Below, piece after piece: positions 1-64,000 of a DNA stretch of 64,000 bases. The translations under genes were made by a program, and so were the position numbers. The notes under the pieces are model-generated. The model was given only the letters and a program-made list of their open reading frames with translations. It did no database searches and was not told the origin of the DNA. The stretch is taken from the NCBI GenBank assembly GCA_022649165.1, contig JALCNR010000005.1, forward strand, positions 62,001 to 126,000, given 5' to 3'. This DNA comes from Actinomyces sp. (GTDB lineage Bacteria; Actinomycetota; Actinomycetes; Actinomycetales; Actinomycetaceae). Position 1 is the stretch's first letter, and each line of letters begins with the position of its first letter.

Positions 1-2
1 CC

Positions 3-1304
3 GGGTCAGGGTCGCTGCAGACAATGCCGGACTACCGGCTGTCCCGCCCGGACGTCCCGGGTTCGTCCACGATCGAGGTCTACCTGGACGGCCAGCGCTA
101 CCACGCGAACATCGGGGACACGAACCGGACGGCGGACGATGCGCGCAAACGCAACGGGCTGCGCGGTGACCGCCATCTGGTCTGGTCGCTGAGCTGGGAC
201 GATGTCGAATCGGCGCTCACTCGGTTGACGAACCCCGCGAAGGCCGAGGACGGGGTGTGGCTCCCCCCGGAGACTCGCGCGAAGGTCGCGGCCGCACTCC
301 CAGACGATGCCGGCAAAGTGAGCGCCCTCGCGGGCGGCCCCCTGGAGCTGTTGACCACGGTCCTCACGGACCCGGACTCCTCGTTCTGGGGGCGCAGCGC
401 CCTGGCCCTGGCGAAGGTCCTCATGATGACGGGGAGAGGCGCGAGTTCCGTGCGCCCGGTTCCCGTCGCCCACTCGCGCGCGCAGGCGATGGTCGATGCC
501 ATGGTGAGAGAGACCCTGGGGTTCGATGCCGTGCCCGTTCCGCGTGGAACAGCCGCGGACTCGATGATCGCCTCAACACAGGGGCCAAGCGGGCTCCCCG
601 TGTGGGTGCTTTCCGGGGTGGTGCCCGCGGAGATCGACGACCACCTGGGGATCCTCACGGTCCTGGACGACCGGGACGGGGTGAGCGGGGGCGAGGACCA
701 CCTGGCCCAGTGGCAGGATTGGCTGCGCCTGTCGAACATCCTCCAGATGCTGGTCGTCACCCCGGACGGAGGCGGGCACACCGGACGCTACTTCGGGGCG
801 TGGACCGCGAAGAGTCTGGCGGACTTCGAGAGCCAGGACCTGCCGCTCACCCATATGGGCGAGGAACCCGTGCTCGTGCTCGCCGGCGTGGGGCATCCGG
901 AGCAGCGCAGCGCTGCGGAGCCGGTGCCTGCGCCCGCCCCGGGCGCTGTGCCGACGCCGGAGGCGGCGCCCGGCGGAGCCGGGCCGTCCTCGTCGATGGG
1001 GGAACCCGACCCCGCCTGGGATAAGGCGCTGGAGTTGTGCGTGGCCAGTATGCGGCCCTTCCTCGAGGACATCCGGGCGGCCGGTCTGCCCGCGCCGGTC
1101 GTCGGCGAGGAGCTGGAGTCGGGGGAGACGTTCTTCCCCGTCGAAGCGCAGTGGGGTGTGGACGGTGCGCTGGTCGCGCTCAATCCGGAACCGGATGCGG
1201 AGCGGGACGCAGCCCTGGTGGCCGCGGGATTCACCGTCCTGGACGTGCGCATGGGAGTGGAGCGCGTGATCGCGGCGCTTGCGAGGGAAGGAGCTGACCG
1301 ATGA
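3..1304 (+). CDS. C-terminal part of a large protein with nuclease-like segment (5' end outside window)
   Basis: The frame is open to the window edge, so the ATG at 24 is probably internal and the N-terminal bulk is missing. Counted from that ATG, residues 2-62 look like a PD-(D/E)xK fold of the Vsr/DUF559 kind: PDYR, then EVYLDG, an ADDARKRN-LR helix and a VWSLSWDDV strand. The rest is not recognised; a Pro/Ala/Gly linker at about 300-330 contains a copy of the dispersed repeat (983-999), followed by a conserved-looking C-terminal domain. Tails of this kind occur on large DEAD/DEAH defence helicases, so I infer, without seeing any helicase motif, that this is the end of one. The stop overlaps the next gene's ATG by 4 bp, so the two are probably translated together. 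Confidence 0.6.
   Translation, partial: GSGSLQTMPDYRLSRPDVPGSSTIEVYLDGQRYHANIGDTNRTADDARKRNGLRGDRHLVWSLSWDDVESALTRLTNPAKAEDGVWLPPETRAKVAAALPDDAGKVSALAGGPLELLTTVLTDPDSSFWGRSALALAKVLMMTGRGASSVRPVPVAHSRAQAMVDAMVRETLGFDAVPVPRGTAADSMIASTQGPSGLPVWVLSGVVPAEIDDHLGILTVLDDRDGVSGGEDHLAQWQDWLRLSNILQMLVVTPDGGGHTGRYFGAWTAKSLADFESQDLPLTHMGEEPVLVLAGVGHPEQRSAAEPVPAPAPGAVPTPEAAPGGAGPSSSMGEPDPAWDKALELCVASMRPFLEDIRAAGLPAPVVGEELESGETFFPVEAQWGVDGALVALNPEPDAERDAALVAAGFTVLDVRMGVERVIAALAREGADR
983..999 (+). repeat. Dispersed repeat copy
   Basis: GCCGTCCTCGTCGATGG matches the dispersed repeat found across the window. Here it lies inside a coding sequence and encodes part of a Gly/Pro/Ser linker (GPSSSMGE). Confidence 0.5.
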
Positions 1305-3514
1305 CCCGGTCGATCGTCATGTCGAAGCAGTTCGCCGACGAGACGGCGAAGATGGATGGGACCCTCAAACAGAAGGTGCTCACCTTCATGGGGAAGTTCC
1401 AGCGCGGCGTCGACGGGGGGCTGGACCTCAAGCAGCCGAAGAGCGCGCGGAGCAGCGCGGTGTTCACTGCGCGCGTCAACGACAACTACCGGGCGGTCCT
1501 GGCCGATGTCGGGGGCGAGGCATGGGCGCTCATCAGCGTGCGGCCGCACGATGACGCGTACACGTTCGCCGGGACGCTGCGAGTCGAGGTCAACCCCCGG
1601 ACCGGCGGATTCGACATCATCGACGAGACGGCCCTGGCCACGGCGCGGGCGCTCGCGGCGGGGACGACGCGGGTGGCGGAGGCGCCGGACGCGCCCACCG
1701 TCCAGGAAGCGACGACGGAGCCAGAGCCTGAGCTGGTGGAGTTGGATGAGGATGAGCTCCTGTCGGTCGGGCTGGACCCGGAGACGGCGCATTCGCTGGC
1801 CGGGTCGGCCAACCGGAGGCAGGCCGAGGCGGTGGCGGAGAACCTGCCGACCGCGCAGGGGGCGGCCTTACTCGACGTGCTGGCGGGACGGCCGATCACG
1901 GAGATCCAGGCGGACTACATGGCGCCGGAGCCCGTGGACACGGGCGATGTCCAAGCGGCGCTCAAGCGGCCGGTGTCACAGATGACGTTCGTCGACATGG
2001 AGGACGCTCAGGCCGTCCAGGCGGCGATGAGCGGCAGCCTGGAGGCGTGGCGGGTGTGGTTGCATCCGGCGCAGCGGGCGCTGGCCGACCACGGACCGTG
2101 GAAGGGATCCTTCCGCGTGACGGGGGGCGCCGGGACAGGCAAGACGGTGACCGCGGTGCATCGGGCCGTCCACCTGGCGTCCCAGCCGGGGCTGACGCGT
2201 GTTCCCGGAGCCCGGTTCGCGCCGGTCGTGTTCGTGACGTACACGCGGAACCTGGCGACGGCGATCGAGTCGCAGGTGCGCACCGTCATCCGCTCGGGCG
2301 ACGTCACCGGGGACGAGGCCGCGAAGAAGGAGCAGGACCGCGTCGCCCACAACATCGAGGTGCTGAGCACCGACGCGCTGGCGCGGCGGATCGCGGACCT
2401 GGACCCGGCGCTGGCGGAGGTCGTGGGAAAGGGACGGCCGGCGACGTCCACGGAGCTGGGGCGTGCGTGCGCGGACGCCGTGATCGGCACGTCGGTGGAG
2501 CCGGGGTTCCTGGCCGAGGAGTGGGAGCAGGTGGTTCTCGGCGGAGGTCTCACCTCGCGGGATCAGTACCTGGCCGTCGCGCGGTCGGGACGAGGGCGGC
2601 GACTGTCGCGGGCCCAGCGCGTCGAAGTCTGGACGTGCGTGGACCGGTTGACCACGGAGCTGTCCGTGATGAACCGGTATACGTGGGAGCAGCTGCGGGA
2701 TCTGGTGGCGCGGGCGCTGGAGGCGGATGAGCGGGAGGACGGCTCTGGAGCGGGACTACGGGCTCGGACCGGCGTTCGGCACTTGGTTGTCGACGAGGCG
2801 CAGGACCTCACGGCGTCGCACTGGCGGATGCTGCGGGCGTTGGTGCCGGCGGGGCCCGACGACCTGTTCATCGCGGGCGACGCCCACCAGCGGATCTACG
2901 GGCGGCCGGTGCCGCTGTCGCGGTTCGGGATCGAGACGCGAGGGCGTTCGCGTCGGCTGACGGTCAACTACCGGACGTCGCGGGAGATCCTGCGGTGGTC
3001 GCTCGGAGTGGCGGACGTTGGGGCCGATGATCTGGATGACGAGGTGGACCCGTTGACGGGGGAACGGTCGGTGTTCTCGGGGCCAGCGGTGGACGTCATC
3101 GGGCAGGGTGCGCTCGCGGACCTGGGCCGCGATCCTGATGGAGCGATGGTGCGCTGGATCAGGGGTCTGCTCGACGAAGTGGATGACGACGGTGCGCGGA
3201 AGTACTGGCCGCGCGACATCGCCGTGGTGCGGATGGACAACCGCGGCGTGGCGGACACCGTCGGGGTGCTCGCGGACGCCGGTATCGACGCGGTCGAGGT
3301 CAAGGGCGGCACCGACGAGGAACGCCTGGACGACGCCGTGCGCGTCATGACCATGCACCGGGCGAAGGGTCTGGAGTACAAGGCCGTCGTCATCCGCGAC
3401 GGCGACCAGATGCCGTCCGAGGAGGAGGCGGCGCGTGACGTGGAGAAGCGGAGGTTGCGGAACCTGTTCTACGTGGCGGGGACGAGGGCGCGGGAGAGGT
3501 TGCTGGAGTGTTGA
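1301..3514 (+). CDS. RelE-like domain fused to UvrD/Rep-type SF1 helicase
   Basis: This 737-aa protein is probably a DNA translocase in a defence system. Residues 1-105 resemble RelE/ParE toxins: a basic helix, RVNDNYRAVL and a late HDDAY motif. After an acidic linker come the superfamily 1 helicase motifs: Walker A GGAGTGKT near 275, Walker B LVVDEAQD near 496, GDAHQRIYGR, NYRTS, VMTMHRAKGLE (motif V) and FYVAGTRAR (motif VI). All the ATPase residues I can check are present, so it should be active. It starts inside the stop of the preceding gene (ATGA), which marks a two-gene unit. The RelE-like part may act as a ribonuclease, a binding module or a sensor; its catalytic competence cannot be judged by eye. 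Confidence 0.8.
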   Translation: MTRSIVMSKQFADETAKMDGTLKQKVLTFMGKFQRGVDGGLDLKQPKSARSSAVFTARVNDNYRAVLADVGGEAWALISVRPHDDAYTFAGTLRVEVNPRTGGFDIIDETALATARALAAGTTRVAEAPDAPTVQEATTEPEPELVELDEDELLSVGLDPETAHSLAGSANRRQAEAVAENLPTAQGAALLDVLAGRPITEIQADYMAPEPVDTGDVQAALKRPVSQMTFVDMEDAQAVQAAMSGSLEAWRVWLHPAQRALADHGPWKGSFRVTGGAGTGKTVTAVHRAVHLASQPGLTRVPGARFAPVVFVTYTRNLATAIESQVRTVIRSGDVTGDEAAKKEQDRVAHNIEVLSTDALARRIADLDPALAEVVGKGRPATSTELGRACADAVIGTSVEPGFLAEEWEQVVLGGGLTSRDQYLAVARSGRGRRLSRAQRVEVWTCVDRLTTELSVMNRYTWEQLRDLVARALEADEREDGSGAGLRARTGVRHLVVDEAQDLTASHWRMLRALVPAGPDDLFIAGDAHQRIYGRPVPLSRFGIETRGRSRRLTVNYRTSREILRWSLGVADVGADDLDDEVDPLTGERSVFSGPAVDVIGQGALADLGRDPDGAMVRWIRGLLDEVDDDGARKYWPRDIAVVRMDNRGVADTVGVLADAGIDAVEVKGGTDEERLDDAVRVMTMHRAKGLEYKAVVIRDGDQMPSEEEAARDVEKRRLRNLFYVAGTRARERLLEC

Positions 3515-3557
3515 TCATCTGAGTTGCGCGGAGCACGACCCGGTGAAAGAGGCACAG

Positions 3558-3581
3558 TCGATATAGGAGTACTCATATCGA
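3558..3581. promoter_or_regulatory. Imperfect palindrome upstream of the GIY-YIG gene
   Basis: TCGATAT and ATATCGA face each other around an AGTACTC core, 27 bp before the ATG at 3609 and 43 bp after the helicase stop. The position suits an operator or a promoter-proximal control site. It stands out for its AT content in this GC-rich DNA. No protein can be assigned. Confidence 0.4.
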
Positions 3582-3608
3582 GACGTATCGTCGAGAGGAA
3601 GGGCAGCG

Positions 3609-4595
3609 ATGCCGCAGGGTAAGCAAGTCAAGATGTTCCTTGTTGACGGAACGTCGAGCGGGCTGGTAACTGCGCAGATCACGAACTGGACCGGACACGT
3701 GATGAAGGGGCTGCGGCGGGATTTGGCCAGGATCCGAAAGCGCCCGGAGGCGACGCGCACGGGGGTCTACATTTTGTTGGGACCAGACCTTGAGGTGGCC
3801 GATGGCACCTTGGCCTACATCGGGCAAGCCGATGAAATCGCGAAGCGCTTGGGCCAACATGACAGGGATGAGGACAAGAACTTCTTCCAGGACGTGGTTG
3901 TCATCACGTCGAAGGATGAGAACTTGACGAGTGCCCATGTCCGGTACTTGGAGGCACGGCTCATTGCCATCGCGAAGGCTCAGTCGCGAGCTCGGCTGAC
4001 CAACGGGAATGACGCTACTCAGGTGTCGCTCCCAGAGGGCGATGTCTCGGACATGGAGTACTTCATCGAGCAGTTGCGGATGTTGCTTCCTGTCCTTGGA
4101 GTCAACCTGTTTCGTGGTCGAGCGGCCGAGAACGCTGCGGCAGCGAAGTGTCAAGCAGTTCCCACGAAGAATGAACATGGTGATGGTTGGCAGTCTGGAT
4201 CCGTGAGGGAAGACTCACCGGTCTTTCACCTCCGCCTGAAGAAGTGGCATGTCGACGCCTCTGCACAGGTGGTTGACGGAGAGTTCACGGTACTGCAAGG
4301 GTCGAGTGCCCGAAAAGACATGCCGGATGCCTCCGACGCGATGGCAATGAGCACCTCCAACCAGCATCGGCTCCGTCGAGCACATAGGCGGAGACTCTTT
4401 GATGATGGGACGCTTCAAGTCGACGGAGATGCTGCCAGGTTCACCCGTGACTGCGTGTTCTCTTCCCCGTCGATTGCGGCAGCCGTCGTGGTAGGGCGCG
4501 CGAGCTCCAATGGCCGGATCGAGTGGAAGGACGACAAGGGACGAACTTACGGCGAATGGGAATCTGATGACACTAATGAGTCGCCGGAGACCTGA
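3609..4595 (+). CDS. GIY-YIG nuclease family protein with DUF4357
   Basis: The 328-aa protein starts with a GIY-YIG fold: GVYILLG near residue 52, AYIGQADEIAKRLGQH near 74 (YIG plus the conserved Arg) and YLEARLI near 117 (metal-binding Glu). The C-terminus (about 275-320: SPSIAAAVVVGR, NGRIEWKDDKG) matches DUF4357, a frequent partner of this nuclease fold in stand-alone restriction-type proteins. The ATG follows GAGAGGAAGGG. It lies alone between the helicase pair and the convergent AAA/TOPRIM operon. Its base composition is visibly less GC-rich than that of the housekeeping genes, which suggests transfer. Target and partner are unknown. Confidence 0.8.
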   Translation: MPQGKQVKMFLVDGTSSGLVTAQITNWTGHVMKGLRRDLARIRKRPEATRTGVYILLGPDLEVADGTLAYIGQADEIAKRLGQHDRDEDKNFFQDVVVITSKDENLTSAHVRYLEARLIAIAKAQSRARLTNGNDATQVSLPEGDVSDMEYFIEQLRMLLPVLGVNLFRGRAAENAAAAKCQAVPTKNEHGDGWQSGSVREDSPVFHLRLKKWHVDASAQVVDGEFTVLQGSSARKDMPDASDAMAMSTSNQHRLRRAHRRRLFDDGTLQVDGDAARFTRDCVFSSPSIAAAVVVGRASSNGRIEWKDDKGRTYGEWESDDTNESPET

Positions 4596-4647
4596 GAACT
4601 GTGGCTTCTCCCGAACGTTGCGAGGGCGAGCCTTGAGTCATGCCCGT

Positions 4648-5379
4648 TCAGTGGCACATGTCCGCAGCGGCACCGTCCTCGTCCGTCGAAGGACGTCGCC
4701 AGCAGAGTCGCTGGGCGTCGGCGACGAAGCGTTCCCAGGAATGACTGGTGCCCACAGGACCCTTGGCTTGAGCACAGATGCTCTGCGCGATCTGTTCGGA
4801 ATCGGACTCACGATAGGTTCGTGTCGTCTTCCCGGTGAGCGCAATGAGGCGACCCTTCGGATCTGAGATTACCTCGACGTCTCCGCCTGGGAAACGAAGA
4901 TCCCTCCAAGCGCCGGGTGCGACAGCTCGGACGGCGTCGGGGAAGAGAAACCACCAGGCTTCGGTCATCTGCACCGGGACGACCGGGATCGATGTGAACT
5001 CCCCGAGATACTTCGCGACATCCCGGGTGAGGGCATCATACTGAGCTCCCGCTGGGTCAGGCCCGTCAGCATCTCTGTGGATGACAATTGCGATGACGCG
5101 GGCGAGTTCCCCTCTCGCCACCTTCTCCACGTTCGACAGCCAGCTGCGAACGGCGTTGTCCCGCGCCGTACGCGTGAGAGAGACGGGCCGCTTCATCGCC
5201 TTGATGTCGCAGGTCCTGGCGAGTTCGGAGTTGACGAACCGGAGGAGGTGTTTGAGGGCTTTCGCGTCGTTGCTCCCCTGGGAGCCGGCGGCCCTCGTCC
5301 CTTCGCCGAAGACCAGAACGACGGGACGTCGGCTGTGTCGGGCAGCGCCACGATCGTCGTTTGAGTACCTCCTACTCAT
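4648..5379 (-). CDS. TOPRIM-like partner of the AAA ATPase (DUF4276/RloB-like)
   Basis: I place the start at 5379, whose ATG overlaps the last 8 bases of the ATPase gene, giving 243 aa. The order of acidic residues fits a TOPRIM-like nuclease: FGEG near residue 23, HRDADGPD near 100 and MTEAWW after VPVQ near 135. Homologous pairs of an AAA_15/21 ATPase plus a small TOPRIM or DUF4276 protein form abortive-infection modules such as AbiL and PARIS. I infer the same layout here: the ATPase holds or senses, this protein cleaves. Family assignment is by motif order only. Longer starts up to 5529 would run deep into the ATPase gene and are less likely. A degenerate dispersed repeat lies near its 3' end (4671-4683). 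Confidence 0.6.
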   Translation of the reverse strand: MSRRYSNDDRGAARHSRRPVVLVFGEGTRAAGSQGSNDAKALKHLLRFVNSELARTCDIKAMKRPVSLTRTARDNAVRSWLSNVEKVARGELARVIAIVIHRDADGPDPAGAQYDALTRDVAKYLGEFTSIPVVPVQMTEAWWFLFPDAVRAVAPGAWRDLRFPGGDVEVISDPKGRLIALTGKTTRTYRESDSEQIAQSICAQAKGPVGTSHSWERFVADAQRLCWRRPSTDEDGAAADMCH

Positions 5380-6601
5380 CCGACGGAACACCGCCGATCG
5401 CGCCGGAGTACCAGAGCTCGCCGATTCCCATGCCGCTTCGCTCGACGGCTTCTTTGATTTCGTCGGGAGTCGCAGACGGAATGATCGACGCTCCGGTGCG
5501 TGGATCGCGATCGCAGAGGACGACCTCATCAGGACGCAGGTTGTTGACGAAGGTGGGAGAGTGCGAAGCTGCGATGATCTGAGTACGGGACGAGGCCGCT
5601 CTCATACGTTCGGCCAAGACGTCGAGGGCGTAGGGGTGCAGCCCGTGATCGACCTCCTCGATGATCGTTAGTGCAGGTGGGGTCGGGTCGTACAGGGCTG
5701 CGAGCAGAGCGAGCATCCTGACGGTGCCGAAGGACGCGTCCGCCAACTCGATATGGCGATCAAGACCGGTCTCCACGAGCTCCCCGACGACATCCCGGCT
5801 GGCTCCGCCTACAGCGGTGAAGTCAACTTTCCGCAGGCCTGGCAGACACAGAGCCAAATCTTGTTCGAGCTCGGTGAACGCCTCGGGGGACTGATTGCGG
5901 ATTCGGAGAAGAACTGCTGCCAGATTGGAGGCGTCGTCGCCCAGATGGTCGTTGACGCTTCTCGCGGGCCGCCGAGCCTGGTCCACATTGGGGTCGAGGT
6001 ACTTGATCTCTGCCAGGAAATTCGAGAACTCCAGGGGGACGGTCTGCAGCTCGTCGGTGGAGACGCGAGAGAACGCGCTGAGCGCGGAAGTCCGATCCCC
6101 GGACAGGCGGACCTCCGTCCGGGAACCGGGATCAACCTGCTGGCCCTTCGCCACATCGTCGCCGACTGTCGCAACATCGCCGTTGACCTTGAACCCGAAT
6201 CTGCGTCCTGGTCCCTCCGTTCTCTTGTAGGAGAAAGTCTCGCTTCGAACGAGGTGATCGTCCTGGTTCCTCAGGGTCAAGGTGTACTTGTCTGGCGCCT
6301 TCGAGGACGCGTGCGCGGTGACCAGAGCTTCGATTGTCACAGAAGTCTCGGTGGTGTTCGAGGTCGCGCGTCGAAGCGAATCGAAACCGCCGTGCCCTTC
6401 GATCGCTTGGTCGAGATCCAGTTGGGCACTGTCGCTGACGAACCGGAGGACCTCCAAGAGGTTGGATTTCCCAGATCCGTTCGGACCGACGAGGACGGTG
6501 AAAGAGCCGAACTTGACAGTGGAATTCCCCAGTGATCGGAAACCGCGCGCGGTGATCGACTTCAGTCGCGGTCGCCTGGGAGTTCCGGAAGTGGTCGACA
6601 T
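5372..6601 (-). CDS. AAA family ATPase (RecF/OLD-like, AAA_21)
   Basis: The 409-aa ATPase starts at MSTTSGTPRRPRLKSITARGFRSLG, a typical SMC/RecF-like first strand. Walker A is GPNGSGKSNLLE near residue 42. Near 310 comes a Walker B region (ALTIIEEVDHGLHP) and then a switch His in AASHSPTFVNN. The signature-like LSxGxxR is weak, as is usual for OLD-family ATPases. A frame continues upstream to 6694 but lacks family sequence, so I prefer 6601. It is the first gene of a two-gene operon with the TOPRIM-like protein, and the two overlap by 8 bp. Likely role: ATP-driven sensor of a phage-defence pair; the trigger is unknown. Confidence 0.8.
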   Translation of the reverse strand: MSTTSGTPRRPRLKSITARGFRSLGNSTVKFGSFTVLVGPNGSGKSNLLEVLRFVSDSAQLDLDQAIEGHGGFDSLRRATSNTTETSVTIEALVTAHASSKAPDKYTLTLRNQDDHLVRSETFSYKRTEGPGRRFGFKVNGDVATVGDDVAKGQQVDPGSRTEVRLSGDRTSALSAFSRVSTDELQTVPLEFSNFLAEIKYLDPNVDQARRPARSVNDHLGDDASNLAAVLLRIRNQSPEAFTELEQDLALCLPGLRKVDFTAVGGASRDVVGELVETGLDRHIELADASFGTVRMLALLAALYDPTPPALTIIEEVDHGLHPYALDVLAERMRAASSRTQIIAASHSPTFVNNLRPDEVVLCDRDPRTGASIIPSATPDEIKEAVERSGMGIGELWYSGAIGGVPSDE

Positions 6602-6750
6602 GTTGCATATGCTACCGACAGAACGTGTTGAACTCGGGGGATCCCGTCGGAGATGCCAGTGACTCTCGGTAGGATCATGAACGGGCATGGTCAAAGCCCT
6701 CAGGGAAACCGCCGGACGTGTCGCCCGGGGCGAAGGGGCACGACGTCGAT

Positions 6751-6928
6751 ATGACGAATCATGAGCTGATCTACCAGGCGTTGCTTGTTGTCGTGCCGAA
6801 GTATCTGGCGCCGTATGTCAGGTGGCGTCTTGACAACGCTTTTGGCGTCGGCAAATGGGGACCGGCGCTCTCCATGACCCGGACCTCATCGGGGAGGACC
6901 GGTGACCTGATCCACTGGAACGACGCTA
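6751..6928 (+). pseudogene. 5' remnant of a Swt1-family HEPN gene, cut by the IS
   Basis: The start MTNHELIYQALLVVVPKYLAPYV, followed by a basic helix and a GVGKWGPAL stretch, resembles the N-terminal Swt1-type HEPN domain that heads many large defence proteins. An in-frame ATG at 6718 is possible, but 6751 fits the family better. Only about 59 codons survive. The frame then enters the insertion sequence at 6929 and stops at 6984, so no functional product is expected. Confidence 0.6.
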
Positions 6929-7878
6929 GGGTGTGTCTCCTATACCCTGAGCCATTGGAGGACGGCGTGGGGGGCTGCGGCTGAGCGGTAGGTGGTGGCG
7001 AGTTTGTCGTATCTGGCGGCGAGTCTATGCCATTGCTTGACCCTGTTGAAGGCACGCTCCATGACGTTGCGGCCCTTGTAGGCCTCAGTGTCGAGGGTGG
7101 GTGGGCGTCGGCCTGCACTCCCACGCTTCTTGCGGGCCGCGATCTCGTTCTTCTTCTCGGGGATCACCATCTTGATGTGACGAGCACGCAGGTAAGAGCG
7201 GTTCGCCCCCGGCGTGTCACCGCGGTCGGCCATCACCGCATCGGGCGTGGTGCGAGGACGACCATGGGGCCGGGGGACGTAGATGTCTTCCAGCGTCACA
7301 GCCAGCATCACGCCGTCGTTGCGTTGGCCTCCCGTGATCACCATCGCCAAGGGGCGCCCATGACCATCCACTGCCTGGTGGATCTTCGTGGTCAACCCGC
7401 CTCGGGACCGGCCGATTCCATGGCCTGCGGGTTCGTCCTCACCCGTGGGCGATTTCTTGTCATTCGCTCTCGCCCCCTGTGTGCCTCTCGGGGCGCGTCG
7501 TGTTGGTGGCGTGCTGGTGGGCACGGTTGATCGTGGCGTCCACACTGACCGTCTAGTCCGCCTGGCCCACCACCTGGGACAAGATGTAGTCCCACACGCC
7601 CCGGCGGGCGTAGGAGCGATGCCTCTTCCACACCGTCTGCCACGGCCCGAACTGCTCTCGGGGCAGGTCCCTCCACGGGATCCCCGTCCTGTAGTGGTAG
7701 ATGATCCCATTGACGATCATCCGATTGTTCGAAAACGGGTGTCCCCGGTGCCCCTCGTTGGACGGCAACAAGGGCTCCACGCGCGCCCACTGCTCATCCG
7801 TCAACGCCTTAAACCGGCTCTGTCCGCTCACTGGAACAGTCTGCGGCAAGCCTCACCCCACCTATAGGAGACACGCCC
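6929..7878 (-). mobile_element. IS5-family (IS427-like) insertion sequence, inactivated
   Basis: The ends are inverted copies of GGGYGTGTCTCCTATA: GGGTGTGTCTCC at 6929-6940 and its near-perfect complement ending at 7878. Between them lies a two-frame DDE transposase on the minus strand. No target duplication is seen: the flanks are CTA on the left and CAG on the right. The flanking genes are two different convergent genes, each missing its 3' end, so DNA was probably deleted next to the element after insertion. The exact end could be 1 bp off. Confidence 0.75.
6940..7849 (-). pseudogene. IS5-family transposase, amber codon plus frameshift
   Basis: Frame A runs from 7849 (98 aa: LTDEQWARVEPLLPS, IPWRDLPREQFGPWQTVWKRH, ending VGQAD then TAG). 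Past the TAG the same frame reads TVSVDATINRAHQHA, which includes the first catalytic Asp, so TAG has replaced the Trp codon expected there. The sequence then shifts frame into RGTQGA and GIGRSRGGLTTKIH, the second Asp (VMADRGDTPGANR) and the Glu (NVMERAFNRVKQW). In IS427-type elements one frame change is programmed; the amber codon is extra and should inactivate the protein. Confidence 0.7.
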
Positions 7879-8128
7879 CAGTCTTGTCGAGCCAACCGGC
7901 AACCCTCATGTGAGTGCTGTACCAGGACAGGTGGTTGTGCCATCGGGCTTCCTCGGTGCTCGGCCCTGCGGGCGTGAGCTCAATGGGGGTGAACGTCCCC
8001 CGGAGCCGTTCCTCCACCCGGCCGAGGGCCTCAGACCTCTTGAGCGGTGCTCTCGCCTCGTCGAGGACACTCAGGAGCTCCAGGACCAGCGTGTCCTTGC
8101 GTGCCGCCGGAATGCCGTCGTTGGCCAT
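7879..8128 (-). pseudogene. 5' remnant of an Mrr_N-type winged-helix gene, cut by the IS
   Basis: The start at 8128 is preceded by GAAGGGAGCACC. About 83 codons remain: LVLELLSVLDEARAPLKR, a VEERL helix, then MRVAGWLDKTG, which resembles the winged-helix N-domain of Mrr-like restriction endonucleases. The frame enters the IS at 7878 and stops at 7862, so the expected C-terminal nuclease domain is lost. It converges on the Swt1-type remnant on the other side of the element. Confidence 0.5.
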
Positions 8129-8530
8129 GGTGCTCCCTTCTTCCTCCCGCAGCACGGGAATGTGCGAGGTGGTCTCCCGATCGGAGACCAACTCCTCTCG
8201 CCGAACCTGGTCCGGCGGGGCGCCCTCGTCAGCGAGAGTCCGGACGCGCCTCCAGCATAGGGAGGAGAGTCGCCCACGATCTCAGCCACCCTCCGTCAGG
8301 GTTCCGGGGCAGACAGATGTGCGGTGATCGTGCCGTCGTCGGTGACCATCGTGGGCCCGGTGCCCGTGACGGCCGAGTGGGGCGCGGTCACCGTGCGGAC
8401 TCCGGCGGCATCAGCACCGGTGACGTCGCCGAGGCCGGTGAGAACTGCTGAGGCGCAGCCCTCGAAGGCGGTCTCCGCAACGAGAGATCGGACGACTGGA
8501 CCGGGCCCGCTCTCGACGCTGCGGCGGACT
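8129..8530. other. Interval without a recognisable gene
   Basis: About 400 bp separate the defence remnants from the terminator of the surface-protein gene. An open frame on the minus strand (8296-8556) overlaps the terminator and resembles nothing I know. Short repeat-like GGCGCCCTCGTC occurs at 8219-8230. This is probably a scar at the island boundary. Confidence 0.4.
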
Positions 8531-8585
8531 GAACGGGGCCTCCCTGCCCTGGGCATGCTGCCCGAGGAGCGGGAAGGCCCCGTTC
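8531..8585 (-). terminator. Hairpin terminator of the surface-protein gene
   Basis: GAACGGGGCCTCCC (8531-8544) pairs with GGGAAGGCCCCGTTC (8571-8585) with one mismatch or bulge, 17 bp after the stop at 8602. No T-run follows, as is common in high-GC actinobacteria. Confidence 0.7.
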
Positions 8586-8601
8586 GCCGTGTCAGGCTGG
8601 T

Positions 8602-11600
8602 TCAGGCGCGGCGGGCGCGGCGCGCAGCCAGCAGCAGGCCGCCGGCCAGCAGCGCCGCAGCCATCAGAGCGGCCCGCGTGACGTCCGCGCCCGTGCGCGC
8701 CAGGCCTGCGCTGTCGACGGATCCGGCGCCGCCGCTCGTGCCGCCCGCACCGTCTCCACCGCCACCCGCGTCGTCACCGGCCGTGACGACCACCGCCCGT
8801 GTGGCGCTCGCCTGGTTCCCGGCTGGATCTGTGACCGTGAAGGTCGCCGTGTACTCCCCGGGCGTCTCCCAATCGACGTCGGAGGTCGTGACGATCTGGT
8901 CGGTGAGGTCGCCGGCCTGCTCGTCGACGGCCGTCACCCCTTGCGCCAGATCGACGGGGTGACCGGCGGCGGTGGTGATCGCGCCGTCTGGCACGGTGAT
9001 CACCGGAGCCGCCGTGTCCGCAGCGTCTGCCGCCGTGAACAGGCCGTATTGGACCACGCCCGACCCCTCGGCCTCGCCCACGCCGTGGCTGTGCGCCGCC
9101 CAGCCGTAGACCCTGCCGGGGACGAGGCCGTCCCATACGATCTGGGCCGTGAGCCCCGAACGTGTGGTCACCGAGTCCAGTTTCTGCGATCCCTGGCCGA
9201 CCAGAGCCACCGCGTCGGTGCTGAAGCTGGTTGCCCGCGTCTCCAACTGGATCGGAACGGTGAAGTCCTCCGAGCGGCGGTCATAGCGGTCCTTCGTGTC
9301 GTACTGGACGGCATCGAAGGTCTCGAGCAGCGGCGAGTACGTGTCGACGATGAGCTTCGAGCCCGCGACATCGAACTGGAGGAGCCGCAGGAAACTGGAG
9401 CCCAACCGCAGGGACGCCGCCGACGGGTTCTCGATGCCCACCTGCGAGGCGGGAACCTCATAGGCCTGGTGGTCGGCGAGCATGCCGACGACGTTGTTCC
9501 CCGTCTGTCCCACATCGGTGCGCACGTTGACGCTCACCCCGTGCTCGTGGCCGCCGATCGCGAGGAAGACATTCGGGTTCTTCTCGATGACCTGCTCATT
9601 GAGCAGGCGCCCGTCGGCGGAATCGGGGCCGTTGCGTCCGTCGGCCTGGGTGCTGGGCGCCAGGTAGGCGTGGGTCTGGAGGATCGCGTTGCGATCCTTG
9701 TACTGCTTGAGGACGGAGTCGGCCCATGCGGCCTCGTCCTCATCCACGCCGTACCCGAGGTTGACGACGACGAAGTCCAGTCCACCGGCGCTGAACAGCA
9801 GATAGTTGTTGCTGTTGTCCCCCTCCTCCCAGGCGTGGTATTCCGCGCCGGCGGCCTTCCACCCCTCCGTCAGGGCCTGAGCCTCGTAACGTTCGGGCCC
9901 GAAGTACTTGTTGAAATAGGTGTCGTTGTCCAGCCCGTGCATGTTGTCGTGGTTGCCGGGCAGGACCGAGTTCGGGATCTGGGCGTCCTCAAGCTTCTTC
10001 TGGATGTCGGAGGCCACCTGCATCTCACGGTCGAGATGGTCGGCCCCCCACTGCGCGATGTTCGACTCGTAGTAGTCCTGGTTCTCGTAGTCCTCCACGA
10101 TGTCGCCCGTGTGGGAGACATAGGCAATGCGCCGGGACTCGCGGTTGTCCAGGATCCAGTTGATGATGTCCTCGTAGGCCGCGTGGAACTGCTCCTGCTC
10201 CACGGGGTTGTCGGGGTGCTCGATGGAGCCCTCGGACAGGTACTGCGTGTCGGAGAAGTGGACCATCGAGAAGTCGTAGTCCGCATCGTCCGCGAAGGAG
10301 TCCGACACCGGCTCATCGAGGTCATCGGCGAATGGATCCAGGCCCACCAGCAGGGCGTGCACGGTGCTGCCGTCCGTATGCGCGGCCGAGACGCCCGCCC
10401 GCAGGGCGGTGAGCGCCGTGGAGGACCCGCGGGAGAAGGCGACCTGCTCCCAGGCGCCCGTCTCCACGTTCCACAGGTGCAAGGCGACAGCCCGCTCCGG
10501 ATCCACCGTCCCCTGCCACACGATCTGCCGATCCTCCTCCGGGACGCCCGACACGTCGAAGTCGAAACGCTGGTAGGGCATCTGGGCGACGCCCTCCTCG
10601 ACCGTGCCGCGCGGGCTGTCCGCGGTCATGCCGTCGCCCGGCTTCAGGGGGTCGGCCGCCAGCGCGCGGGCGCGCGCGCCGCCGCCCGCCGACTCCACGT
10701 CCAGGCCGGCGGGGATCTGGCTGATCAGGCCCGTACTGCTGTTCGAGGCCGTCGCCGCGGGCTGCGGGTAGAAGTCCGTCGTGACGTCCTCGCCGCTGGG
10801 ATTGACCGCCGCTGCGGACAGAGTGGCGCGTCCCGTGCCCACTGCGGAATCTGCGCCAGTGCCCTCCGGGATGCTCGTCGAGGTGAAAGCGACATCCGCC
10901 GACACAGCGAACCCGTAGCCGTCGGAATACGCGACGGTCAACGTGTGGGCGCCCTCGTCGAAGCCCGCCCCGATGGCGTCCCCCAGCGCGCTCCCAGCCC
11001 CGTCCACCTGGATGGCAACAGGGCCGTCGACCAGCTCGGAATGCTCGATCTGCGCGGACACCTCGACCACGGAATCCAGGTGGTCGCCCTGTCCGGGCGT
11101 CGTCCGGATGAGGGCCGTCGGCGATGCGGTAGGCAGATCGTCCAGGGCGCCCGCGTGGAGCGAGCGGACCTGCATGCCGTTGAGCGGAGCCGAGTAGACG
11201 TCCGCACGGGCGACCGTGGCCGGCGCGTAGAACTGGGTGCGCCCGTTCGAGGACGCGTCTCCGCCCAGGACCATGTGGTGCGCCGTCTCATTGGGCGGCT
11301 GCGTGAAGGCCCCGGCGGCGTTCGCCTGGCCCGCGAGCTCGCCGTTGACGTAGAGGAAGATCCTCGACCCGTCCCACACGGCGACCGTGTCGTACCAGGT
11401 GCCGGCCTGCAGGGGCTCGCTGCCCAACACCGACCGGTAGGAGCCGCCGACATTGATCATGAACCCGGCGGTGCCTTCCTTGCCGGTGTAGACGGCCAGG
11501 CCACCGGATTCCTTTGAGCTGCAGATGTCGGCCTCGGAGGAGGAGGGAAGCGCGCCGTTGTACTTGAAGACGCAGCGCACGGTGACGGTGCCGGCCTCGG

Positions 11601-12834
11601 CGATCGTCTCCATGGCATCGTGGAACTGATAGGACAGCGCGTCATCTCCGTGGAACGTGGCGGCCCCGGCGCCGAGCCCGCTGGGGGCGACGACAAAGGG
11701 CTTGCCGTGCTCCGTGGGCTCGTCCCCCGAGACTCGGTCCGCTCCCACGCCGTCGGCGAAGTCCACGGACAGCAGGTCCGCGGCGGGCGCGTCGCCCTCG
11801 TCCCCGCCGTCCTCTTCGATCTGGGCGGTGAAGCCGACCGTGTGGGTCACGGTCGTGCCGTACACGTCGCGGAAGGAAACGGTCAGCGTGTGAGGGCCAT
11901 CGGCGAGGTCCGAGCCGATCGTGTTGCCCTGATAGACGGGTGAGCCGTCAAGCAGCAGTGTGACCGTCCCATGGACGAGGTCCGGCCGGTCGACCTCGAC
12001 GCCCACCTGGACGGGTTCGGTGAGCTGCTGGCCTTCGGCTGGGACGGTGGAGGCCACCTGCGCGACGGCCCCCGTCGGCAGGGGCGAAGGCCGTGCGGCG
12101 GCGAGGGCGGCGACCTCCCCCGCGGACAGCGCCCGCGAGTACACCTGGGCGCTCGCGATCGATGCGGTGGAGGTGAACTGGACGCCGCCACTGGAGTTCG
12201 CGTCGCCACCGAGGACGAAGTTGCGCGCGGCCTCCTTCGCCGGCAGGGTCAGAGTGCCGGGGGCCTCGGTGCGCGCGGACTCCTCGCCGTCCACGTAAAG
12301 GACGATCGTCTGTCCGTCCCACGTCGCTGTGAGGTCGTACCAACGCCCGGGCGTGAGGTCCTGCGTCGACAGCGCCTTCGCGTAGGTGCCGTCGATATCG
12401 ATCATGAAGCCGGCCTTCGACCCGCGGACGTAGGTGGACACGCCGCCCGCCTCCTTGCCGGAGCAGATGCCTTCCTCGCCGGAGGTGGGCAGCGTCCCGT
12501 TGTACTTGACGACGCAGTGGACTGTCACCGCGTTCGTCTGGGACAGGGTGTCGGCATAGGCGTCCTGGAAGGGGTATAGCAGGCCGTCACCTCCGCCGAA
12601 GGAGGCCACGCCCGTGTAGGAGTCATTCGCCCCGACGATGACCGGGTCTCCAAATGAGGTTGCCGTGCGGGACGCCGCCGCATCGGTCGGCGTCCCGTCG
12701 TCGAAACTGACGTTGAGGAGGTCGGGTTCGGGGACGGCCGGCGCGGCATGCGCACCGGCGGTCGGGAGCCCGGCCATCCCTCCCGCGAGCAGCGCGGTGG
12801 CCGCCAGGGCGGCCGTGGATCTCAGAAAGCGCAT
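8602..12834 (-). CDS. LPXTG-like anchored surface protein with LamG and calcineurin-like phosphoesterase domains
   Basis: The 1410-aa protein starts at MRFLRSTAALAATALLAGG, a Sec signal peptide ending near AHA; the upstream in-frame extension to 12945 lacks signal features. Two LamG/concanavalin-like domains (about 45-240 and 360-560) share the patterns LYVDGEESA and LYVNGELAG and the NFVLGGDANSSGG type of motif, so they look duplicated. A metallophosphoesterase follows (about 850-1150): HFSDTQ, HTGDIVED, PGNHDN and GGHEHG supply metal ligands, with Gln where DxH usually has His. A DUF5011-like Ig domain (about 1275-1360) precedes LARTG, a hydrophobic helix and a basic tail, so sortase should anchor it to the wall. 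Substrate is unknown; host glycans or nucleotides are possible. Confidence 0.85.
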   Translation of the reverse strand: MRFLRSTAALAATALLAGGMAGLPTAGAHAAPAVPEPDLLNVSFDDGTPTDAAASRTATSFGDPVIVGANDSYTGVASFGGGDGLLYPFQDAYADTLSQTNAVTVHCVVKYNGTLPTSGEEGICSGKEAGGVSTYVRGSKAGFMIDIDGTYAKALSTQDLTPGRWYDLTATWDGQTIVLYVDGEESARTEAPGTLTLPAKEAARNFVLGGDANSSGGVQFTSTASIASAQVYSRALSAGEVAALAAARPSPLPTGAVAQVASTVPAEGQQLTEPVQVGVEVDRPDLVHGTVTLLLDGSPVYQGNTIGSDLADGPHTLTVSFRDVYGTTVTHTVGFTAQIEEDGGDEGDAPAADLLSVDFADGVGADRVSGDEPTEHGKPFVVAPSGLGAGAATFHGDDALSYQFHDAMETIAEAGTVTVRCVFKYNGALPSSSEADICSSKESGGLAVYTGKEGTAGFMINVGGSYRSVLGSEPLQAGTWYDTVAVWDGSRIFLYVNGELAGQANAAGAFTQPPNETAHHMVLGGDASSNGRTQFYAPATVARADVYSAPLNGMQVRSLHAGALDDLPTASPTALIRTTPGQGDHLDSVVEVSAQIEHSELVDGPVAIQVDGAGSALGDAIGAGFDEGAHTLTVAYSDGYGFAVSADVAFTSTSIPEGTGADSAVGTGRATLSAAAVNPSGEDVTTDFYPQPAATASNSSTGLISQIPAGLDVESAGGGARARALAADPLKPGDGMTADSPRGTVEEGVAQMPYQRFDFDVSGVPEEDRQIVWQGTVDPERAVALHLWNVETGAWEQVAFSRGSSTALTALRAGVSAAHTDGSTVHALLVGLDPFADDLDEPVSDSFADDADYDFSMVHFSDTQYLSEGSIEHPDNPVEQEQFHAAYEDIINWILDNRESRRIAYVSHTGDIVEDYENQDYYESNIAQWGADHLDREMQVASDIQKKLEDAQIPNSVLPGNHDNMHGLDNDTYFNKYFGPERYEAQALTEGWKAAGAEYHAWEEGDNSNNYLLFSAGGLDFVVVNLGYGVDEDEAAWADSVLKQYKDRNAILQTHAYLAPSTQADGRNGPDSADGRLLNEQVIEKNPNVFLAIGGHEHGVSVNVRTDVGQTGNNVVGMLADHQAYEVPASQVGIENPSAASLRLGSSFLRLLQFDVAGSKLIVDTYSPLLETFDAVQYDTKDRYDRRSEDFTVPIQLETRATSFSTDAVALVGQGSQKLDSVTTRSGLTAQIVWDGLVPGRVYGWAAHSHGVGEAEGSGVVQYGLFTAADAADTAAPVITVPDGAITTAAGHPVDLAQGVTAVDEQAGDLTDQIVTTSDVDWETPGEYTATFTVTDPAGNQASATRAVVVTAGDDAGGGGDGAGGTSGGAGSVDSAGLARTGADVTRAALMAAALLAGGLLLAARRARRA

Positions 12835-13128
12835 ATCTGTTCTCTCGTCGTGCGTGCGATGGAATGCGGACAGGCTCGGGAGGTGGGCGACGCGCCGGCC
12901 CTCACAGGTCGTGCTCATGGGGTCCGCCGGATCCGCGTCGGTCATCTGCCGCAGCCTCCGCCACCGTAGAGAGTGCCGTCGGCTACCTCGTGAACACAGT
13001 TTGAACAGCAGAAAGACAGAGGTGGGCTGTCATTGTCCGAGGAGCCTGATCTGCCGCGACCGGGTGGCGGGAGAACCTCGGGCGCGGCGCGCCCGGACTC
13101 CGCGGACGATCCGATGCACACTCGACCC

Positions 13129-13569
13129 ATGGACGATCTGCGAATCCCTCCCGGGCCCGGCGCGCCGCGCGGCCTGACGGTGCCCGCCGCGGAGATGGTC
13201 GAGCAGTTCTCCCACTCCTCCGGGCCCGGCGGGCAGGGCGTGAACACGGCGGACTCCCGCGTGCAGCTCAGCCTGGATCTGGCGGCCACCACCGCACTGG
13301 ACGACGCCCAGAGGGCTCGCGCCCTCGCCCGGCTGGCCGGCAGGCTCGCGGGCGCGGTCCTGACCGTCGACGCCTCCGAGCAGCGCTCCCAGTACCGCAA
13401 CCGCCAGGCGGCGCGCCAACGTCTGGCGGAGCTGTTGCGCTGGGCCGTCGAGCCGTCCGTCGCCCGCCGCGCGACGCGGCCGACCAGGGCGTCCCGGCAG
13501 CGCCGGCTCGCCGCGAAGCGGCTGCGCTCCGAGGTCAAGCAGAACCGCAGGCGGCCGACGGGCGAGTGA
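13129..13569 (+). CDS. arfB: Peptidyl-tRNA hydrolase ArfB-type ribosome rescue factor
   Basis: The 146-aa protein carries the class I release-factor GGQ motif in SSGPGGQGVNTADSRV near residue 33 and ends in a basic tail (RRLAAKRLRSEVKQNRRR) that would enter the mRNA channel of stalled ribosomes. It hydrolyses peptidyl-tRNA on non-stop complexes. Size and tail fit ArfB (YaeJ) rather than RF1/RF2, which have codon-recognition domains. I chose the ATG at 13129, which begins MDDLRIPPG, the family start; an in-frame start at 13033 adds unrelated sequence. It is transcribed away from the surface-protein gene. Confidence 0.9.
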   Translation: MDDLRIPPGPGAPRGLTVPAAEMVEQFSHSSGPGGQGVNTADSRVQLSLDLAATTALDDAQRARALARLAGRLAGAVLTVDASEQRSQYRNRQAARQRLAELLRWAVEPSVARRATRPTRASRQRRLAAKRLRSEVKQNRRRPTGE

Positions 13570-13592
13570 CGGCTCCGGGGGTGGGGGGGGGA

Positions 13593-13627
13593 ATCGGCTC
13601 CCACGAACAACGAGATCGGCTCCCACG
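13593..13627 (+). repeat. Two direct copies of ATCGGCTCCCACG
   Basis: The 13-mer occurs at 13593-13605 and 13615-13627, a 22-bp period or two helical turns, after a G-run between arfB and ahpC. It could be a regulator site for ahpC or a scar of local duplication. Confidence 0.35.
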
Positions 13628-13761
13628 GGCGGAAAACCACGGTTCATTCAGAACTATCAGTCGGCGGCGGACCCGCCCGCCCTCCCTCGAATCCTCGCCG
13701 CATCGTTGCAGCTTGTCGCCTTTTGGACGCGCGCGCGGGACCGAAGTCCCGGGCGTCTGCG

Positions 13762-13792
13762 CCTACAATAAGTTGCGCACGATCAAGTTGCG
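13762..13792 (+). promoter_or_regulatory. Probable ahpC promoter with direct repeat AAGTTGCG
   Basis: TACAAT at about 13764-13769 is a good -10 element; no clear -35 is visible, which suggests an activator. AAGTTGCG occurs at 13770-13777 and again at 13785-13792, just downstream of the -10, where a repressor or OxyR-type protein could sit. The ribosome site GAAAGGAAG follows. Confidence 0.45.
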
Positions 13793-13810
13793 TCGAAAGG
13801 AAGTGCCACC

Positions 13811-14374
13811 ATGCCATTGGTGAACACGACGATCCAGCCCTTCCATGTCAACGCCTACAGGGAGGGGGAGTTCATCGAGGTCAGCGACCAGGACTTCCTG
13901 GGCAAGTGGAATGTCCTGATGTTCTACCCCGGCGACTTCACCTTCGTGTGCCCGACCGAGCTCGAGGACCTGGCCGACCACTACGACGAGTTCCGGGCGC
14001 TGGGCGTCGAGGTCTACAGCGCGTCCGTCGACTCCCACTTCTCGCACAAGGCCTGGCACGACTCCTCCGAGGCCGTCGGCAAGGTCCGGTACGCGATGCT
14101 CGGCGATCTGAAGAAGGAGCTGGCCCGCCACTTCGACGTCCTCGACGAGGAGTCCGGCCAGGCCCTGCGCGGCACCTTCGTCATCGACCCCGAGGGCCGC
14201 ATCCGCGTCATGGAGGTCAACGACTCCGGCATCGGCCGCGACGCGCGCGAACTGCTGCGCAAGGTCCGCGCCGCCCAGTACATCACCGCCCACCCCGACC
14301 AGGTCTGCCCCGCCCACTGGGACGAGGGCGAGGAGACGCTCAGCCCGTCGCTGGACCTGGTGGGCAAGATCTGA
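13811..14374 (+). CDS. ahpC: Alkyl hydroperoxide reductase subunit C (peroxiredoxin)
   Basis: The 187-aa two-Cys peroxiredoxin reduces H2O2, organic peroxides and peroxynitrite in the cytoplasm. The peroxidatic Cys is in DFTFVCPTE near residue 47; the resolving Cys is in DQVCPAHW near 166. Full length matches the AhpC/Prx1 class. The stop overlaps the ahpF ATG by one base (TGATG), so the two subunits are translationally coupled. The upstream region has a promoter-like TACAAT and short direct repeats. Confidence 0.95.
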   Translation: MPLVNTTIQPFHVNAYREGEFIEVSDQDFLGKWNVLMFYPGDFTFVCPTELEDLADHYDEFRALGVEVYSASVDSHFSHKAWHDSSEAVGKVRYAMLGDLKKELARHFDVLDEESGQALRGTFVIDPEGRIRVMEVNDSGIGRDARELLRKVRAAQYITAHPDQVCPAHWDEGEETLSPSLDLVGKI

Positions 14375-16062
14375 TGGTGCTGGACGCCTCACTGACCGGG
14401 CAGCTGCGCTCGCTGTTCGGGAACCTCATCGATCCGGTCCAACTGCGCGAGGCCTCCGACGGCTCCCCGACGGGACGCCGGATGGCCGAACTCCTCGCCG
14501 AGATCGCCGCCCAGTCCGACCTGGTCACCGTGGTGGAGGACGGGTCGGCGGACCTCCGCCGGCCCTCGTTCCTCGTCGCGACCCCGGGCGCGGACACCGG
14601 CGTGCGCTTCGCCGGCGTCCCTCTGGGGCATGAGCTCACCTCGCTGGTGCTCGCGATCCTCCAGGTCGGCGGCCACCCGTCGAAGGAGCCGCCCGCCCTG
14701 CAGGAGCGCGCTCGCCGCCTCGCGCCTGCCGAGCCGCTGCGCTTCGAGACGTTCTTCTCGCTGAGCTGCCAGAATTGCCCGACCGTCGTCCAGGCGCTCA
14801 ACCTGATCTCGATCCTCAACCCGCGTGTCTCGCACACCGCCATCGAGGGATCCGCCTTCCAGGACGAGGCCGACGCCCGCGGCGTCATGGCCGTGCCGAC
14901 GATCTTCGTCAACGGCCGGGAGTTCGGCCAGGGCCGCATGACCCTGACGAGGATCCTCGACCGGATCATCGAGATGGGCCTGGCCGGGGACCCGGAGGCA
15001 GCCGGCTCGCCGGGCACGGCCTCGCCCTCGTCCCCCATCGACGAGGCCGGCGCCGGCCTGCCAGACCGGTCCGCCGACGCCGCGCCCCCCGCCGAGCCGG
15101 CCGGCCCGGCGTCGGGCTCCCGCCACGACGTCCTCGTCATCGGGGGCGGCCCCGCCGGCACCACCGCCGCGATCTACACGGCCCGCAAAGGCCTGGACAC
15201 GGCGCTGGTCGCCGAGCGCATGGGCGGCCAGGTCCTGGACACCGCCTCCATCGAGAACCTGCCCTCGCAGATCCGCGTCGAGGGGCCGGAGTACGGCCGC
15301 CAGCTGGAGAACCACGTGCGCGCCTACCCCGTGGAGGTCTTGGCCGACAGGCGCGCGGTCTCGTTGGAGGCCGGAGCCCCGGACGGCGGCGGCTCGGCCA
15401 CGGCGGCGAGCGTGCGCCTGGACGACGGCAGCGTCGTCTCGGCCCGGACCGTCATCCTGGCCACCGGCGCCCACTGGCGCCAGCTGGGCGTGCCCGGCGA
15501 GGACGAGTACCGCAACAGGGGCGTCACGTCCTGCCCCCACTGCGACGGCCCCCTGTTCGCGGGCAAACGCGTGGCCGTGATCGGAGGCGGGAACTCCGGG
15601 ATCGAGGCCGCGATCGACCTGGCGGGCGTGGCCGCCCACGTCGACGTCGTCGAGTTCGACACGCGGCTGCGCGCCGACGAGGTGCTTCTGCGCACCCTGC
15701 GGACACTCGGCAACGTGGACGTCCACGTCAACGCCGCCACCCGGGAGATCGTCGGGGACGGCCGCTCGGTCACGGGATTGCGATGGACCGACCGCGAGTC
15801 CGGAGCCGAGACGGTATTGCCGGTCGACGGCGTCTTCGTCCAGATCGGCCTCATCCCCAACACCGGATGGCTGCGGGGGGCCGTCGACCTCAACGCGCGT
15901 GGGGAGATCGTCGTCGACGCGTCGCTGGCCACCTCGGTGCCCGGTGTCTTCGCTGCCGGAGACTGCACGACCAGCCGCGACAAGCAGGTCGTCGTCGCCG
16001 CCGGCGAGGGCGCGCAAGCGGCCCTGTCGGCCTTCGACCGGATGATCCGCGCGGTCGTCTGA
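14374..16062 (+). CDS. ahpF: Alkyl hydroperoxide reductase subunit F
   Basis: The 562-aa flavoprotein passes electrons from NAD(P)H to AhpC. The N-terminal tandem thioredoxin-like domain has a CQNC active site (FFSLSCQNCPTVV, near 131). The C-terminal part is thioredoxin-reductase-like: FAD site VIGGGPAGTTAAIYTARKG near 253, redox pair CPHC near 390, NAD(P) site VAVIGGGNSGIEAA near 402 and a FAADGCTT-like AAGDCTTSRDKQ near 532. The family norm is about 520 aa. The extra length is an inter-domain linker at about 208-248, rich in Pro/Ala/Ser, whose DNA contains two facing copies of the dispersed repeat (15019-15053). The redox motifs are intact, so the enzyme should work. Confidence 0.93.
   Translation: MVLDASLTGQLRSLFGNLIDPVQLREASDGSPTGRRMAELLAEIAAQSDLVTVVEDGSADLRRPSFLVATPGADTGVRFAGVPLGHELTSLVLAILQVGGHPSKEPPALQERARRLAPAEPLRFETFFSLSCQNCPTVVQALNLISILNPRVSHTAIEGSAFQDEADARGVMAVPTIFVNGREFGQGRMTLTRILDRIIEMGLAGDPEAAGSPGTASPSSPIDEAGAGLPDRSADAAPPAEPAGPASGSRHDVLVIGGGPAGTTAAIYTARKGLDTALVAERMGGQVLDTASIENLPSQIRVEGPEYGRQLENHVRAYPVEVLADRRAVSLEAGAPDGGGSATAASVRLDDGSVVSARTVILATGAHWRQLGVPGEDEYRNRGVTSCPHCDGPLFAGKRVAVIGGGNSGIEAAIDLAGVAAHVDVVEFDTRLRADEVLLRTLRTLGNVDVHVNAATREIVGDGRSVTGLRWTDRESGAETVLPVDGVFVQIGLIPNTGWLRGAVDLNARGEIVVDASLATSVPGVFAAGDCTTSRDKQVVVAAGEGAQAALSAFDRMIRAVV
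15019..15053. repeat. Two facing dispersed-repeat copies inside ahpF
   Basis: GCCTCGCCCTCGTC (15019-15032) is followed by CCATCGACGAGGCCGGCGCC (15034-15053) in the opposite orientation. Together they encode the linker SPSSPIDEAGAG, which typical AhpF proteins lack. Confidence 0.5.
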
Positions 16063-16103
16063 GTCCCGCGCGCCCGCCTGGAGCGGGCCGGCCGGCGTCA
16101 GGG

Positions 16104-16135
16104 CGCGCCCCGGGAGCCCCGGTTCCCGGGGCGCG
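16104..16135 (+). terminator. Hairpin terminator of ahpCF
   Basis: CGCGCCCCGGGA (16104-16115) and TCCCGGGGCGCG (16124-16135) form a perfect 12-bp stem with an 8-nt loop, 42 bp after the ahpF stop. Confidence 0.7.
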
Positions 16136-16244
16136 TCGTCGTCGGGGGCGTCCTGGCGGGCCGGTGGCGGATCGAGGCGGCGCCGCCCTCGTGAGATCGG
16201 GGAGGCCCGTGTGGGGCCGAGATCTCTCCCGCCGCGGCCCAAAC

Positions 16245-16362
16245 GGCACAGAATGCCGAGGGCGCTGATCGGGCCCGGTCCGTCGACGTCCGATGTCGGA
16301 GCAGGTCGGGGCGCATCTCTGCGAGCATCGGGGAGACGGATGCGCGGGGATTCTGTGCTGTC
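16245..16362. repeat. Inverted CACAGAAT copies, left of the DUF559 gene
   Basis: GGCACAGAATGCC (16245-16257) faces ATTCTGTGCTGTCC (16350-16362 region) across about 90 bp. A stricter version of the same arrangement lies on the other side of the DUF559 gene (17402-17520). The interval has no gene of its own. Confidence 0.45.
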
Positions 16363-16380
16363 CTCACTTCCGGCGCCGGG

Positions 16381-17340
16381 TCATCGCCAACCTGGGCCCT
16401 CCACGCGTGCGAACTGCTCCTCCTCGTCCCAGGCATGGACCCGCCTGCCGGTGAAAGGGACGCGCAGGGGACGCGGCAACCCGCCGAAGCGACCGAGAGC
16501 CTCCCGGACCACGGCCGCCACGATGCGCGCCAGGACCTGCCGAGTGGAGAACCGCAGGACGATGTAGCCCAGACGCCTCAACGCGAAATCGCGTTGCCGG
16601 TCGAGGGCGACCTGGCCGGGGTCGGTGTCGTGCTGGCGGCCGTCGATCTCCACGACGATCAGCCCGTCGACGAGCAGGTCGACCTCGCCGACGCCCTCGA
16701 TCTCGGCGCCGACCTCGATTGGGCCGATGCCGGCGTCCTCCAGCTGGAGCCGGGCCAGCGTCTCCATGATCGAGCGGGCTCGCGGATTCGCCCGGTCCAC
16801 GGCGCGTCGGGCCCGGCCCGAACCCGGACCCCGGGCGGGGACCGGGATCTCCCCGGGGGCGATGAGCCCGCGGCGGAGGACATCGTCCAGCGCGACGATT
16901 GCCTGGGTCTCGGAACAGCACGTGATCAGGCGGCCGATGACGGTCGGGAGGTCGGCCAGCCACGGTCGCGCGGGATCGACGCCGATCGGACGGAACTCGC
17001 GGTGCACGCGGATCCCGTCGGTGGCCGGCCCGCCGCGGAGCCTGGACCGCGTGTGGGGGACGGCGAGGTGGACGACGCGGGGCGGGTGGCCGACGACGGG
17101 GATGCCATGGCACTCCGCGGCGCTCAGACAGGTGACGAGGCCGCCGCGCTGCTCGGCGATCCTGCGGGCGATGTCGGTGGTCCCCTCGATGAACGTGAGG
17201 AACGGTCCTGTCCGGATCCGAGCGAGGGATGACATCCTGCTGACGGCCGCCTTCCCGTACCGCGAGACCAGCCGGCCGGTCTCCATCACGCCTCCGGCCC
17301 GGAGCAGGGCATCGTAGGCGGGCCGCGCGTCGTCGTTCAT
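16381..17340 (-). CDS. DUF559 (Vsr-like) endonuclease domain protein
   Basis: The 319-aa protein has a winged-helix/AbiEi-like N-terminal half (AYDALLRAGGVMETGRLVSRYG, a toxin-antitoxin-type start) and a C-terminal DUF559 domain at about 215-290. The nuclease core is visible: EVDLLVDGLIVVEIDGRQH with its D/E pair, then RQRDFALRRLGYIVLRF. Actinobacteria carry many such genes, and their role is unknown; repair of mismatches or a mobile-DNA function have been suggested. The start at 17340 (MNDDARPAYD) leaves a normal-length protein. It stands alone between two pairs of inverted repeats, which suggests that it moves or is regulated as a unit. Confidence 0.8.
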   Translation of the reverse strand: MNDDARPAYDALLRAGGVMETGRLVSRYGKAAVSRMSSLARIRTGPFLTFIEGTTDIARRIAEQRGGLVTCLSAAECHGIPVVGHPPRVVHLAVPHTRSRLRGGPATDGIRVHREFRPIGVDPARPWLADLPTVIGRLITCCSETQAIVALDDVLRRGLIAPGEIPVPARGPGSGRARRAVDRANPRARSIMETLARLQLEDAGIGPIEVGAEIEGVGEVDLLVDGLIVVEIDGRQHDTDPGQVALDRQRDFALRRLGYIVLRFSTRQVLARIVAAVVREALGRFGGLPRPLRVPFTGRRVHAWDEEEQFARVEGPGWR

Positions 17341-17401
17341 CCTGACATGGAAGCAGATGGCCGGGGCGTGGCCGGAGATGTCCACAGGGTCCTCGGCTCG
17401 G

Positions 17402-17520
17402 GACAGCACAGAATGCCTGGGGAGCCAGGCGGCGGGACGCGGGGTGTGTGGAGATATACGCAGGTCACGGATGAGGACGGCGTGTCGGCGGATTCCCTCG
17501 CGTCGGCATTCTGTGCTGTC
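17402..17520. repeat. Perfect 16-bp inverted repeat, right of the DUF559 gene
   Basis: GACAGCACAGAATGCC (17402-17417) and its exact complement GGCATTCTGTGCTGTC (17505-17520) enclose 87 bp without a gene. The spacing and motif echo the pair at 16245-16362. This could be a small non-autonomous element or paired operators controlling the divergent genes on either side. Confidence 0.55.
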
Positions 17521-17574
17521 GGCACTCCCGCGCGGTCCTCTCCGGCCGTACGCTTCCCACCAGGAGGTTTGACG

Positions 17575-18669
17575 ATGACGACACGAATCGCAGTGGTCGG
17601 CGGCGGTTGGCGGGCGCAGTTCTACGGGCGGCTGGCGCGGGCGCTCCCAGACGAGTTCGACTTGGTCGGGATGACGGCGCGCTCCGCCGCCACGCGGGAG
17701 GAGTGGGAACGCGTCTTCCCCGGCTGCCCTGCGTTCCCGACCGTAGGCGACCTGGTGCGCCGCGCGCGCCCCGACCTGGTCGTCGTCGCCGTGTCGTACA
17801 CGGCCAACGGGGCGGTCTCGCGTTCGCTCGCGATCGACGAGGGCGTCCACGTGCTCGCCGAGACGCCTCCCGCTGCGGACGTCGACGGTCTGCGACGCCT
17901 CTGGGACGCGGTCGGCGGGACCGGCCTGGTCCAGGTCGCCGAGCAGTACCCGGCGCTGCCCGAACACGCGGCCCGCCGCGCGGTCATCCGTAGCGGGGCC
18001 ATCGGCGCGGTCACGCAGGTGCAGGTCTCCTCGACGCACACGTACCATGCGGTGGCGCTGATCCGAAGCTATCTGCGGGAGACGGGCGGCGCCTGCTTCG
18101 GTCCGGCCACGGTCACAGCGCACGTCAGCCGCGCGCCGCTGCTCGATCCCGAGGACCGCTCCGGCTGGCATGACGATCCGCGTCAGGTCGACGCCGCGAC
18201 GACGTTGGCCGTCCTCGACCTGCCTGAGGGCGTCGGCCTCTACGATTTCACCGACAACCAATGGCACAACCGCCTGCTCCACCGCCGCGTGCTGGTGCGC
18301 GGCACCCGCGGCGAGATCTCCGGGGACTCGGTGCGCCACCTGCCTGAGCCCCGCGTCCTCGTGCGTTCCTCCCTGGAACGCCGCCAGACCGGCTACGACC
18401 TGGACCTCGACGGCTTCTGCCTGGAGTCGATCACCTTCGAGGGACGTGCCGTCTACCGCATGCCCTTCCCGGGCCGTCGCTTCTCCGACGAGGACATCGC
18501 GATCGCGACCCTCATGCGCTCGGCCGGGACCTGGGCTCGCGGCGAGGGCGCCCCCGCCTATCCGTTGGCACAGGCCCTGCAGGACCAGCTGCTGGGCCTG
18601 GCCATCGAGTCCTCGGCCGCGCGCGGCGGGGCGCCCGTGCGGACCGAGGTCGAGGCCTGGGGACGCTGA
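17575..18669 (+). CDS. Gfo/Idh/MocA family oxidoreductase
   Basis: The 364-aa protein begins with a Rossmann fold (TTRIAVVGGGWRAQFYGRL) and shows the EXP-like motif as AETPPAAD near 102, where the family has EKP. The C-terminal half has the GFO_IDH_MocA alpha/beta layout. Such enzymes use NAD(P) to oxidise or epimerise sugars and inositols. The start follows CCAGGAGGTTT. The alpha-galactosidase just downstream, on the same strand, hints at a role in galactoside or glycan use. Substrate cannot be read from sequence, and the replaced Lys in EKP makes catalysis less certain. Confidence 0.8.
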   Translation: MTTRIAVVGGGWRAQFYGRLARALPDEFDLVGMTARSAATREEWERVFPGCPAFPTVGDLVRRARPDLVVVAVSYTANGAVSRSLAIDEGVHVLAETPPAADVDGLRRLWDAVGGTGLVQVAEQYPALPEHAARRAVIRSGAIGAVTQVQVSSTHTYHAVALIRSYLRETGGACFGPATVTAHVSRAPLLDPEDRSGWHDDPRQVDAATTLAVLDLPEGVGLYDFTDNQWHNRLLHRRVLVRGTRGEISGDSVRHLPEPRVLVRSSLERRQTGYDLDLDGFCLESITFEGRAVYRMPFPGRRFSDEDIAIATLMRSAGTWARGEGAPAYPLAQALQDQLLGLAIESSAARGGAPVRTEVEAWGR

Positions 18670-18892
18670 CCGCGGGGTCCGCCGGTCCTCCTGCGCCGAG
18701 CCGGTGACCGGGCGCCGCGCCGGAGGGCGGCGCGGGGGAGCGGCGGACCGCGCCCCGTCGGCCGGCATCGGGGGACTCGCGTAATCTGGTCCCCGCGCTC
18801 CGGGGCCGGCGCAAGATCCGCCGAGGCCGGACCCGGCGGCTCGACACGGGACATCGGCAGATTATCCAGGGAACGGTGACGGGATCCGGAAT

Positions 18893-21106
18893 ATGAGAGA
18901 CCAGACGCACGCGCACGCCGAACTCGGTCGGATGATCTACCTCCGGGAGGGAGGCGCCTGCCTCGCCCTCGAGACGCCGGAGGTCGGGCTCCCGAGGATC
19001 CTCTACTGGGGCAGGGACCTCGGGGAGCTGGACGCCGACGAGCTCGGCGACCTCGCCCGGCTGGCGGAACCGCGCCGGACCCGCGGCTTCCTCGACGCGC
19101 CCACGGTCGTCTCCGTGCTGCCCGAGGCCTCCAACGGATGGCAGGGGAGGCCCGGCCTGGAGGGCGACCGGGATGGTCGCGCCTGGTCGACCCGGCTCGT
19201 GGTGCGCTCGCTGGACGTCATCGAGGGGCCGGAGTCGTCGGCCTGCGTCGCCGAGGTGCGCTGCCGGGCGATCGACGAGGCCGCAGGGCTCGAGGTGGCC
19301 TGGACCCTGCAGGTGCTCCGCGGCGGCGCGGCGCGCCAGCGCGCCCGCGTGACGAACCTCGACGAGGCCCGCTACCGGCTCGACCATCTCGACCTCGCTG
19401 TGCCCATCCCCGCCCGGTGCGACGAACTGCTCGACTTCGCAGGCCGGTGGTCGAAGGAACGCGTCCCCCAGCGCCAGTCCTGGAACGTCGGCACGCATCT
19501 GCGCGAGGCGCGCCGCGGGCGCCCCGGCGCGGACTCCGCGACCCTGCTCATCGCCGGGCCGTCCGGTTTCGATTTCGCGCGCGGGCAGGTCTGGGCCGTC
19601 CATGAGGCCTGGTCGGGCGACCACCGGACCTACGCGGAGTCGACGGCCAGCGGGGAGAGGACGTTGGCGGGCGGGGAACTGCTCGGCCCCGGGGAGGTCG
19701 TCCTCGCGCGGGGTGAGGCCTACACCTCCCCCTGGCTCTACTTCGCCTGGGGCGACGGCCTGGACGATCTGGCCTCGCGCTTCCACCGCTACCTGCGCGC
19801 CCGGCCGGAGCACCCGCGGTCCCCGAGGCCGGTCACCCTCAACGTCTGGCAGGCCGTCTACTTCGATCAGGACCGCGGGAAGCTCCAGGCCCTGGCTCAG
19901 GCGGCGCACGAGATCGGCGTCGAGAGATTCGTCCTGGACGACGGGTGGTTCGCGGGGCGGCGCGACGACACGGCGGGCCTGGGCGACTGGTTCGTGGATC
20001 CCCAGGTGTGGCCCGGCGACTCCCTCGCCGGATTCTCGAGGGCGGTGCGCGGGAGCGGCATGGAGTTCGGGCTCTGGTTCGAGCCCGAGATGGTCAACCC
20101 CGACTCCGACCTGTTCCGGGCCCACCCCGACTGGGTGCTGCGGCCGGAGGGGAGGCTCCCGATGACGGGACGCCACCAGCAGGTCCTCAACCTGACAGTC
20201 CCCGAGGCGTGGGACCACCTGCTGGAGCGCATCGTCACGCTGGTCCGCGGCATCGGCGTCGACTACATCAAGTGGGACCACAACCGCGACCTGGTGGAGG
20301 CGGGCGACGCCACCAGCGGGCGCCCGGCCGTCCACGGGCAGACCCTGGCCCTCTACCGGCTCATCGACGCCATCCGCGAGCAGTGCCCGGGTCTGGAGAT
20401 CGAGTCCTGCGCGTCGGGCGGGGCGCGCGTCGACCTGGAGATCCTCCAGCGCACGCAGCGCGTGTGGGCCTCGGATTGCATCGACGCGATTGAGAGGCAG
20501 GACATCCAGAGGTGGACCTCCCAGCTGATCCCCCTGGAGATGATCGGCGCCCACGTCGAGGCCGGCCGCTCGCACACGACCGGACGCCGGCTCCCGCTGC
20601 CGCTCCGGGCCGCGACAGCCCTCTTCGGCCACTTCGGCATCGAGTGGGACATCACGGAGATCAGCCAGGAGGAGCGCCGCGCCCTGGCCGGCTGGATCCG
20701 CGTCTACAAGGAGCATCGCGCGCTGCTGCATTCGGGCCGGCTGGTGCGCCGGGACGTCGGGTGGCTCGGCGGCGTGCTGTGGGGCGTCGTCTCCGAGGAC
20801 GGGGCCGAGGCCCTGTACGCCCTGGACGTCCTCACGCGGACGTCGGCCTCGCCGGTCGGCCCGCTGCCGCTGCCCGGACTCGATCCCGAGGCGCGCTACT
20901 CGGTGCGCAGGATCGCCGCCCCGGCGGACGGGGCGGACGAGAACGCCTTCGCCCGCCCCCGGTGGTGGGACGGGCAGTGTCGGGCGAGCGGGCGGATGCT
21001 GGGCGAGGCCGGACTCCCGCTCCCGCAGTTCGAGGTGGAGGCGGCGGTCCTCCTGGAGGTCCGCAGGATCAGTCCCGCAGGGCCGCCCTCGTCGTGTGGC
21101 GGGTGA
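18893..21106 (+). CDS. GH36 alpha-galactosidase
   Basis: The 737-aa enzyme belongs to glycoside hydrolase family 36. The catalytic nucleophile is the Asp of YIKWDHNRD near 460, and the acid/base is in the WASDCIDAIERQ segment near 525, preceded by ESCASGGARVD. The N-terminal beta-sandwich (1-290) and the (beta/alpha)8 barrel with VLDDGWF near 346 match the usual tetrameric bacterial enzymes of 720-750 aa. There is no signal peptide, so it acts inside the cell on raffinose-type sugars or host galactosides. No transporter lies beside it. The start ATG lacks a strong ribosome site. GH36 also includes alpha-N-acetylgalactosaminidases, which cannot be excluded. Confidence 0.9.
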   Translation: MRDQTHAHAELGRMIYLREGGACLALETPEVGLPRILYWGRDLGELDADELGDLARLAEPRRTRGFLDAPTVVSVLPEASNGWQGRPGLEGDRDGRAWSTRLVVRSLDVIEGPESSACVAEVRCRAIDEAAGLEVAWTLQVLRGGAARQRARVTNLDEARYRLDHLDLAVPIPARCDELLDFAGRWSKERVPQRQSWNVGTHLREARRGRPGADSATLLIAGPSGFDFARGQVWAVHEAWSGDHRTYAESTASGERTLAGGELLGPGEVVLARGEAYTSPWLYFAWGDGLDDLASRFHRYLRARPEHPRSPRPVTLNVWQAVYFDQDRGKLQALAQAAHEIGVERFVLDDGWFAGRRDDTAGLGDWFVDPQVWPGDSLAGFSRAVRGSGMEFGLWFEPEMVNPDSDLFRAHPDWVLRPEGRLPMTGRHQQVLNLTVPEAWDHLLERIVTLVRGIGVDYIKWDHNRDLVEAGDATSGRPAVHGQTLALYRLIDAIREQCPGLEIESCASGGARVDLEILQRTQRVWASDCIDAIERQDIQRWTSQLIPLEMIGAHVEAGRSHTTGRRLPLPLRAATALFGHFGIEWDITEISQEERRALAGWIRVYKEHRALLHSGRLVRRDVGWLGGVLWGVVSEDGAEALYALDVLTRTSASPVGPLPLPGLDPEARYSVRRIAAPADGADENAFARPRWWDGQCRASGRMLGEAGLPLPQFEVEAAVLLEVRRISPAGPPSSCGG

Positions 21107-21490
21107 GGTCCGCGGCGGCCGGGTACACCTAGGAACAGCGGCAGGCCGATGAGTTGGAGATCAGCGCCGTGAAGCCGTGCTCGCCGAACAGCGCGTCGCG
21201 GCCCTGGCCGAACACGGCCACGGCGCACATCGCCAGGGCGATGACGGACCCCGCGGAATAGAGCCTGGAGCGGAAGGGCAGTTCGGAGACGTCGTGGCCC
21301 TGGGCTGGGAACGCCCGGCGGAACTTCAGATGCGACCATGCGATGCCCATCCAGGTGATGAACCCGGCCAGGCCCGAGGTGTTGACCAGCCACACATACG
21401 TGTTCCCGTCCCCGACGAGTGAGGACGCCAGGCAGGCGCCGCCCACGACGGTGGTCGCCCAGTTGAACCAGTAGTTCCAGCCGATGGTGC
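21080..21490 (-). pseudogene. Remnant of an amino-acid permease (LysP-like)
   Basis: On the minus strand from about 21490, GWNYWFNWATTVV begins mid-protein and continues through FITWMGIAWSHLKFRRAF, SELPFRSRLYSAGSVIALAMC and ALFGEHGFTALISN, the C-terminal half of a lysine-type APC permease. The frame then breaks near 21140; LIGLPLFLG continues in another frame. The N-terminal half is absent. It therefore cannot make a working transporter. A dispersed-repeat copy (21079-21100) sits at its 3' end. Confidence 0.7.
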
Positions 21491-21730
21491 CGCCGCCCGC
21501 GTCGATGCCGACGACACCGTCCCCGCAACCCCCCTTGACGCAGGACAGGGGCGATCCTGGGGGGAGGGACTTTGGCCCTGACTCCGCCCACCCTTTCAAT
21601 CCTTCAAACAAACAGGGATTGACCTGCGGGAACGTCGGACCGATCGGGCTCGAAACTGCGACCAAAGTCCTACAGTGGGAGCTGCCGGGTTCAGCGACGA
21701 CCCGGCTCACGATGACAAGGGAGTGATCAA

Positions 21731-22783
21731 ATGTCTGAAGTCATGCTCGCGGAGCGCTTCTACGCCGATGGGAGGCGCATCGCGCTCGAGGAGGTCCCCA
21801 TCCCGGAGCCCGGACCCGGCCAGGTGCGCATCAAGGTGGAGTACTGCGGAATCTGCCATTCCGACATCTCACTGGTGAACGGCACCTTCCCCGCGCAGCT
21901 GCCGGTGGTCACCCAGGGGCACGAGGCCTCGGGCACCATCGAGAAGCTCGGGCCCGGCGTCACCGAGTGGCAGGTCGGGGACCGCGTCATCCCGGCGGCC
22001 GGCCGGCCGTGCCTGAAGTGCCGCCGCTGCCGTCGCGGCGACTTCCCCAACTGCCTGAACCTGCAGCTCATGGCCTTCGCCTATGACGGGGCGTGGGCGC
22101 AGTACACAATCGCCTCGTCGATGGGCCTGACCCGCGTCCCCGACGAGGTCGACATGCGGCAGGCGGCGATCCTGGCCGACGCCGTGTCGACCCCCTTCGG
22201 CGCCGTCGTGCGCACCGGCAAGGTCCACCCCGGCAACGCGGTGGGCGTGTGGGGCCTGGGCGGGGTGGGGACCCATATCGTCCAGCTCGCCCGCCTGGCC
22301 GGCGGCGTGCCCGTCATCGGATTCGACGTCGACGACTTCGCCCTCGAGCGGGCGAAGAAGCTGGGCGCCGATCACGTCTTCCGCTCCGACGACCCGGATC
22401 TGCTGGCCAAGGTCACCGAGGCCACCGGCGGGCGCATGATCGACGTCGCCTTCGACGCGGTCGGCATCCGCTCGACCCTGCGGCAGGCGGTCGCCAGCCT
22501 CGACCACTCGGGGCGGGTCGTCGTGGTCGGGATGTCCGCCCAGGAGGTCGCGCTGGGCACCTCCGTCACCGAGTTCAACCTGGCGGAGAAGCAGATCCTC
22601 GGGCACACGGGCTACAAGAACCAGGACATCTCGATGCTCGCCGAGATGCTGAGGTACGGCCGCCTGGACCTCACCCAGTCGGTGTCCGAGGTCGTGCCCC
22701 TGCGCGAGATCCAGACCGGCCTCGACCATCTGGAGGGCAAGGTCGGCCACCCGATCCGGATCCTGGTCGACCCCTGGGCGTGA
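21731..22783 (+). CDS. Zinc-dependent alcohol dehydrogenase
   Basis: The 350-aa medium-chain dehydrogenase has the catalytic zinc site CGICHSDI (Cys near 38) and GHEASG (His-Glu near 61), a structural zinc loop CLKCRRCRRGDFPNC near 97, and a Rossmann motif GVWGLGGVGTHIVQLARL near 177. It interconverts primary alcohols and aldehydes with NAD(P). The CxxC..CxxC lobe fits the AdhA/AdhP type. It stands alone: the start follows GGGAGTGATCAA, and a TACAGT hexamer about 60 bp upstream could be its -10. Substrate range is not visible. Confidence 0.9.
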   Translation: MSEVMLAERFYADGRRIALEEVPIPEPGPGQVRIKVEYCGICHSDISLVNGTFPAQLPVVTQGHEASGTIEKLGPGVTEWQVGDRVIPAAGRPCLKCRRCRRGDFPNCLNLQLMAFAYDGAWAQYTIASSMGLTRVPDEVDMRQAAILADAVSTPFGAVVRTGKVHPGNAVGVWGLGGVGTHIVQLARLAGGVPVIGFDVDDFALERAKKLGADHVFRSDDPDLLAKVTEATGGRMIDVAFDAVGIRSTLRQAVASLDHSGRVVVVGMSAQEVALGTSVTEFNLAEKQILGHTGYKNQDISMLAEMLRYGRLDLTQSVSEVVPLREIQTGLDHLEGKVGHPIRILVDPWA

Positions 22784-22841
22784 GCCCGGGCCTGCGGCGC
22801 GGGTCCGTGGCCTGCGGGCGGGGGACGCGCGGGCGGGGCCC

Positions 22842-23243
22842 TCACCCCGTCCGGCCCGCGGCCCCGTCCGCCCGGGCGGCGGCCTGCCGCTCGAGTTCGC
22901 GGGCGAGGACGTGGGCGTGGCTGCGTCCGATGTCGCGCGTGGCGACCAGCAGGGTCACCGTCCCGGCCCGGCAGCGCCTCGCGAGGGCGGCGAGGGCCGG
23001 GACGGCGTCCAGCTCGGCGGCGTAGCGGTCCCGGAACGCCTCGTCGGAGATGTCCCCGTGGTGCCACGCCCGGCGCAGGTCGGTGGAGGGGGCCAGGTCC
23101 TTCGCCCACTCGTCCATGCCGAGGGCGTCCTTGCGGACGCCCCGGGGCCACAGCCGGTCGACCAGCACCCGGTACCCGTCCTCCGGTGCGGCGGCGTCGT
23201 AGACCCGCTTGATGCGGATCGCCCTGTCAGCGTTGGACAACAC
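22842..23243 (-). CDS. DUF488 family protein
   Basis: The 133-aa protein shows the DUF488 pattern: IRIKRVYD at the start, YRVLVDRLWPRGV, WAKDLAPSTDLRRAWHH and VTLLVATRD. The function is unknown; some members are proposed to bind metals or act on nucleic acids. It starts with GTG at 23243 after GGGGAGATGATCG and overlaps the last 17 bases of the dehydrogenase gene, so the two are translationally coupled. Confidence 0.85.
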   Translation of the reverse strand: MLSNADRAIRIKRVYDAAAPEDGYRVLVDRLWPRGVRKDALGMDEWAKDLAPSTDLRRAWHHGDISDEAFRDRYAAELDAVPALAALARRCRAGTVTLLVATRDIGRSHAHVLARELERQAAARADGAAGRTG

Positions 23244-24177
23244 CGATCATCTCCCCGCCCAGCCCGAGCAGCGCGCGAACATTGTGGCTGACGCGCTCCT
23301 CCACCCCGATCGGCCGGTTGCCCGCGACATGGGGGGTGATGACGATGTTCGGAGCGTCCCACAGCGGCGAGCCGGCCGGCAGCGGCTCCGTCGAGGCGAC
23401 GTCCAACGCCGCCGCGCCGAGGCGGCCCTCGCGCAGCGCGGAGGCGAGGGCGTCCTCGTCCACGCCCGAGCCGCGGCCGACGTTGACCACATGGGCGCGG
23501 TCGGGCAGGACGCCGATCGTGTGCTCGTCCAGGGCGCCGCGCGTGTCGGGGCGGTCGGGCAGGACCATGACCAGGACGTCGGCGGTGGACAGGGCGGCGT
23601 CGACCTCGTCGGGGGAGGAACCGACGACGGGGAACCCCGCGCGCTCGCCGGCGGTGTGGGCGATCCCGGTGACGCGGGCGCCCATCGCGGAGAACCGCCG
23701 CGCGATCTCCTGGCCGATCGCCCCGAAGCCCCAGACCACGACGTCCGACCCGATGAGCGTGGTCACGGCGTCGGCGGAATGCAGCGGCCGAGGGCCGGTG
23801 AGCTCCGTGGCCCAGCGGTGCTCGGCGCGGGCGCGCTCGCACAGGGGGATGCTGCGCAGGGTGGCCAGGGCGAGGGCCAGCGCGTGCTCGGCGACGGTCT
23901 TGTCGTGGAAATGGACGCCCTTGGTGATGATGACCTCGGGGGGAAGATCCAGCGCGAGCAGCGCATCCGGGCCCGCCGCCAGCGTCTGCACCCAGCGCAG
24001 CCGGGGCAGGTCGGCGAGGAACGACCCGATGTCCGGGTTCTGTCCCCAGATGACGACCGCCTCCGCGTCGCGGTGCTGCGGCGGGACCGGCTGCAGCTCG
24101 TCGACGGGGACGACGCGGACATCGTCGGGAACGTCGAACGCGCCGAACGCCACGGTGTCGGAGATGAGGATCTTCAT
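23227..24177 (-). CDS. D-isomer-specific 2-hydroxyacid dehydrogenase
   Basis: The 316-aa protein has the NAD-binding motif VVWGFGAIGQEIARRF near 150, followed by VNVGRGSGVDEDAL near 228 and NIVITPHVAGN near 284, whose His is the catalytic acid. A Glu is supplied by the LDVASTEPLP segment. Enzymes of this family reduce 2-oxoacids or glyoxylate. The start at 24177 gives the typical MKILISDT strand. It is the first gene of a two-gene operon with DUF488; the link between them is unknown. Confidence 0.85.
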   Translation of the reverse strand: MKILISDTVAFGAFDVPDDVRVVPVDELQPVPPQHRDAEAVVIWGQNPDIGSFLADLPRLRWVQTLAAGPDALLALDLPPEVIITKGVHFHDKTVAEHALALALATLRSIPLCERARAEHRWATELTGPRPLHSADAVTTLIGSDVVVWGFGAIGQEIARRFSAMGARVTGIAHTAGERAGFPVVGSSPDEVDAALSTADVLVMVLPDRPDTRGALDEHTIGVLPDRAHVVNVGRGSGVDEDALASALREGRLGAAALDVASTEPLPAGSPLWDAPNIVITPHVAGNRPIGVEERVSHNVRALLGLGGEMIGVVQR

Positions 24178-24274
24178 GTGTCCTGCCTTCCAGGAGTCGT
24201 GCCAGGAGTCGTTCGTACCCGCGTCCAGTGTGCCCCCTCCGGGCCGGGGAGGGGAGGCCTGTAGGCTGGATCCC

Positions 24275-25156
24275 ATGGGCAAGGCCAGTCGTCGCAAGAA
24301 GGTCGTCACATCCGCCGCGCGTCCCGCGTACCGGGCGCCGATCCCCTTCCGGGAGCGTCCCTTCGACGGTCTTCCCGCCGAGATCCAACTGGTCGCGATG
24401 CGCGAGTTCATCCCCTGCGCGGTCCTGCCCGCGCGCACGACCGCGGAGCACGGCGGCGTCGACGTCGACATCGTCACCCTGCTGCCCGACGGGCACGGCG
24501 CCATGGTGCGCGGCGACGGACGCATCCTGGTGGGGCTCCAGACGCGATTCCACTCCGGCGACCTCTCGCACGACGCGGGCGGCGCGCTGGCGGCCGCGAT
24601 CGCCCGCAAGGAGGCGGGCGAGGAGGGCATGGTCTCCGTCGACGTGCGCGACCCCGCGCCGCGCCTGCAGGATCTGCTCGACCCGGCTGTGGCGCCCGAC
24701 CTGCAGGTCCGCGAGGACTTCGGGTACTGGTTCGACCCCGAGGCGGAGGTCACCCCCGAGATGGAGCAGGCCCTGGAGCGCAACCGCGCCGACGTGGTCC
24801 CCACCCGGGCCGTCCCCGGCGTCGAGGGCATGTACTGGTGCGAGATGAACCACACCTTCATCCGCTACGTCACGGACTACCCCGAGTCGCGTCTGTTCAC
24901 CGCGCTGGCCCGCCTGCAACTGGACGGAACGGCCCGCATCGGGGAGGGATCGCGCTTCGTCGGCGCCTTCCGAGCCTGCGGCCTAGCGATCCCCGTCTTC
25001 CAGCTGGAGGACGGCGTGGGCCCCGACGACGTCGCGTCCGACGCCCGTGCGCTCGCCGATGGGCTGGAGGCCGTCCTCGGGGCGGACGAGCCACTGACCC
25101 CCGAACTGAGGCGCGTGCGCGACGGGCTGGTCTCCCGCCAGGTGACCATCCGATAG
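24275..25156 (+). CDS. DUF5926 family protein
   Basis: The 293-aa protein is an actinobacterial DUF5926 member: a very basic start (MGKASRRKKV, nucleic-acid-binding in character) followed by RPFDGLPAEIQLVAMREFIP and YWFDPEAEVTPEMEQALERNR. Function is unknown. In many actinobacteria it sits next to a family 2 glycosyltransferase, as it does here. Confidence 0.8.
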   Translation: MGKASRRKKVVTSAARPAYRAPIPFRERPFDGLPAEIQLVAMREFIPCAVLPARTTAEHGGVDVDIVTLLPDGHGAMVRGDGRILVGLQTRFHSGDLSHDAGGALAAAIARKEAGEEGMVSVDVRDPAPRLQDLLDPAVAPDLQVREDFGYWFDPEAEVTPEMEQALERNRADVVPTRAVPGVEGMYWCEMNHTFIRYVTDYPESRLFTALARLQLDGTARIGEGSRFVGAFRACGLAIPVFQLEDGVGPDDVASDARALADGLEAVLGADEPLTPELRRVRDGLVSRQVTIR

Positions 25157-25171
25157 GGCGGCGCGGGCCCC

Positions 25172-25193
25172 GTCCTCGCCCCTCGGGGCGGAC
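25172..25193 (+). terminator. Possible terminator after the DUF5926 gene
   Basis: GTCC-T-CGCCCC and GGGGCG-GAC form a short stem with one bulge, 16 bp after the stop at 25156. No T-run follows. Confidence 0.4.
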
Positions 25194-25252
25194 CCGTCGG
25201 TCGAAGCCCGTCGGCGGCCTCCCCGCACGCCGAGTCGGCCTAAAATCGAGGT

Positions 25253-26203
25253 ATGAACCCCCGCCCCGACCCCCATCCTCGGGCGACGCGCGACGAGCCG
25301 CAGCGGGTTGCGGCCGTCATCCCCGCACACAACGCCGAACGGGACATCGCCTCCACGGTGCGGTCGTGCCGGGCGATTCCGGGAGTGGATCTGCTGGTCG
25401 TGGTCGATGACGGGTCCGAGGACGACACGGGGCGCAATGCGCGCCAGGCCGGCGCCGTGGTGGTGCGCCACTCCGTGACGCGGGGGCGGGCCTCGGCGAT
25501 GGAGACGGGCGTCAAGGTGGCCGCGATGCGCGACCGGGCGGACTGGCCGCCCAGGCTGCTGCTTTTCCTCTCGGCGGACCTGGGGGAATCGGCGGTCGAG
25601 GCCTCGGCGCTGGTCGAGGCCGTGATGTCGGGACAGGCCGACTGCGCCTGCGCGGCGCCTCCGGCCGCTTCTCCGCAGGTCGGACGCACTATGGCGGAGA
25701 AGCGGGCGCGCTGGGGAATCCGCCTGATGACGGGGTGGGAGCCGCAGGCGCCCCTGTCCGAGCAACGGTGCCTGACGAGGGCGGCGCTGACCTCCGTGAT
25801 GCCGTTCTCGACCGGATACGGGCTGGAGCCCGGCGAGACCATCGATCTGCTGGTGGCCGGTTTCCGGATGGTCGAGGTGCCGTGCACCTTCGTGCACCTG
25901 GGGTCGGACACGACGATCGGCGAGCTCAACCGCGCCGCGCGTCTGCGCGACGCCCTGCTGGCCATCGAGCAGCGCCTCCTCCGGGGGGTGCGTCTGCCGG
26001 CGAATGTGCGGCGCGCGGCCGCGCGCGCCCAGCGGGCCGGAGTCCCCTATCCGAGCGACGAGGCTCGCGCCCTGCTGACGGGCGCCGTGGGGGGACCCGG
26101 AGGCCCGGGCGGTCCCAGGGGCCCGAGGAGGCCCGGAGGGTCCAGCGGCACCGGGGAACCGGGGAGGTCGGGCCCCTCTGCCGCCTCGGGCGCGGACTCG
26201 TGA
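25253..26203 (+). CDS. Family 2 glycosyltransferase
   Basis: The 316-aa GT-A enzyme has AAVIPAHNAERDI near 20, VVDDGSEDDT near 50 (nucleotide-sugar binding) and a SADLGES segment near 105 in the place of DxD. The fold resembles cytoplasmic polyprenyl-phosphate or glucosyl-3-phosphoglycerate synthase types. No membrane segment follows. The last 45 residues are a Gly/Pro repeat tail (GGPGGPGGPRGP), probably disordered. It overlaps the next gene by 4 bp (GTGA). Donor and acceptor are unknown. Confidence 0.8.
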   Translation: MNPRPDPHPRATRDEPQRVAAVIPAHNAERDIASTVRSCRAIPGVDLLVVVDDGSEDDTGRNARQAGAVVVRHSVTRGRASAMETGVKVAAMRDRADWPPRLLLFLSADLGESAVEASALVEAVMSGQADCACAAPPAASPQVGRTMAEKRARWGIRLMTGWEPQAPLSEQRCLTRAALTSVMPFSTGYGLEPGETIDLLVAGFRMVEVPCTFVHLGSDTTIGELNRAARLRDALLAIEQRLLRGVRLPANVRRAAARAQRAGVPYPSDEARALLTGAVGGPGGPGGPRGPRRPGGSSGTGEPGRSGPSAASGADS

Positions 26204-26856
26204 GCGGGGACGCGCCGGAGGGGAACCTCCTCCCGGATCTGCGCGAGGGGGTGTTCGGCCCGGAGGGGCTGGTCCTCGGCCCGGACGGGCTGGCGCGCCC
26301 CGCGTGGGCGGCCAGCGACCCCCTGTTGCGCGAGTACTACGACACCGAGTGGGGACTGCCCGTGCGCGACGAACGGGGCGTCTTCGAGCGGCTCAGCCTC
26401 GAAGCCTTCCAGTCCGGCCTGTCCTGGTCGACGATCCTGCGCAAGCGGCCGGCGTTTCGAACGGCGTTTCTGAGGTTCGATCCCGACGCGGTGGCGGCCT
26501 TCGGCCCCGCCGACGAGGAGCGGCTGCTGTCCGACGCCGGCATCATCCGCAATCGCGCGAAGATCCGGGCGACGATCTCCAACGCCCGGGCGACCGTGGC
26601 GCTCCGGGCGTCCCGGCCGGGCGGGCTGGCGGCCCTGGTCTGGTCGTACGCGCCTGAGCGCATGCCCGCGCCGCGCACCCTGGGGGAGGTCCCGACGCGA
26701 TCCCCGGAGTCCGAGGCGCTGGCCCGGGAGCTGCGCCGCAGGGGCTTCCGCTTCGTCGGACCGACGACGATGTTCGCCCTCATGGAGGCCATCGGCGTCG
26801 TCGACACCCATCTGGCCGGCGCCCACCGCCCGCGCCCGCGGGCCGCCTCCAGGTGA
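26200..26856 (+). CDS. tag: DNA-3-methyladenine glycosylase I
   Basis: The 218-aa enzyme removes 3-methyladenine from alkylated DNA. LREYYDTEWGLPVRDERGVFERLSLE and QSGLSWSTILRKRPAFR are the family signature, with DTEWG replacing the usual DxEWG, and the C-terminus has FVGPTTMFALMEAIGVVDTH. The GTG start lies in the stop of the glycosyltransferase gene (GTGA). The first 35 residues extend beyond the usual start, so a later start is possible. It converges on copA, with only 3 bp between the two stops. Confidence 0.9.
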   Translation: MSGDAPEGNLLPDLREGVFGPEGLVLGPDGLARPAWAASDPLLREYYDTEWGLPVRDERGVFERLSLEAFQSGLSWSTILRKRPAFRTAFLRFDPDAVAAFGPADEERLLSDAGIIRNRAKIRATISNARATVALRASRPGGLAALVWSYAPERMPAPRTLGEVPTRSPESEALARELRRRGFRFVGPTTMFALMEAIGVVDTHLAGAHRPRPRAASR

Positions 26857-26859
26857 GGG

Positions 26860-29421
26860 TCAGCCGGCGCGGCGCAGCCTCAGCGAGTTCAGCACGACGA
26901 ACACCGAGGAGAAGGCCATCGCCGCGGCCGCGATCATGGGATTGAGCAGGCCGGCGATGGCGAGGGGGACCATCGCCACGTTGTAGAAGAACGCCCAGAA
27001 CAGGTTCTGCTTGATGACGCGCAGCGTTTGCCGCGACACGCGGATGGCGGTGGCCGCCGCCGTCAGCTCGGAGTTGACCAGCGTGATGTCCGCGACCTGG
27101 ATCGCGACGTCGGTTCCCGATCCCATCGCGATACCGAGCCCCCGGTTCCCGGCCTGGGCCAGCGCGGCCGCGTCGTTGACGCCGTCTCCGACCATGGCGA
27201 CGACGCGGCCCTGGTCCTGCAGCGACCTGACGACGTCGCGCTTCTGGTCGGGCATGACCTGCGCGATGACGCGCTCGATGCCGACCTGCCTGGCCACGTG
27301 CTCGGCTGCCGCCTGGTTGTCGCCGGTGAGCAGCACCGGCTCGATTCCGAGCTCCCGCAGCTGTCCGATCGCCGCGGCGGAGGTCGGCTTGACGGTGTCG
27401 CGCACCACCAGCACCGCATGCGCGGCGGCGCCGGCCAGATGCCCGGGGAGGACGCGCTCGCGGCGCGGGGCGGGATCCGCCGCCGGGCCGCTCGCCGCTC
27501 CGGGGAGCGCACTCCCCGACGAGGGCGCCGCCGCGGACTCCGTCAGGATCCCCGGCCGGGTCTCCGACCGCGATCTGACGATCCCGTGGTAGCCGGCGTT
27601 GTCGACGACCTCCTCCAGCTGCGCGTCGGTGTAGGGCCGGTCCAGGGTGATCGTCGCCGACTCCGTGGCCAGGTTGACGGAGGCGGAGACGCCCGGCAGC
27701 TTCCCGAGCTTGCGTTCGACGCGCCCCACGCAGGAGGCGCAGGTCATGCCCTGGACGTCCATGTCGACGCGGACGAGCGCGGGGTCCTCGGCGGGGATCC
27801 CCCCGGAGGGGGCGTCGTCGGCGGGACGCCGCCCGGTGCCCGGGGCGATGCGGGCGGCCTCGGCGCCGATGCCGGCCTCCGGGTCGTCGGCCCAGCCGGG
27901 CACCGTGGCCAGGAGCACCGCGGAGGCGCCGGAGCCCTCGGCCTCCCGTGCCGCGTCCGCCAGCTCCCCGGGCACCTCCACGCCCAGGCCACGCAGCCAG
28001 GACAGCCGCCCGACCAGGGCCAGGATGCCGCCCTGGCCGCGGTCGGAGCGGACCAGCGCGGACACCCCCGCCCCGGCGTGGTTCGTGAAGGCGGCGACCG
28101 GGGCGGCCTCCACCCCGGAGGCGCGGACGCCCGCGACGATGGCCCGGGCCATCGGATGCTCGGAGGGGGACTCGACGCCGGCGGCCACGGCCAGCAGGCG
28201 GTCCTGGGCGTCCTCGTCGCCCGGGGCGGTGACGACCCGTTCCAGGCTCATGCGTCCCGTGGTGACGGTGCCGGTCTTGTCCAGGACCATGGTGTCGATG
28301 GCGCGGGTCTGCTCGAGGATCTCGGCGGACTTGATGACGATGCCCAGCTGCGAGGCGCGGCCGGACCCGACCAGCAGGGCTGTGGGCGTGGCTAGGCCCA
28401 GGGCGCAGGGGCAGGCGACCACCAGGACGGCGACCGCGGCGGTGATCGCGGCCTGGGCGCCCGCGCCGCTCGCCAGCCAGCCGATGAGCGTGGCCGCGGA
28501 GATCGCCATGATCACGGGCACGAAAACGGAGGAGATCCTGTCCGCCAGCCGCTGGACGGGCGCCTTGCCGGCTTGCGCCTCGGTGACCAGGCGGCCGATC
28601 TGGGCCAGCGTCGTCTCGCCGCCGACACGGGTCGCGCGCACCACGAGCGACCCCCAGGTGTTGACCGTGGCGCCGGTGACTTCGTCCCCGGGCGAGACGT
28701 CGGCGGGGACGGACTCGCCGGTCAGCATCGAGGCGTCCAGCGCGGAGGATCCGTCCTCGACGCGTCCATCCGTGGCGACCTTCTCACCGGGGCGGACGAG
28801 GAAGAGATCGCCGACCTGCAGTTCCGCGACGGGGATCCGTTCCTCGGATCGGGAGCCGTCCTCGTCGACGCGGAGGCGCGTGGCCTCCTTCGCGCCGAGT
28901 TCCAGCAGCGAGCGCAGCGCGTCGCCCGCGCGGTAGCGGGTGCGCGCCTCGGCCAGGCGCCCGACGAGCAGGAAGACCACGATGACGCAGGCGCCCTCGA
29001 AGTAGATCTCGGCGTGGCCGCCGCCGGCGGCCGTGCGCGGGACCAGCGACATCTGCATGCGCATGCCGAGCATTCCGGCGCCGCCGAACAGCAGCGCCCA
29101 CCAGCTCCACAGCGTGGAGGCGATGACGCCCAGGCTCACCAGCGTGTCCATCGTGGTCGAGCCGTGGACCCCCGCCTGGAACGCCGCGCGGTGGAAGGGC
29201 CACGCGCCCCACGTCACCACCGGGACCGACAGCACGGCGACCACCCATTGCCAGCCCGTGAACTGCAACGGGGGGACCATGGCCAGGATGACGATCACCA
29301 GGGTCGGGCCGGCGGTGACGAGGAGGCGGCGGCGCAGCATCTCGGCGCGCGCCCTGGCCCCCTCCCCGACCTGTCGGGTGGCGTGTGCGCTGTGGGCGGC
29401 GGGTGCGGACGGGGTGGACAT
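26860..29421 (-). CDS. copA: Copper-exporting P1B-type ATPase with internal HMA domain
   Basis: The 853-aa pump exports Cu(I). P-type landmarks are in order: TGES loop near 240, CPC metal site in [16 protein letters not shown] near 340, the phosphorylated Asp in DKTGT near 380, HP in SEHPMARA near 420, TGDN near 699 and GDGVND near 745. The surprise is the metal-binding HMA domain: [18 protein letters not shown] lies near residue 559, between HP and TGDN, in the ATP-binding loop, flanked by Pro/Ala/Gly linkers. CopA proteins normally carry HMA at the N-terminus, where this one has none. The start at 29421 ([11 protein letters not shown]) fits. It is the last gene of the csoR-copZ-copA set. 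Confidence 0.92.
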
Positions 29422-29522
29422 GTCGGATCGCGTCCTGACGGTGAGGGGCGGCGAGGGCCGGGCGGCGTCCGGCCCGTGGGAAGGGCCCTCCCCTGGAAGG
29501 AGAGGGGACCGGTTCCGGGAGA

Positions 29523-29762
29523 TCAGAAGTCGCGGGCGACGCCGACGAGGTCGTAGCCGGCCTCGGAGACGGCAGCGCGGAGGTCGTCGTCGTTCACGCC
29601 CTGGTCGGTGACGACGGTGACCTTGGAGGTCCCCCCCGAGTTCAGGATGACGTCGACGTTCTGGACGCCGGGGACCTCCTTGAGCTCCTCGGTGACGGAG
29701 GCGACGCAATGCGAGCAGGTCATGCCCGTGACGGAGAGCTCCACGGTGCGATCGATGGCCAT
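29523..29762 (-). CDS. copZ: Copper chaperone (heavy-metal-associated domain)
   Basis: The 79-aa protein is a single HMA domain with the metal site [11 protein letters not shown] near 13-23 and the usual beta-alpha-beta-beta-alpha-beta pattern. It should carry Cu(I) in the cytoplasm and hand it to CopA, encoded next. The start follows the spacing of the copper operon. Confidence 0.9.
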
Positions 29763-29812
29763 GATGTGTGTCCTTCTGTGGGGAGATGGTGGGTGGGGCG
29801 ACGGGGAGGGCG

Positions 29813-30094
29813 TCAGGACTTCACCAGCCGGGCGATGGCGTGAGTGGCCTCCTGGACCTTCTCGCGCCCCTCCTCGTCGGAGCGTTTCGCCGCGTCGACG
29901 ACGCAGTGGTTGATGTGGTCCTCGAGCAGGCAGAGCGCCACGGAGTCCAGCGCGCTCTGGATCGCCGAGATCTGGGTGAGGACGTCGATGCAGTAGGTGT
30001 CCTCGGAGATCATGCGCTGGACGCCGCGGACCTGCCCCTCGATGCGGCGGAGCCGCGTGAGGTACTGATCGGTGGATCCGTGGTATCCCGCCAT
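29813..30094 (-). CDS. csoR: CsoR family copper-sensing repressor
   Basis: The 93-aa all-helical protein has [19 protein letters not shown] and [18 protein letters not shown]; the Cu(I)-binding Cys-His-Cys set is C35, H60 and C64 in [13 protein letters not shown]. It represses its own operon when copper is low and releases DNA on binding Cu(I). An operator-like palindrome lies upstream at 30155-30171. It is the first gene of the copper operon. Confidence 0.93.
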
Positions 30095-30154
30095 TGACCG
30101 CCTCCTGGTCGGTGTCGGAGACCGGGGCGGCGCCCCGGCCAGGACACCATGAAT

Positions 30155-30171
30155 ATACCCGTGGGGGGTAT
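30155..30171. promoter_or_regulatory. csoR operator: CsoR-like operator
   Basis: ATACCC-GTGGG-GGGTAT is an inverted repeat with a GC centre, the shape of CsoR operators (TATACCC...GGGTATA). It lies 60 bp before the csoR start and 137 bp before the divergent lipase-like gene, so it may control both. Confidence 0.75.
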
Positions 30172-30307
30172 TCGAGTCAAACGCCGGGCCAGAGGGCCCC
30201 GGGGCTCGGGCCCGATCGTCTGGACCCGCCCCCTGTCGTGGGCCGGGCGGCGCGCGGATACGCTGGGAGGCGTCGGCGCAGCGGGCCCGAGCACGGGGAG
30301 GAGGACC

Positions 30308-31963
30308 ATGACACGCTCCTGGTACTACGGCCCCCGCCGCGTCCCCCAGGCCTTTCCCCCCTCCTATGTCCGGCTGCGTGTCCTGCCGCTGGTGCCGCCG
30401 ATGCTCGCCAACGCTGCGATGACGCTGATCGCCGAGGCGCCGGTCCTGCCCGAGGACCTGCGGGAGCAGGCCCGGAGGCGCTCCGAGTCCGCCGGCGCTC
30501 GGATCCTGGAGGACTCCCAGCGCCTCTTCTTCGACGAGCCGGGCCTGGACACGCTGCTCATTCGCTCGGTGTCCTCGTTGTCCCGGCGCGTCACGCAGGC
30601 GGGCCGGGCCTATCTGGGGGCCCGTGTCGGCCTGGGCCTCGATCGGGACGGCCGTGCGGCGGCCATGCTCCGCTTGGTGCCGACGCGCGGATACGACGCG
30701 CTGATGACCTCGGCGCTGGCCATCGGCACCGCACTGGGGCATTTCCGGGGCGGCGCGGTGCACGCGCAGGCTTTCTTCGACTCGCTCGCCGCCGGAGGCC
30801 CGGCGTCGGCGGCCCCCGGCCCGAACCTGCCGCTGCCCGCGGGGCATCCCGTGCCCGCGGTGCGTCGCTTCGGGGCGCCGCGCTCGCTGGGCGACATGGC
30901 CGCCGATATCGACGACCTCTACTTCGCGATGGCCTACGGGCAGGCGGTCAAGGTGACGCGCGTGGGCCCCTCGGGTCGCGACGCCCCCCGGGCCGGACGA
31001 GGGCGGCGCTGGCTGGTCTCGATCACCGGGACGGACCACTGGGACCTGGACTCCACGCCGAACCCCTCTGACCTCGAGTCGAACATCCGCGAGGTTCTCA
31101 ACGTGCCCTCGGCCGCGAGGGTCGGCGTCGTGCGCGCCCTCCACGAGGCGATGCGCGCCGACGGCGTGCCCGCCGACCAGTGGTCGGCCGAGCCGGTCCT
31201 GGCCGTCGGACACTCGCAGGGCGGAATGGTGGCGACAGCGCTTGCGGCGGCGGATCCCCCGGATGCCGGGGTCAGGGTCATCGGCGTGCTCACCATGGGC
31301 ACGCCGAGCCGCCGGCTGCGCATCCGCGACGATGTCGCGATGCTGGCGGTCGCCCACGACCAGGACGTGGTCCCCGCGATCGACGGGACGCCGGCGCGCG
31401 CCCCCGACCGTCGCGTCATGGTGGGGCGCCGGCTGGTCAGGCCGCGTCAGGGGCCGCTGTACTACGCGCACTCCTCGGCGACCTACACGGAGACGGTCCG
31501 CCACATCGAACGCCGCTCGCAGGTGGCGCCGTGGGGCCGGGTCGACCGGACGGTGGAGGAACTCCGCTCCCATCTGCCCCGCGGCGACGAGCCGACGCGC
31601 GTCCTGCTCTTCGACGTATGGCAGGATCTGCTCGAGCCGCGCCGCGGCAGCACCTGGCGGACCTATGTCGAACTGGATCGGCCCGAGTGGCAGCCGGCGG
31701 AGTTCGCGGAGAACTGGTCGCCGAATCCGCTGGTGCCCAGGCCCCTGCCGAGGGTCCCCTCCGTCATCGAGGAGCTCCACGGGGCCGTGACCGGGGCTGT
31801 CGGGGCGGTCGCCGGGATCTCCCGGCGCGTTCCGTCGCGCGGGGAGGACGCTGGGAGCGGGGGCGAGGGCGCCGCGGCGGACGGGACGGCGCCCGACGGG
31901 CGCGACGACGGCCATGACGACCAGGGGCGGGGCGCGGACGCCCTGCTCGGTGAGGAGCGATGA
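30308..31963 (+). CDS. Lipase-like alpha/beta-hydrolase
   Basis: The 551-aa protein contains a lipase-like nucleophile elbow VGHSQGGMVA near 300 and ITGTDHWDLDS near 240, the oxyanion-side strand. A motif set similar to the second lipase-like protein of this window (VVPAIDGTPA versus AVPALDGAAN) shows the two are paralogues. The first 150 residues are helical and include ALIAEAPVLPED and a long amphipathic stretch. No signal peptide is visible. The ATG at 30308 follows GGGGAGGAGGACC. It overlaps the next gene by 4 bp (ATGA). Substrate is unknown; a role at the envelope or as a secreted effector is possible. Confidence 0.65.
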   Translation: MTRSWYYGPRRVPQAFPPSYVRLRVLPLVPPMLANAAMTLIAEAPVLPEDLREQARRRSESAGARILEDSQRLFFDEPGLDTLLIRSVSSLSRRVTQAGRAYLGARVGLGLDRDGRAAAMLRLVPTRGYDALMTSALAIGTALGHFRGGAVHAQAFFDSLAAGGPASAAPGPNLPLPAGHPVPAVRRFGAPRSLGDMAADIDDLYFAMAYGQAVKVTRVGPSGRDAPRAGRGRRWLVSITGTDHWDLDSTPNPSDLESNIREVLNVPSAARVGVVRALHEAMRADGVPADQWSAEPVLAVGHSQGGMVATALAAADPPDAGVRVIGVLTMGTPSRRLRIRDDVAMLAVAHDQDVVPAIDGTPARAPDRRVMVGRRLVRPRQGPLYYAHSSATYTETVRHIERRSQVAPWGRVDRTVEELRSHLPRGDEPTRVLLFDVWQDLLEPRRGSTWRTYVELDRPEWQPAEFAENWSPNPLVPRPLPRVPSVIEELHGAVTGAVGAVAGISRRVPSRGEDAGSGGEGAAADGTAPDGRDDGHDDQGRGADALLGEER

Positions 31964-32730
31964 TGGCGACACACGGTGGGAGGGGGCGCTCCGGCGCCTC
32001 GGGCGAGGGAATCCGCTCGATCCTGCGGGCGATGAGGTCGTCCATGCCGGTGAACAAGGGAGCCGCTGGAGCGCCGGGCGGTCGGCGCCTCCCGCAGATC
32101 GACAACCCGGTGATCGTCGGCGCCGTCGGCCTGGGACTGCTCGGGGCGGGGGCGGCTGTGCGGACGCTGCGTCCCCGGGGCCGGCGCGGACGCGAGGAGA
32201 GGTTCCGCCAGCGCATCGCCGAGGCTCTGGCCCGCGGGCGGGGCGTCCCGGAGGGCGGCGGAGACGCGGGCGGGCCCGGCGCGGAGCTCGGCCTCTCCCC
32301 GGAGGACCTGGAGGTCCGAGTCGAGGAGTCCTTCGGCAGGCCGACGCTGGTCAGCGTCGATGTGCGGGTGGACCGCGAGGGGCTCGCCCGGGCGGCAGAC
32401 GGCGGCGCGGCCACCCCGGCGGACGCCGTTCTGCTCGACCTGCTGGATCGGATCGCGCGCGCCGCCTGGGACAATCCGGAGGTCGCGCCCGTCGCGGTGC
32501 GCGGGCGGATCACGCTGAACGTCGAGGGCGAGGGCGAGGGCGAGGGCGAGGGCGATGCGGTCGTGGCGCCGGGCGCGGACGGACCGTCGGCGCCGGGCGC
32601 GCCCGCCGGGGGAGGCCCCCGCGTCCTGGCCGACATGACGGCGCTGGGCTTCCCCGATGAGATCGCCCGGCCCGGCGACCTCTACGATCGCTACGGCGCT
32701 CCCGCCTCCGACCCGGCCTGGAGGCCGTGA
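31960..32730 (+). CDS. Unknown protein with one membrane segment
   Basis: The 256-aa protein has a basic N-terminus, one hydrophobic segment (IDNPVIVGAVGLGLLGAGAAV near 47-68), then a soluble domain with LEVRVEESFGRPTLVSVDVRVD and a Gly-Glu hexamer repeat near 193 (GGGCGA units at 32520-32555). It is translationally coupled to the lipase-like gene upstream. The function is not recognised. The topology would place the soluble domain on one face of the membrane beside the lipase. Confidence 0.6.
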   Translation: MMATHGGRGRSGASGEGIRSILRAMRSSMPVNKGAAGAPGGRRLPQIDNPVIVGAVGLGLLGAGAAVRTLRPRGRRGREERFRQRIAEALARGRGVPEGGGDAGGPGAELGLSPEDLEVRVEESFGRPTLVSVDVRVDREGLARAADGGAATPADAVLLDLLDRIARAAWDNPEVAPVAVRGRITLNVEGEGEGEGEGDAVVAPGADGPSAPGAPAGGGPRVLADMTALGFPDEIARPGDLYDRYGAPASDPAWRP

Positions 32731-32978
32731 GGCCGGCCCTGTGTTCCCGGCTCGACGGCGGTTCCGCGGCGTCGCGGAACCGCCGCATGATCGGCACCTC
32801 GCTCGGATTCTCGACGCACGGCTCTGGTATGCGACCGCGTCCCCGTTCCGAGTCCGAGATCTGTCGGCGCCGCCCTCGGCGATGTCTCTCGGAGCCTCCT
32901 GACGGATGCTTCGCCGAGTGATCAGATCGGTGCAATAGACAATGCAACACAGAAGCATGGTCTCAGAGCAGGGAATCA

Positions 32979-33455
32979 ATGGTGATGTCGGTCGTGACGT
33001 CCAGTGCCGAGTGGTAGCGCGACGCCGTGACCTATCAGGTCTATCTCCGCTCCTTCAAGGACGGATCCGGGGATGGGATCGGTGACCTCCGTGGTCTCCG
33101 AGAGGGGCTGCCGGCGATCGTCGACCTGGGCTGCGACGCGATCTGGCTCAATCCCAGCTACCCCTCGCCTCAGAGGGACCTGGGCTACGACATCGCGGAC
33201 TACCGCTCTGTCGACCCGGCCTATGGGACATTGGCCGATTTCGACGCGGTTGTCGCAGAAGCCCACGAACTCGGCCTGCGCGTCGTGATGGACATCGTGA
33301 CGAACCACTGCTCGGTCGAACACCCGTGGTTCCAATCGGCTCTCGCGGCGGCGCCTGGAAGCCGGTCGAGAAGTCGCTTCCTGTGGAGAGCGACGGACAG
33401 CCCGGACAGTGGTGCCTCCATTCCTTCGACTCCTCGCAGCCGGACTTCAACGGTC
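32979..33455 (+). pseudogene. GH13 glucan hydrolase, 5' part, inactivated
   Basis: The ATG at 32979 (behind GCAGGGAATCA) reads MVMSVVTSSAEW, then TAG at 33015-33017, then RDAVTYQVYLRSFKDG. Family 13 enzymes read WWRDAV-YQVY here, so the TAG replaces the second Trp. The rest of the start is clear: GDGIGDLRGL, AIWLNPSYPSP, GYDIADYR, VVMDIVTNHCS. Near 33370 the frame changes; WCLHSFDSSQPDFNG (expected next in the family) is in another frame. The IS256-family element follows. Sequence at 32930-32947 (TGCAATAGACAATGCA) may be an old operator. Confidence 0.8.
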
Positions 33456-34795
33456 AAGCCCCGTGGAGTGGTGTAGCGGTCGGTGATCCTTCTGGTGTTG
33501 GTTAGGCGGTGAGTTCGAGGGTGGGGTCGGTGGTCACTTCCGCTGTGGTGTCGGGGGCGAGGGTGAGGCGGCTTTTGGCGAGGATGTCGAGGCCGAGGTA
33601 GCGGCGGCCTTCGGCCCATTCGTCGGTCTGCTCGGCGAGCACGGCGCCGACGAGGCGGATGATGCTGTCGCGGTTGGGGAAGATCCCGACGGAGTCGGTG
33701 CGTCGGCGGATCTCGCGGTTGAGGCGCTCGTTGGGGTTGTTGGACCAGATCTGCTGCCAGAGGCCTTCGGGGAACCCGGTGGAGGCGAGGATGTCCGCGC
33801 GTGCCGCGTCGAGGTGGTTGTGCGCGTCGGGGAGCTTCCCGTCGACGTAGTCCAGCAGCCGGTCGAACTGTGCGTTGACGCTGTCGGCGTCGGGTTGGTC
33901 GTAGACGGAGTGCGGCATCGCCTTCACCGCCGGCCACATGCTCTTCGGGGTCACGCTCATCAGGTTGGCCGCGTAGTGGGTGCGGCATCGTTGCCAGGCC
34001 GCGCCGGGCAGGTTCGCCGCGATGGCCTCCACCAGCCCCTGATGCGCGTCGCTGGTGACCAGGCGGACCCCGCCCAGGCCGCGGGCGGCGAGGTCGGCGA
34101 AGAACGAGTTCCATGCCGCGCCGGTCTCGGATGTCGCGACCCGTAAGCCGAGGACTTCGCGTCGCCCATCCGCGTTGACACCGGTGGCGACCAGCACGAC
34201 GGCGTTGATCACCCGGCCGCCTTCGCGGACTTTCATGGTGAGCGCGTCGGCGGCGAGGAAGGTGAACGGGCCCGCGTCACCCAGCGGCCGGCGCCGGAAC
34301 TGGTCGACGTGCTCGTCGAGCTCGGCCGCCATCCGCGAGACCTGCGACTTCGACAATGAGTGGATCCCCAACGTCTTGACGAGTTTGTCCATCCGGCGAG
34401 TGGAGACGCCGGCGAGGTGGCAGTCCGCGACGACGGTGATCAGCGCGGTCTCGGCGCGTTTGCGGCGCTCCAGCAGCCATTCCGGGAAGTAGGTGCCGGT
34501 GCGTAGCTTCGGGATCTGAACGTTGATCGTGCCGACCCGGGTGTCCAGGTCGCGGTGGCGGTAGCCGTTGCGCTGCGCCACCCGGTCGGGGCTGGGCTTG
34601 CCCCATTCGGGGCCGACGACGGCGTCCGCGTCGGCGGACAGCAGCGCGTTGATCATGGTCTGCAGCAGCTGCCGCATCAGATCCGGCGACGAATCGGCGA
34701 GGGCTTCACCCAGCAGGCGGGCAGGGTCGACAATATGAGGTGCGGTCATCGACCGATTGAAACCGCCAGATACCCGCTGATCACCGCCTCACATG
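33456..34795 (-). mobile_element. IS256-family insertion sequence
   Basis: An intact transposase is embedded between the two halves of the GH13 gene. I could not find sharp terminal inverted repeats by eye, so the ends are approximate: between the GH13 text ending near 33455 and resuming near 34793. Confidence 0.75.
33502..34749 (-). CDS. IS256-family (mutator-type) transposase
   Basis: The 415-aa transposase has the mutator signature and DDE set: FLAADALTMKVREGG (first Asp), GVRLVTSDAHQGL (second Asp), and SNNPNERLNREIRRRTDSVGIFPN (Glu), with the conserved C/H region WQRCRTHYAANL. The length is normal and no stop or shift is seen, so the element may still be mobile. It runs against the GH13 gene. 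An insert at this site probably came after, or together with, loss of the GH13 centre. Confidence 0.9.
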   Translation of the reverse strand: MTAPHIVDPARLLGEALADSSPDLMRQLLQTMINALLSADADAVVGPEWGKPSPDRVAQRNGYRHRDLDTRVGTINVQIPKLRTGTYFPEWLLERRKRAETALITVVADCHLAGVSTRRMDKLVKTLGIHSLSKSQVSRMAAELDEHVDQFRRRPLGDAGPFTFLAADALTMKVREGGRVINAVVLVATGVNADGRREVLGLRVATSETGAAWNSFFADLAARGLGGVRLVTSDAHQGLVEAIAANLPGAAWQRCRTHYAANLMSVTPKSMWPAVKAMPHSVYDQPDADSVNAQFDRLLDYVDGKLPDAHNHLDAARADILASTGFPEGLWQQIWSNNPNERLNREIRRRTDSVGIFPNRDSIIRLVGAVLAEQTDEWAEGRRYLGLDILAKSRLTLAPDTTAEVTTDPTLELTA

Positions 34796-35188
34796 CTCAA
34801 TCTTCTGGGAAGCCATGACACCGAACGGGTGCTGACCCGCCACGGCGCGATGCCGTGGCAGGAGGAACGATGGGACCCTGCGATCCTCACCCACATCCGT
34901 GAGCTGGGGCGCCTGCGCTCCCAGATCCCTGCACTGAGACGGGGGGAGCAGAGCGTGCGCGCATTGGACGCGGACACCGTCCTCATCGTCCGTGAGCCCC
35001 CGGGTGAGCCGACCGCGGTGGTGGTCCACCGCGGCTCGGGCGTCTCCGTCGATCGCAGGTCCCTCGGCGTGGGCGGGCCGGACGCCCGATGGGCCGATGA
35101 GCTGGGAGGACAGGACGGCCGCGGGCCTTGGAAGATAGAGGGACCGGGGAGCCTCATCCTCACCCCAGACGGAGGGAACGGCCAGTGA
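34793..35188 (+). pseudogene. GH13 glucan hydrolase, 3' part, inactivated
   Basis: The text resumes with LNLLGSHDTERVLTRHG, the GH13 region around the conserved His-Asp, and jumps to AMPWQEERWD and LGRLRSQIPALRRGEQSV, the C-terminal region. About 120 residues holding the nucleophile and acid/base are missing between the 5' part and here, and about 45 more inside this part. Its stop overlaps the GTG of the lacI-type gene, showing an old operon. Confidence 0.75.
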
Positions 35189-36053
35189 GAGCACATCGCG
35201 TGACGATGCAGGACGTCGCGGATCTGGCGAAGGTCTCGAAGTCGACGGTGTCCCTGGCCTTCCGGGACTCGAAGCGGCTGTCCGAGGACACGGTGAGGTC
35301 CGTGATGGACGTCGCCAAGGAACTCGGCTATGCGCAGGATCCGACCGCCCGGATGTTCCGGACGCGGCGGACGGTCAGTCTCGGCATGCTGCTGCCGCAG
35401 CAACTCGACAAGGTGCTGGAGAACCCGTACTACACGATGTTCCTCCGGGGGGTCGGACAAATCTGCCAGCGCGAGGGTGACACGCTGCTCCTGGTCCCTC
35501 CGCTGCGTGGCTCGATCATCATGGCAATCCCGTATGCGGCTGTCGACGGGTTCATCGTCAGCGGGCTGGAGACGGATCGGGGCGAGGTCACCGCCCTTAC
35601 GCAGCGCGGGATCCCCTTCGTGCTGGTGGACAGCGATCCGATCGCCGGCGTCTCCAGCATCGACCTGGAGTCGGAGGGGATCTCCCTCCTCGAGGTGTCC
35701 TGCACCCGCGCCGGAGGGGGCAGGCGTTCCGCGCCCTGTGGTCGGCCTCCCCCTGTCCGACGGCGATGGTCGCCTTCAGCGACATCATCGCGTTGGGGAT
35801 CCTCGACGCCGCCCGGGAGGCCGGTGTCAGCGTGCCCGCCCAGCTGTCTGTGACGGGCTTCGGCGATCTCAGTGAGGCAGTGTGGGCGGGAACCAGCCTG
35901 ACGACGATCCGTCAGCCGATCGTCACCAAGGGACGGCTCGCCGCCGAGTTCCTCGTCGAGGCGATCAATGCCGAGGAGTCACGGCCCACGCAGGAGCGTC
36001 TGGCCACCGTCCCGCTGTTCCGGGACTCGACGGGCCCTGCGCCCCGCGGTTGA
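35185..36053 (+). pseudogene. LacI-family regulator, internally deleted
   Basis: The GTG at 35185 opens with MQDVADLAKVSKSTVSLAFRD, the LacI helix-turn-helix, and hinge-like RRTVSLGML. The core stops making sense near 35690. After a shift of frame, MVAFSDIIALGILDAAREAG and QLSVTGFGD return (35766 on), the C-terminal subdomain. About 60 residues are missing between. It presumably controlled the GH13 gene, with which it shared an operon. Both are now dead. Confidence 0.8.
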
Positions 36054-36077
36054 CTGAGCCGGGTCGGCCCGGCCCGC

Positions 36078-36101
36078 CAGGGGCGTCGCCCTCGTCGATG
36101 G
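36078..36101 (+). repeat. Dispersed repeat copy, left of the exporter operon
   Basis: CCAGGGGCGTCGCCCTCGTC followed by GATGG. A copy with a single mismatch lies at 40308-40331 in the same orientation, so the two bracket the exporter operon (36112-40134). Confidence 0.6.
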
Positions 36102-36111
36102 GCAGGGCGGG

Positions 36112-37269
36112 TCAGGGGACGCGGAGCTCCGTAAGGGGGTCGCGATGGGCGGCCCACAGAGCGGGAGCCACGGCGGCCAGGGTCGCGGAGGTGGTGATGC
36201 CGAGGGCGACCGCGCCGAAGAAGTCACGGGGCGGCAGTGGCTGGTGGGTGAGAGTGAGGAGCGTCCAAGCACCGGCGGTCCCGAAGGCGGTGGCCAAGAC
36301 AGCGATGAAGAACACTTGGGCGGTGACCAATCCCGCGATGATCGGACGCGTGGCGCCCAGTGCGCGGCGACGCCCGTAGTCCCGCCGGTGGAGCAGGACG
36401 ACGGTGAACACCAGAACGATACTGGCGGCGGCGGAGGCGGCGAAGGTCGCGAGGATGAGCGTGCGGTTCGCGGCGGTGAGCTCGCCAGAGATCGCTTGGT
36501 GGAGGTCGGCGAGAGCCGCCGGGGAGTCCACCGTGAGATCCTCGACGGGGACGCCAATGAGGGCGGAACGGACGAGGGCAGTGACTAGGTCCACGTCCTC
36601 AGGGGCGTCGGCCGTGACGATCAGAGAGGTCAGGGGCGTGTCGGCTGTGAGGGGGACGGGGATGAGGATGGTGCCGGTCTGGGACGAGAGTTGCTCGGGA
36701 AGGGTGAGGGTGTCGGTGACGAGATACTCGGGGCCGTCTTCGACGGTGCGGACGGCGCCGGTGTCCTGGGGGATGCCGAGAGTCTCCATGGCGTCGCCTG
36801 TGGCCAGGGCGCGGGCGGGCAGGCCCGGGGCGGCGTCGTTCGCGGGGTCCGCGGCCCACGCGGGTGCGTCAGGGCCCAAGTCGCCGGTGACGGCTCGGGC
36901 GCTCACACGGGTGCCGCCGGGTGTGGCGGCTGCGGTGACGTCCACGGGGGCGCCGAATCCGGTGGCGGACTCAACGACGTCGTAGGTGGCCAGGTCGGAG
37001 ACCAGTCGGGAGGTGAAGTCCTGGGGCGCGTTGGCGGCGCGCACCGTGATCGTGCGCGTACCTCGGTCCTCCACCTGGCTAAGGACGGCTGCCTGGGTGG
37101 CGGCTCCCTGTCCAGCGGTGAGCAGGACGAGGCACGTGGCGCCGAGGAGGACCAGGAAGAGGACCAAGCTGGTCACCCCTTGGGCGCGGGCCGAGGTGAT
37201 CACCTCCCTGGCGAAGGCGAGCCGTGGATGCCCGCGGCCGGACCGGGACGGCACCGGGCCCCGGCTCAC
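36112..37269 (-). CDS. ABC transporter permease (FtsX/MacB-like)
   Basis: The 385-aa protein has the MacB/FtsX layout: one N-terminal transmembrane helix (SLVLFLVLLGATCLVLLTAG near 35), a large extracytoplasmic domain (60-270) and three C-terminal helices (ILATFAASAAASIVLVFTVVLL, VFFIAVLATAFGTAG and VALGITTSATLAAVAPALWAA). With the ATPase and the membrane fusion protein it forms a tripartite machine that drives envelope export by mechanotransmission. The GTG start overlaps the ATPase stop by 4 bp. Confidence 0.8.
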   Translation of the reverse strand: MSRGPVPSRSGRGHPRLAFAREVITSARAQGVTSLVLFLVLLGATCLVLLTAGQGAATQAAVLSQVEDRGTRTITVRAANAPQDFTSRLVSDLATYDVVESATGFGAPVDVTAAATPGGTRVSARAVTGDLGPDAPAWAADPANDAAPGLPARALATGDAMETLGIPQDTGAVRTVEDGPEYLVTDTLTLPEQLSSQTGTILIPVPLTADTPLTSLIVTADAPEDVDLVTALVRSALIGVPVEDLTVDSPAALADLHQAISGELTAANRTLILATFAASAAASIVLVFTVVLLHRRDYGRRRALGATRPIIAGLVTAQVFFIAVLATAFGTAGAWTLLTLTHQPLPPRDFFGAVALGITTSATLAAVAPALWAAHRDPLTELRVP

Positions 37270-37937
37270 CGTGTGGCCTCCGGCGCCGTGACAGCGACGT
37301 GGACGTCCGCCCAGGAGGCGGTCGCGCGGTCGTGGGTGACAATGATGACGCAGGCGCCGTCATCGGCCTGCTCGCGGAGCATGGCCAGAACCACGCGTGC
37401 GGAGTCCTCATCGAGGTTGCCGGTGGGCTCGTCGGCGAAGATGACGTCGGGGCACCCGACCAGAGCGCGGCACACGGCGATGCGTTGGGCTTGCCCGCCC
37501 GAGATCTGACCGGGACGGCGGTTCTCGGGGACTTCGACCTGCATGCGCTCGAGCAGGTCGAGTGCGCGGGTGCGGGCGGTGTGCGGGTCCTCGTGACGGT
37601 AGAGGCAGGACTCCACGACGTTGTCCAGGACGGTGCGCGTGGGGTCCAGGGCGGCATCCTGGAAGACGAATCCGAAGCGTTCGGCGCGCAGGGCGGCTCG
37701 GTGCGTGTCCGGCAGGTCATCCACGCGGCCCCCGTCCAGGAGGATCTGTCCCGCGCCGGGGCGAGCCATGAGCGCCAGGACGTACAGGCGCGTCGACTTG
37801 CCCGACCCGGACGCGCCCGTCACGGCCGTGACCGTGCCAGGGTCGAAACGCTGCGACCAGCCCTCGACGACCAGGTCGCGCGTGCGCGGGTAGCGGAACG
37901 AGACATCGACCGACTCGAGGGCCCCCACGCGCCTCAC
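37266..37937 (-). CDS. ABC transporter ATP-binding protein (MacB/LolD-like)
   Basis: The 223-aa ATPase has a complete set of motifs: Walker A GASGSGKST near 43, Q-loop FVFQDAAL, signature SGGQAQR near 145, Walker B VIFADEPTGNLDED near 166 and the switch His in IIVTHDR near 199. The lengths and the DEPTGNLD motif are typical of the LolD/MacB class, which exports peptides, lipoproteins or drugs. It overlaps both neighbours by GTGA. Confidence 0.92.
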   Translation of the reverse strand: MRRVGALESVDVSFRYPRTRDLVVEGWSQRFDPGTVTAVTGASGSGKSTRLYVLALMARPGAGQILLDGGRVDDLPDTHRAALRAERFGFVFQDAALDPTRTVLDNVVESCLYRHEDPHTARTRALDLLERMQVEVPENRRPGQISGGQAQRIAVCRALVGCPDVIFADEPTGNLDEDSARVVLAMLREQADDGACVIIVTHDRATASWADVHVAVTAPEATR

Positions 37938-39094
37938 CTGCTCTGGGAGCCGTCAGACGACGAGGCAGGTGATGGTCCGGATGTCGTGGACGCGCCGACA
38001 TCCCCTGCGACACGGATCCGTGCCCCGGTCTCCAGCCCTTCGACGATCGCGCGGCCGCCGACACTGGTTGTCACGGTGACGGGAACGGACGTGCCGTCCT
38101 CAAGGACCACTGCACTCGACCCATCCGCGGCGACCTGTAGGGCCGCGACCGGCACGATCGTGCCGGACTGCTCCGGGACGATGGTGATCGTCGCGCGCAG
38201 GTTCTGGGCGCCGCCGACGGGGACCTGGTCGCACTGCGGGGCGCAGATCGAGTCCGCTCCCTCGCCCGGAACCAGGGACGCCACCATGGTCCCGTCCTCG
38301 GCGGTCGACAGAGCCCCGACCTGGGCGGGCCACGCCGAATTGCCGGCAGCGATCGATACCGCCATCCCCGGCTCGACCATGGCCGCCTGGGCCGGCGGGA
38401 GGCCGATGCTGAATGTCGGCTCGGTCCCACCGAGCGTGCCGATGATCTCCCCCGGGGCGGCGGGCGCCCCGGCGGTGAAGTCCTGCGCCCAAGTGATCGT
38501 CACGGGCACCGTCGGCACGAACAGCAGCTGACCGGCGGGGACGACACCAGTCTGCTCAAGTCCCAGATCCTTCTGCCAGTGGCTGACCGCCTTCAGGGTC
38601 CGCTCGGCGAAGTCACCGTCCTCGGCCAGCCCCGCTCCTTCAGTGCGGTTGAGGAAAGCCTGGAGCTGGGCGACGTCCTGGCCCTTCGCTCCCATGGCCA
38701 AGTCGCGGTAGGCAGGGATCGCCCCTTGGGCAATGATCACCGGTTGCTCGTTCACTGTGTACAGCACGGCGCCTTCGCTGGCGCGATCACCCCCAGTGAC
38801 GCCCACTTCGGTGACCGTCCCCTGACGGACGCCACGCAGATCTGCGCCATCTGACCACGAGGCCGAGGCGTTCAGGGAGATCGACCGGCCCAGCGTCCCG
38901 GACTGAGACGTGGTCACCGCGAAGGCGTGGGCCTGGGGCAGAGGAGCAGGCGGGGCCAAGAGCGCTCGACCGGCCCAGCCGACCCCGCATCCCGCGACCA
39001 GTGCGAGGGCGAGTCCGGCGACAATCCACACCCACCGGTGCGGACTGCCGTGTCGCTCATACCGCCGGGTAGGCTCTCTCACCTTCTGCCTCAC
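37934..39094 (-). CDS. Membrane fusion protein with peptidoglycan-binding domain
   Basis: The 386-aa protein has one N-terminal membrane anchor (VWIVAGLALALVAGCGVGWAG near 23-43), an HlyD-like barrel (GTVTEVGVTGGDRASEGAVLYTV) and a PG_binding_1-like middle (MGAKGQDVAQLQAFLNRTEG and GDFAERTLKAVSHWQ, about 130-180). In Gram-positives such proteins couple an ABC motor to the wall. The start is GTG in a GTGA overlap with the lipoprotein gene. Confidence 0.8.
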   Translation of the reverse strand: MRQKVREPTRRYERHGSPHRWVWIVAGLALALVAGCGVGWAGRALLAPPAPLPQAHAFAVTTSQSGTLGRSISLNASASWSDGADLRGVRQGTVTEVGVTGGDRASEGAVLYTVNEQPVIIAQGAIPAYRDLAMGAKGQDVAQLQAFLNRTEGAGLAEDGDFAERTLKAVSHWQKDLGLEQTGVVPAGQLLFVPTVPVTITWAQDFTAGAPAAPGEIIGTLGGTEPTFSIGLPPAQAAMVEPGMAVSIAAGNSAWPAQVGALSTAEDGTMVASLVPGEGADSICAPQCDQVPVGGAQNLRATITIVPEQSGTIVPVAALQVAADGSSAVVLEDGTSVPVTVTTSVGGRAIVEGLETGARIRVAGDVGASTTSGPSPASSSDGSQSR

Positions 39095-39693
39095 TTCTGG
39101 TACTGGCAGTTACTCTCGACCTCGCTATGGGACCCGGCGTCGGTCGTCGATTGCAGCGCCTCCATTCGCGGATCCCAGGTGGGCTCAACAGCAAGCATCT
39201 GCTCAACATAAGTCTCTCGAGACGGCGGTTCCGAGACGACGTAGCCCAGATCCAGCAAGCAGTTTCGAGCAGCGACTCTGTCATCGTAGCGTTCCCCCGC
39301 CAACTCCTCGGTGAGGGGTGGAGGAATGGGCTCGGGGCCAGCCAGGGACTGACAGTCCGTGAGATCCGCGTCATGGGCTTCGGGTTGATTCCCCCGGTCA
39401 TCCCACAGGGAGACGCTGGGGCTGTCCGGGTCCTCGACGTGCGTGTCTTCCCAGCCCCGGTCGTTCATGCAGGTGGCCACCGACGTGAGCCATGTCGTGG
39501 TCGCGGACCATAACTCTTCGTAGTTCGTGGTCTGGACGCCGACATCCGACGGCGCTGCAGACGCCCCCTCATTGGTCTCGGTGCTCGCAGACTGCTGCGG
39601 GAGAGAGCCGTTCGAAGCACACCCGGCGCACACGCTCAGGCACGTCGGAACGACGAAGAGGGCGAATGCGACTCTGCGCCCGAATCTTCTCAT
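39091..39693 (-). CDS. Small lipoprotein of the exporter operon
   Basis: I place the start at MRRFGRRVAFALFVV (39693), behind GGAGACCCTTGTG; the 200-aa product has a lipobox LSVCAGC near 20, so it should be lipid-anchored. The mature part is acidic, with CMNDRGWE and NCLLDLGYVV segments and four further Cys. No family is recognised. As the first gene coupled to the transporter it could be a substrate receptor, an immunity protein or a wall factor. Confidence 0.7.
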   Translation of the reverse strand: MRRFGRRVAFALFVVPTCLSVCAGCASNGSLPQQSASTETNEGASAAPSDVGVQTTNYEELWSATTTWLTSVATCMNDRGWEDTHVEDPDSPSVSLWDDRGNQPEAHDADLTDCQSLAGPEPIPPPLTEELAGERYDDRVAARNCLLDLGYVVSEPPSRETYVEQMLAVEPTWDPRMEALQSTTDAGSHSEVESNCQYQK

Positions 39694-39795
39694 CACAAGG
39701 GTCTCCATCCACGCGCTCTCGATCGACAGCTCCGACGATGCCGGTGTGCGGGGCGCGCCCCCGTCGGCACCTCGCACACCGGCATCAGTCCTCGA

Positions 39796-40134
39796 TCACG
39801 GCCGCCCGTTGATGCAGTAGGCGCCTGCCGTACGGATCGACCCCGTGGTCGACACCGTCCAGCTTCCGCCGCCTGCGATGGTGTTGCTGCTCTCTCGGTA
39901 AACGTAGTCACTGTAGTTGTGGAAGCTCGGGGCGTAGCCGCCCGGCATGAGGTGGGTGACGGTACCGGTGGCCACTGACCAGACGACCAGTGTCTGGTTG
40001 CTGGTGCATGCTGTCGTCCCATATGTGGAACTGTAGGCAACCGCCGACTCGCTGGCCAGTGCCGGTCCCCCCATCGAGAACGCCAGGGCGGTGGCGGCCA
40101 GAGCCGCTGTTGCCGCCATTCGTATCCTTCTCAT
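39796..40134 (-). CDS. Small secreted protein, candidate exporter substrate
   Basis: The 112-aa precursor starts at 40134 after GAGGAGGAACTG. A Sec signal peptide (MRRIRMAATAALAATALAFS, ending near ALA-SES) leaves a mature chain of about 84 residues rich in Ser, Thr, Gly and Tyr, with two Cys that could form one disulfide (TTACTSN and AGAYCINGRP). Strand-prone runs suggest a small beta-fold. It lies 102 bp before the lipoprotein gene, on the same strand as the exporter operon. A bacteriocin or wall-active peptide is my guess; there is no recognisable lantibiotic or lactococcin-972 core. Confidence 0.65.
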   Translation of the reverse strand: MRRIRMAATAALAATALAFSMGGPALASESAVAYSSTYGTTACTSNQTLVVWSVATGTVTHLMPGGYAPSFHNYSDYVYRESSNTIAGGGSWTVSTTGSIRTAGAYCINGRP

Positions 40135-40196
40135 CAGTTCCTCCTCGACCTGTGTGTCAGGATGTGTCGGTGTTCGGGGTGCGTTGAGTGGTCGAG

Positions 40197-40220
40197 TGAC
40201 TCCGTGACTCCGTGACTCCG
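40197..40220. repeat. Tandem GTGACTCC repeat
   Basis: Three 8-bp units (GTGACTCC) lie about 60 bp upstream of the secreted-protein gene, in its probable promoter region. They could be slippage-prone spacing elements or protein-binding sites. Confidence 0.45.
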
Positions 40221-40307
40221 ACAGTTTGCACCTTACTACTCGCGAGTGCTCGCGTCTTTCGAATTCCAACGGAGGAGGACGCCCGCTCCCGCGGCGGCCG
40301 ACCCGGC

Positions 40308-40331
40308 CAGGGGCGTCGCCCTCGTCAATGG
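40308..40331 (+). repeat. Dispersed repeat copy, right of the exporter operon
   Basis: CCAGGGGCGTCGCCCTCGTC followed by AATGG, nearly identical to the copy at 36078-36101 and in the same orientation. Confidence 0.6.
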
Positions 40332-40385
40332 AGAAGAAGCAGCAGTTGACGACGACGTGGCGCCGACCGACCCCGACCGACCGGT

Positions 40386-41915
40386 TCAGACCCACCGGGC
40401 GATCTGCTCGGACAGGCCGATGTACGTCGACGGGGTCAGCGCGAGCAGCCGCGCCTCGACGTCGGCGGGCAGGCCGAGCCCCGCAATGAAGGAGCGCATA
40501 TCCCCCGCCGTGACCGTGTGCCCGCGGGTGAGCTCCTTGAGACGCTCGTAGGGATTCGCCATCCCGGTGGCGCCGGCCAGGGAGGCCGCGCGCATGGCCT
40601 GCTGGACGGCCTCGCCCAGGACCGCCCAATTGGCCTCCAGATCGTCGGCGAGCCGGGCCTGGTCGACGTCCAGGCCGGCCAGCCCGCCGCGGAGGTTGTC
40701 CAGGGCCAGCAGCGAGTGCCCGAGCGCCACTCCGAGATTGCGCTGGGTCGTGGAGTCCGTGAGGTCGCGCTGCATCCGCGACGTCACGAGCGTGGAGGCC
40801 AGCGAGTCCAGCAGCGCGCAGGAGATCTCGAGGTTCGCCTCCGCGTTCTCGAAGCGGATGGGGTTGACCTTGTGGGGCATCGTCGAGGATCCGGTGGTGC
40901 CCTGGGCGGACAGGTTCTGGTGGAAATACCCCATCGAGATGTACGTCCAGCAGTCGGTCGCCAGATTGTGCGCGATGCGGTTGAAGCGGGCGAGGTCGGA
41001 GTCCAGCTCCGCCTGCCAGTCGTGCGACTCGATCTGGGTCGTCACGGGGTTCCACGTGAGCCCGAGCGACTCGACGAAGTCCCGGGTGATCGCCGGCCAG
41101 TCCGCCCCGGGCACGGCGACGACATGGGCCGCCCAGGTCCCCGTCGCGCCGTTGACCTTGCCCAGGTACTCGGCGTCCTCGACGCGGGCCAGCTGTCGGG
41201 AGAGCCTGTGGACGAACACCGCCAGTTCCTTGCCCATCGTCACCGGGGTCGCCGGCTGCCCGTGGGTGTGCGCCAGCATCGGGACGCCGGCCGACGCGTG
41301 GGCCATGTCGGTGAGCTGGGCGACCAGGGCGCGCGCCGCGGGCAGCCACACGCGCCGCACCGCCGTCTTGATCGTGAGGGCGTAGGCGAGGTTGTTGATG
41401 TCCTCCGATGTGCAGAAGATGTGGACGGCCTCATGCAGGTGGGGCAGGACGGTGGAGGGCCCCGGGGCGGGCGCGCCGTCCGGGCCGGGCGCTGCTGTGG
41501 GCGCGGCGTCCAGATGCTCCTGGAGGAGGTACTCGACGGCCTTGACGTCGTGGCGCGTGCGGGCCTCGATGGCGGCCAGCCGGTCGATGTCCCCGCGATC
41601 GAAGTCGACGGGCAAGCGGCGGAGGTAGGCGCGGTCGGCGCCGGTGAGCACGGGCGCTCCCGGCAGCACACGATGGTCCAGGAGGTGGATGAGCCACTCG
41701 ACCTCCACGTGGACGCGCGCCCGGTTGAGGGCGGCCTCCGACAGATCGTTGGCCAGAGGAGCTGTGGCGGACCGGTAGCGGCCGTCCAGGGGGGACAGCG
41801 GCGCCACCTCGACGCCCTCCCGGGCGAGGTCCGCGTAGCCGGCGGCGGGGTCGAAGAGCCGGTCCCAGTCGGGGGTCGGGGAGGGGGATCCGGTGAGGTT
41901 CTCAGGCGCGCTCAT
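40386..41915 (-). CDS. purB: Adenylosuccinate lyase
   Basis: The 509-aa enzyme cleaves SAICAR and adenylosuccinate in purine synthesis. PLSPLDGRYRSATAPL opens the fold; SEDINNLAYAL, HTHGQPATPVTMGKE and the signature loop GSSTMPHKVNPIRFENAEANL (Ser and His residues of catalysis) follow. The length fits the PurB class. The start at 41915 lies behind GGGAGAATGGCCCC; an in-frame extension upstream is not needed. Here purB is apart from purF and purM (49784-52642). Confidence 0.95.
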   Translation of the reverse strand: MSAPENLTGSPSPTPDWDRLFDPAAGYADLAREGVEVAPLSPLDGRYRSATAPLANDLSEAALNRARVHVEVEWLIHLLDHRVLPGAPVLTGADRAYLRRLPVDFDRGDIDRLAAIEARTRHDVKAVEYLLQEHLDAAPTAAPGPDGAPAPGPSTVLPHLHEAVHIFCTSEDINNLAYALTIKTAVRRVWLPAARALVAQLTDMAHASAGVPMLAHTHGQPATPVTMGKELAVFVHRLSRQLARVEDAEYLGKVNGATGTWAAHVVAVPGADWPAITRDFVESLGLTWNPVTTQIESHDWQAELDSDLARFNRIAHNLATDCWTYISMGYFHQNLSAQGTTGSSTMPHKVNPIRFENAEANLEISCALLDSLASTLVTSRMQRDLTDSTTQRNLGVALGHSLLALDNLRGGLAGLDVDQARLADDLEANWAVLGEAVQQAMRAASLAGATGMANPYERLKELTRGHTVTAGDMRSFIAGLGLPADVEARLLALTPSTYIGLSEQIARWV

Positions 41916-42009
41916 GGGGCCATTCTCCCATCGGCGCGACGGCCTCGGCCCGGATGCCCACCGGGCGCCGGCGATGGAGCGCGTCCCCGGCGGGCCCGGC
42001 CGAACGGCC

Positions 42010-42807
42010 TCAGAGCCATCGCCGGGCAATCGCCAGCGTGTCGGGCACGTAGCCGCGCCCGAAGAGCTGACAGTGGACCATGAGCATGTGCAGCTGGTGG
42101 AGCCCGATGCGCTCCCGCCACCCCTCGGCCAGCGGCGAGGCCTCGTCGTAGGCGGCCCAGATGCGTTCCAGGTGCGGGCACCCGAAGACCGCGAGGGCCG
42201 CCAGGTCCTCCTCGGCGTGCCCGCCCTGGGCTGCCGGGTCGATGAGGGTGACGCCCGACGGGGTCCACAGGATGTTCCCACTCCACAGGTCGCCGTGGGT
42301 TCGGGCCGCCGGCTGTCCCGAGCGCCTCACCAGCTCCGGCTGGCCGTGGTCGTAGACGCCGCCGGCGAGCTTGTCGCACAGCCGGGCGAGCAGGGCGCGC
42401 TCGTCCTCCGTGAACGCGGGCGCGTCCAGGTAGGGGCCGATGCGGTCGCGCGCGTAGAAGGCGCCCCACGAGGCCGTGGACTCGGCGGGCGTGGAGGGCA
42501 GCGGCAGGCGCGCCAGTCCCATCCATCCGCCGCCGGCGGGCGTCCCGGGGGGAGGCGCCCCCAGGTGAGAGGCCCCGGCGGCGTGCGTGCGGGCCAGGGC
42601 CCGCCCGAAGTCCTCGGCGGCCCGGGCGTCCGGGTGGGTCTCGGGGAGCCTGGGCTCCTCCAGCCAGCCGGCGCCGCCCTCGTCCCCGTGGCGCAGGACG
42701 GGGACGACGGGCGCGGCTCCGCGCGGCGCGTCGGCCAGCCAGGCCAGCCCCGCCACCTCGTAGGCGATGCGTCCGGGCCGGGGATCGGACTTGCGGAAGG
42801 TCTCCAT
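42010..42807 (-). CDS. Fructosamine kinase family protein
   Basis: The 265-aa kinase has the family core: HGDLWSGNILWTPSGVTLIDPAAQGGHAEEDLA, in which HGDLWSGN is the catalytic loop and IDPA the metal-binding Asp. It phosphorylates fructosamines or ribulosamines, which lets the protein or amino acid be freed. The first 40 residues lack a normal P-loop strand (EVAGLAWLADA), so the N-terminus is short. A dispersed-repeat copy (42667-42684) encodes GDEGGAGWL in place of a loop. Confidence 0.85.
   Translation of the reverse strand: METFRKSDPRPGRIAYEVAGLAWLADAPRGAAPVVPVLRHGDEGGAGWLEEPRLPETHPDARAAEDFGRALARTHAAGASHLGAPPPGTPAGGGWMGLARLPLPSTPAESTASWGAFYARDRIGPYLDAPAFTEDERALLARLCDKLAGGVYDHGQPELVRRSGQPAARTHGDLWSGNILWTPSGVTLIDPAAQGGHAEEDLAALAVFGCPHLERIWAAYDEASPLAEGWRERIGLHQLHMLMVHCQLFGRGYVPDTLAIARRWL
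42667..42684 (+). repeat. Dispersed repeat copy inside the kinase gene
   Basis: GCCGGCGCCGCCCTCGTC is in the plus orientation and encodes, on the other strand, part of the loop DEGGAGW of the fructosamine kinase. Confidence 0.45.
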
Positions 42808-42947
42808 GAGCCCACCGTACGCGGGCGTCCGCTGCCCGCGCGATCCGCATCCCAGGCGCCTCCACATCCGCACCGGCGCGCCCGGGCCCGTCCACAGCCC
42901 CGCCCGTGGCCGTTTGGCTGCGCCGGCCTGCTCCCGTAGCGTCGCAA

Positions 42948-42969
42948 CCATCGACGAGGGCGGCGCCGG
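42948..42969 (-). repeat. Dispersed repeat copy before the WXG gene
   Basis: CCATCGACGAGGGCGGCGCC then GG. The first 20 bases are identical to those at 48649-48668. It ends 15 bp before the start codon at 42985, just upstream of the ribosome site AGGAGG. Confidence 0.6.
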
Positions 42970-42984
42970 ACAGGAGGATGGGCG

Positions 42985-43347
42985 ATGACGAGGAGCGGCG
43001 ATCCGGGCCCCACCGGCTGGTGGTGCCCGCCGAGGGACGGCGCGGACCTCCACGGGTACGCGGGCGCATGGCTGAGCGCGGAGCAGATGCTCCCGTTGTC
43101 CGCCGCGGCCCCAGCCGAGCACCTGAGCGGGGCGCTCGCGGCGCTCGCCGAGGTGGCGGCCGGGCTGGCATCGGTGGACCTGGGGGAGTGGGAGGGGTCC
43201 GCGGCCCGCGCCGCGCGCGGGCGCCTGTCGGATGACCTGCTGCGCGTCGGCGGCCTCGAGTCCCGGCTGCTCGAGGCCCAGACGGCCCTGGACCAGCAGG
43301 AGCGGGCGATCCGCCAGGCTCTGCTCGCAGCCGCAGGGGCCTGCTGA
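42985..43347 (+). CDS. WXG100-like small protein
   Basis: The 120-aa protein is predicted to be mostly helical. W-E-G-S in VDLGEWEGSAARAARGRL near 70 occupies the hairpin between two helices, as WXG does in ESAT-6-like proteins; a second long helix (LESRLLEAQTALDQQERAIRQAL) follows. The start follows CAGGAGGATGGGCG. Its stop overlaps the ATG of the lipase-like gene (TGATG), the layout of a small targeting partner plus a type VII effector. I see no secretion ATPase in the window. Confidence 0.6.
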   Translation: MTRSGDPGPTGWWCPPRDGADLHGYAGAWLSAEQMLPLSAAAPAEHLSGALAALAEVAAGLASVDLGEWEGSAARAARGRLSDDLLRVGGLESRLLEAQTALDQQERAIRQALLAAAGAC

Positions 43348-45116
43348 TGGGCGTCGACCCGCGCTTCGTCGACCACGTGGTGGTGACGTCCTCGACGACC
43401 CGGATCGACACGGACCGCCTGGTCTGCGCCGCGGTCCAGATGCGCGGCGCCGCGGAGGGGGCGCGGGCCGTGGGGCTGCGCCTCCATGGCGCAGGCTCGG
43501 CGGCCCTAGAAGGCTCGGCGATGGCGCCGCTGGAGACGGCGTGGGCCCACGGTGCGCTGGCCGGCGCGGAGACGGCCGCCGTCGAGCTGGCCGGGGAGCT
43601 GGACGGGCTGGCCGACGCGCTGGGATTCGCCGCGCTGGTCTATCTGGCGGCCGAGGGCGGCGCCGCCTCCTTTGAGAAGGCTTGGCGGCTGCTGCGACCC
43701 GACTCAGCCGCCGGATGGGACGCCGGATGGGGGACGCTGCACACGCGTGAGAGGATCCGGGACGCCTTCCCCTCGCCCCTTCGCGCGTATGTCCCGGAGG
43801 GACTGCTCGACGTCCTAGCGGCACCGTTCCTGCCGGCAACCGTCGGGGGAGTCCGCTCCGGCCTGTGGCACCTCGACTCCTTTCGGGAGGGCAGGATGAG
43901 CGACGGCGCGGACATGATGCGCGTCCAGCTCGACATCGAGGCGCTGTCCGCCCTGGTCGCCGATCACACGATGGAGATCCCGGCTGGGCGCGGGATCCTC
44001 GCCGATGGGGATGCGGCGGCGTGGTGGGGCGCCCGGAATGCGAAGACGCCTCAGGCGGCGTCGATCGCGGCGGGATGGATGTCCGGCATCGGGCGGTGGC
44101 GGCACGGCGCGACGGGCGGGGTCCGGGTGTCCATGGCTGTCCCCGCGGACACTCTGGACGCGCGCACGGGCCGCCCCGTCGGATACCGCCGTTCCTCCAC
44201 GGTGCGCGCCTCGGACCCGCCGACGCCGGAGGCGGCGCTGACCCTCATGCCGGGCAGCCTCGGCGTGTTCTCAGCCGTCTCCGTCGGCGGCTCCCACGCG
44301 GCGTGGGCGCGCGCCCCGATGCGGGCGAGCTTCGAGGCCCCTGCGGGCGCGCCGCGGTCGCCCACGGCGGTGGGGACGCCGGCGGCCCCTTCGGAGCTGC
44401 TGGAGCGTATCTCGGGCCTGGGGACGTCGCAGGAGCATGGCCAGTTCGAGATCCTCGAGCACCGCACTCCGGATCCGGACGGCGGAGTCCGGCGCTCGTG
44501 GAGCGTCGTCATCCGCGGCACGCAGGGCGGGGGGTTCGGCCAGAGCAATCCGCAGGACATGCTGACGAATCTGCAGGGAGTCGCGGGCGAGTCCTCCGAC
44601 CAGCAGCGCGCCATCCTGGAGGCGATGGGCCGCGTGGGGATCGCCCCGGACGAGCCCGTCGAGCTGACCGGCCACTCCCAGGGGGCCATCATGGCGGCGC
44701 AGCTCGCCGCCGACCCGCTGGTCGCCTCGCGTTTCGACGTGGTGTCGGTCCTGACGGCAGGTGGCCCGACCGCGGGCTCCGCGCCCACCGGAAACGCGCG
44801 CCTGCTGGCGCTGGAGAACACGCGCGACGCGGTCCCGGCCCTGGACGGGGCGGCGAACCGGGATCCGGCGGGCTCGGCGACCGTCTACTTCGACGGCGGG
44901 CTGGTGGACAATCCGCGCGCCGGCCTGACCGCGATCGGGCCCCACGACCTCGGCGTCTACTCCGAGGCGATGTCGTGGCTCGAATCGGGGCGCGGGGGAG
45001 ACGCGACGGCCGAGGTCGCCGACTGGATCGCCGCCCGCCGGCAGGCGATGGGGTTCACCGACGAGACGCGCACCACGTCGATCCTCGTCGAGACCCGGCG
45101 AGTGGGACGGACCTAG
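43347..45116 (+). CDS. Lipase-like alpha/beta-hydrolase, WXG partner
   Basis: The 589-aa protein has a nucleophile elbow LTGHSQGAIMA near 437 and VVIRGTQGGGFGQSN near 385 on the oxyanion side, and an acid/His region around TRDAVPALDG. The N-terminal 190 residues are helical and Ala-rich, possibly a second WXG- or LXG-like half (VHPWRS-free; MRGAAEGARAVGLRLHGAGSA). Paralogy with the lipase-like protein at 30308-31963 is visible in shared motifs. Without a signal peptide, secretion would depend on the WXG partner. Such proteins could attack lipids of rival bacteria or of the host; this is inference. Confidence 0.65.
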   Translation: MGVDPRFVDHVVVTSSTTRIDTDRLVCAAVQMRGAAEGARAVGLRLHGAGSAALEGSAMAPLETAWAHGALAGAETAAVELAGELDGLADALGFAALVYLAAEGGAASFEKAWRLLRPDSAAGWDAGWGTLHTRERIRDAFPSPLRAYVPEGLLDVLAAPFLPATVGGVRSGLWHLDSFREGRMSDGADMMRVQLDIEALSALVADHTMEIPAGRGILADGDAAAWWGARNAKTPQAASIAAGWMSGIGRWRHGATGGVRVSMAVPADTLDARTGRPVGYRRSSTVRASDPPTPEAALTLMPGSLGVFSAVSVGGSHAAWARAPMRASFEAPAGAPRSPTAVGTPAAPSELLERISGLGTSQEHGQFEILEHRTPDPDGGVRRSWSVVIRGTQGGGFGQSNPQDMLTNLQGVAGESSDQQRAILEAMGRVGIAPDEPVELTGHSQGAIMAAQLAADPLVASRFDVVSVLTAGGPTAGSAPTGNARLLALENTRDAVPALDGAANRDPAGSATVYFDGGLVDNPRAGLTAIGPHDLGVYSEAMSWLESGRGGDATAEVADWIAARRQAMGFTDETRTTSILVETRRVGRT

Positions 45117-45155
45117 GCGGGCGGCTGGGGCCGTCGTCGTGCGGGGCCGGCCCCC

Positions 45156-45530
45156 TCACTTGTCGCCGAGTACGGCCACCACCACCGCGGAGATCACCGC
45201 GGTGATGGTCCCGCCCAGCAGCGCCGCCCAGAAGCCGTCCACGGTGAGGGGCAGGCCCAGCGAGCCAGCCAGCCATCCCGTGAGGAGGAAGACAAGCGCG
45301 TTCGTCACCAGCGCGAACAGGCCGAAGGTGACGATGTACAGGGGGAAGGCGAGCGTGGAGATCACCGGGCGCGCGATCGTGTTGACCACGGTGAACACGA
45401 GCGCGATGGCACCCAACACCAGGATCGTCTCTCCGGTGGAGGTCCCGCTCACGATGACGATGCCCGAGACCAGCAGGCTCGCCACCCAGATCCCCAGCAT
45501 GTTGCCCAGCAGGCGCACGACGAATCTCAT
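45156..45530 (-). CDS. Phage holin-4_2 family (PF04020-like) membrane protein
   Basis: The 124-aa protein is mostly four transmembrane helices (LGIWVASLLVSGIVIV, ILVLGAIALVFTVVNTI, LYIVTFGLFALVTNALVFLL and ALLGGTITAVISAVVVAVLG) with the family motif TIARPVISTLAFPLYI between. The function in bacteria is unknown; the name comes from phage similarity. I chose MRFVVRLLGNMLG (45530) as the start because it begins the first helix. Confidence 0.8.
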   Translation of the reverse strand: MRFVVRLLGNMLGIWVASLLVSGIVIVSGTSTGETILVLGAIALVFTVVNTIARPVISTLAFPLYIVTFGLFALVTNALVFLLTGWLAGSLGLPLTVDGFWAALLGGTITAVISAVVVAVLGDK

Positions 45531-45781
45531 GGTCACATTGTCCAGGAGCCGCACCCGCGGCGCCATGGGTCGCCGCTCTCGGCGGACCCATATGGGCGGA
45601 TCTCTGGTCCGGCAGCGTTGACGGCGGGGTTCAGAGCGATCTGAGGGCGCCTGGGCACCGATCCCGGCATTGAACCCTGCACCGGGAGCCATCAATGACG
45701 GACGTCGGGGACCTGGCGCGCAGGCGTGCCGAGGCGCGAACCGCCGCCCGCCCGCGCTCCCGACTGGGGTAGGAATGGACC

Positions 45782-46882
45782 ATGACCGCTTCAGACGACG
45801 CCGACCTCCCCCAGTCCGCGCCTCGCGCCATGCGGGTGCGCATCCGGCCCGAGGTGCTCGCGTTTCCCAGATACGTGGCCGGGAAGTCCCAGCCGGGAGC
45901 GGCGAAGCTCTCCTCCAACGAGAACCCCGAGCCTCCCACGCCGGACGTCATCGAGGCGGCGGGCCGGGCGCTCGAGGACGCCAACCGATACCCGGACATG
46001 GGCGCCGTCCTCCTGCGCTCGGCCATCGCCGATCACCTCGGGGTGGAGTCCGATCAGATCTGCGTGGGAACTGGCTCTTCGGGCGTGCTCGTCGCGGCGC
46101 TGAGCGCGGTGTGCGCGCCCGGCGGCGAGGTCGTCCACCCGTGGCGCAGTTTCGAGTCCTACCCGATCGCCATCCCGACGGCCGGCGGCGTGCCCGTTCC
46201 GGTCGCCCTGGATGCGCACGATGCCATCGACCTGGAGGCCATGGCGCGGGCGGTGGGGCCCCGGACGGCCGCGGTCATCCTCTGCTCGCCGAACAATCCG
46301 ACAGGGCCTGCGCTGAGGCTGGAGGACGTCCGCGCCTTCCTCCGCCGGACGCCGCAGGAGGTCCTCGTCATCCTGGACGAGGCCTACATCGAGATGGCCA
46401 CCGCCCCGGGCGTGGGATCGGCGGTCCCCCTCCTGGGGGAGTTCCCCAACCTGTTGGTCCTGCGGACCTTCTCCAAGGTCTACGCGCTGGCCGGTCTACG
46501 GGTCGGATACGGGGTCGCCCATCGCGACCTGACGGCCGCCGTGACGGCCGTGTCGCTTCCCTTCGGCGTGTCCTCCGTGGCCCAGGCCGCCGCCCTCGCC
46601 GCCCTGGCGGACCAGGGCGCCGTGGCGCGTTCCGTGAGGCTCATCGTGGCCGAGCGCGAGCGGATGCTCGCGGACCTGCGGGGGTGCGGCTACCGGGTGC
46701 CCGACTCGCAGGCCAACTTCGTCTGGCTCCCGGCCGACCAGTCCGGGCCGGCCTTCGTCCAGGCCTGCTCCGCCGCGAACCTGGTCGTGCGCCCCTTCCC
46801 CGAAGGGGTGCGCGTGTCCGTGGGCCGACCGGAGGACGACGACCGGTTCCTGGAGGTCGCCCGCGCCTTCCGCGGCGCCTGA
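45782..46882 (+). CDS. HisC/Pat-type aminotransferase
   Basis: The 366-aa PLP enzyme is a class I/II aminotransferase: KLSSNENPEPPTPDV, the NNPTG loop as SPNNPTGPALR, ILDEAYIEM and the Schiff-base Lys in TFSKVYALAGLRVGYG near 236. Actinobacteria have several such enzymes for histidinol phosphate, phenylalanine or tyrosine. With no his genes here, I think a Pat-type aromatic aminotransferase is likeliest. The ATG at 45782 lies behind GGGGTAGGAATGGACC. Confidence 0.88.
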   Translation: MTASDDADLPQSAPRAMRVRIRPEVLAFPRYVAGKSQPGAAKLSSNENPEPPTPDVIEAAGRALEDANRYPDMGAVLLRSAIADHLGVESDQICVGTGSSGVLVAALSAVCAPGGEVVHPWRSFESYPIAIPTAGGVPVPVALDAHDAIDLEAMARAVGPRTAAVILCSPNNPTGPALRLEDVRAFLRRTPQEVLVILDEAYIEMATAPGVGSAVPLLGEFPNLLVLRTFSKVYALAGLRVGYGVAHRDLTAAVTAVSLPFGVSSVAQAAALAALADQGAVARSVRLIVAERERMLADLRGCGYRVPDSQANFVWLPADQSGPAFVQACSAANLVVRPFPEGVRVSVGRPEDDDRFLEVARAFRGA

Positions 46883-46899
46883 GCGCGGCGCCCGCAGCG

Positions 46900-47826
46900 T
46901 CAGCCGAGCGGGCGGAAGGCGGTGACCAGCACCGAGACGGTGACGGAATCGGGCAGGAGCTCGGGTGCCAGGGACTCCCCGCCGAGGTGCCGGGCGCTCG
47001 GCGTCATCCCGACCAGGTCGACGGCCTCAGCCGGGGAGACCGGCACGCGCCGCTCGACCAGGCGCGTCATGGCCTCGCCGACTTCGAAGAACGGGGCGAG
47101 CGCGGCGCGGAGGCGGCGTTCCTTGTCGGCGTCGACGCCGACCATGCCGGGGACGCGCGCCCTCAGCTCGGCGAGGTGCCGGCCCGTGGGGCGGGCGACG
47201 ACCAGGCGCCCGGCCGGGCGCAGCAGGCGGCGGAACTCCGCGGGGTTGTGCGGCGCGAAGACGTTGAGGACGACGTCCGCCGCCCCCGTCGCGACGGGAA
47301 GGCGGGGCGCGAACAGGTCGCAGGCGACAGCGGCGATGCGAGGGCCGGCGCGCCCGGCCGCCCTGAGGGCGCGCGCCGAGGCGTCGAGTCCCAGCCCGCG
47401 GGCCGGACGCGCCTCCGGGGACCCAGGGGCGGCGAGCACCCCGGCAAGGTAGTACCCCGTGCCGCACCCGGCGTCGACGACGGTCGGAGCGGCATCGGGC
47501 TCGCGCGGTGGGCGGCCGCTCCGCTGCGCAGGCTCCCACGCCATCGCGGAGACGGCGTCCCGGATGGGGCCGTAGCGCCCGGACTCCAGGAAACGCCGGC
47601 GGGCGCCCACCATCTCGGCCGAGTCGCCGCTGATCGGGGAGGACCCGGCGAGGAGACTGACATGCCCGTCGCGGGCGATGTCGAAGGAGTGCCCCTGCCC
47701 GCAGCGCAGCGCCGACCCCTGGCGCCGCAGGCGGCGCGCGCACAGCGGGCAGCGCAGCACGTCGAGGAGCAGATCGAGCCCCGCGCCGCGAGGGGCGGCC
47801 GACGGGGCCAGGGGGAAGGGGGCCAT
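46900..47826 (-). CDS. RlmA-type 23S rRNA methyltransferase
   Basis: The 308-aa protein has an N-terminal zinc finger (CPLCARRL and CGQGHSFDIARDGHVSLL), the RlmA mark, then SAM motif I as VVDAGCGTGYYLAGVL near 112 and DVVLNVFAPHNPAEF near 190. RlmA(I/II) methylates G745/G748 in 23S rRNA, and the TlrB branch gives tylosin resistance. The start at 47826 places the zinc finger near residue 26. It is convergent with the aminotransferase gene. Confidence 0.85.
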   Translation of the reverse strand: MAPFPLAPSAAPRGAGLDLLLDVLRCPLCARRLRRQGSALRCGQGHSFDIARDGHVSLLAGSSPISGDSAEMVGARRRFLESGRYGPIRDAVSAMAWEPAQRSGRPPREPDAAPTVVDAGCGTGYYLAGVLAAPGSPEARPARGLGLDASARALRAAGRAGPRIAAVACDLFAPRLPVATGAADVVLNVFAPHNPAEFRRLLRPAGRLVVARPTGRHLAELRARVPGMVGVDADKERRLRAALAPFFEVGEAMTRLVERRVPVSPAEAVDLVGMTPSARHLGGESLAPELLPDSVTVSVLVTAFRPLG

Positions 47827-47927
47827 GCCCGCAGCGTAGATGAGGCGCGCCGGGCGGCCGGGCGGGCCCGGTTCCTGTGGTGGAACGCACAGGCCGTAGG
47901 CTGTCCCCCGGGGAAGGAGGTCCCGGC

Positions 47928-49682
47928 ATGATGCAGCGCTATCTGCCGCGCTCGGACGTGGCCGACGGCGTGCTGGTCCCGGCCCTGGACCGCATCCGCA
48001 CGGAGCTGGGGGTCCCCCCGGCATTTCCGCCCGCGGTCCGCCGGCAGGCGCTGCACGCGGTGCGCCAGTGGCGCCGGTACGTCGCCGCCACCCGGATCCC
48101 GGACCCGGTCCCCAGCCTCGACATGGATCTGGACGAGGGCGACATCCAGACGCTCTACCCCTTCCGGAGGCCGTCGCCCCGTCCCGCCCACGCCGACGGG
48201 ACCGGCTGGGACGGCCTGTGGGAGCCGGCCCTGCCCTGGCTCGACGGCACGCACATCCCCTTCGTCACCATCGATCCCCCGGGATCGCGGGACCTGGACC
48301 AGGCGATGCATCTGCTCCGGCTGCCGCCTGGCGAGCCGGACGGCGCCGCCTACCTGGTCACCTATGCCATCGCCTCGCTGGCCACCTTCGTCCCCCCGGG
48401 CAGCCCGCTGGACCTCGAGGTCCGCTCCCGCGGCCTGACGACGTACTTCCCCGACGAGCCGACGCCCCTGCACCCGCCGGTCCTCTCCGAGGGCGCCGCC
48501 TCGCTCCTGCCCGGGCAGAAGAGCCCGGCGTGCGTGTGGCATATCCGGCTGGGCGCGGACGGCCGCCGGATCTCGTGGAGCGTGCGCCGCGCGATCGTCG
48601 TCTCGCGCGCCCAGCTGACCTACGAGGAGGTCCAGGAGGCGCTCTCGGCCATCGACGAGGGCGGCGCCCCCGCGCTGCCGTTCCGCGTGCCCGGCGACCT
48701 CCCGGTGCTCCTGCGCGAGATCGGCCAGTTGAGGCTGGCGCGTGAGGAACGCCGCGGCGGGGTGTCCGCCCGCATCCCCGAGCAGGAGATCGCGCGCATC
48801 GACGGGGACCTCCCGGGGCGCCGCCACCGGCGTTTCCGTCTGGTGTACCGGTCGAACCTGCCCTCCGAGGAGTGGAACGCGCAGATCAGCCTCCTCACCG
48901 GCATGTGCGCGGCGTCGGTCATGCGAGAGGCCGGCGTGGGGATCCTGAGGACGGTGCCGACGGTGCCGTCCTCGTCCTTGGAGCGCCTGCGGATGGTCGC
49001 CCGCGCGCTGGACGTCGACTGGCCCCAGGGCGAGTCCTACCCGGACCTGGTGCGCAGCCTTGATCCGGGGACGGCCCGGCACGCGGCCTTCCTGCTGGAG
49101 GCGACGACCCTGTTCCGCGGGGCCGGGTACGCGGTGTACGGCGTCGGCGGCCGGCCGCCCTTCCCCCCGGTCGGTGCGTCCGAGACCAGGCACGAGGCCA
49201 TCGCCGCCGAGTACGCCCACGCCACGGCGCCGCTGCGGCGCCTGGCCGACCGGTGGGCGCTGGAGATCTGCCTGGCCGCATGCGCCGGGGAGCCCGTGCC
49301 GGACTGGGTGCGGGAGTCGCTTCCGGAGGTGCCCTCCCTCATGGGGCACGCCACCCAGCGGGTGGGGGCCGCCGAACGGGAGTCGTTGGCCGCGATCGAG
49401 GCGCTGCTGCTGGCCGACCAGGTCGGGGCGCGGTTCTCCGGCGCAGTGGTCGACGTCGAGCGGCGCCGGAACGGGGACACGGCCCGCGGGACCGTCATGA
49501 TCGCCGATCCCGCGGTCATGGCCCCCGTCTACCCGGCCCGCCCGGAGGGCGCGGCGCCCGAGGGGAAGGCGGAGGCGCCGCCCGCCCCGCCCCGGGAGCT
49601 CCCCCTGGGCGAGGTCGTCGAGGTGAGGCTCGCGTCGGCGGATGTCGAGAGGCGGAGGATCCGTTTCGAGTGGCCGGCGTGA
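47928..49682 (+). CDS. RNB (RNase II-like) exoribonuclease
   Basis: The 584-aa protein is an RNB-domain 3'-5' exonuclease. TIDPPGSRDLDQAM near 120 supplies the Asp cluster for metal binding, and ETRHEAIAAEYAHATAPLRRLADRW near 430 is the late RNB helix with the catalytic Arg. The N-terminal region is short and lacks clear cold-shock domains; the tail (510-584) may be an S1-like end with a Pro/Ala insertion. One dispersed-repeat copy (48649-48668) encodes SAIDEGGAPALP. The start lies behind GGGAAGGAGG. Confidence 0.85.
   Translation: MMQRYLPRSDVADGVLVPALDRIRTELGVPPAFPPAVRRQALHAVRQWRRYVAATRIPDPVPSLDMDLDEGDIQTLYPFRRPSPRPAHADGTGWDGLWEPALPWLDGTHIPFVTIDPPGSRDLDQAMHLLRLPPGEPDGAAYLVTYAIASLATFVPPGSPLDLEVRSRGLTTYFPDEPTPLHPPVLSEGAASLLPGQKSPACVWHIRLGADGRRISWSVRRAIVVSRAQLTYEEVQEALSAIDEGGAPALPFRVPGDLPVLLREIGQLRLAREERRGGVSARIPEQEIARIDGDLPGRRHRRFRLVYRSNLPSEEWNAQISLLTGMCAASVMREAGVGILRTVPTVPSSSLERLRMVARALDVDWPQGESYPDLVRSLDPGTARHAAFLLEATTLFRGAGYAVYGVGGRPPFPPVGASETRHEAIAAEYAHATAPLRRLADRWALEICLAACAGEPVPDWVRESLPEVPSLMGHATQRVGAAERESLAAIEALLLADQVGARFSGAVVDVERRRNGDTARGTVMIADPAVMAPVYPARPEGAAPEGKAEAPPAPPRELPLGEVVEVRLASADVERRRIRFEWPA
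48649..48668 (-). repeat. Dispersed repeat copy inside the RNB gene
   Basis: CCATCGACGAGGGCGGCGCC, identical over 20 bases to the copy upstream of the WXG gene. It encodes AIDEGGAP in the RNB protein. Confidence 0.6.
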
Positions 49683-49783
49683 CCCGGGCCGCCTGCCCCC
49701 GCCCGCGTGGCCGCGGTCCGGCCGCGCCGCCGCCTGCTGGACCTGTTTGACGGCACGGGTGGGACCTGTGAGACAGTAGGCGG

Positions 49784-51385
49784 GTGCTTCCAGGGTCCTG
49801 CGATGTGCACCGCGCTGGCGTCTTCGGCCCAGCAGATCCGAGCGCACCCGCCGACGACGGCGCCATCGACCCTCTGGCGGACGACCATCCCCGAGACCAC
49901 TGCGGCGTGTTCGGCGTGTGGGCGCCCGGCGAGGACGTCTCCCGCCTCACCTATTTCGGCCTGTACGCCCTCCAGCATCGCGGCCAGCAGTCCGCAGGCA
50001 TCGCCACCTCGGACGGCCAGCGCATCCGCGTGTACAAGGACCAGGGCCTGGTCAACCAGGTCTTCACCGACCAGATCCTCCAGGGGCTCCGCGGGCACAT
50101 CGCGCTGGGGCATGTGCGCTACGCGACCACCGGGGCCGACACCTGGCGGAACGCGCAGCCGACCCTCGGCCCCACGCCCGACGGCACCATCGCGCTGGGG
50201 CACAACGGCAACCTCACCAACACCGCCGAGCTGCGGCGTCTCGCCCACTCGCTGGCCGATGGCGGCGACGACGTCGAACACGGCGCCTCCACCGACACCG
50301 CCATCGTCACCGCGCTCATGGGGCTGGCCGACAGGATCCCCGGCCCCGCCCCCTTCGTCGGCGCCTCCCGGTCGGTCGGCGCCGGGACGTCCTCACCCGA
50401 GGCGGAGGAGGCGCCCGCGCCGCTCGTGCCCGCCGCCCTGACGGTCCTGCCCCGGCTGAGAGGGGCATTCTCCCTGGTGTGGATGGATGAGCACACGCTC
50501 TACGGGGCGCGCGACCCTCATGGGTACCGCCCGCTGGTGCTGGGGCGGCTCGGCGAGGGATCCGGGCGCCCCGGGTGGGTGCTGGCCTCGGAGACCTCCG
50601 CCCTGGACCTGGTCGGCGCCGCCTTCATCCGGGAGATCGAGCCGGGGGAACTGGTGTCGATCGACGCGTCGGGCGTGCGCTCCCGCCATTTCGCGGTGAC
50701 GAGGGCGAGCACATGCGTCTTCGAGTACGTCTACCTGGCGCGGCCCGACACCGTCATCGGCGGCCGCCAGATCGTGGCCACCCGGCGTGAGATGGGCGCC
50801 ACGCTGGCCCGGGAGCACCCGGTCGAGGCGGACGTGGTGGTCCCCGTCCCGGAGTCGGGCACGCCGGCCGCCATCGGATACGCCCACGAGTCCGGCATCC
50901 CCTTCGCGCAGGGGCTCGTGAAGAACTCCTATGTCGGGCGCACCTTCATCCAGCCCACGCAGTCGCTGCGCCAGCTGGGGATCCGACTCAAGCTCAACCC
51001 GCTGCGCGAGGTCATCGAGGGGCGGCGGCTGGTCGTCGTCGACGACTCGATCGTGCGGGGGAACACCCAGCGGGCCCTGGTGCGGATGCTGCGCGAGGCC
51101 GGGGCCGCGGAGGTCCACGTGCGGATCTCGTCCCCGCCGGTGAACTGGCCGTGCTTCTTCGGCATCGACTTCCCCACCCGCGCGGAGCTGATCGCCGCCT
51201 CGATGGACATCGAGTCCATCCGCACCTCGATCGGGGCGGACTCGCTGGGCTACCTGTCGCTGCGCGGGATGGTCCAGGCGACTGGACAGGGGACGTCCCT
51301 GTGCCTGGGCTGCTTCACCGGCGACTACCCCGAGCCCATCGCCAAGGGCACGCCGATCCCCGGCACCCCGGGGGCGACCACATGA
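49784..51385 (+). CDS. purF: Amidophosphoribosyltransferase
   Basis: The 533-aa enzyme makes phosphoribosylamine from PRPP and glutamine. The GTG at 49784 gives a 39-residue leader before Cys40 (HCGVFGV), which should be removed by autoprocessing to expose the N-terminal nucleophile. YALQHRGQQSAGI, GHVRYATTG and GHNGNLTN build the glutaminase site; LVVVDDSIVRGNT is the PRPP loop. Cys in NWPCFFG and CLGCFTGD (and FEYVY region Cys) indicate the Fe-S, B. subtilis-type class. purM follows, 60 bp on. Confidence 0.95.
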   Translation: MLPGSCDVHRAGVFGPADPSAPADDGAIDPLADDHPRDHCGVFGVWAPGEDVSRLTYFGLYALQHRGQQSAGIATSDGQRIRVYKDQGLVNQVFTDQILQGLRGHIALGHVRYATTGADTWRNAQPTLGPTPDGTIALGHNGNLTNTAELRRLAHSLADGGDDVEHGASTDTAIVTALMGLADRIPGPAPFVGASRSVGAGTSSPEAEEAPAPLVPAALTVLPRLRGAFSLVWMDEHTLYGARDPHGYRPLVLGRLGEGSGRPGWVLASETSALDLVGAAFIREIEPGELVSIDASGVRSRHFAVTRASTCVFEYVYLARPDTVIGGRQIVATRREMGATLAREHPVEADVVVPVPESGTPAAIGYAHESGIPFAQGLVKNSYVGRTFIQPTQSLRQLGIRLKLNPLREVIEGRRLVVVDDSIVRGNTQRALVRMLREAGAAEVHVRISSPPVNWPCFFGIDFPTRAELIAASMDIESIRTSIGADSLGYLSLRGMVQATGQGTSLCLGCFTGDYPEPIAKGTPIPGTPGATT

Positions 51386-51445
51386 GCGGGCGGGGCGTGC
51401 GGGCGGACAGCCGCCCGCGGCCGTCGGCTGGACCAGGAGGATCCG

Positions 51446-52642
51446 ATGACTGAACGCGAACCCCTCGACTACGCCTCGGCCGGAGTCGACACCCGCGCCG
51501 GGGACCTGGCCGTCGAGCTGATGAAGGGCGCCGTCGCCCGGACCCACGACGAGACGGTGCTGGGCGCGACGGGGGGATTCGCCGGCCTGGTCGACGCCTC
51601 GGCCCTGACGGGGATGCGCCGCCCCCTGCTGGCCACCTCCACCGACGGCGTGGGCACGAAGATCGCGATCGCTCGGGCGCTGGACATCCACGGCACGATC
51701 GGCCAGGACCTGGTCGGCATGGTGGTCGACGACATCGTCGTGGTCGGTGCGCGCCCGCTGCTCATGACCGACTACATCGCCTGCGGGCATGTGATCCCCC
51801 GGCGGATCGCGGAGATCGTCACGGGCGTCGCCCGTGCGTGCGAGTCCGTGGGCTGCCCGCTGGTGGGCGGGGAGACGGCCGAGCATCCCGGTCTCATGGC
51901 CCCCGACGACTACGACATCGCGGGCGCCGCCACGGGCGTGGTGGACGCCGACGCGGTCCTCGGACCGGAGCGGGTGCGGTCCGGCGACGTTCTGGTCGCG
52001 ATGGCCTCCTCGGGCCTGCACTCGAACGGGTACTCCCTGGTGCGCCGCGTCGTGGAGCGGGCGGGCGTCCCGCTGGAGGCCGAGGTCCCCGCCTTCGGGC
52101 GGACGCTCGGCGAGGAGCTGCTGGAACCGACGCGCCTGTACACGCGCCTGTGCCTGGACCTGCTCGACCGGCTCGGCACGGGGGAGGGCACGGGCGTGCA
52201 CGCCCTCGCTCATGTCACGGGCGGGGGGCTGGCCGCCAACCTGGCGCGCGTGCTGCCCCTCGGAGCGGTCGGCCGCGTCGACCGCTCGTCGTGGAGGGTC
52301 CCGGCCGTCTTCGACTGGGTGCGCGTGGGCGGCGGCGTCTCCTGGGGGGCGTTGGAGGACTCGCTGAACCTGGGCGTCGGCATGGTCGCCGTGGTGGCGC
52401 CCGACGCCGTCGACGCCGCCCTGGCCGCCATCGGATCCAGCGGGGTCCCGGCGTGGGTGCTGGGCGACGTCCGCCTGGACTCGGGCGAGGGAGCCCCCCG
52501 CGCCGAGGGCGCCTGCGGCGCATCGGAGGCGGCGGGCGGGGCAGGGCCGTCCTCGTCAGACGGTCGCGCGCGCGCGATCACCGGGACGAAGGGGGCGCGC
52601 GGCGGCGTGGTCCTCCTCAGCGGCGACTATCGAGCGGCCTGA
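51446..52642 (+). CDS. purM: Phosphoribosylformylglycinamidine cyclo-ligase
   Basis: The 398-aa AIR synthetase has the ATP-grasp-like signature of the PurM class: YASAGVDTRAGDLAVELMK, TSTDGVGTKIAIA, VVDDIVVVGARPL and GGETAEHPG, with HVTGGGLAANLARV. It is longer than the usual 340-350 aa because of a C-terminal addition of about 40 residues (GEGAPRAEGACGASEAAGG on) carrying a dispersed-repeat copy (52538-52563). The start follows CAGGAGGATCCG. Confidence 0.95.
   Translation: MTEREPLDYASAGVDTRAGDLAVELMKGAVARTHDETVLGATGGFAGLVDASALTGMRRPLLATSTDGVGTKIAIARALDIHGTIGQDLVGMVVDDIVVVGARPLLMTDYIACGHVIPRRIAEIVTGVARACESVGCPLVGGETAEHPGLMAPDDYDIAGAATGVVDADAVLGPERVRSGDVLVAMASSGLHSNGYSLVRRVVERAGVPLEAEVPAFGRTLGEELLEPTRLYTRLCLDLLDRLGTGEGTGVHALAHVTGGGLAANLARVLPLGAVGRVDRSSWRVPAVFDWVRVGGGVSWGALEDSLNLGVGMVAVVAPDAVDAALAAIGSSGVPAWVLGDVRLDSGEGAPRAEGACGASEAAGGAGPSSSDGRARAITGTKGARGGVVLLSGDYRAA
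52538..52563 (+). repeat. Dispersed repeat copy inside purM
   Basis: GGCAGGGCCGTCCTCGTCAG lies in the C-terminal extension of PurM and encodes GPSSSDGRAR, like the linker at 983-999 (GPSSSMGE). Confidence 0.5.
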
Positions 52643-52670
52643 GGGAGGGGCCGTCGGCCGGACGTGGGGG

Positions 52671-52916
52671 TCAGTGCTCGCTGGAGGCGGGGGACCAGTA
52701 GTCGTGTTGGTCCCCCTCCGAGTCCTCGTCGCCGTCGAAGTCGTCGGCTTGGGGCTGGTCGCCCAGGTCGGCGTATTTCGCGTACAGGTCGTCGTCCGAG
52801 TCTCCGCGCCCAGAGGCCAGCTCTCGCTGAAGGGCTTCAAGATCGGTATCAGGGCTGAAGTACTTCAGCTTGCGTGCGACTTTCGTCTGCTTGGCCTTCT
52901 GACGGCCGCGCCCCAT
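52671..52916 (-). CDS. DUF3073 family protein
   Basis: The 81-aa protein is an actinobacterial DUF3073 member: MGRGRQKAKQTKVARKLKYFSPD at the start, YAKYADLGDQ in the middle and an acidic tail. Function is unknown. The start at 52916 is the conserved M; a longer in-frame start (52934) is not typical. Confidence 0.85.
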   Translation of the reverse strand: MGRGRQKAKQTKVARKLKYFSPDTDLEALQRELASGRGDSDDDLYAKYADLGDQPQADDFDGDEDSEGDQHDYWSPASSEH

Positions 52917-53162
52917 GGCGTCGACCCCCTCCACCTTGTGCGGGTCCGCCGAAGCGGTTCCCTGATCTGATCAAAATCTGTCGTGGGCCCATCATAGCGT
53001 GGCGCCCTCGGATGCTCACATCCCGGACTGCGACGGACCGGCACGATCGCCGCGATCCTCGCGGTTCTTCGGCGCATCTGCTGTCTGTCCGCGCACGGCG
53101 AACAGGAGACGCGTCACCCTCGCCGCCCTGCCGCGCCAGCGGCGTGGCAAGACGCGGAAAGG

Positions 53163-53477
53163 TCAGGCCCGGTGGCGGCGGACGGCGCGCAGGATCGTGA
53201 GGCCCACGACGGCGGCGGCCCCGGCGGCGACGTACCCCACACGCCGCAGCGCGTCCGGATCGCCTTGGCGGGCGCGGACGATGACGGCCCTGGCCTCCTC
53301 GAGGAGGCCGAGGACCTTGTCCTGGGCGGCCTCCTTGGTCTTCTCGGCGATGCGGGCGGGCTGGAGCTCGGCGACCAGCTGATCGACGGTGCGGCTCATC
53401 TCCCGGCGGGTGGCCTCCAGCTCGGCCTGGATCTCCTCGGGCGTGCGAGTGTCGGAGGAGGTGTTCTGGTCGCTCAC
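53163..53477 (-). CDS. DUF3618 family protein
   Basis: The 104-aa protein has the DUF3618 pattern TPEEIQAELEATRREMSRTVDQL and one C-terminal membrane segment (VGYVAAGAAAVVGLTILRAV). It starts GTG in the stop of the Holin-X gene. The pair is common in actinobacteria and probably works at the membrane; the function is unknown. Confidence 0.85.
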   Translation of the reverse strand: MSDQNTSSDTRTPEEIQAELEATRREMSRTVDQLVAELQPARIAEKTKEAAQDKVLGLLEEARAVIVRARQGDPDALRRVGYVAAGAAAVVGLTILRAVRRHRA

Positions 53478-53911
53478 TTGCCCAGTCCCTTCTTGAAGGC
53501 GTCGACGTCCTGCCGGATCCCCTCCTGGGGGTTCGGCGTGTGCTCCTGCCCCTTCTGGATCAGCTTGACCCCCACGAAGGCCAGGAGGGCGACGAGGACG
53601 AGGAGGAGGGCCAGGACGATCAGCGAGGCCGCCCATTCGGGCAGCGCCACCGCGAGGGCGAGCTCGACGGTGTGGAACAGCCAGCCGAGCATGTAGAGGG
53701 CCAGGACGGCGGCGACAGCCAGGAGCGCGCCGCCGGCGCCGACCTTCTTGAGGAAGGCGGCGGCCTTGGTCTTCGTCAGTTCGATCTCGCCCTGGACCAG
53801 GGAGGAGATCTGCTCCGAGAGCCTGGCGAACAGCTCCCCGACCGTCGCGGGACGCTCCGAGGAGGGGGGCTCTCCGATGTCGGGGGCGGACGATGCCTGA
53901 TCTGTCGCCAT
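53474..53911 (-). CDS. Holin-X (phage holin superfamily) membrane protein
   Basis: The 145-aa protein has the actinobacterial Holin-X pattern: LFARLSEQISSLVQGEIELTKTKAAAFLKK, then two helices (ALLAVAAVLALYMLGWLFHTV and LIVLALLLVLVALLAFVGVKLI). Despite the name, it is chromosomal. It is translationally coupled to DUF3618. Confidence 0.85.
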   Translation of the reverse strand: MATDQASSAPDIGEPPSSERPATVGELFARLSEQISSLVQGEIELTKTKAAAFLKKVGAGGALLAVAAVLALYMLGWLFHTVELALAVALPEWAASLIVLALLLVLVALLAFVGVKLIQKGQEHTPNPQEGIRQDVDAFKKGLGK

Positions 53912-54107
53912 GGCGCGAACTCTCCTTCATCGCTGGTGTCCCCGCCCGGTTCGGCGGCGCCGTCGGGGGCGGCGCTGGACGAGGGGCGGAGAGGGGACGG
54001 TTGACGGCGGCGCGGCCCGGGGGCTGGCGCTTGGTGACCAGTGTGGCACGTCGCGGCGCCGGGCGGGGGCGCGACCACGGCCCCCTCGGGCGCGGATCGG
54101 GTGGTGC

Positions 54108-55418
54108 TCAGTCCTGCGGCATGATCGGCCCGGGCAGGTCTCCGAGGATGCGTTGGGCCTGGTCGACGACGCGGGCGGAGTCCTCGGGCAGGGTCTTGGT
54201 CGGCGAGAGCCGGTTGAGGGAGGCCTGGACGGCCTCGGCGCCGAGTTCCTCGCGCAGCGCGTCATGGGCGGCGGCCGACCGGGCGGCCGCCTGGTCGATG
54301 GCCCGGACCTGCTCGACCGCCAGCAGGGCGATCTCCTGGGTGCGCGGATCCTCCTCTGGGAGACGGATCCCGGGCGCCGCGACCGGCGCGGCGCCCGGGG
54401 CGCCGTCTCCGCCGCCCGCGACGGGCAGCCTCGGGATCCGGCTGGAGCGGGAGGCGGCGCCGGGCGGCGGCTCGGGGGCGCGGCGCGCGGGCTGCGGAAT
54501 CTGCCAGGTCCGCTGCGGGGCGCCGCCGCCTTCGCCCTCGGCAGGGGATTGGGCGCCACCGGCGGGCGAGTCGTCGCGCGAGGCGAGGACGGTGAGCACG
54601 TCCCCGACGGACGGCGACATGAGGGTCCCCAGGGCCCGGCCGCCGGAGAGGATGACAGCCCGGTCGGCCCGGGCGGCGACCGCCGGGTCCCGGGTGGCGA
54701 TGACGATCGCGCACCCCAGGTCGGAGGCCGCGGTCCGCAGGAGAGCGAGGATCTCCTCGGCGGGGGCGGCCTCGAGGCCGCCGGCGGGCTCGTCGGCCAG
54801 GAGGACAACGGGCGCGGCGACCAGGGCGCGCGCGACCGCGACGCGGCGCCTGAGGCCGGCGCTCAGCTCGGAGGGGCCGAGGTCGAGGACGTCTCCGAGC
54901 CCGGCTGCGGCGATGACGGACTCCAGGCGTTCCCGCGTCACGGGGACTCCGGCGATGGAGGCGGCCAGCAGGATGTTCTGCCGGACCGTGAGCGCGGGCG
55001 CCAGGCCGGGGTCCTCGAAGACCAGGCCGACGCGGGCGCGCCTCGGGTTCGGGCGCTCGGCGTCATCCGGGGCCGGCGTCACGACGTCCTCGCCCTTGAG
55101 CAGGACCGTTCCGCCCGCGGCCGGCTCCAGGCCGGCGAGCACCCGCAGGAGCGCCGGCGCATCGGAGCCCGCAGTGCCGATGAGGGCCGTGACGGTGCCG
55201 CGCATGACGTCGAGGTCGAGGCCCCCGGCCGCTCCCGTGTCCGCGCCTTCGCCGGCCGGGTGCAGGCGAAGCCCGCGCGCGGCCAGGACGGTGCCCTCGG
55301 GGAGCCGGGGGAGGGCCGGGGCGGCGGGGGCCGCCGCCTGCTGATCGCGCTCACGGCGGCTCCAGGGCCACAGTCTCCGGCGACGGGGCTTGGTGTGGGA
55401 CGACGTCATGGTTCCCAT
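54108..55418 (-). CDS. ABC ATPase-like protein with degenerate P-loop
   Basis: The 436-aa protein has an ABC fold at about 40-260 but lacks key residues: Walker A reads LIGTAGSDAPALLR, with no GKS/T, and the switch region VIATRDPAV has Arg for His. The signature LSAGLRRRVAVARAL and Walker B VVLLADEPAGGLE are intact. A Pro/Gly/Ala linker leads to a helical C-terminal domain (ALLAVEQVRAIDQAAARSAA). I chose 55418 (GAGGGGACA before ATG). It may pair with a complete ATPase elsewhere, or be a regulatory pseudo-ATPase. Confidence 0.75.
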   Translation of the reverse strand: MGTMTSSHTKPRRRRLWPWSRRERDQQAAAPAAPALPRLPEGTVLAARGLRLHPAGEGADTGAAGGLDLDVMRGTVTALIGTAGSDAPALLRVLAGLEPAAGGTVLLKGEDVVTPAPDDAERPNPRRARVGLVFEDPGLAPALTVRQNILLAASIAGVPVTRERLESVIAAAGLGDVLDLGPSELSAGLRRRVAVARALVAAPVVLLADEPAGGLEAAPAEEILALLRTAASDLGCAIVIATRDPAVAARADRAVILSGGRALGTLMSPSVGDVLTVLASRDDSPAGGAQSPAEGEGGGAPQRTWQIPQPARRAPEPPPGAASRSSRIPRLPVAGGGDGAPGAAPVAAPGIRLPEEDPRTQEIALLAVEQVRAIDQAAARSAAAHDALREELGAEAVQASLNRLSPTKTLPEDSARVVDQAQRILGDLPGPIMPQD

Positions 55419-55518
55419 TGTCCCCTCGCGGGTCGCGCTCGGGGGCGTGGGGATCGGCGTGGGGGAGTTTCGGGGGAGCCCTGTCCCGATGCGGGTCGCC
55501 TGCCGGCGGGCAGACAAG

Positions 55519-55549
55519 GACCCCGGGACTCCAACGGAATCCCGGGGTC
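55519..55549 (-). terminator. Terminator of the tRNA cluster
   Basis: GACCCCGGGA (55519-55528) and TCCCGGGGTC (55540-55549) form a perfect 10-bp stem 4 bp after the 3' end of tRNA-Phe. Confidence 0.75.
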
Positions 55550-55553
55550 TCGG

Positions 55554-55626
55554 TGGCTCCGACCGGCGTCGATCCGGTGACCTCCCGATTTTCAGTCGGA
55601 CGCTCTACCAACTGAGCTACAGAGCC
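55554..55626 (-). tRNA. tRNA-Phe (GAA)
   Basis: The 73-nt gene folds as a cloverleaf: acceptor GGCTCTG with CGGAGCC, D-arm AGCTCAGTTGGTAGAGC, anticodon loop CTGAAAA (GAA) and T-arm GGATCGACGCC. CCA is not encoded. Confidence 0.95.
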
Positions 55627-55653
55627 AAGACCAGATCTTGCGATCAAGGCCGG

Positions 55654-55727
55654 CGACCCCGACGGGACTTGAACCCGCGACCTCCGCCGTGACAGGGCGG
55701 CGCGCTAACCAGCTGCGCTACGGGGCC
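55654..55727 (-). tRNA. tRNA-Asp (GTC)
   Basis: The 74-nt gene has acceptor GGCCCCG with CGGGGTC, anticodon stem-loop CCGCCCTGTCACGGCGG (GTC) and T-loop GGTTCAAGTCC. It lies between tRNA-Glu and tRNA-Phe. Confidence 0.95.
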
Positions 55728-55788
55728 TCGGACGGGCTGACCCGTCCGGGCCGCCCTCCTGCGGCTCTGACCGAGGTTCTCCGAGGAG

Positions 55789-55861
55789 TACCCCCAACGG
55801 GATTCGAACCCGTGTCGTCGCCGTGAAAGGGCGATGTCCTGGGCCACTAGACGATGGGGGC
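55789..55861 (-). tRNA. tRNA-Glu (TTC)
   Basis: The 73-nt gene begins GCCCCCATCGTCTAG and has the anticodon loop CTTTCAC (TTC) and T-loop GTTCGAATCCC. It is the first gene of a Glu-Asp-Phe cluster, an order common in actinobacteria. Confidence 0.95.
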
Positions 55862-56011
55862 CCGGTGGCCACCCGGACCGTGCTCCGAAGAACGCGACCC
55901 GAGGACGAGGAAGATCATACGCAGGTCTCGACGCCCAAGGCAAAACACGGACCTGTGAGGACGCTCACCGCGCCTCAGCGGAGTCTCAGCACGTGCTCCT
56001 ACGCTGGAGCC

Positions 56012-58108
56012 ATGCTGTCCACGATCCTGACGACCCTGCCGCAGGCGGCGTCGCTGCCCGCGGCCCCGCTGTCCGCGGTCGGGCTCCCCGCGGCCCTGCG
56101 TCCTCTGGCGGAGGGGGAGGACGCGGTCGCCGGCGCCCTCAACGCCGGGCGCCTGCTGCTGGCGATCGCGATCGGCGTGGTCGCCGGGGCCGCTCTCGCT
56201 TTCCTCGTGTCGATGCTGCTCAAGGCCGCCTTCGCCCGCTCGAAGATGCTCTCGGCGATGCTCGGGCGCATGCGGGGGCCGGCGTACTGGGCGCTGATGG
56301 CGTGGGGGGCGTGGGCCGGCCAGTCCGTCCTCCTGTCCGACACGGATCTGTCCCAGCTGGCCAACGGGGCGCTGGTCGCCGTCCTCAAGAAGGTCCTCCT
56401 GGTGCTCGCCATCTCGGCGACGACCTGGGTGGTCTTCGCCGCCACCTGGATCGTCGAGGACGCGGCCCGGCTGCGCCACACCGCCGACCTCGGCCGCTCG
56501 CGCCGCTATGAGACGCAGGCGCAGGTGCTGCGCCGCGTCCTTCAGGCGATCGTCGTCATTCTGGGAGTCGGCTGGGCGGTGTTCACCACCTTCCCCGAGG
56601 CCAAGCAGGTCCTCTCCGCCGTGCTGGCCTCCGCCGGCGTGCTCTCCGTGGTCGCCGGCCTGGCGGCCCAGTCGACTCTCGGGAACGTCTTCGCGGGGAT
56701 CCAGTTGGCCTTCACCGACGCCATCCGCGTGGGCGACGTCGTGGTCGCCGGCCCCGATGGGGACTCCGGGGCGATTGAGGAGATCACGCTCACCTATGTC
56801 GTCGTGCGGGTGTGGGATGAGCGCCGCCTCATCATGCCCTCGACGTACTTCACCAGCCAGCCCTTCCAGAACTGGACCCGCCGGGCCGCCAAGCAGCTGG
56901 GCACGGTCGAACTGACCCTGGACTGGGGGGCGCCCATGGCTCAGATCCGGGCTCGCGTCGAGCAGCTCCTCCTGGCCACCGACCTGTGGGACGGGCGCAC
57001 GTGGAATGTGCAGATGACGGATTCGGACCGCGACTCCGTCACCGTGCGCGTCCTCGTGTCGGCGAAGGATTCCGGAGACCTGTGGGATCTGCGCTGCTAC
57101 CTGCGCGAGAACCTGGTCTCCTGGCTGGCCGACGAGGAGGCCTGGACCCGTCCGGTCACCCGCGTCCAGCAGCAGCAGACCGTCACGGTCGAGCACGACG
57201 AGTCCCATGAGCTCGTCGCCCGCCTGGCGGCCGAGCTCTCCGGCATCGCGGGCAGCGCCGCCGACACGGGCGCGCCCGGTGCGGACGCCTCCCCCGGGCC
57301 GTCTGGATCGGCCTCCGCGGATCCGGCCCCTGCCGGGTCCCATTCAGACGAGGGCGTCCCTGCCGGCCGGATCGAGACACCGCTGGACGCCTTCCACGCC
57401 GCACGCCTCCAGGCCGCCCGGCGGCGCGCGAAGCGGGCGCGCCGCCGGGCCATGGCCGAGCGCCAGCGCGCCAGCGCCGAGGGCAGGGCGGCCGGAGGGG
57501 CCCCGGCCGGGTCGGCCGGTGGAGACGCCCCGACGCCGTCCGTCTCAGAGGCCCTCCCCGCCTCCGGCGGTGTGGACGACGACCGCACTCGTCTGTTCAC
57601 TCAGACCGAGTTGCTCGCCATCGCCCAGAGGTACGCGGCGAAAGGGGAACAGCAGGGGGAACGGAGGGCGGACCGGGACCAGGACCAGGCGCCGGTCCGC
57701 GAGGCGGCGCCCTCTCCGCAGGCCGATCCGGCGCCGGCCGTCATGACGGCGACGACGACGGGCGGGCGGGGCGAGCGCCTCTACTCCGGCTCGCCCGACG
57801 CGGAGGAGCGGCGGTCCGTGTTCGCGGGGCCCGGCGAGGACGCGCTGGCCGAGCGCGAGGAGGCGGCCAGGCTGCGCGCGGCGCAGAAGGGCCCGGTTCC
57901 CGATGCCGTGGCGAAGGACGGCGGCCCCGCGGACCCGCGCGAGCCCGGAGACGGCCGCCAGGACGGCGGCGTCCGCGGGGAGGGCCGCCAGGGGGGCCAC
58001 GACGACGGCGAGGGCGCGCCGGACCGCACGCGCCTGCTCCCGGCGATCCAGCCGGGATCCGCGGACGAGGACGATCCTCGGGGACCGTCACGACCGTCCA
58101 GGGGCTGA
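56012..58108 (+). CDS. MscS-type mechanosensitive channel with long cytoplasmic tail
   Basis: The 698-aa protein has four or five N-terminal helices, the MscS pore helix and beta-domain ([46 protein letters not shown] near 210-250) and [18 protein letters not shown]. The tail of about 300 residues is low in complexity: Ala/Arg-rich, then acidic, with repeated DDDRTRLF and PDRTRLLP motifs and [18 protein letters not shown]. That is far longer than the 286-aa E. coli channel. The ATG at 56012 lies after tRNA-Glu; a frame extending up to 55823 would cross the tRNA. The tail may bind a partner or be phosphorylated. Confidence 0.85.
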
Positions 58109-58200
58109 CCGCCGTGGCGCCGGCCGGCGCTCGCGCGGGGCCGCACGGGGCCGGCCGTCCACCCGTGGCGCGCCCGGCCGGTCGCGCGGACAATGGTCCC

Positions 58201-58650
58201 ATGGCCCAGATCCTGAACGACGGCCCGGCACGGCGCAGCGAGATCGAATGGCGCCGCGTGCTGGATCCGATGGAGTACCACGTCCTGCGCGAGGCCGGCA
58301 CGGAGCGCCCCTGGACGGGCGCTCTGCTCGACGAGCACCGCGAAGGCATCTACCGCTGCCGCGCCTGCGGGGCGGAGCTGTTCCGCTCGGCGACGAAGTT
58401 CGACTCCCACTGCGGGTGGCCCAGCTTCTACGATCCGCAGGAGGCCGCGGTGACGACCTCGGTCGACACCTCGCACGGCATGGTGCGCACCGAGGTGCGC
58501 TGCGCGCGCTGCGGCTCGCACCTGGGGCATGTCTTCGACGATGCGCCCGACCAGCCGACCGGCCAGCGCTACTGCATGAACTCCGTCTCACTGACCTTCG
58601 AGCCCGGCGCCGCGGGCGCGCCCGGCACGGAGGGGGCGGCCGCCGGGTAG
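58201..58650 (+). CDS. msrB: Peptide-methionine (R)-S-oxide reductase
   Basis: The 149-aa enzyme repairs methionine-R-sulfoxide. It has zinc Cys pairs CRAC (near 53) and CARC (near 102), [13 protein letters not shown] and the catalytic Cys in RYCMNSVSL near 125. The start ATG at 58201 gives the standard length. It is cytoplasmic. Confidence 0.95.
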
Positions 58651-58753
58651 CGCGGGGACGTCCTCGTCCCTCCCCTGCCGAGCGGGATGTGACAGACGTC
58701 CAGCCGCCGGCGGGTGAGGGATCGACCCGGCGGGGAGTGGCACGCTTGGGGGC

Positions 58754-59659
58754 GTGGCATCCCCCTCCTCCCTGGGCGGCGCGCGCGCCGTGGTGAATCG
58801 CGTTCCGGCTCCGTTCTTCATCGTCGGGTCCGGGCTGGTCCAGTACATCGGCGCCGCCGTCGCGGTGTGGCTGTTCACGGTGATGGAGCCGGCCTCGGTG
58901 GCCTGGTGGAGGCTCGCGGTGGGGGCCGTCGTGCTACTCGCGTGGCGCCGGCCGTGGCGCGACGGCCTGACCCGGCGCGACCTGTGGGCCTCGGCCGTGT
59001 TCGGAGTGGCCCTGGCGGCCATGAACACCGCCTTCTACGAGGCGATCAGCCGCCTGCCGCTGGGGGTGGCCGTGTCGCTGGAGTTCCTCGGGCCGGTCGC
59101 GGTGGCCGTCTGGCGCGGGCGGGGGGCGGGTCCGCGGGTGGCGGCCGCGCTCGCCCTGGCGGGCGTCATGGCGATCGGCGGTCTGGGGCTGGACCTCGGC
59201 GCGCCCGGCGTGGGCGTTGGAATCGCCTGGGTGCTGGGCGCCGCAGCGATGTGGGCCGCCTACATCGTGCTGGGGCAGCGGATCGCGCAGGAGCGGTCGG
59301 GGATCACGAACCTGGCGCTCGGATGCGCGACCGGATCGCTGGTCCTGGCCCCGCTGCTGGCACCCGGGGGCGCCCCCGCCCTGCACTCCTGGCAGGCGGC
59401 CCTGGCGGTGGTCGCGGTCGGCGTCCTGTCCACGGTGCTCCCGCTGTCGTTGGAGGCCCTGGCGCTCAGCCGTCTGAGCGCCTCGACGTTCGCGCTGCTC
59501 ACAGCCTTGCTTCCCGCGACTTCGGCGGTGATCGGCGCCCTCATGCTCCACCAGCTCCCCGGCGCGTGGGAGCTGGTGGGGCTGGCGCTCGTGTCGGTGG
59601 CGGTGTGGCTGGCGTCGCGCTCGGGGGAGGACGCCGCGTCAGCCGGAGAAGGCGACTGA
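58754..59659 (+). CDS. EamA-family exporter (RhtA-like)
   Basis: The 301-aa membrane protein has ten hydrophobic helices in two EamA halves. LPLGVAVSLEFLGPVAVAVW near 99 and LSRLSASTFALLTALLPATSAVIGALMLHQ near 240 are the repeated core, as in RhtA-type amino-acid or metabolite exporters. The start is GTG at 58754. Substrate is unknown. Confidence 0.85.
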   Translation: MASPSSLGGARAVVNRVPAPFFIVGSGLVQYIGAAVAVWLFTVMEPASVAWWRLAVGAVVLLAWRRPWRDGLTRRDLWASAVFGVALAAMNTAFYEAISRLPLGVAVSLEFLGPVAVAVWRGRGAGPRVAAALALAGVMAIGGLGLDLGAPGVGVGIAWVLGAAAMWAAYIVLGQRIAQERSGITNLALGCATGSLVLAPLLAPGGAPALHSWQAALAVVAVGVLSTVLPLSLEALALSRLSASTFALLTALLPATSAVIGALMLHQLPGAWELVGLALVSVAVWLASRSGEDAASAGEGD

Positions 59660-59852
59660 CGACTCGAGGTCCGAGGAGGCCCCTGCGCGCGCCGGTGGGG
59701 ACGGGGGACCTGAGGACCTTGTCCCGCCCCGACGCCGGTCCCTAGCGTGGGAGTGACGCCGGGACGGGGGCGGGCAATCGGATGCCCGAAGGCCCGCGCG
59801 CGCAGACGCGCAGGCCTCCCCGACCGCTCGGCGTCCGGACAGAGGAGCAGAC

Positions 59853-61007
59853 ATGACCGTCCATCGCATGATCTGGAACCAGACCGCCTACTTCGGAGCC
59901 GGGGCCATCGGCGTGATCCCCGACGAGGTCGCCTCCCGCGGATTCACCAAGGCGTTCGTCGTCACCGACCAGGTCCTGGTCGACACGGGCGTGGCGGCTC
60001 GCGTCACCGATCTGTTGGAGGGCGCGGGCCTTCCCTTCACCATGTTCACCGATGTCAAGCCGAACCCGCCGGTCGAGAACGTCCTGGCCGGTCTGGCCGC
60101 GTTCCGGGAGTTCGGCGCCGACGTGCTGATCTCGATCGGCGGCGGCTCGCCGCAGGACACCTGCAAGGCCATCGGCATCATCGCCGCGAACCCGGAGTTC
60201 TCCGACGTCGTCTCCTTGGAGGGGGCGGCGTCGACGAGGAACCCGTCCGTCCCGATCATCGCGATCCCCACGACGGCGGGCACGGCCTCGGAGACGACCA
60301 TCAACTATGTCATCACGGACACCGCGCACCGCCGGAAGTTCGTGTGCGTGGACCCGCACGACATCCCGGTCCTGGCGATCGTCGACCCGGAGATGATGGC
60401 CACGGCCCCCCGCTCCCTCAAGGTGGCCACGGGGCTGGACGCCCTCACCCACGCCATCGAGGGCTTCGTGACGCCGGGAGCGTTCGAGCTGTCCGACATG
60501 TTCCACCTCACCGCGATCCGGATGATCGCCGGATCGCTTCCGGCGGCGGCCGACGGGGACGCCGAGGCCATGGACCGGATGGCGATGGCGCAGTACATCG
60601 CCGGCATGGGCTATTCGAACGTCGGCCTGGGCCTGGTCCACGGCATGGCGCACCCGCTGGGCGCGTTCTTCGGGGCGCCCCACGGCGTAGCCAACGGCAT
60701 CCTGCTGCCGACCGTCCTGGAGTACAACGCGCCCTTCACCGGGGAGAAGTACCGCGACATCGCGGCCGCGTTCGGCGTCGAGGGCGCCGCCACCCGGCCC
60801 ATCGAGGAGGTCCGGGCGGAGGCGGTCGCCACGATCCGCGACCTGGCGGTCTCCCTGGGCAACCCGACGCGGATCTCGGAGGTCGGCGCCACCGAGGCGG
60901 ACGTCGAGCCGCTGGCCCGGGCGGCCTTCGAGGACGTGTGCACCGGGGGCAACCCGAGGACACCGACCGTCGAGGAGATCGCGCAGCTGTACCGGTCCCT
61001 CCTGTGA
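59853..61007 (+). CDS. fucO: Iron-containing alcohol dehydrogenase, lactaldehyde reductase-like
   Basis: The 384-aa enzyme is a group III dehydrogenase close to FucO. GGGSPQDTCKAIGI near 97 binds NAD; the metal site is in LDALTHAIEGFVTPGA near 195 and LVHGMAHPLGAFFGAPHGVANGILLP near 265 (three His). FucO reduces lactaldehyde to 1,2-propanediol during fucose breakdown; other diol or butanol substrates are possible. The ATG follows AGAGGAGCAGAC. No fucose genes are near. Confidence 0.85.
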   Translation: MTVHRMIWNQTAYFGAGAIGVIPDEVASRGFTKAFVVTDQVLVDTGVAARVTDLLEGAGLPFTMFTDVKPNPPVENVLAGLAAFREFGADVLISIGGGSPQDTCKAIGIIAANPEFSDVVSLEGAASTRNPSVPIIAIPTTAGTASETTINYVITDTAHRRKFVCVDPHDIPVLAIVDPEMMATAPRSLKVATGLDALTHAIEGFVTPGAFELSDMFHLTAIRMIAGSLPAAADGDAEAMDRMAMAQYIAGMGYSNVGLGLVHGMAHPLGAFFGAPHGVANGILLPTVLEYNAPFTGEKYRDIAAAFGVEGAATRPIEEVRAEAVATIRDLAVSLGNPTRISEVGATEADVEPLARAAFEDVCTGGNPRTPTVEEIAQLYRSLL

Positions 61008-61014
61008 GGGACGC

Positions 61015-61053
61015 GCCGCCTGCCGGCCCGGCGGAGTCAGGCCGGCAGGCGGC
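61015..61053. terminator. Bidirectional terminator between convergent genes
   Basis: GCCGCCTGCCGGCC (61015-61028) and GGCCGGCAGGCGGC (61040-61053) form a perfect 14-bp stem; the right arm overlaps the end of the MFS gene (its stop is at 61037). It can serve both the fucO-like gene and the MFS gene. Confidence 0.75.
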
Positions 61054-62305
61054 CGCCCTCGTGCCCGGAGGCGCGGCGCGCGAGGAACTGGAAGGATCCC
61101 CACGCCCCCGCCACGCCGACGACCATGACGACCACCATCGGGACGGCGGTGCTGCCGCCTCCCATCGTCGCCAGCGGCGCGGAGACGGCGGAGGCGGTGG
61201 ACTGGACGAGGCCCTGGATCGCGGAGGCGGCGCCGGCGTTGCCGCGCGCCAGCCCCAGGCCGACGGCGGAGGAGTTGCCGAAGATGAAGGCCTGGGCGGC
61301 CATCAGCCCCGCGAACCCGAGGCACAGAGGGACGAGGGCCGTGTCCCACACCGCCACGGTCACCACCAGCAGCACCACGGAGGAGCCGGAGATCGTGAGG
61401 CCCATGCGGATGAGGGCCTCCGGAGAGCGCCACCCGATGAGCCGGGCGTTGGCCAGCGTGCACACGATGTTGAGGAGCGCGTTCGCGGCGAAGACCATCG
61501 AGAAGGCCAGCGGCGTGAGGCCCTTCTGCTCCTGGAGGACGTAGGAGGCGTTCGCGATGTAGCCGAACATGCAGAAGCCGGAGAAGGCGCTGGTCAGCAT
61601 GAACCCGTTGAACGCCCGGATGCGCAGGACCTGGCCGATGCCCCGGACGATCTGCGTGGCGCCGCCGGAATGGCGCGATCCCACGGGCAGCGACTCCGGC
61701 ACGTACCTCCAGGCCAGGCCGGACATCACCACGCCGAACGCGGAGAGCGCCCAGAACACGGCCTGCCACGGCCAGCGTGTGACCATGACGCCGCCCACCA
61801 CGGGCGCGATCATGGGGGCCAGCCCGCCCAGGGCCTGCAGGAGGGACATCGTGCGCGCCAGGACGTTGCCGTGGGCCAGATCGACGAGGACGGCGCGTCC
61901 GACGGCGGCGGCCACTCCGCCGCCGAGGCCCTGGAGCAACCGCCCGGCGATGAGGACCCAGATGCCGGGCGCCAGCGCGCAGATGACCGCCCCCGCGGTG
62001 CAGACCAGGCCGCCGATGATGAGAGGCCGGCGGCGGCCGAGCTGGTCGGAGACGACGCCTCCCAGGATCTGGCCCAGCCCCATGCCGATGAAGAAGGCCG
62101 TCAGGGTCAGGCCCACGAGGGAGGCCGTGGTCCCCAGGTCCTCGGTGACGTGGGGGAATGCCGGGGAGTACATGTCCGTGCTGAACGGGGGCACCGCGTT
62201 CTGCACGGCCAGTGTCACCAGGAGGGCGACGCTGAGAGCCCCGCCGCGTCCGGGCGTGGCGGGGGAGCGGTCGTCGCGGTCATCAGGCGGGGTGTGATCA
62301 GTCAT
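61037..62305 (-). CDS. MFS transporter, Bcr/CflA drug-efflux type
   Basis: The 422-aa, 12-helix carrier has the Bcr/CflA pattern: FSTDMYSPAFPHVTEDLG after helix 1, then GQILGGVVSDQLGRRRPLIIGG (motif A) and GRLLQGLGGGVAAAVGRAVLVDL. It would export drugs or metabolites with proton exchange. It overlaps the next gene by 8 bp. As the third gene after a MarR regulator it is probably induced by ligand. Confidence 0.88.
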   Translation of the reverse strand: MTDHTPPDDRDDRSPATPGRGGALSVALLVTLAVQNAVPPFSTDMYSPAFPHVTEDLGTTASLVGLTLTAFFIGMGLGQILGGVVSDQLGRRRPLIIGGLVCTAGAVICALAPGIWVLIAGRLLQGLGGGVAAAVGRAVLVDLAHGNVLARTMSLLQALGGLAPMIAPVVGGVMVTRWPWQAVFWALSAFGVVMSGLAWRYVPESLPVGSRHSGGATQIVRGIGQVLRIRAFNGFMLTSAFSGFCMFGYIANASYVLQEQKGLTPLAFSMVFAANALLNIVCTLANARLIGWRSPEALIRMGLTISGSSVVLLVVTVAVWDTALVPLCLGFAGLMAAQAFIFGNSSAVGLGLARGNAGAASAIQGLVQSTASAVSAPLATMGGGSTAVPMVVVMVVGVAGAWGSFQFLARRASGHEGGRLPA

Positions 62306-63644
62306 TGGCTGTGGTCGCTGTCAGTCGTCGGTTCGGGATTCCCGGGGAGGCGGGGGACTCCTCGGGACGGGGGAGGCGGGCGCGGGGGGCCGTCTCGACG
62401 CGGATCCGCGGGCCGCCGAAGGGGACGTCGAAACGGGCGGTCAGCCGGATGTGCGCGGACAGCCAGAACAGTCCGGCCGAGGCCGCCACGACCGCGGCCA
62501 GCGCTCCCAACAGCACGGAGGAGCGCGGGCCCAGCGCATTGGCCACCCATCCCATGACGGGGGCGCCGACCGGCGTGCCGCCGGCCAGAACCGCCATGTA
62601 GACCGCCATGACGCGCCCGCGCATGTAGGGCGCCGTGGACATCTGGACGTAGCCGTTCGCCGAGGTCGTCATCATCTGCATGGCGAGGCCGCTCAGGGGC
62701 AGGATCAGCGCGAACAGCAGAGCGGTCGGCATGGCGGCCGTGACTGACAGGACCACGCCGAGCATCAGGCACGAGTAGATGACGACGTGGATCTGCGGTC
62801 GCTCGCGGCGGGCGGCCAGCAGCGCGCCGGCCACGGATCCGATGGCCAGAGCGGAGTTGAACAGACCGAACTCGCCGGAGCCGAGGTGGAAGACGGAGGT
62901 GCACATCGCCGCGATGTAGACGGCGAAGTTCAGCGTGAACGTCGAGGCGATGAAGATCGCCACCATCACGCCGACGAGGTCGGGCCGGTTGCGGATGTAG
63001 CGGAATCCCTGGGCCAACTGTCCCTTGCCGCGCTTCGCCCGGGCGGCGACGTGGAGCTCGGAGGGGCGGATGAAGAAGATCGAGACGAACACCGCGGCGA
63101 AGCTCGCCGCGTTGATGACGAACGCCCATCCGGCTCCCAGGGCCGCGATGAGCAGGCCGGCCGCGGCGGGGCCGATCATCCGCGCGATGTTGAAGGACGC
63201 CGAGTTCAGCGACACCGCGTTGCCCAGGTACGTCTCGCCGACCAGCTGGGAGACGAAGGTCTGGCGCGGTGGGGAGTCGAAGGCCGCGGCGATCCCCAGC
63301 ATGAGGGCGAAGCCGTACACGTGCCACAGCGTCGCATGGCCGGTCAGGACGGTGATCCCCAGGCCCGCGGCGATCAGCGCCTGGGCGCCCTGGGTGAGGA
63401 TGAGGAGCCGGCGGGTGTCGAAGTGGTCGGCCGCGAAGCCGACGATCGGGATGAACAGGAGCTGCGGGCCGAATTGGAGGGCCATGACGACGCCGACGGC
63501 GAAGGCGTCGTTGTCCGTGAGGTCGTGGATGACCAGCCAGTCCTGGGCCGTGCGCTGCAGCCAGGTGCCGATGTTCGACACGAGGGCGCCGACGAACCAG
63601 ATCCGGTAGTTGCTGATCGCGAAGGAGCGGAAGGCGGCGGTCAC
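62298..63644 (-). CDS. MFS transporter (MFS_3, enterobactin-exporter type)
   Basis: The 448-aa carrier has the MFS_3 features: YRIWFVGALVSNIGTWLQRTAQDWLV at the start and GFAADHFDTRRLLILTQG (motif A) near 67, with ten or more helices. The GTG start overlaps the MarR stop by 4 bp. It belongs to one operon with the regulator and the Bcr-type pump. Confidence 0.88.
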   Translation of the reverse strand: MTAAFRSFAISNYRIWFVGALVSNIGTWLQRTAQDWLVIHDLTDNDAFAVGVVMALQFGPQLLFIPIVGFAADHFDTRRLLILTQGAQALIAAGLGITVLTGHATLWHVYGFALMLGIAAAFDSPPRQTFVSQLVGETYLGNAVSLNSASFNIARMIGPAAAGLLIAALGAGWAFVINAASFAAVFVSIFFIRPSELHVAARAKRGKGQLAQGFRYIRNRPDLVGVMVAIFIASTFTLNFAVYIAAMCTSVFHLGSGEFGLFNSALAIGSVAGALLAARRERPQIHVVIYSCLMLGVVLSVTAAMPTALLFALILPLSGLAMQMMTTSANGYVQMSTAPYMRGRVMAVYMAVLAGGTPVGAPVMGWVANALGPRSSVLLGALAAVVAASAGLFWLSAHIRLTARFDVPFGGPRIRVETAPRARLPRPEESPASPGIPNRRLTATTAND

Positions 63645-64000
63645 GCGCGGTCACCGGTCTCTGCGAGCCGTCGGAGCAGGGGCGCGGCATGGGCGAGGAC
63701 CTCGCGATCCGAGGCCGACAGCCTGCTCAGCGCGGTGGACAGCCATTGCGAGCGCGCCCTCCGGACGTCGAGCACGAGGTCGGTGCCGGCCGGGGTCGGT
63801 CCGAGGACCGATACGCGGGCGTCGTGGGCGTCGCGGGTGCGCTCGGCCAGGCCGACGCCCTCCAGGTGGTCGGCGACGCGGGTGATCGAGGTCGGCGTGA
63901 CCCGCGTGTCGGCCGCCAGGCGCGTGAAGGACAGGGGGCCGTGCCGCACGACGTGGGCCAGGACGGAGTACTGCAGCTCGTTGAGGTCGTCGGCCGAGCG
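63641..64000 (-). CDS. MarR-family regulator (5' end outside window)
   Basis: The frame is open to the window edge. ELQYSVLAHVVRHGPLSFTRLA and VTPTSITRVADHLEGVGLAERTRDAHDAR form the winged helix-turn-helix, with the recognition helix and wing, followed by the C-terminal dimer helix. It probably represses the two downstream MFS pumps until a ligand binds. Its last bases overlap the first pump gene (GTGA). Confidence 0.88.
   Translation of the reverse strand, partial: RSADDLNELQYSVLAHVVRHGPLSFTRLAADTRVTPTSITRVADHLEGVGLAERTRDAHDARVSVLGPTPAGTDLVLDVRRARSQWLSTALSRLSASDREVLAHAAPLLRRLAETGDRA

Follow-up and report, generated by a model that had tools for sequence, protein, structure and literature searches.

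The window, a 64,000-nucleotide stretch of Actinomyces sp. DNA, carries on its minus strand three genes that read in one direction, in the order CsoR/RicR-type repressor gene, copZ and copA, behind a promoter-like site:

30152..30180, minus strand: promoter-like site overlapping a TACCC-N5-GGGTA palindrome, candidate CsoR operator (promoter pattern search and sequence)
29813..30094, minus strand: csoR/ricR-type copper-sensing repressor, 93 aa (Trns_repr_metal, E 6.4e-32; best NCBIfam match RicR, 126.9 bits, below the cut-off of 175)
29523..29762, minus strand: copZ, stand-alone copper chaperone, 79 aa (HMA, E 5.4e-14; best NCBIfam match the CopZ family, 64.7 bits, below the cut-off of 85)
26860..29421, minus strand: copA, putative Cu(I)-exporting P1B-1 ATPase with an internal HMA domain, 853 aa (intact frame, ATG at 29421, end at 26860)

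The pattern search found a single promoter-like site between 26800 and 30300, against 0.0 expected in shuffled sequence, and the palindrome that it overlaps resembles what we take to be the operator of copper-sensing CsoR/RicR proteins. With a repressor gene and copZ beside copA, all in the same direction, the locus has the predicted make-up of a CsoR-type copper cluster. The CopA protein has the TGE, DKTGT, HP and GDGVND motifs of the P1B core, as well as the membrane motifs of the P1B-1 group (CPC in M4, YN in M5, MxxSS in M6). From these motifs and from the cluster we infer that it is a P1B-1 ATPase transporting Cu(I). We read it as the usual Cu(I) exporter found in csoR-copZ-copA clusters, with its metal-binding domain (MBD) probably relocated.

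Position and fold of the internal HMA domain

The elements of CopA, in the order in which they occur in the protein, are as follows:

28405..28413, minus strand: CPC metal-site motif of M4, residues 337-339 (sequence)
28267..28281, minus strand: DKTGT phosphorylation motif, residues 381-385 (sequence; invariant in A1 and A3)
27892..28236, minus strand: first part of the N-domain, about residues 396-510, including SEHP and hairpin strand one, 500-510 (sequence, structure model)
27778..27891, minus strand: linker 1, residues 511-548, predicted disordered (pLDDT below 50 at 515-545)
27559..27777, minus strand: HMA domain, residues ~549-621 (Pfam PF00403; modelled secondary structure and confidence)
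27730..27750, minus strand: GMTCASC metal-binding motif, residues 558-564 (sequence)
27427..27558, minus strand: linker 2, residues 622-665, largely predicted disordered (pLDDT below 50 at 624-653)
27382..27426, minus strand: hairpin strand two (666-677) and return to the P-domain, residues 666-680 (structure model)
27172..27189, minus strand: GDGVND motif of the P-domain, residues 745-750 (sequence)

The original prediction, made from the letters of the sequence, placed GMTCASC between the HP motif and TGDN and found no HMA at the N-terminal end. The translation bears out the former (SEHP spans residues 420-423 and TGDN 699-702) and Pfam the latter. The Pfam matches are E1-E2_ATPase at 180-357, HMA at 555-612 (E 2.3e-14) and the HAD hydrolase on either side of the HMA; the N-terminal tail is free of HMA. 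Thus, the canonical domain order of CopA, with an MBD at one terminus, is replaced by one in which the single HMA lies at 549-621 and both tails lack it. This domain has the ferredoxin-like fold and the GMxCxxC motif of PF00403 (Pfam, structure model). In the 2.8-Mb genome (96% complete), PF00403 at E ≤0.001 identifies two HMA domains, the internal one of CopA and CopZ.

In the predicted structure, the HMA sits between both strands of a β-hairpin of the nucleotide-binding (N) domain, in place of the turn. Of the 268 residues in the P/N-domain structure of CopA (3a1e), 266 can be aligned with residues 357-798 of the model, and the N-domain fold is predicted to be intact around the insert (chains missing from the list of structure matches carry no negative evidence). 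The idea of an HMA inside the ATP-binding loop holds as to its location within the N-domain and needs correcting as to its form, in that a hairpin turn is replaced and the HMA hangs on two largely disordered linkers while the fold is preserved. These linkers are put at ~35 and 43 residues, with measured medians of 42 and 48. Since both are largely disordered in the AF2 model, the internal HMA may merely float. The same hairpin serves as insertion site in the internal-HMA proteins that were aligned or printed.

Occurrence and conservation of the internal layout

The survey covered the family to which the window belongs (213 genomes, 36 genera; genus g6 left out of the reading), with layout scored by motif search. 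The internal layout was found in 53 intact proteins, each from a different genome; these genomes belong to nine genera of this one family (g1, g10, g17, g20, g21, g24, g25, g30 and g35). An N-terminal HMA was found in 30 proteins from 27 genera. Two further proteins, the second pump of G008 and that of G159, were scored as lacking the motif. The tally excludes L190 (G065), L191 (G036) and L192 and L205 (G030), in which the HMA motif was not seen and orthology was not judged, and L034 (G008) and L036 (G013), which are interrupted by N or by the end of a contig. Single-span profile matches were obtained in 58 genomes; G116, G149, G152, G156, G185 and G211 were left out of the reading. Both layouts occur in g24 and g30, in different genomes; none of the proteins read combines the two, and the one genome of g19 that was read has neither. 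Within the genus of the window, 30 of the 35 genomes searched encode the same domain order in an unbroken frame. The layout is in pieces in G013 (two contigs), G031 (contig end) and G008 (a run of N, two frames), G001 was not judged (463 N), and a search of G030 returned no orthologue.

The original prediction named a frameshift or an assembly error at 27480-27900 as a finding that would refute it. This explanation is extremely improbable, and we reject it as the origin of the arrangement: the layout stands in intact frames of 53 separate genomes. Many previously described homologues with the same order would likewise have refuted the prediction; such homologues do exist, as genome sequences and not, so far as the open-access literature shows, in print.

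Outside the family, an HMA motif in the N-domain was seen in none of the 80 named loci listed. In 77 of these the motif precedes DKTGT; the other three (L059, L081, L084) contain no ATPase frame with an HMA motif, and L070 and L088 have an additional one close to the C-terminal end. A sample of 396 genomes from the order, searched at E ≤1e-190 (a cut-off that would miss a weaker internal-HMA protein), gave 67 matching genomes, with single-span matches confined to the window's family. A sample of 396 genomes from the phylum, partly overlapping the former and searched at E ≤1e-25, gave 335; among the matches listed, the HMA was spanned only in the window's genome, the best other match (135 bits) covering the P-domain side. 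Among the best 5000 plasmid records, all matches were below 60% identity, and those listed cover at most 82%.

Two observations came up in the course of this survey. In genome G009, the internal-HMA copA (L037) is matched twice with identical scores (C1:14617-17148 and 2614895-2617426), which reflects either a duplication or an assembly overlap. The second copper-type ATPase of G008 (L124) is devoid of HMA and carries three CPMHPEV...CPxCGM repeats in its N-terminal tail.

Among 18 proteins of the genus, mean pairwise identity is 70% in the HMA, 50% in the first part of the N-domain, 16% in linker 1 (50% gaps) and 18% in linker 2 (residues 622-655; 60% gaps). The presence of the HMA is therefore not a matter of chance, judging from these alignments, as the domain is 70% identical between flanking linkers at 16% and 18% in which half or more of the columns are gapped. 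CxxC is kept in all 53 internal-HMA proteins, as are WAFxYN and MxxSS (the latter sought anywhere in the frame), and CPC in 52. The HMA thus appears to be retained for its metal site. Across genera (13 proteins in each set), identity is 52% for internal HMAs (cores, 63%) and 63% for the N-terminal HMAs of the family (cores, 66%). This difference suggests that constraint on the internal HMA may be weaker than on the N-terminal one.

Origin of the internal domain

In a tree of HMA domains (28 internal, 20 and 15 N-terminal and 30 from CopZ; few columns and many open forks), a 100/100 split sets the CopZs apart from every CopA HMA, and the internal HMAs fall among the N-terminal ones. Mean best identity of the internal HMAs is 63% to the N-terminal HMAs of the family and 44% to CopZ. 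The tree leads us to reject copZ as the source of the internal HMA. Given the separation of CopZ and the place of the internal domains among N-terminal ones, the HMA was probably moved or copied within copA.

A tree of rpoB (46 genomes, a single gene analysed by a quick method with SH-aLRT support only; G157 gave no rpoB and G182 just 703 residues) unites the 14 internal-HMA genomes sampled in a single clade that has 18 members (SH-aLRT 98). The four exceptions in this clade are G187, G203, G166 and G167. In the first two, copA (L185 and L184, respectively) groups with that of G130 and G162 in another subclade (100/100). Their copA was therefore probably replaced, possibly by horizontal transfer. 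The other two are of a different kind. The copA genes of G166 and G167 belong to the same gene clade as the internal-HMA copA of G164 and G165 (100/100), and all four lie behind the same four upstream genes in the same order, with the HMA N-terminal in G166 and G167. By clade and gene order, the G166 and G167 genes are orthologues of the internal-HMA copA of G164 and G165. Between the HMA of G165, which is internal, and that of G167, which is N-terminal, identity is 75%, about the same as between the cores (76%); among the HMAs compared, only that of G164 is nearer to the G165 domain (91%). On this comparison, one domain occupies two different places of one gene within this genus.

The copA frame of G166 (L187) has only 112 residues between DKTGT and GDGVND. 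Most of the N-domain is missing and the membrane and P-domain parts look intact; the gene may be degenerate or misassembled, or encode an unusual pump.

These data bear on how often the domain changed place. The HMA could have been inserted repeatedly and independently into one hairpin, as opposed to a single event with later exceptions: the copA core tree, which does not recover a single internal-HMA clade, needs four layout changes and a smaller copA tree five, and genus g24 has both layouts at one locus. We consider this rather unlikely. The AU test does not reject one clade of internal-HMA copA genes (p 0.222), every sampled carrier falls within the 18-genome rpoB clade (with the reservation that this is one gene and a quick method), and the same hairpin is used throughout the proteins aligned or printed. 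The rpoB and copA trees conflict on the branching order within the genus of G164 to G167. Most likely, a single relocation took place in an ancestor that about ten related genera share, followed by vertical inheritance with later exceptions.

The gene of G167 provides a hint as to a possible vehicle. Its hairpin, free of HMA, holds ~60 extra residues, mostly in a stretch in which a repeat (GAGAGGTCTGACCCG and variants) occurs; the N-terminal linker of the same CopA is filled with this repeat as well. At the DNA level, a dispersed repeat with the core GGTCTGACC lies within the coding sequence at both copA linkers (L179, 1373-1480 and 2981-3118). It has 61 matches in the G167 genome at up to three mismatches (none for the reversed control) and, at the same stringency, no match in the sister species G164 to G166. 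Inserts are evidently tolerated in the hairpin, and the two linker sites are able to acquire the same DNA. Shared DNA at the two sites would be a substrate for recombination between them; that such recombination moved the HMA is speculation.

Possible role of the internal domain

The window's CopA shares its catalytic core, membrane motifs and N-domain fold with AfCopA and LpCopA, copper pumps from archaea and bacteria with a terminal MBD. It differs from them in having its HMA within the N-domain hairpin and none at the N-terminus. The core and the HMA-type domains also recur in ATP7A, ATP7B and plant HMA4, whose MBDs are described in PMC10973460 as lying in the N-terminal tail; the outer ones are proposed there to be autoinhibitory, interfering at the A/P interface of eukaryotic pumps. 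CopZ, encoded next door, has the HMA fold and the GMTCxxC motif in common with the HMA of CopA, but is a separate protein whose HMA is of another lineage (100/100). The window's CopA thus remains a P1B-1 pump; what sets it apart is the internal HMA and the evidence for movement of a domain within its gene. The original prediction knew of no enzyme with this layout, and the open-access literature, which leaves subscription journals mostly uncovered, yielded no description of a copper pump with an internal HMA. Nor did the open-access literature yield a copper-released lock in the ATP-binding lobe of any P-type ATPase.

The role of MBDs in copper pumps is disputed between delivery, sensing and autoinhibition, according to PMC11970713. 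The model presented there for LpCopA makes the MBD a copper sensor that lifts autoinhibition between the actuator (A) and N domains, as opposed to a delivery device. Transferred to the present case, this gives the explanation that we rank first, although its chances are no better than balanced: the familiar copper-sensing, autoinhibitory MBD would now approach the A/N cleft from a tether on its N-domain side. CopA's own N-terminal MBD would have been relocated into the turn of the N-domain β-hairpin. At low copper, the apo-HMA and its linkers would occupy this A/N cleft, where they would impede E1-E2 movements. CopZ would hand Cu(I) to the CxxC of the HMA, and Cu(I) bound there would loosen the docking and let the pump run. 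The HMA would reach the cleft from the tail in N-terminal-HMA pumps and from the N-domain itself in internal-HMA pumps. The more inclusive proposal, that the HMA is a domain moving within copA between N-terminal tail and N-domain hairpin and that its internal form is a copper-released lock in the ATP-binding lobe, is put forward tentatively, its chances being somewhat short of even.

Evidence from other pumps, as given in PMC11970713, cuts both ways. The MBD of AfCopA is tentatively located between the A and N domains in a low-resolution EM model cited there. The autoinhibitory reading is weakened by the fact that the flexible tail is credited with the inhibition in LpCopA, that the MBD core of LpCopA is placed beside the A-domain in one state and by AlphaFold on the membrane platform, and that AfCopA activity was reportedly unchanged by loss of its MBDs (PMC11970713).

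The original prediction envisaged a direct coupling of copper binding to nucleotide binding. Such coupling is possible, but the long linkers argue against a rigid one, and docking at the A/N-domain cleft would fit the published MBD model better. Taken as a whole, the original prediction is partly supported.

The position of the HMA could also be irrelevant, the domain acting as a tethered copper buffer or a docking site for CopZ and the hairpin being merely permissive. We rank this next and regard it as doubtful, though a realistic possibility. In its favour, the two linkers are long and variable, and for the most part disordered; the ~60 extra residues in the G167 hairpin, in a pump with an N-terminal HMA, indicate that unrelated inserts are tolerated; within one genus, positional orthologues carry the HMA at one site or the other; and conservation across genera is slightly lower for the internal than for the N-terminal HMA. 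Against this stand the retention of the internal layout across nine genera and the shortness of the printed hairpins of N-terminal-HMA pumps, G167 and some modestly longer ones (e.g., L148, L162, L163, L188) excepted.

Less likely, and in our estimate improbable, is ion delivery, whereby the internal HMA swings on its long linkers to the membrane platform and passes Cu(I) to the entry site. CxxC is invariant, linkers of ~35 and 43 residues (medians 42 and 48) could in principle span the distance, and delivery by MBDs has been proposed, according to PMC11970713, for yeast Ccc2 and for the core-proximal MBD of ATP7B. However, the HMA no longer adjoins the first membrane helices, the neighbouring gene encodes a CopZ that could deliver directly, and the isolated MBD core of LpCopA failed to stimulate the MBD-free pump (PMC11970713).

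In these pumps evolution has shifted the HMA away from the membrane platform and into the nucleotide domain, with its metal site retained, and the arrangement, common to many species, amounts to a natural test of the role of the HMA. If the internal HMA has kept a regulatory role, the domain need not adjoin the entry platform, and the A/N-cleft model gains weight. If its removal has no effect, position-free buffering gains weight. The orthologues of both layouts that share a locus within one genus could serve directly as controls.

In one internal-HMA pump, L141 of G161, CACALG takes the place of the CPCALG found in the others, and SEHG that of the HP motif. The metal specificity of this pump may differ.
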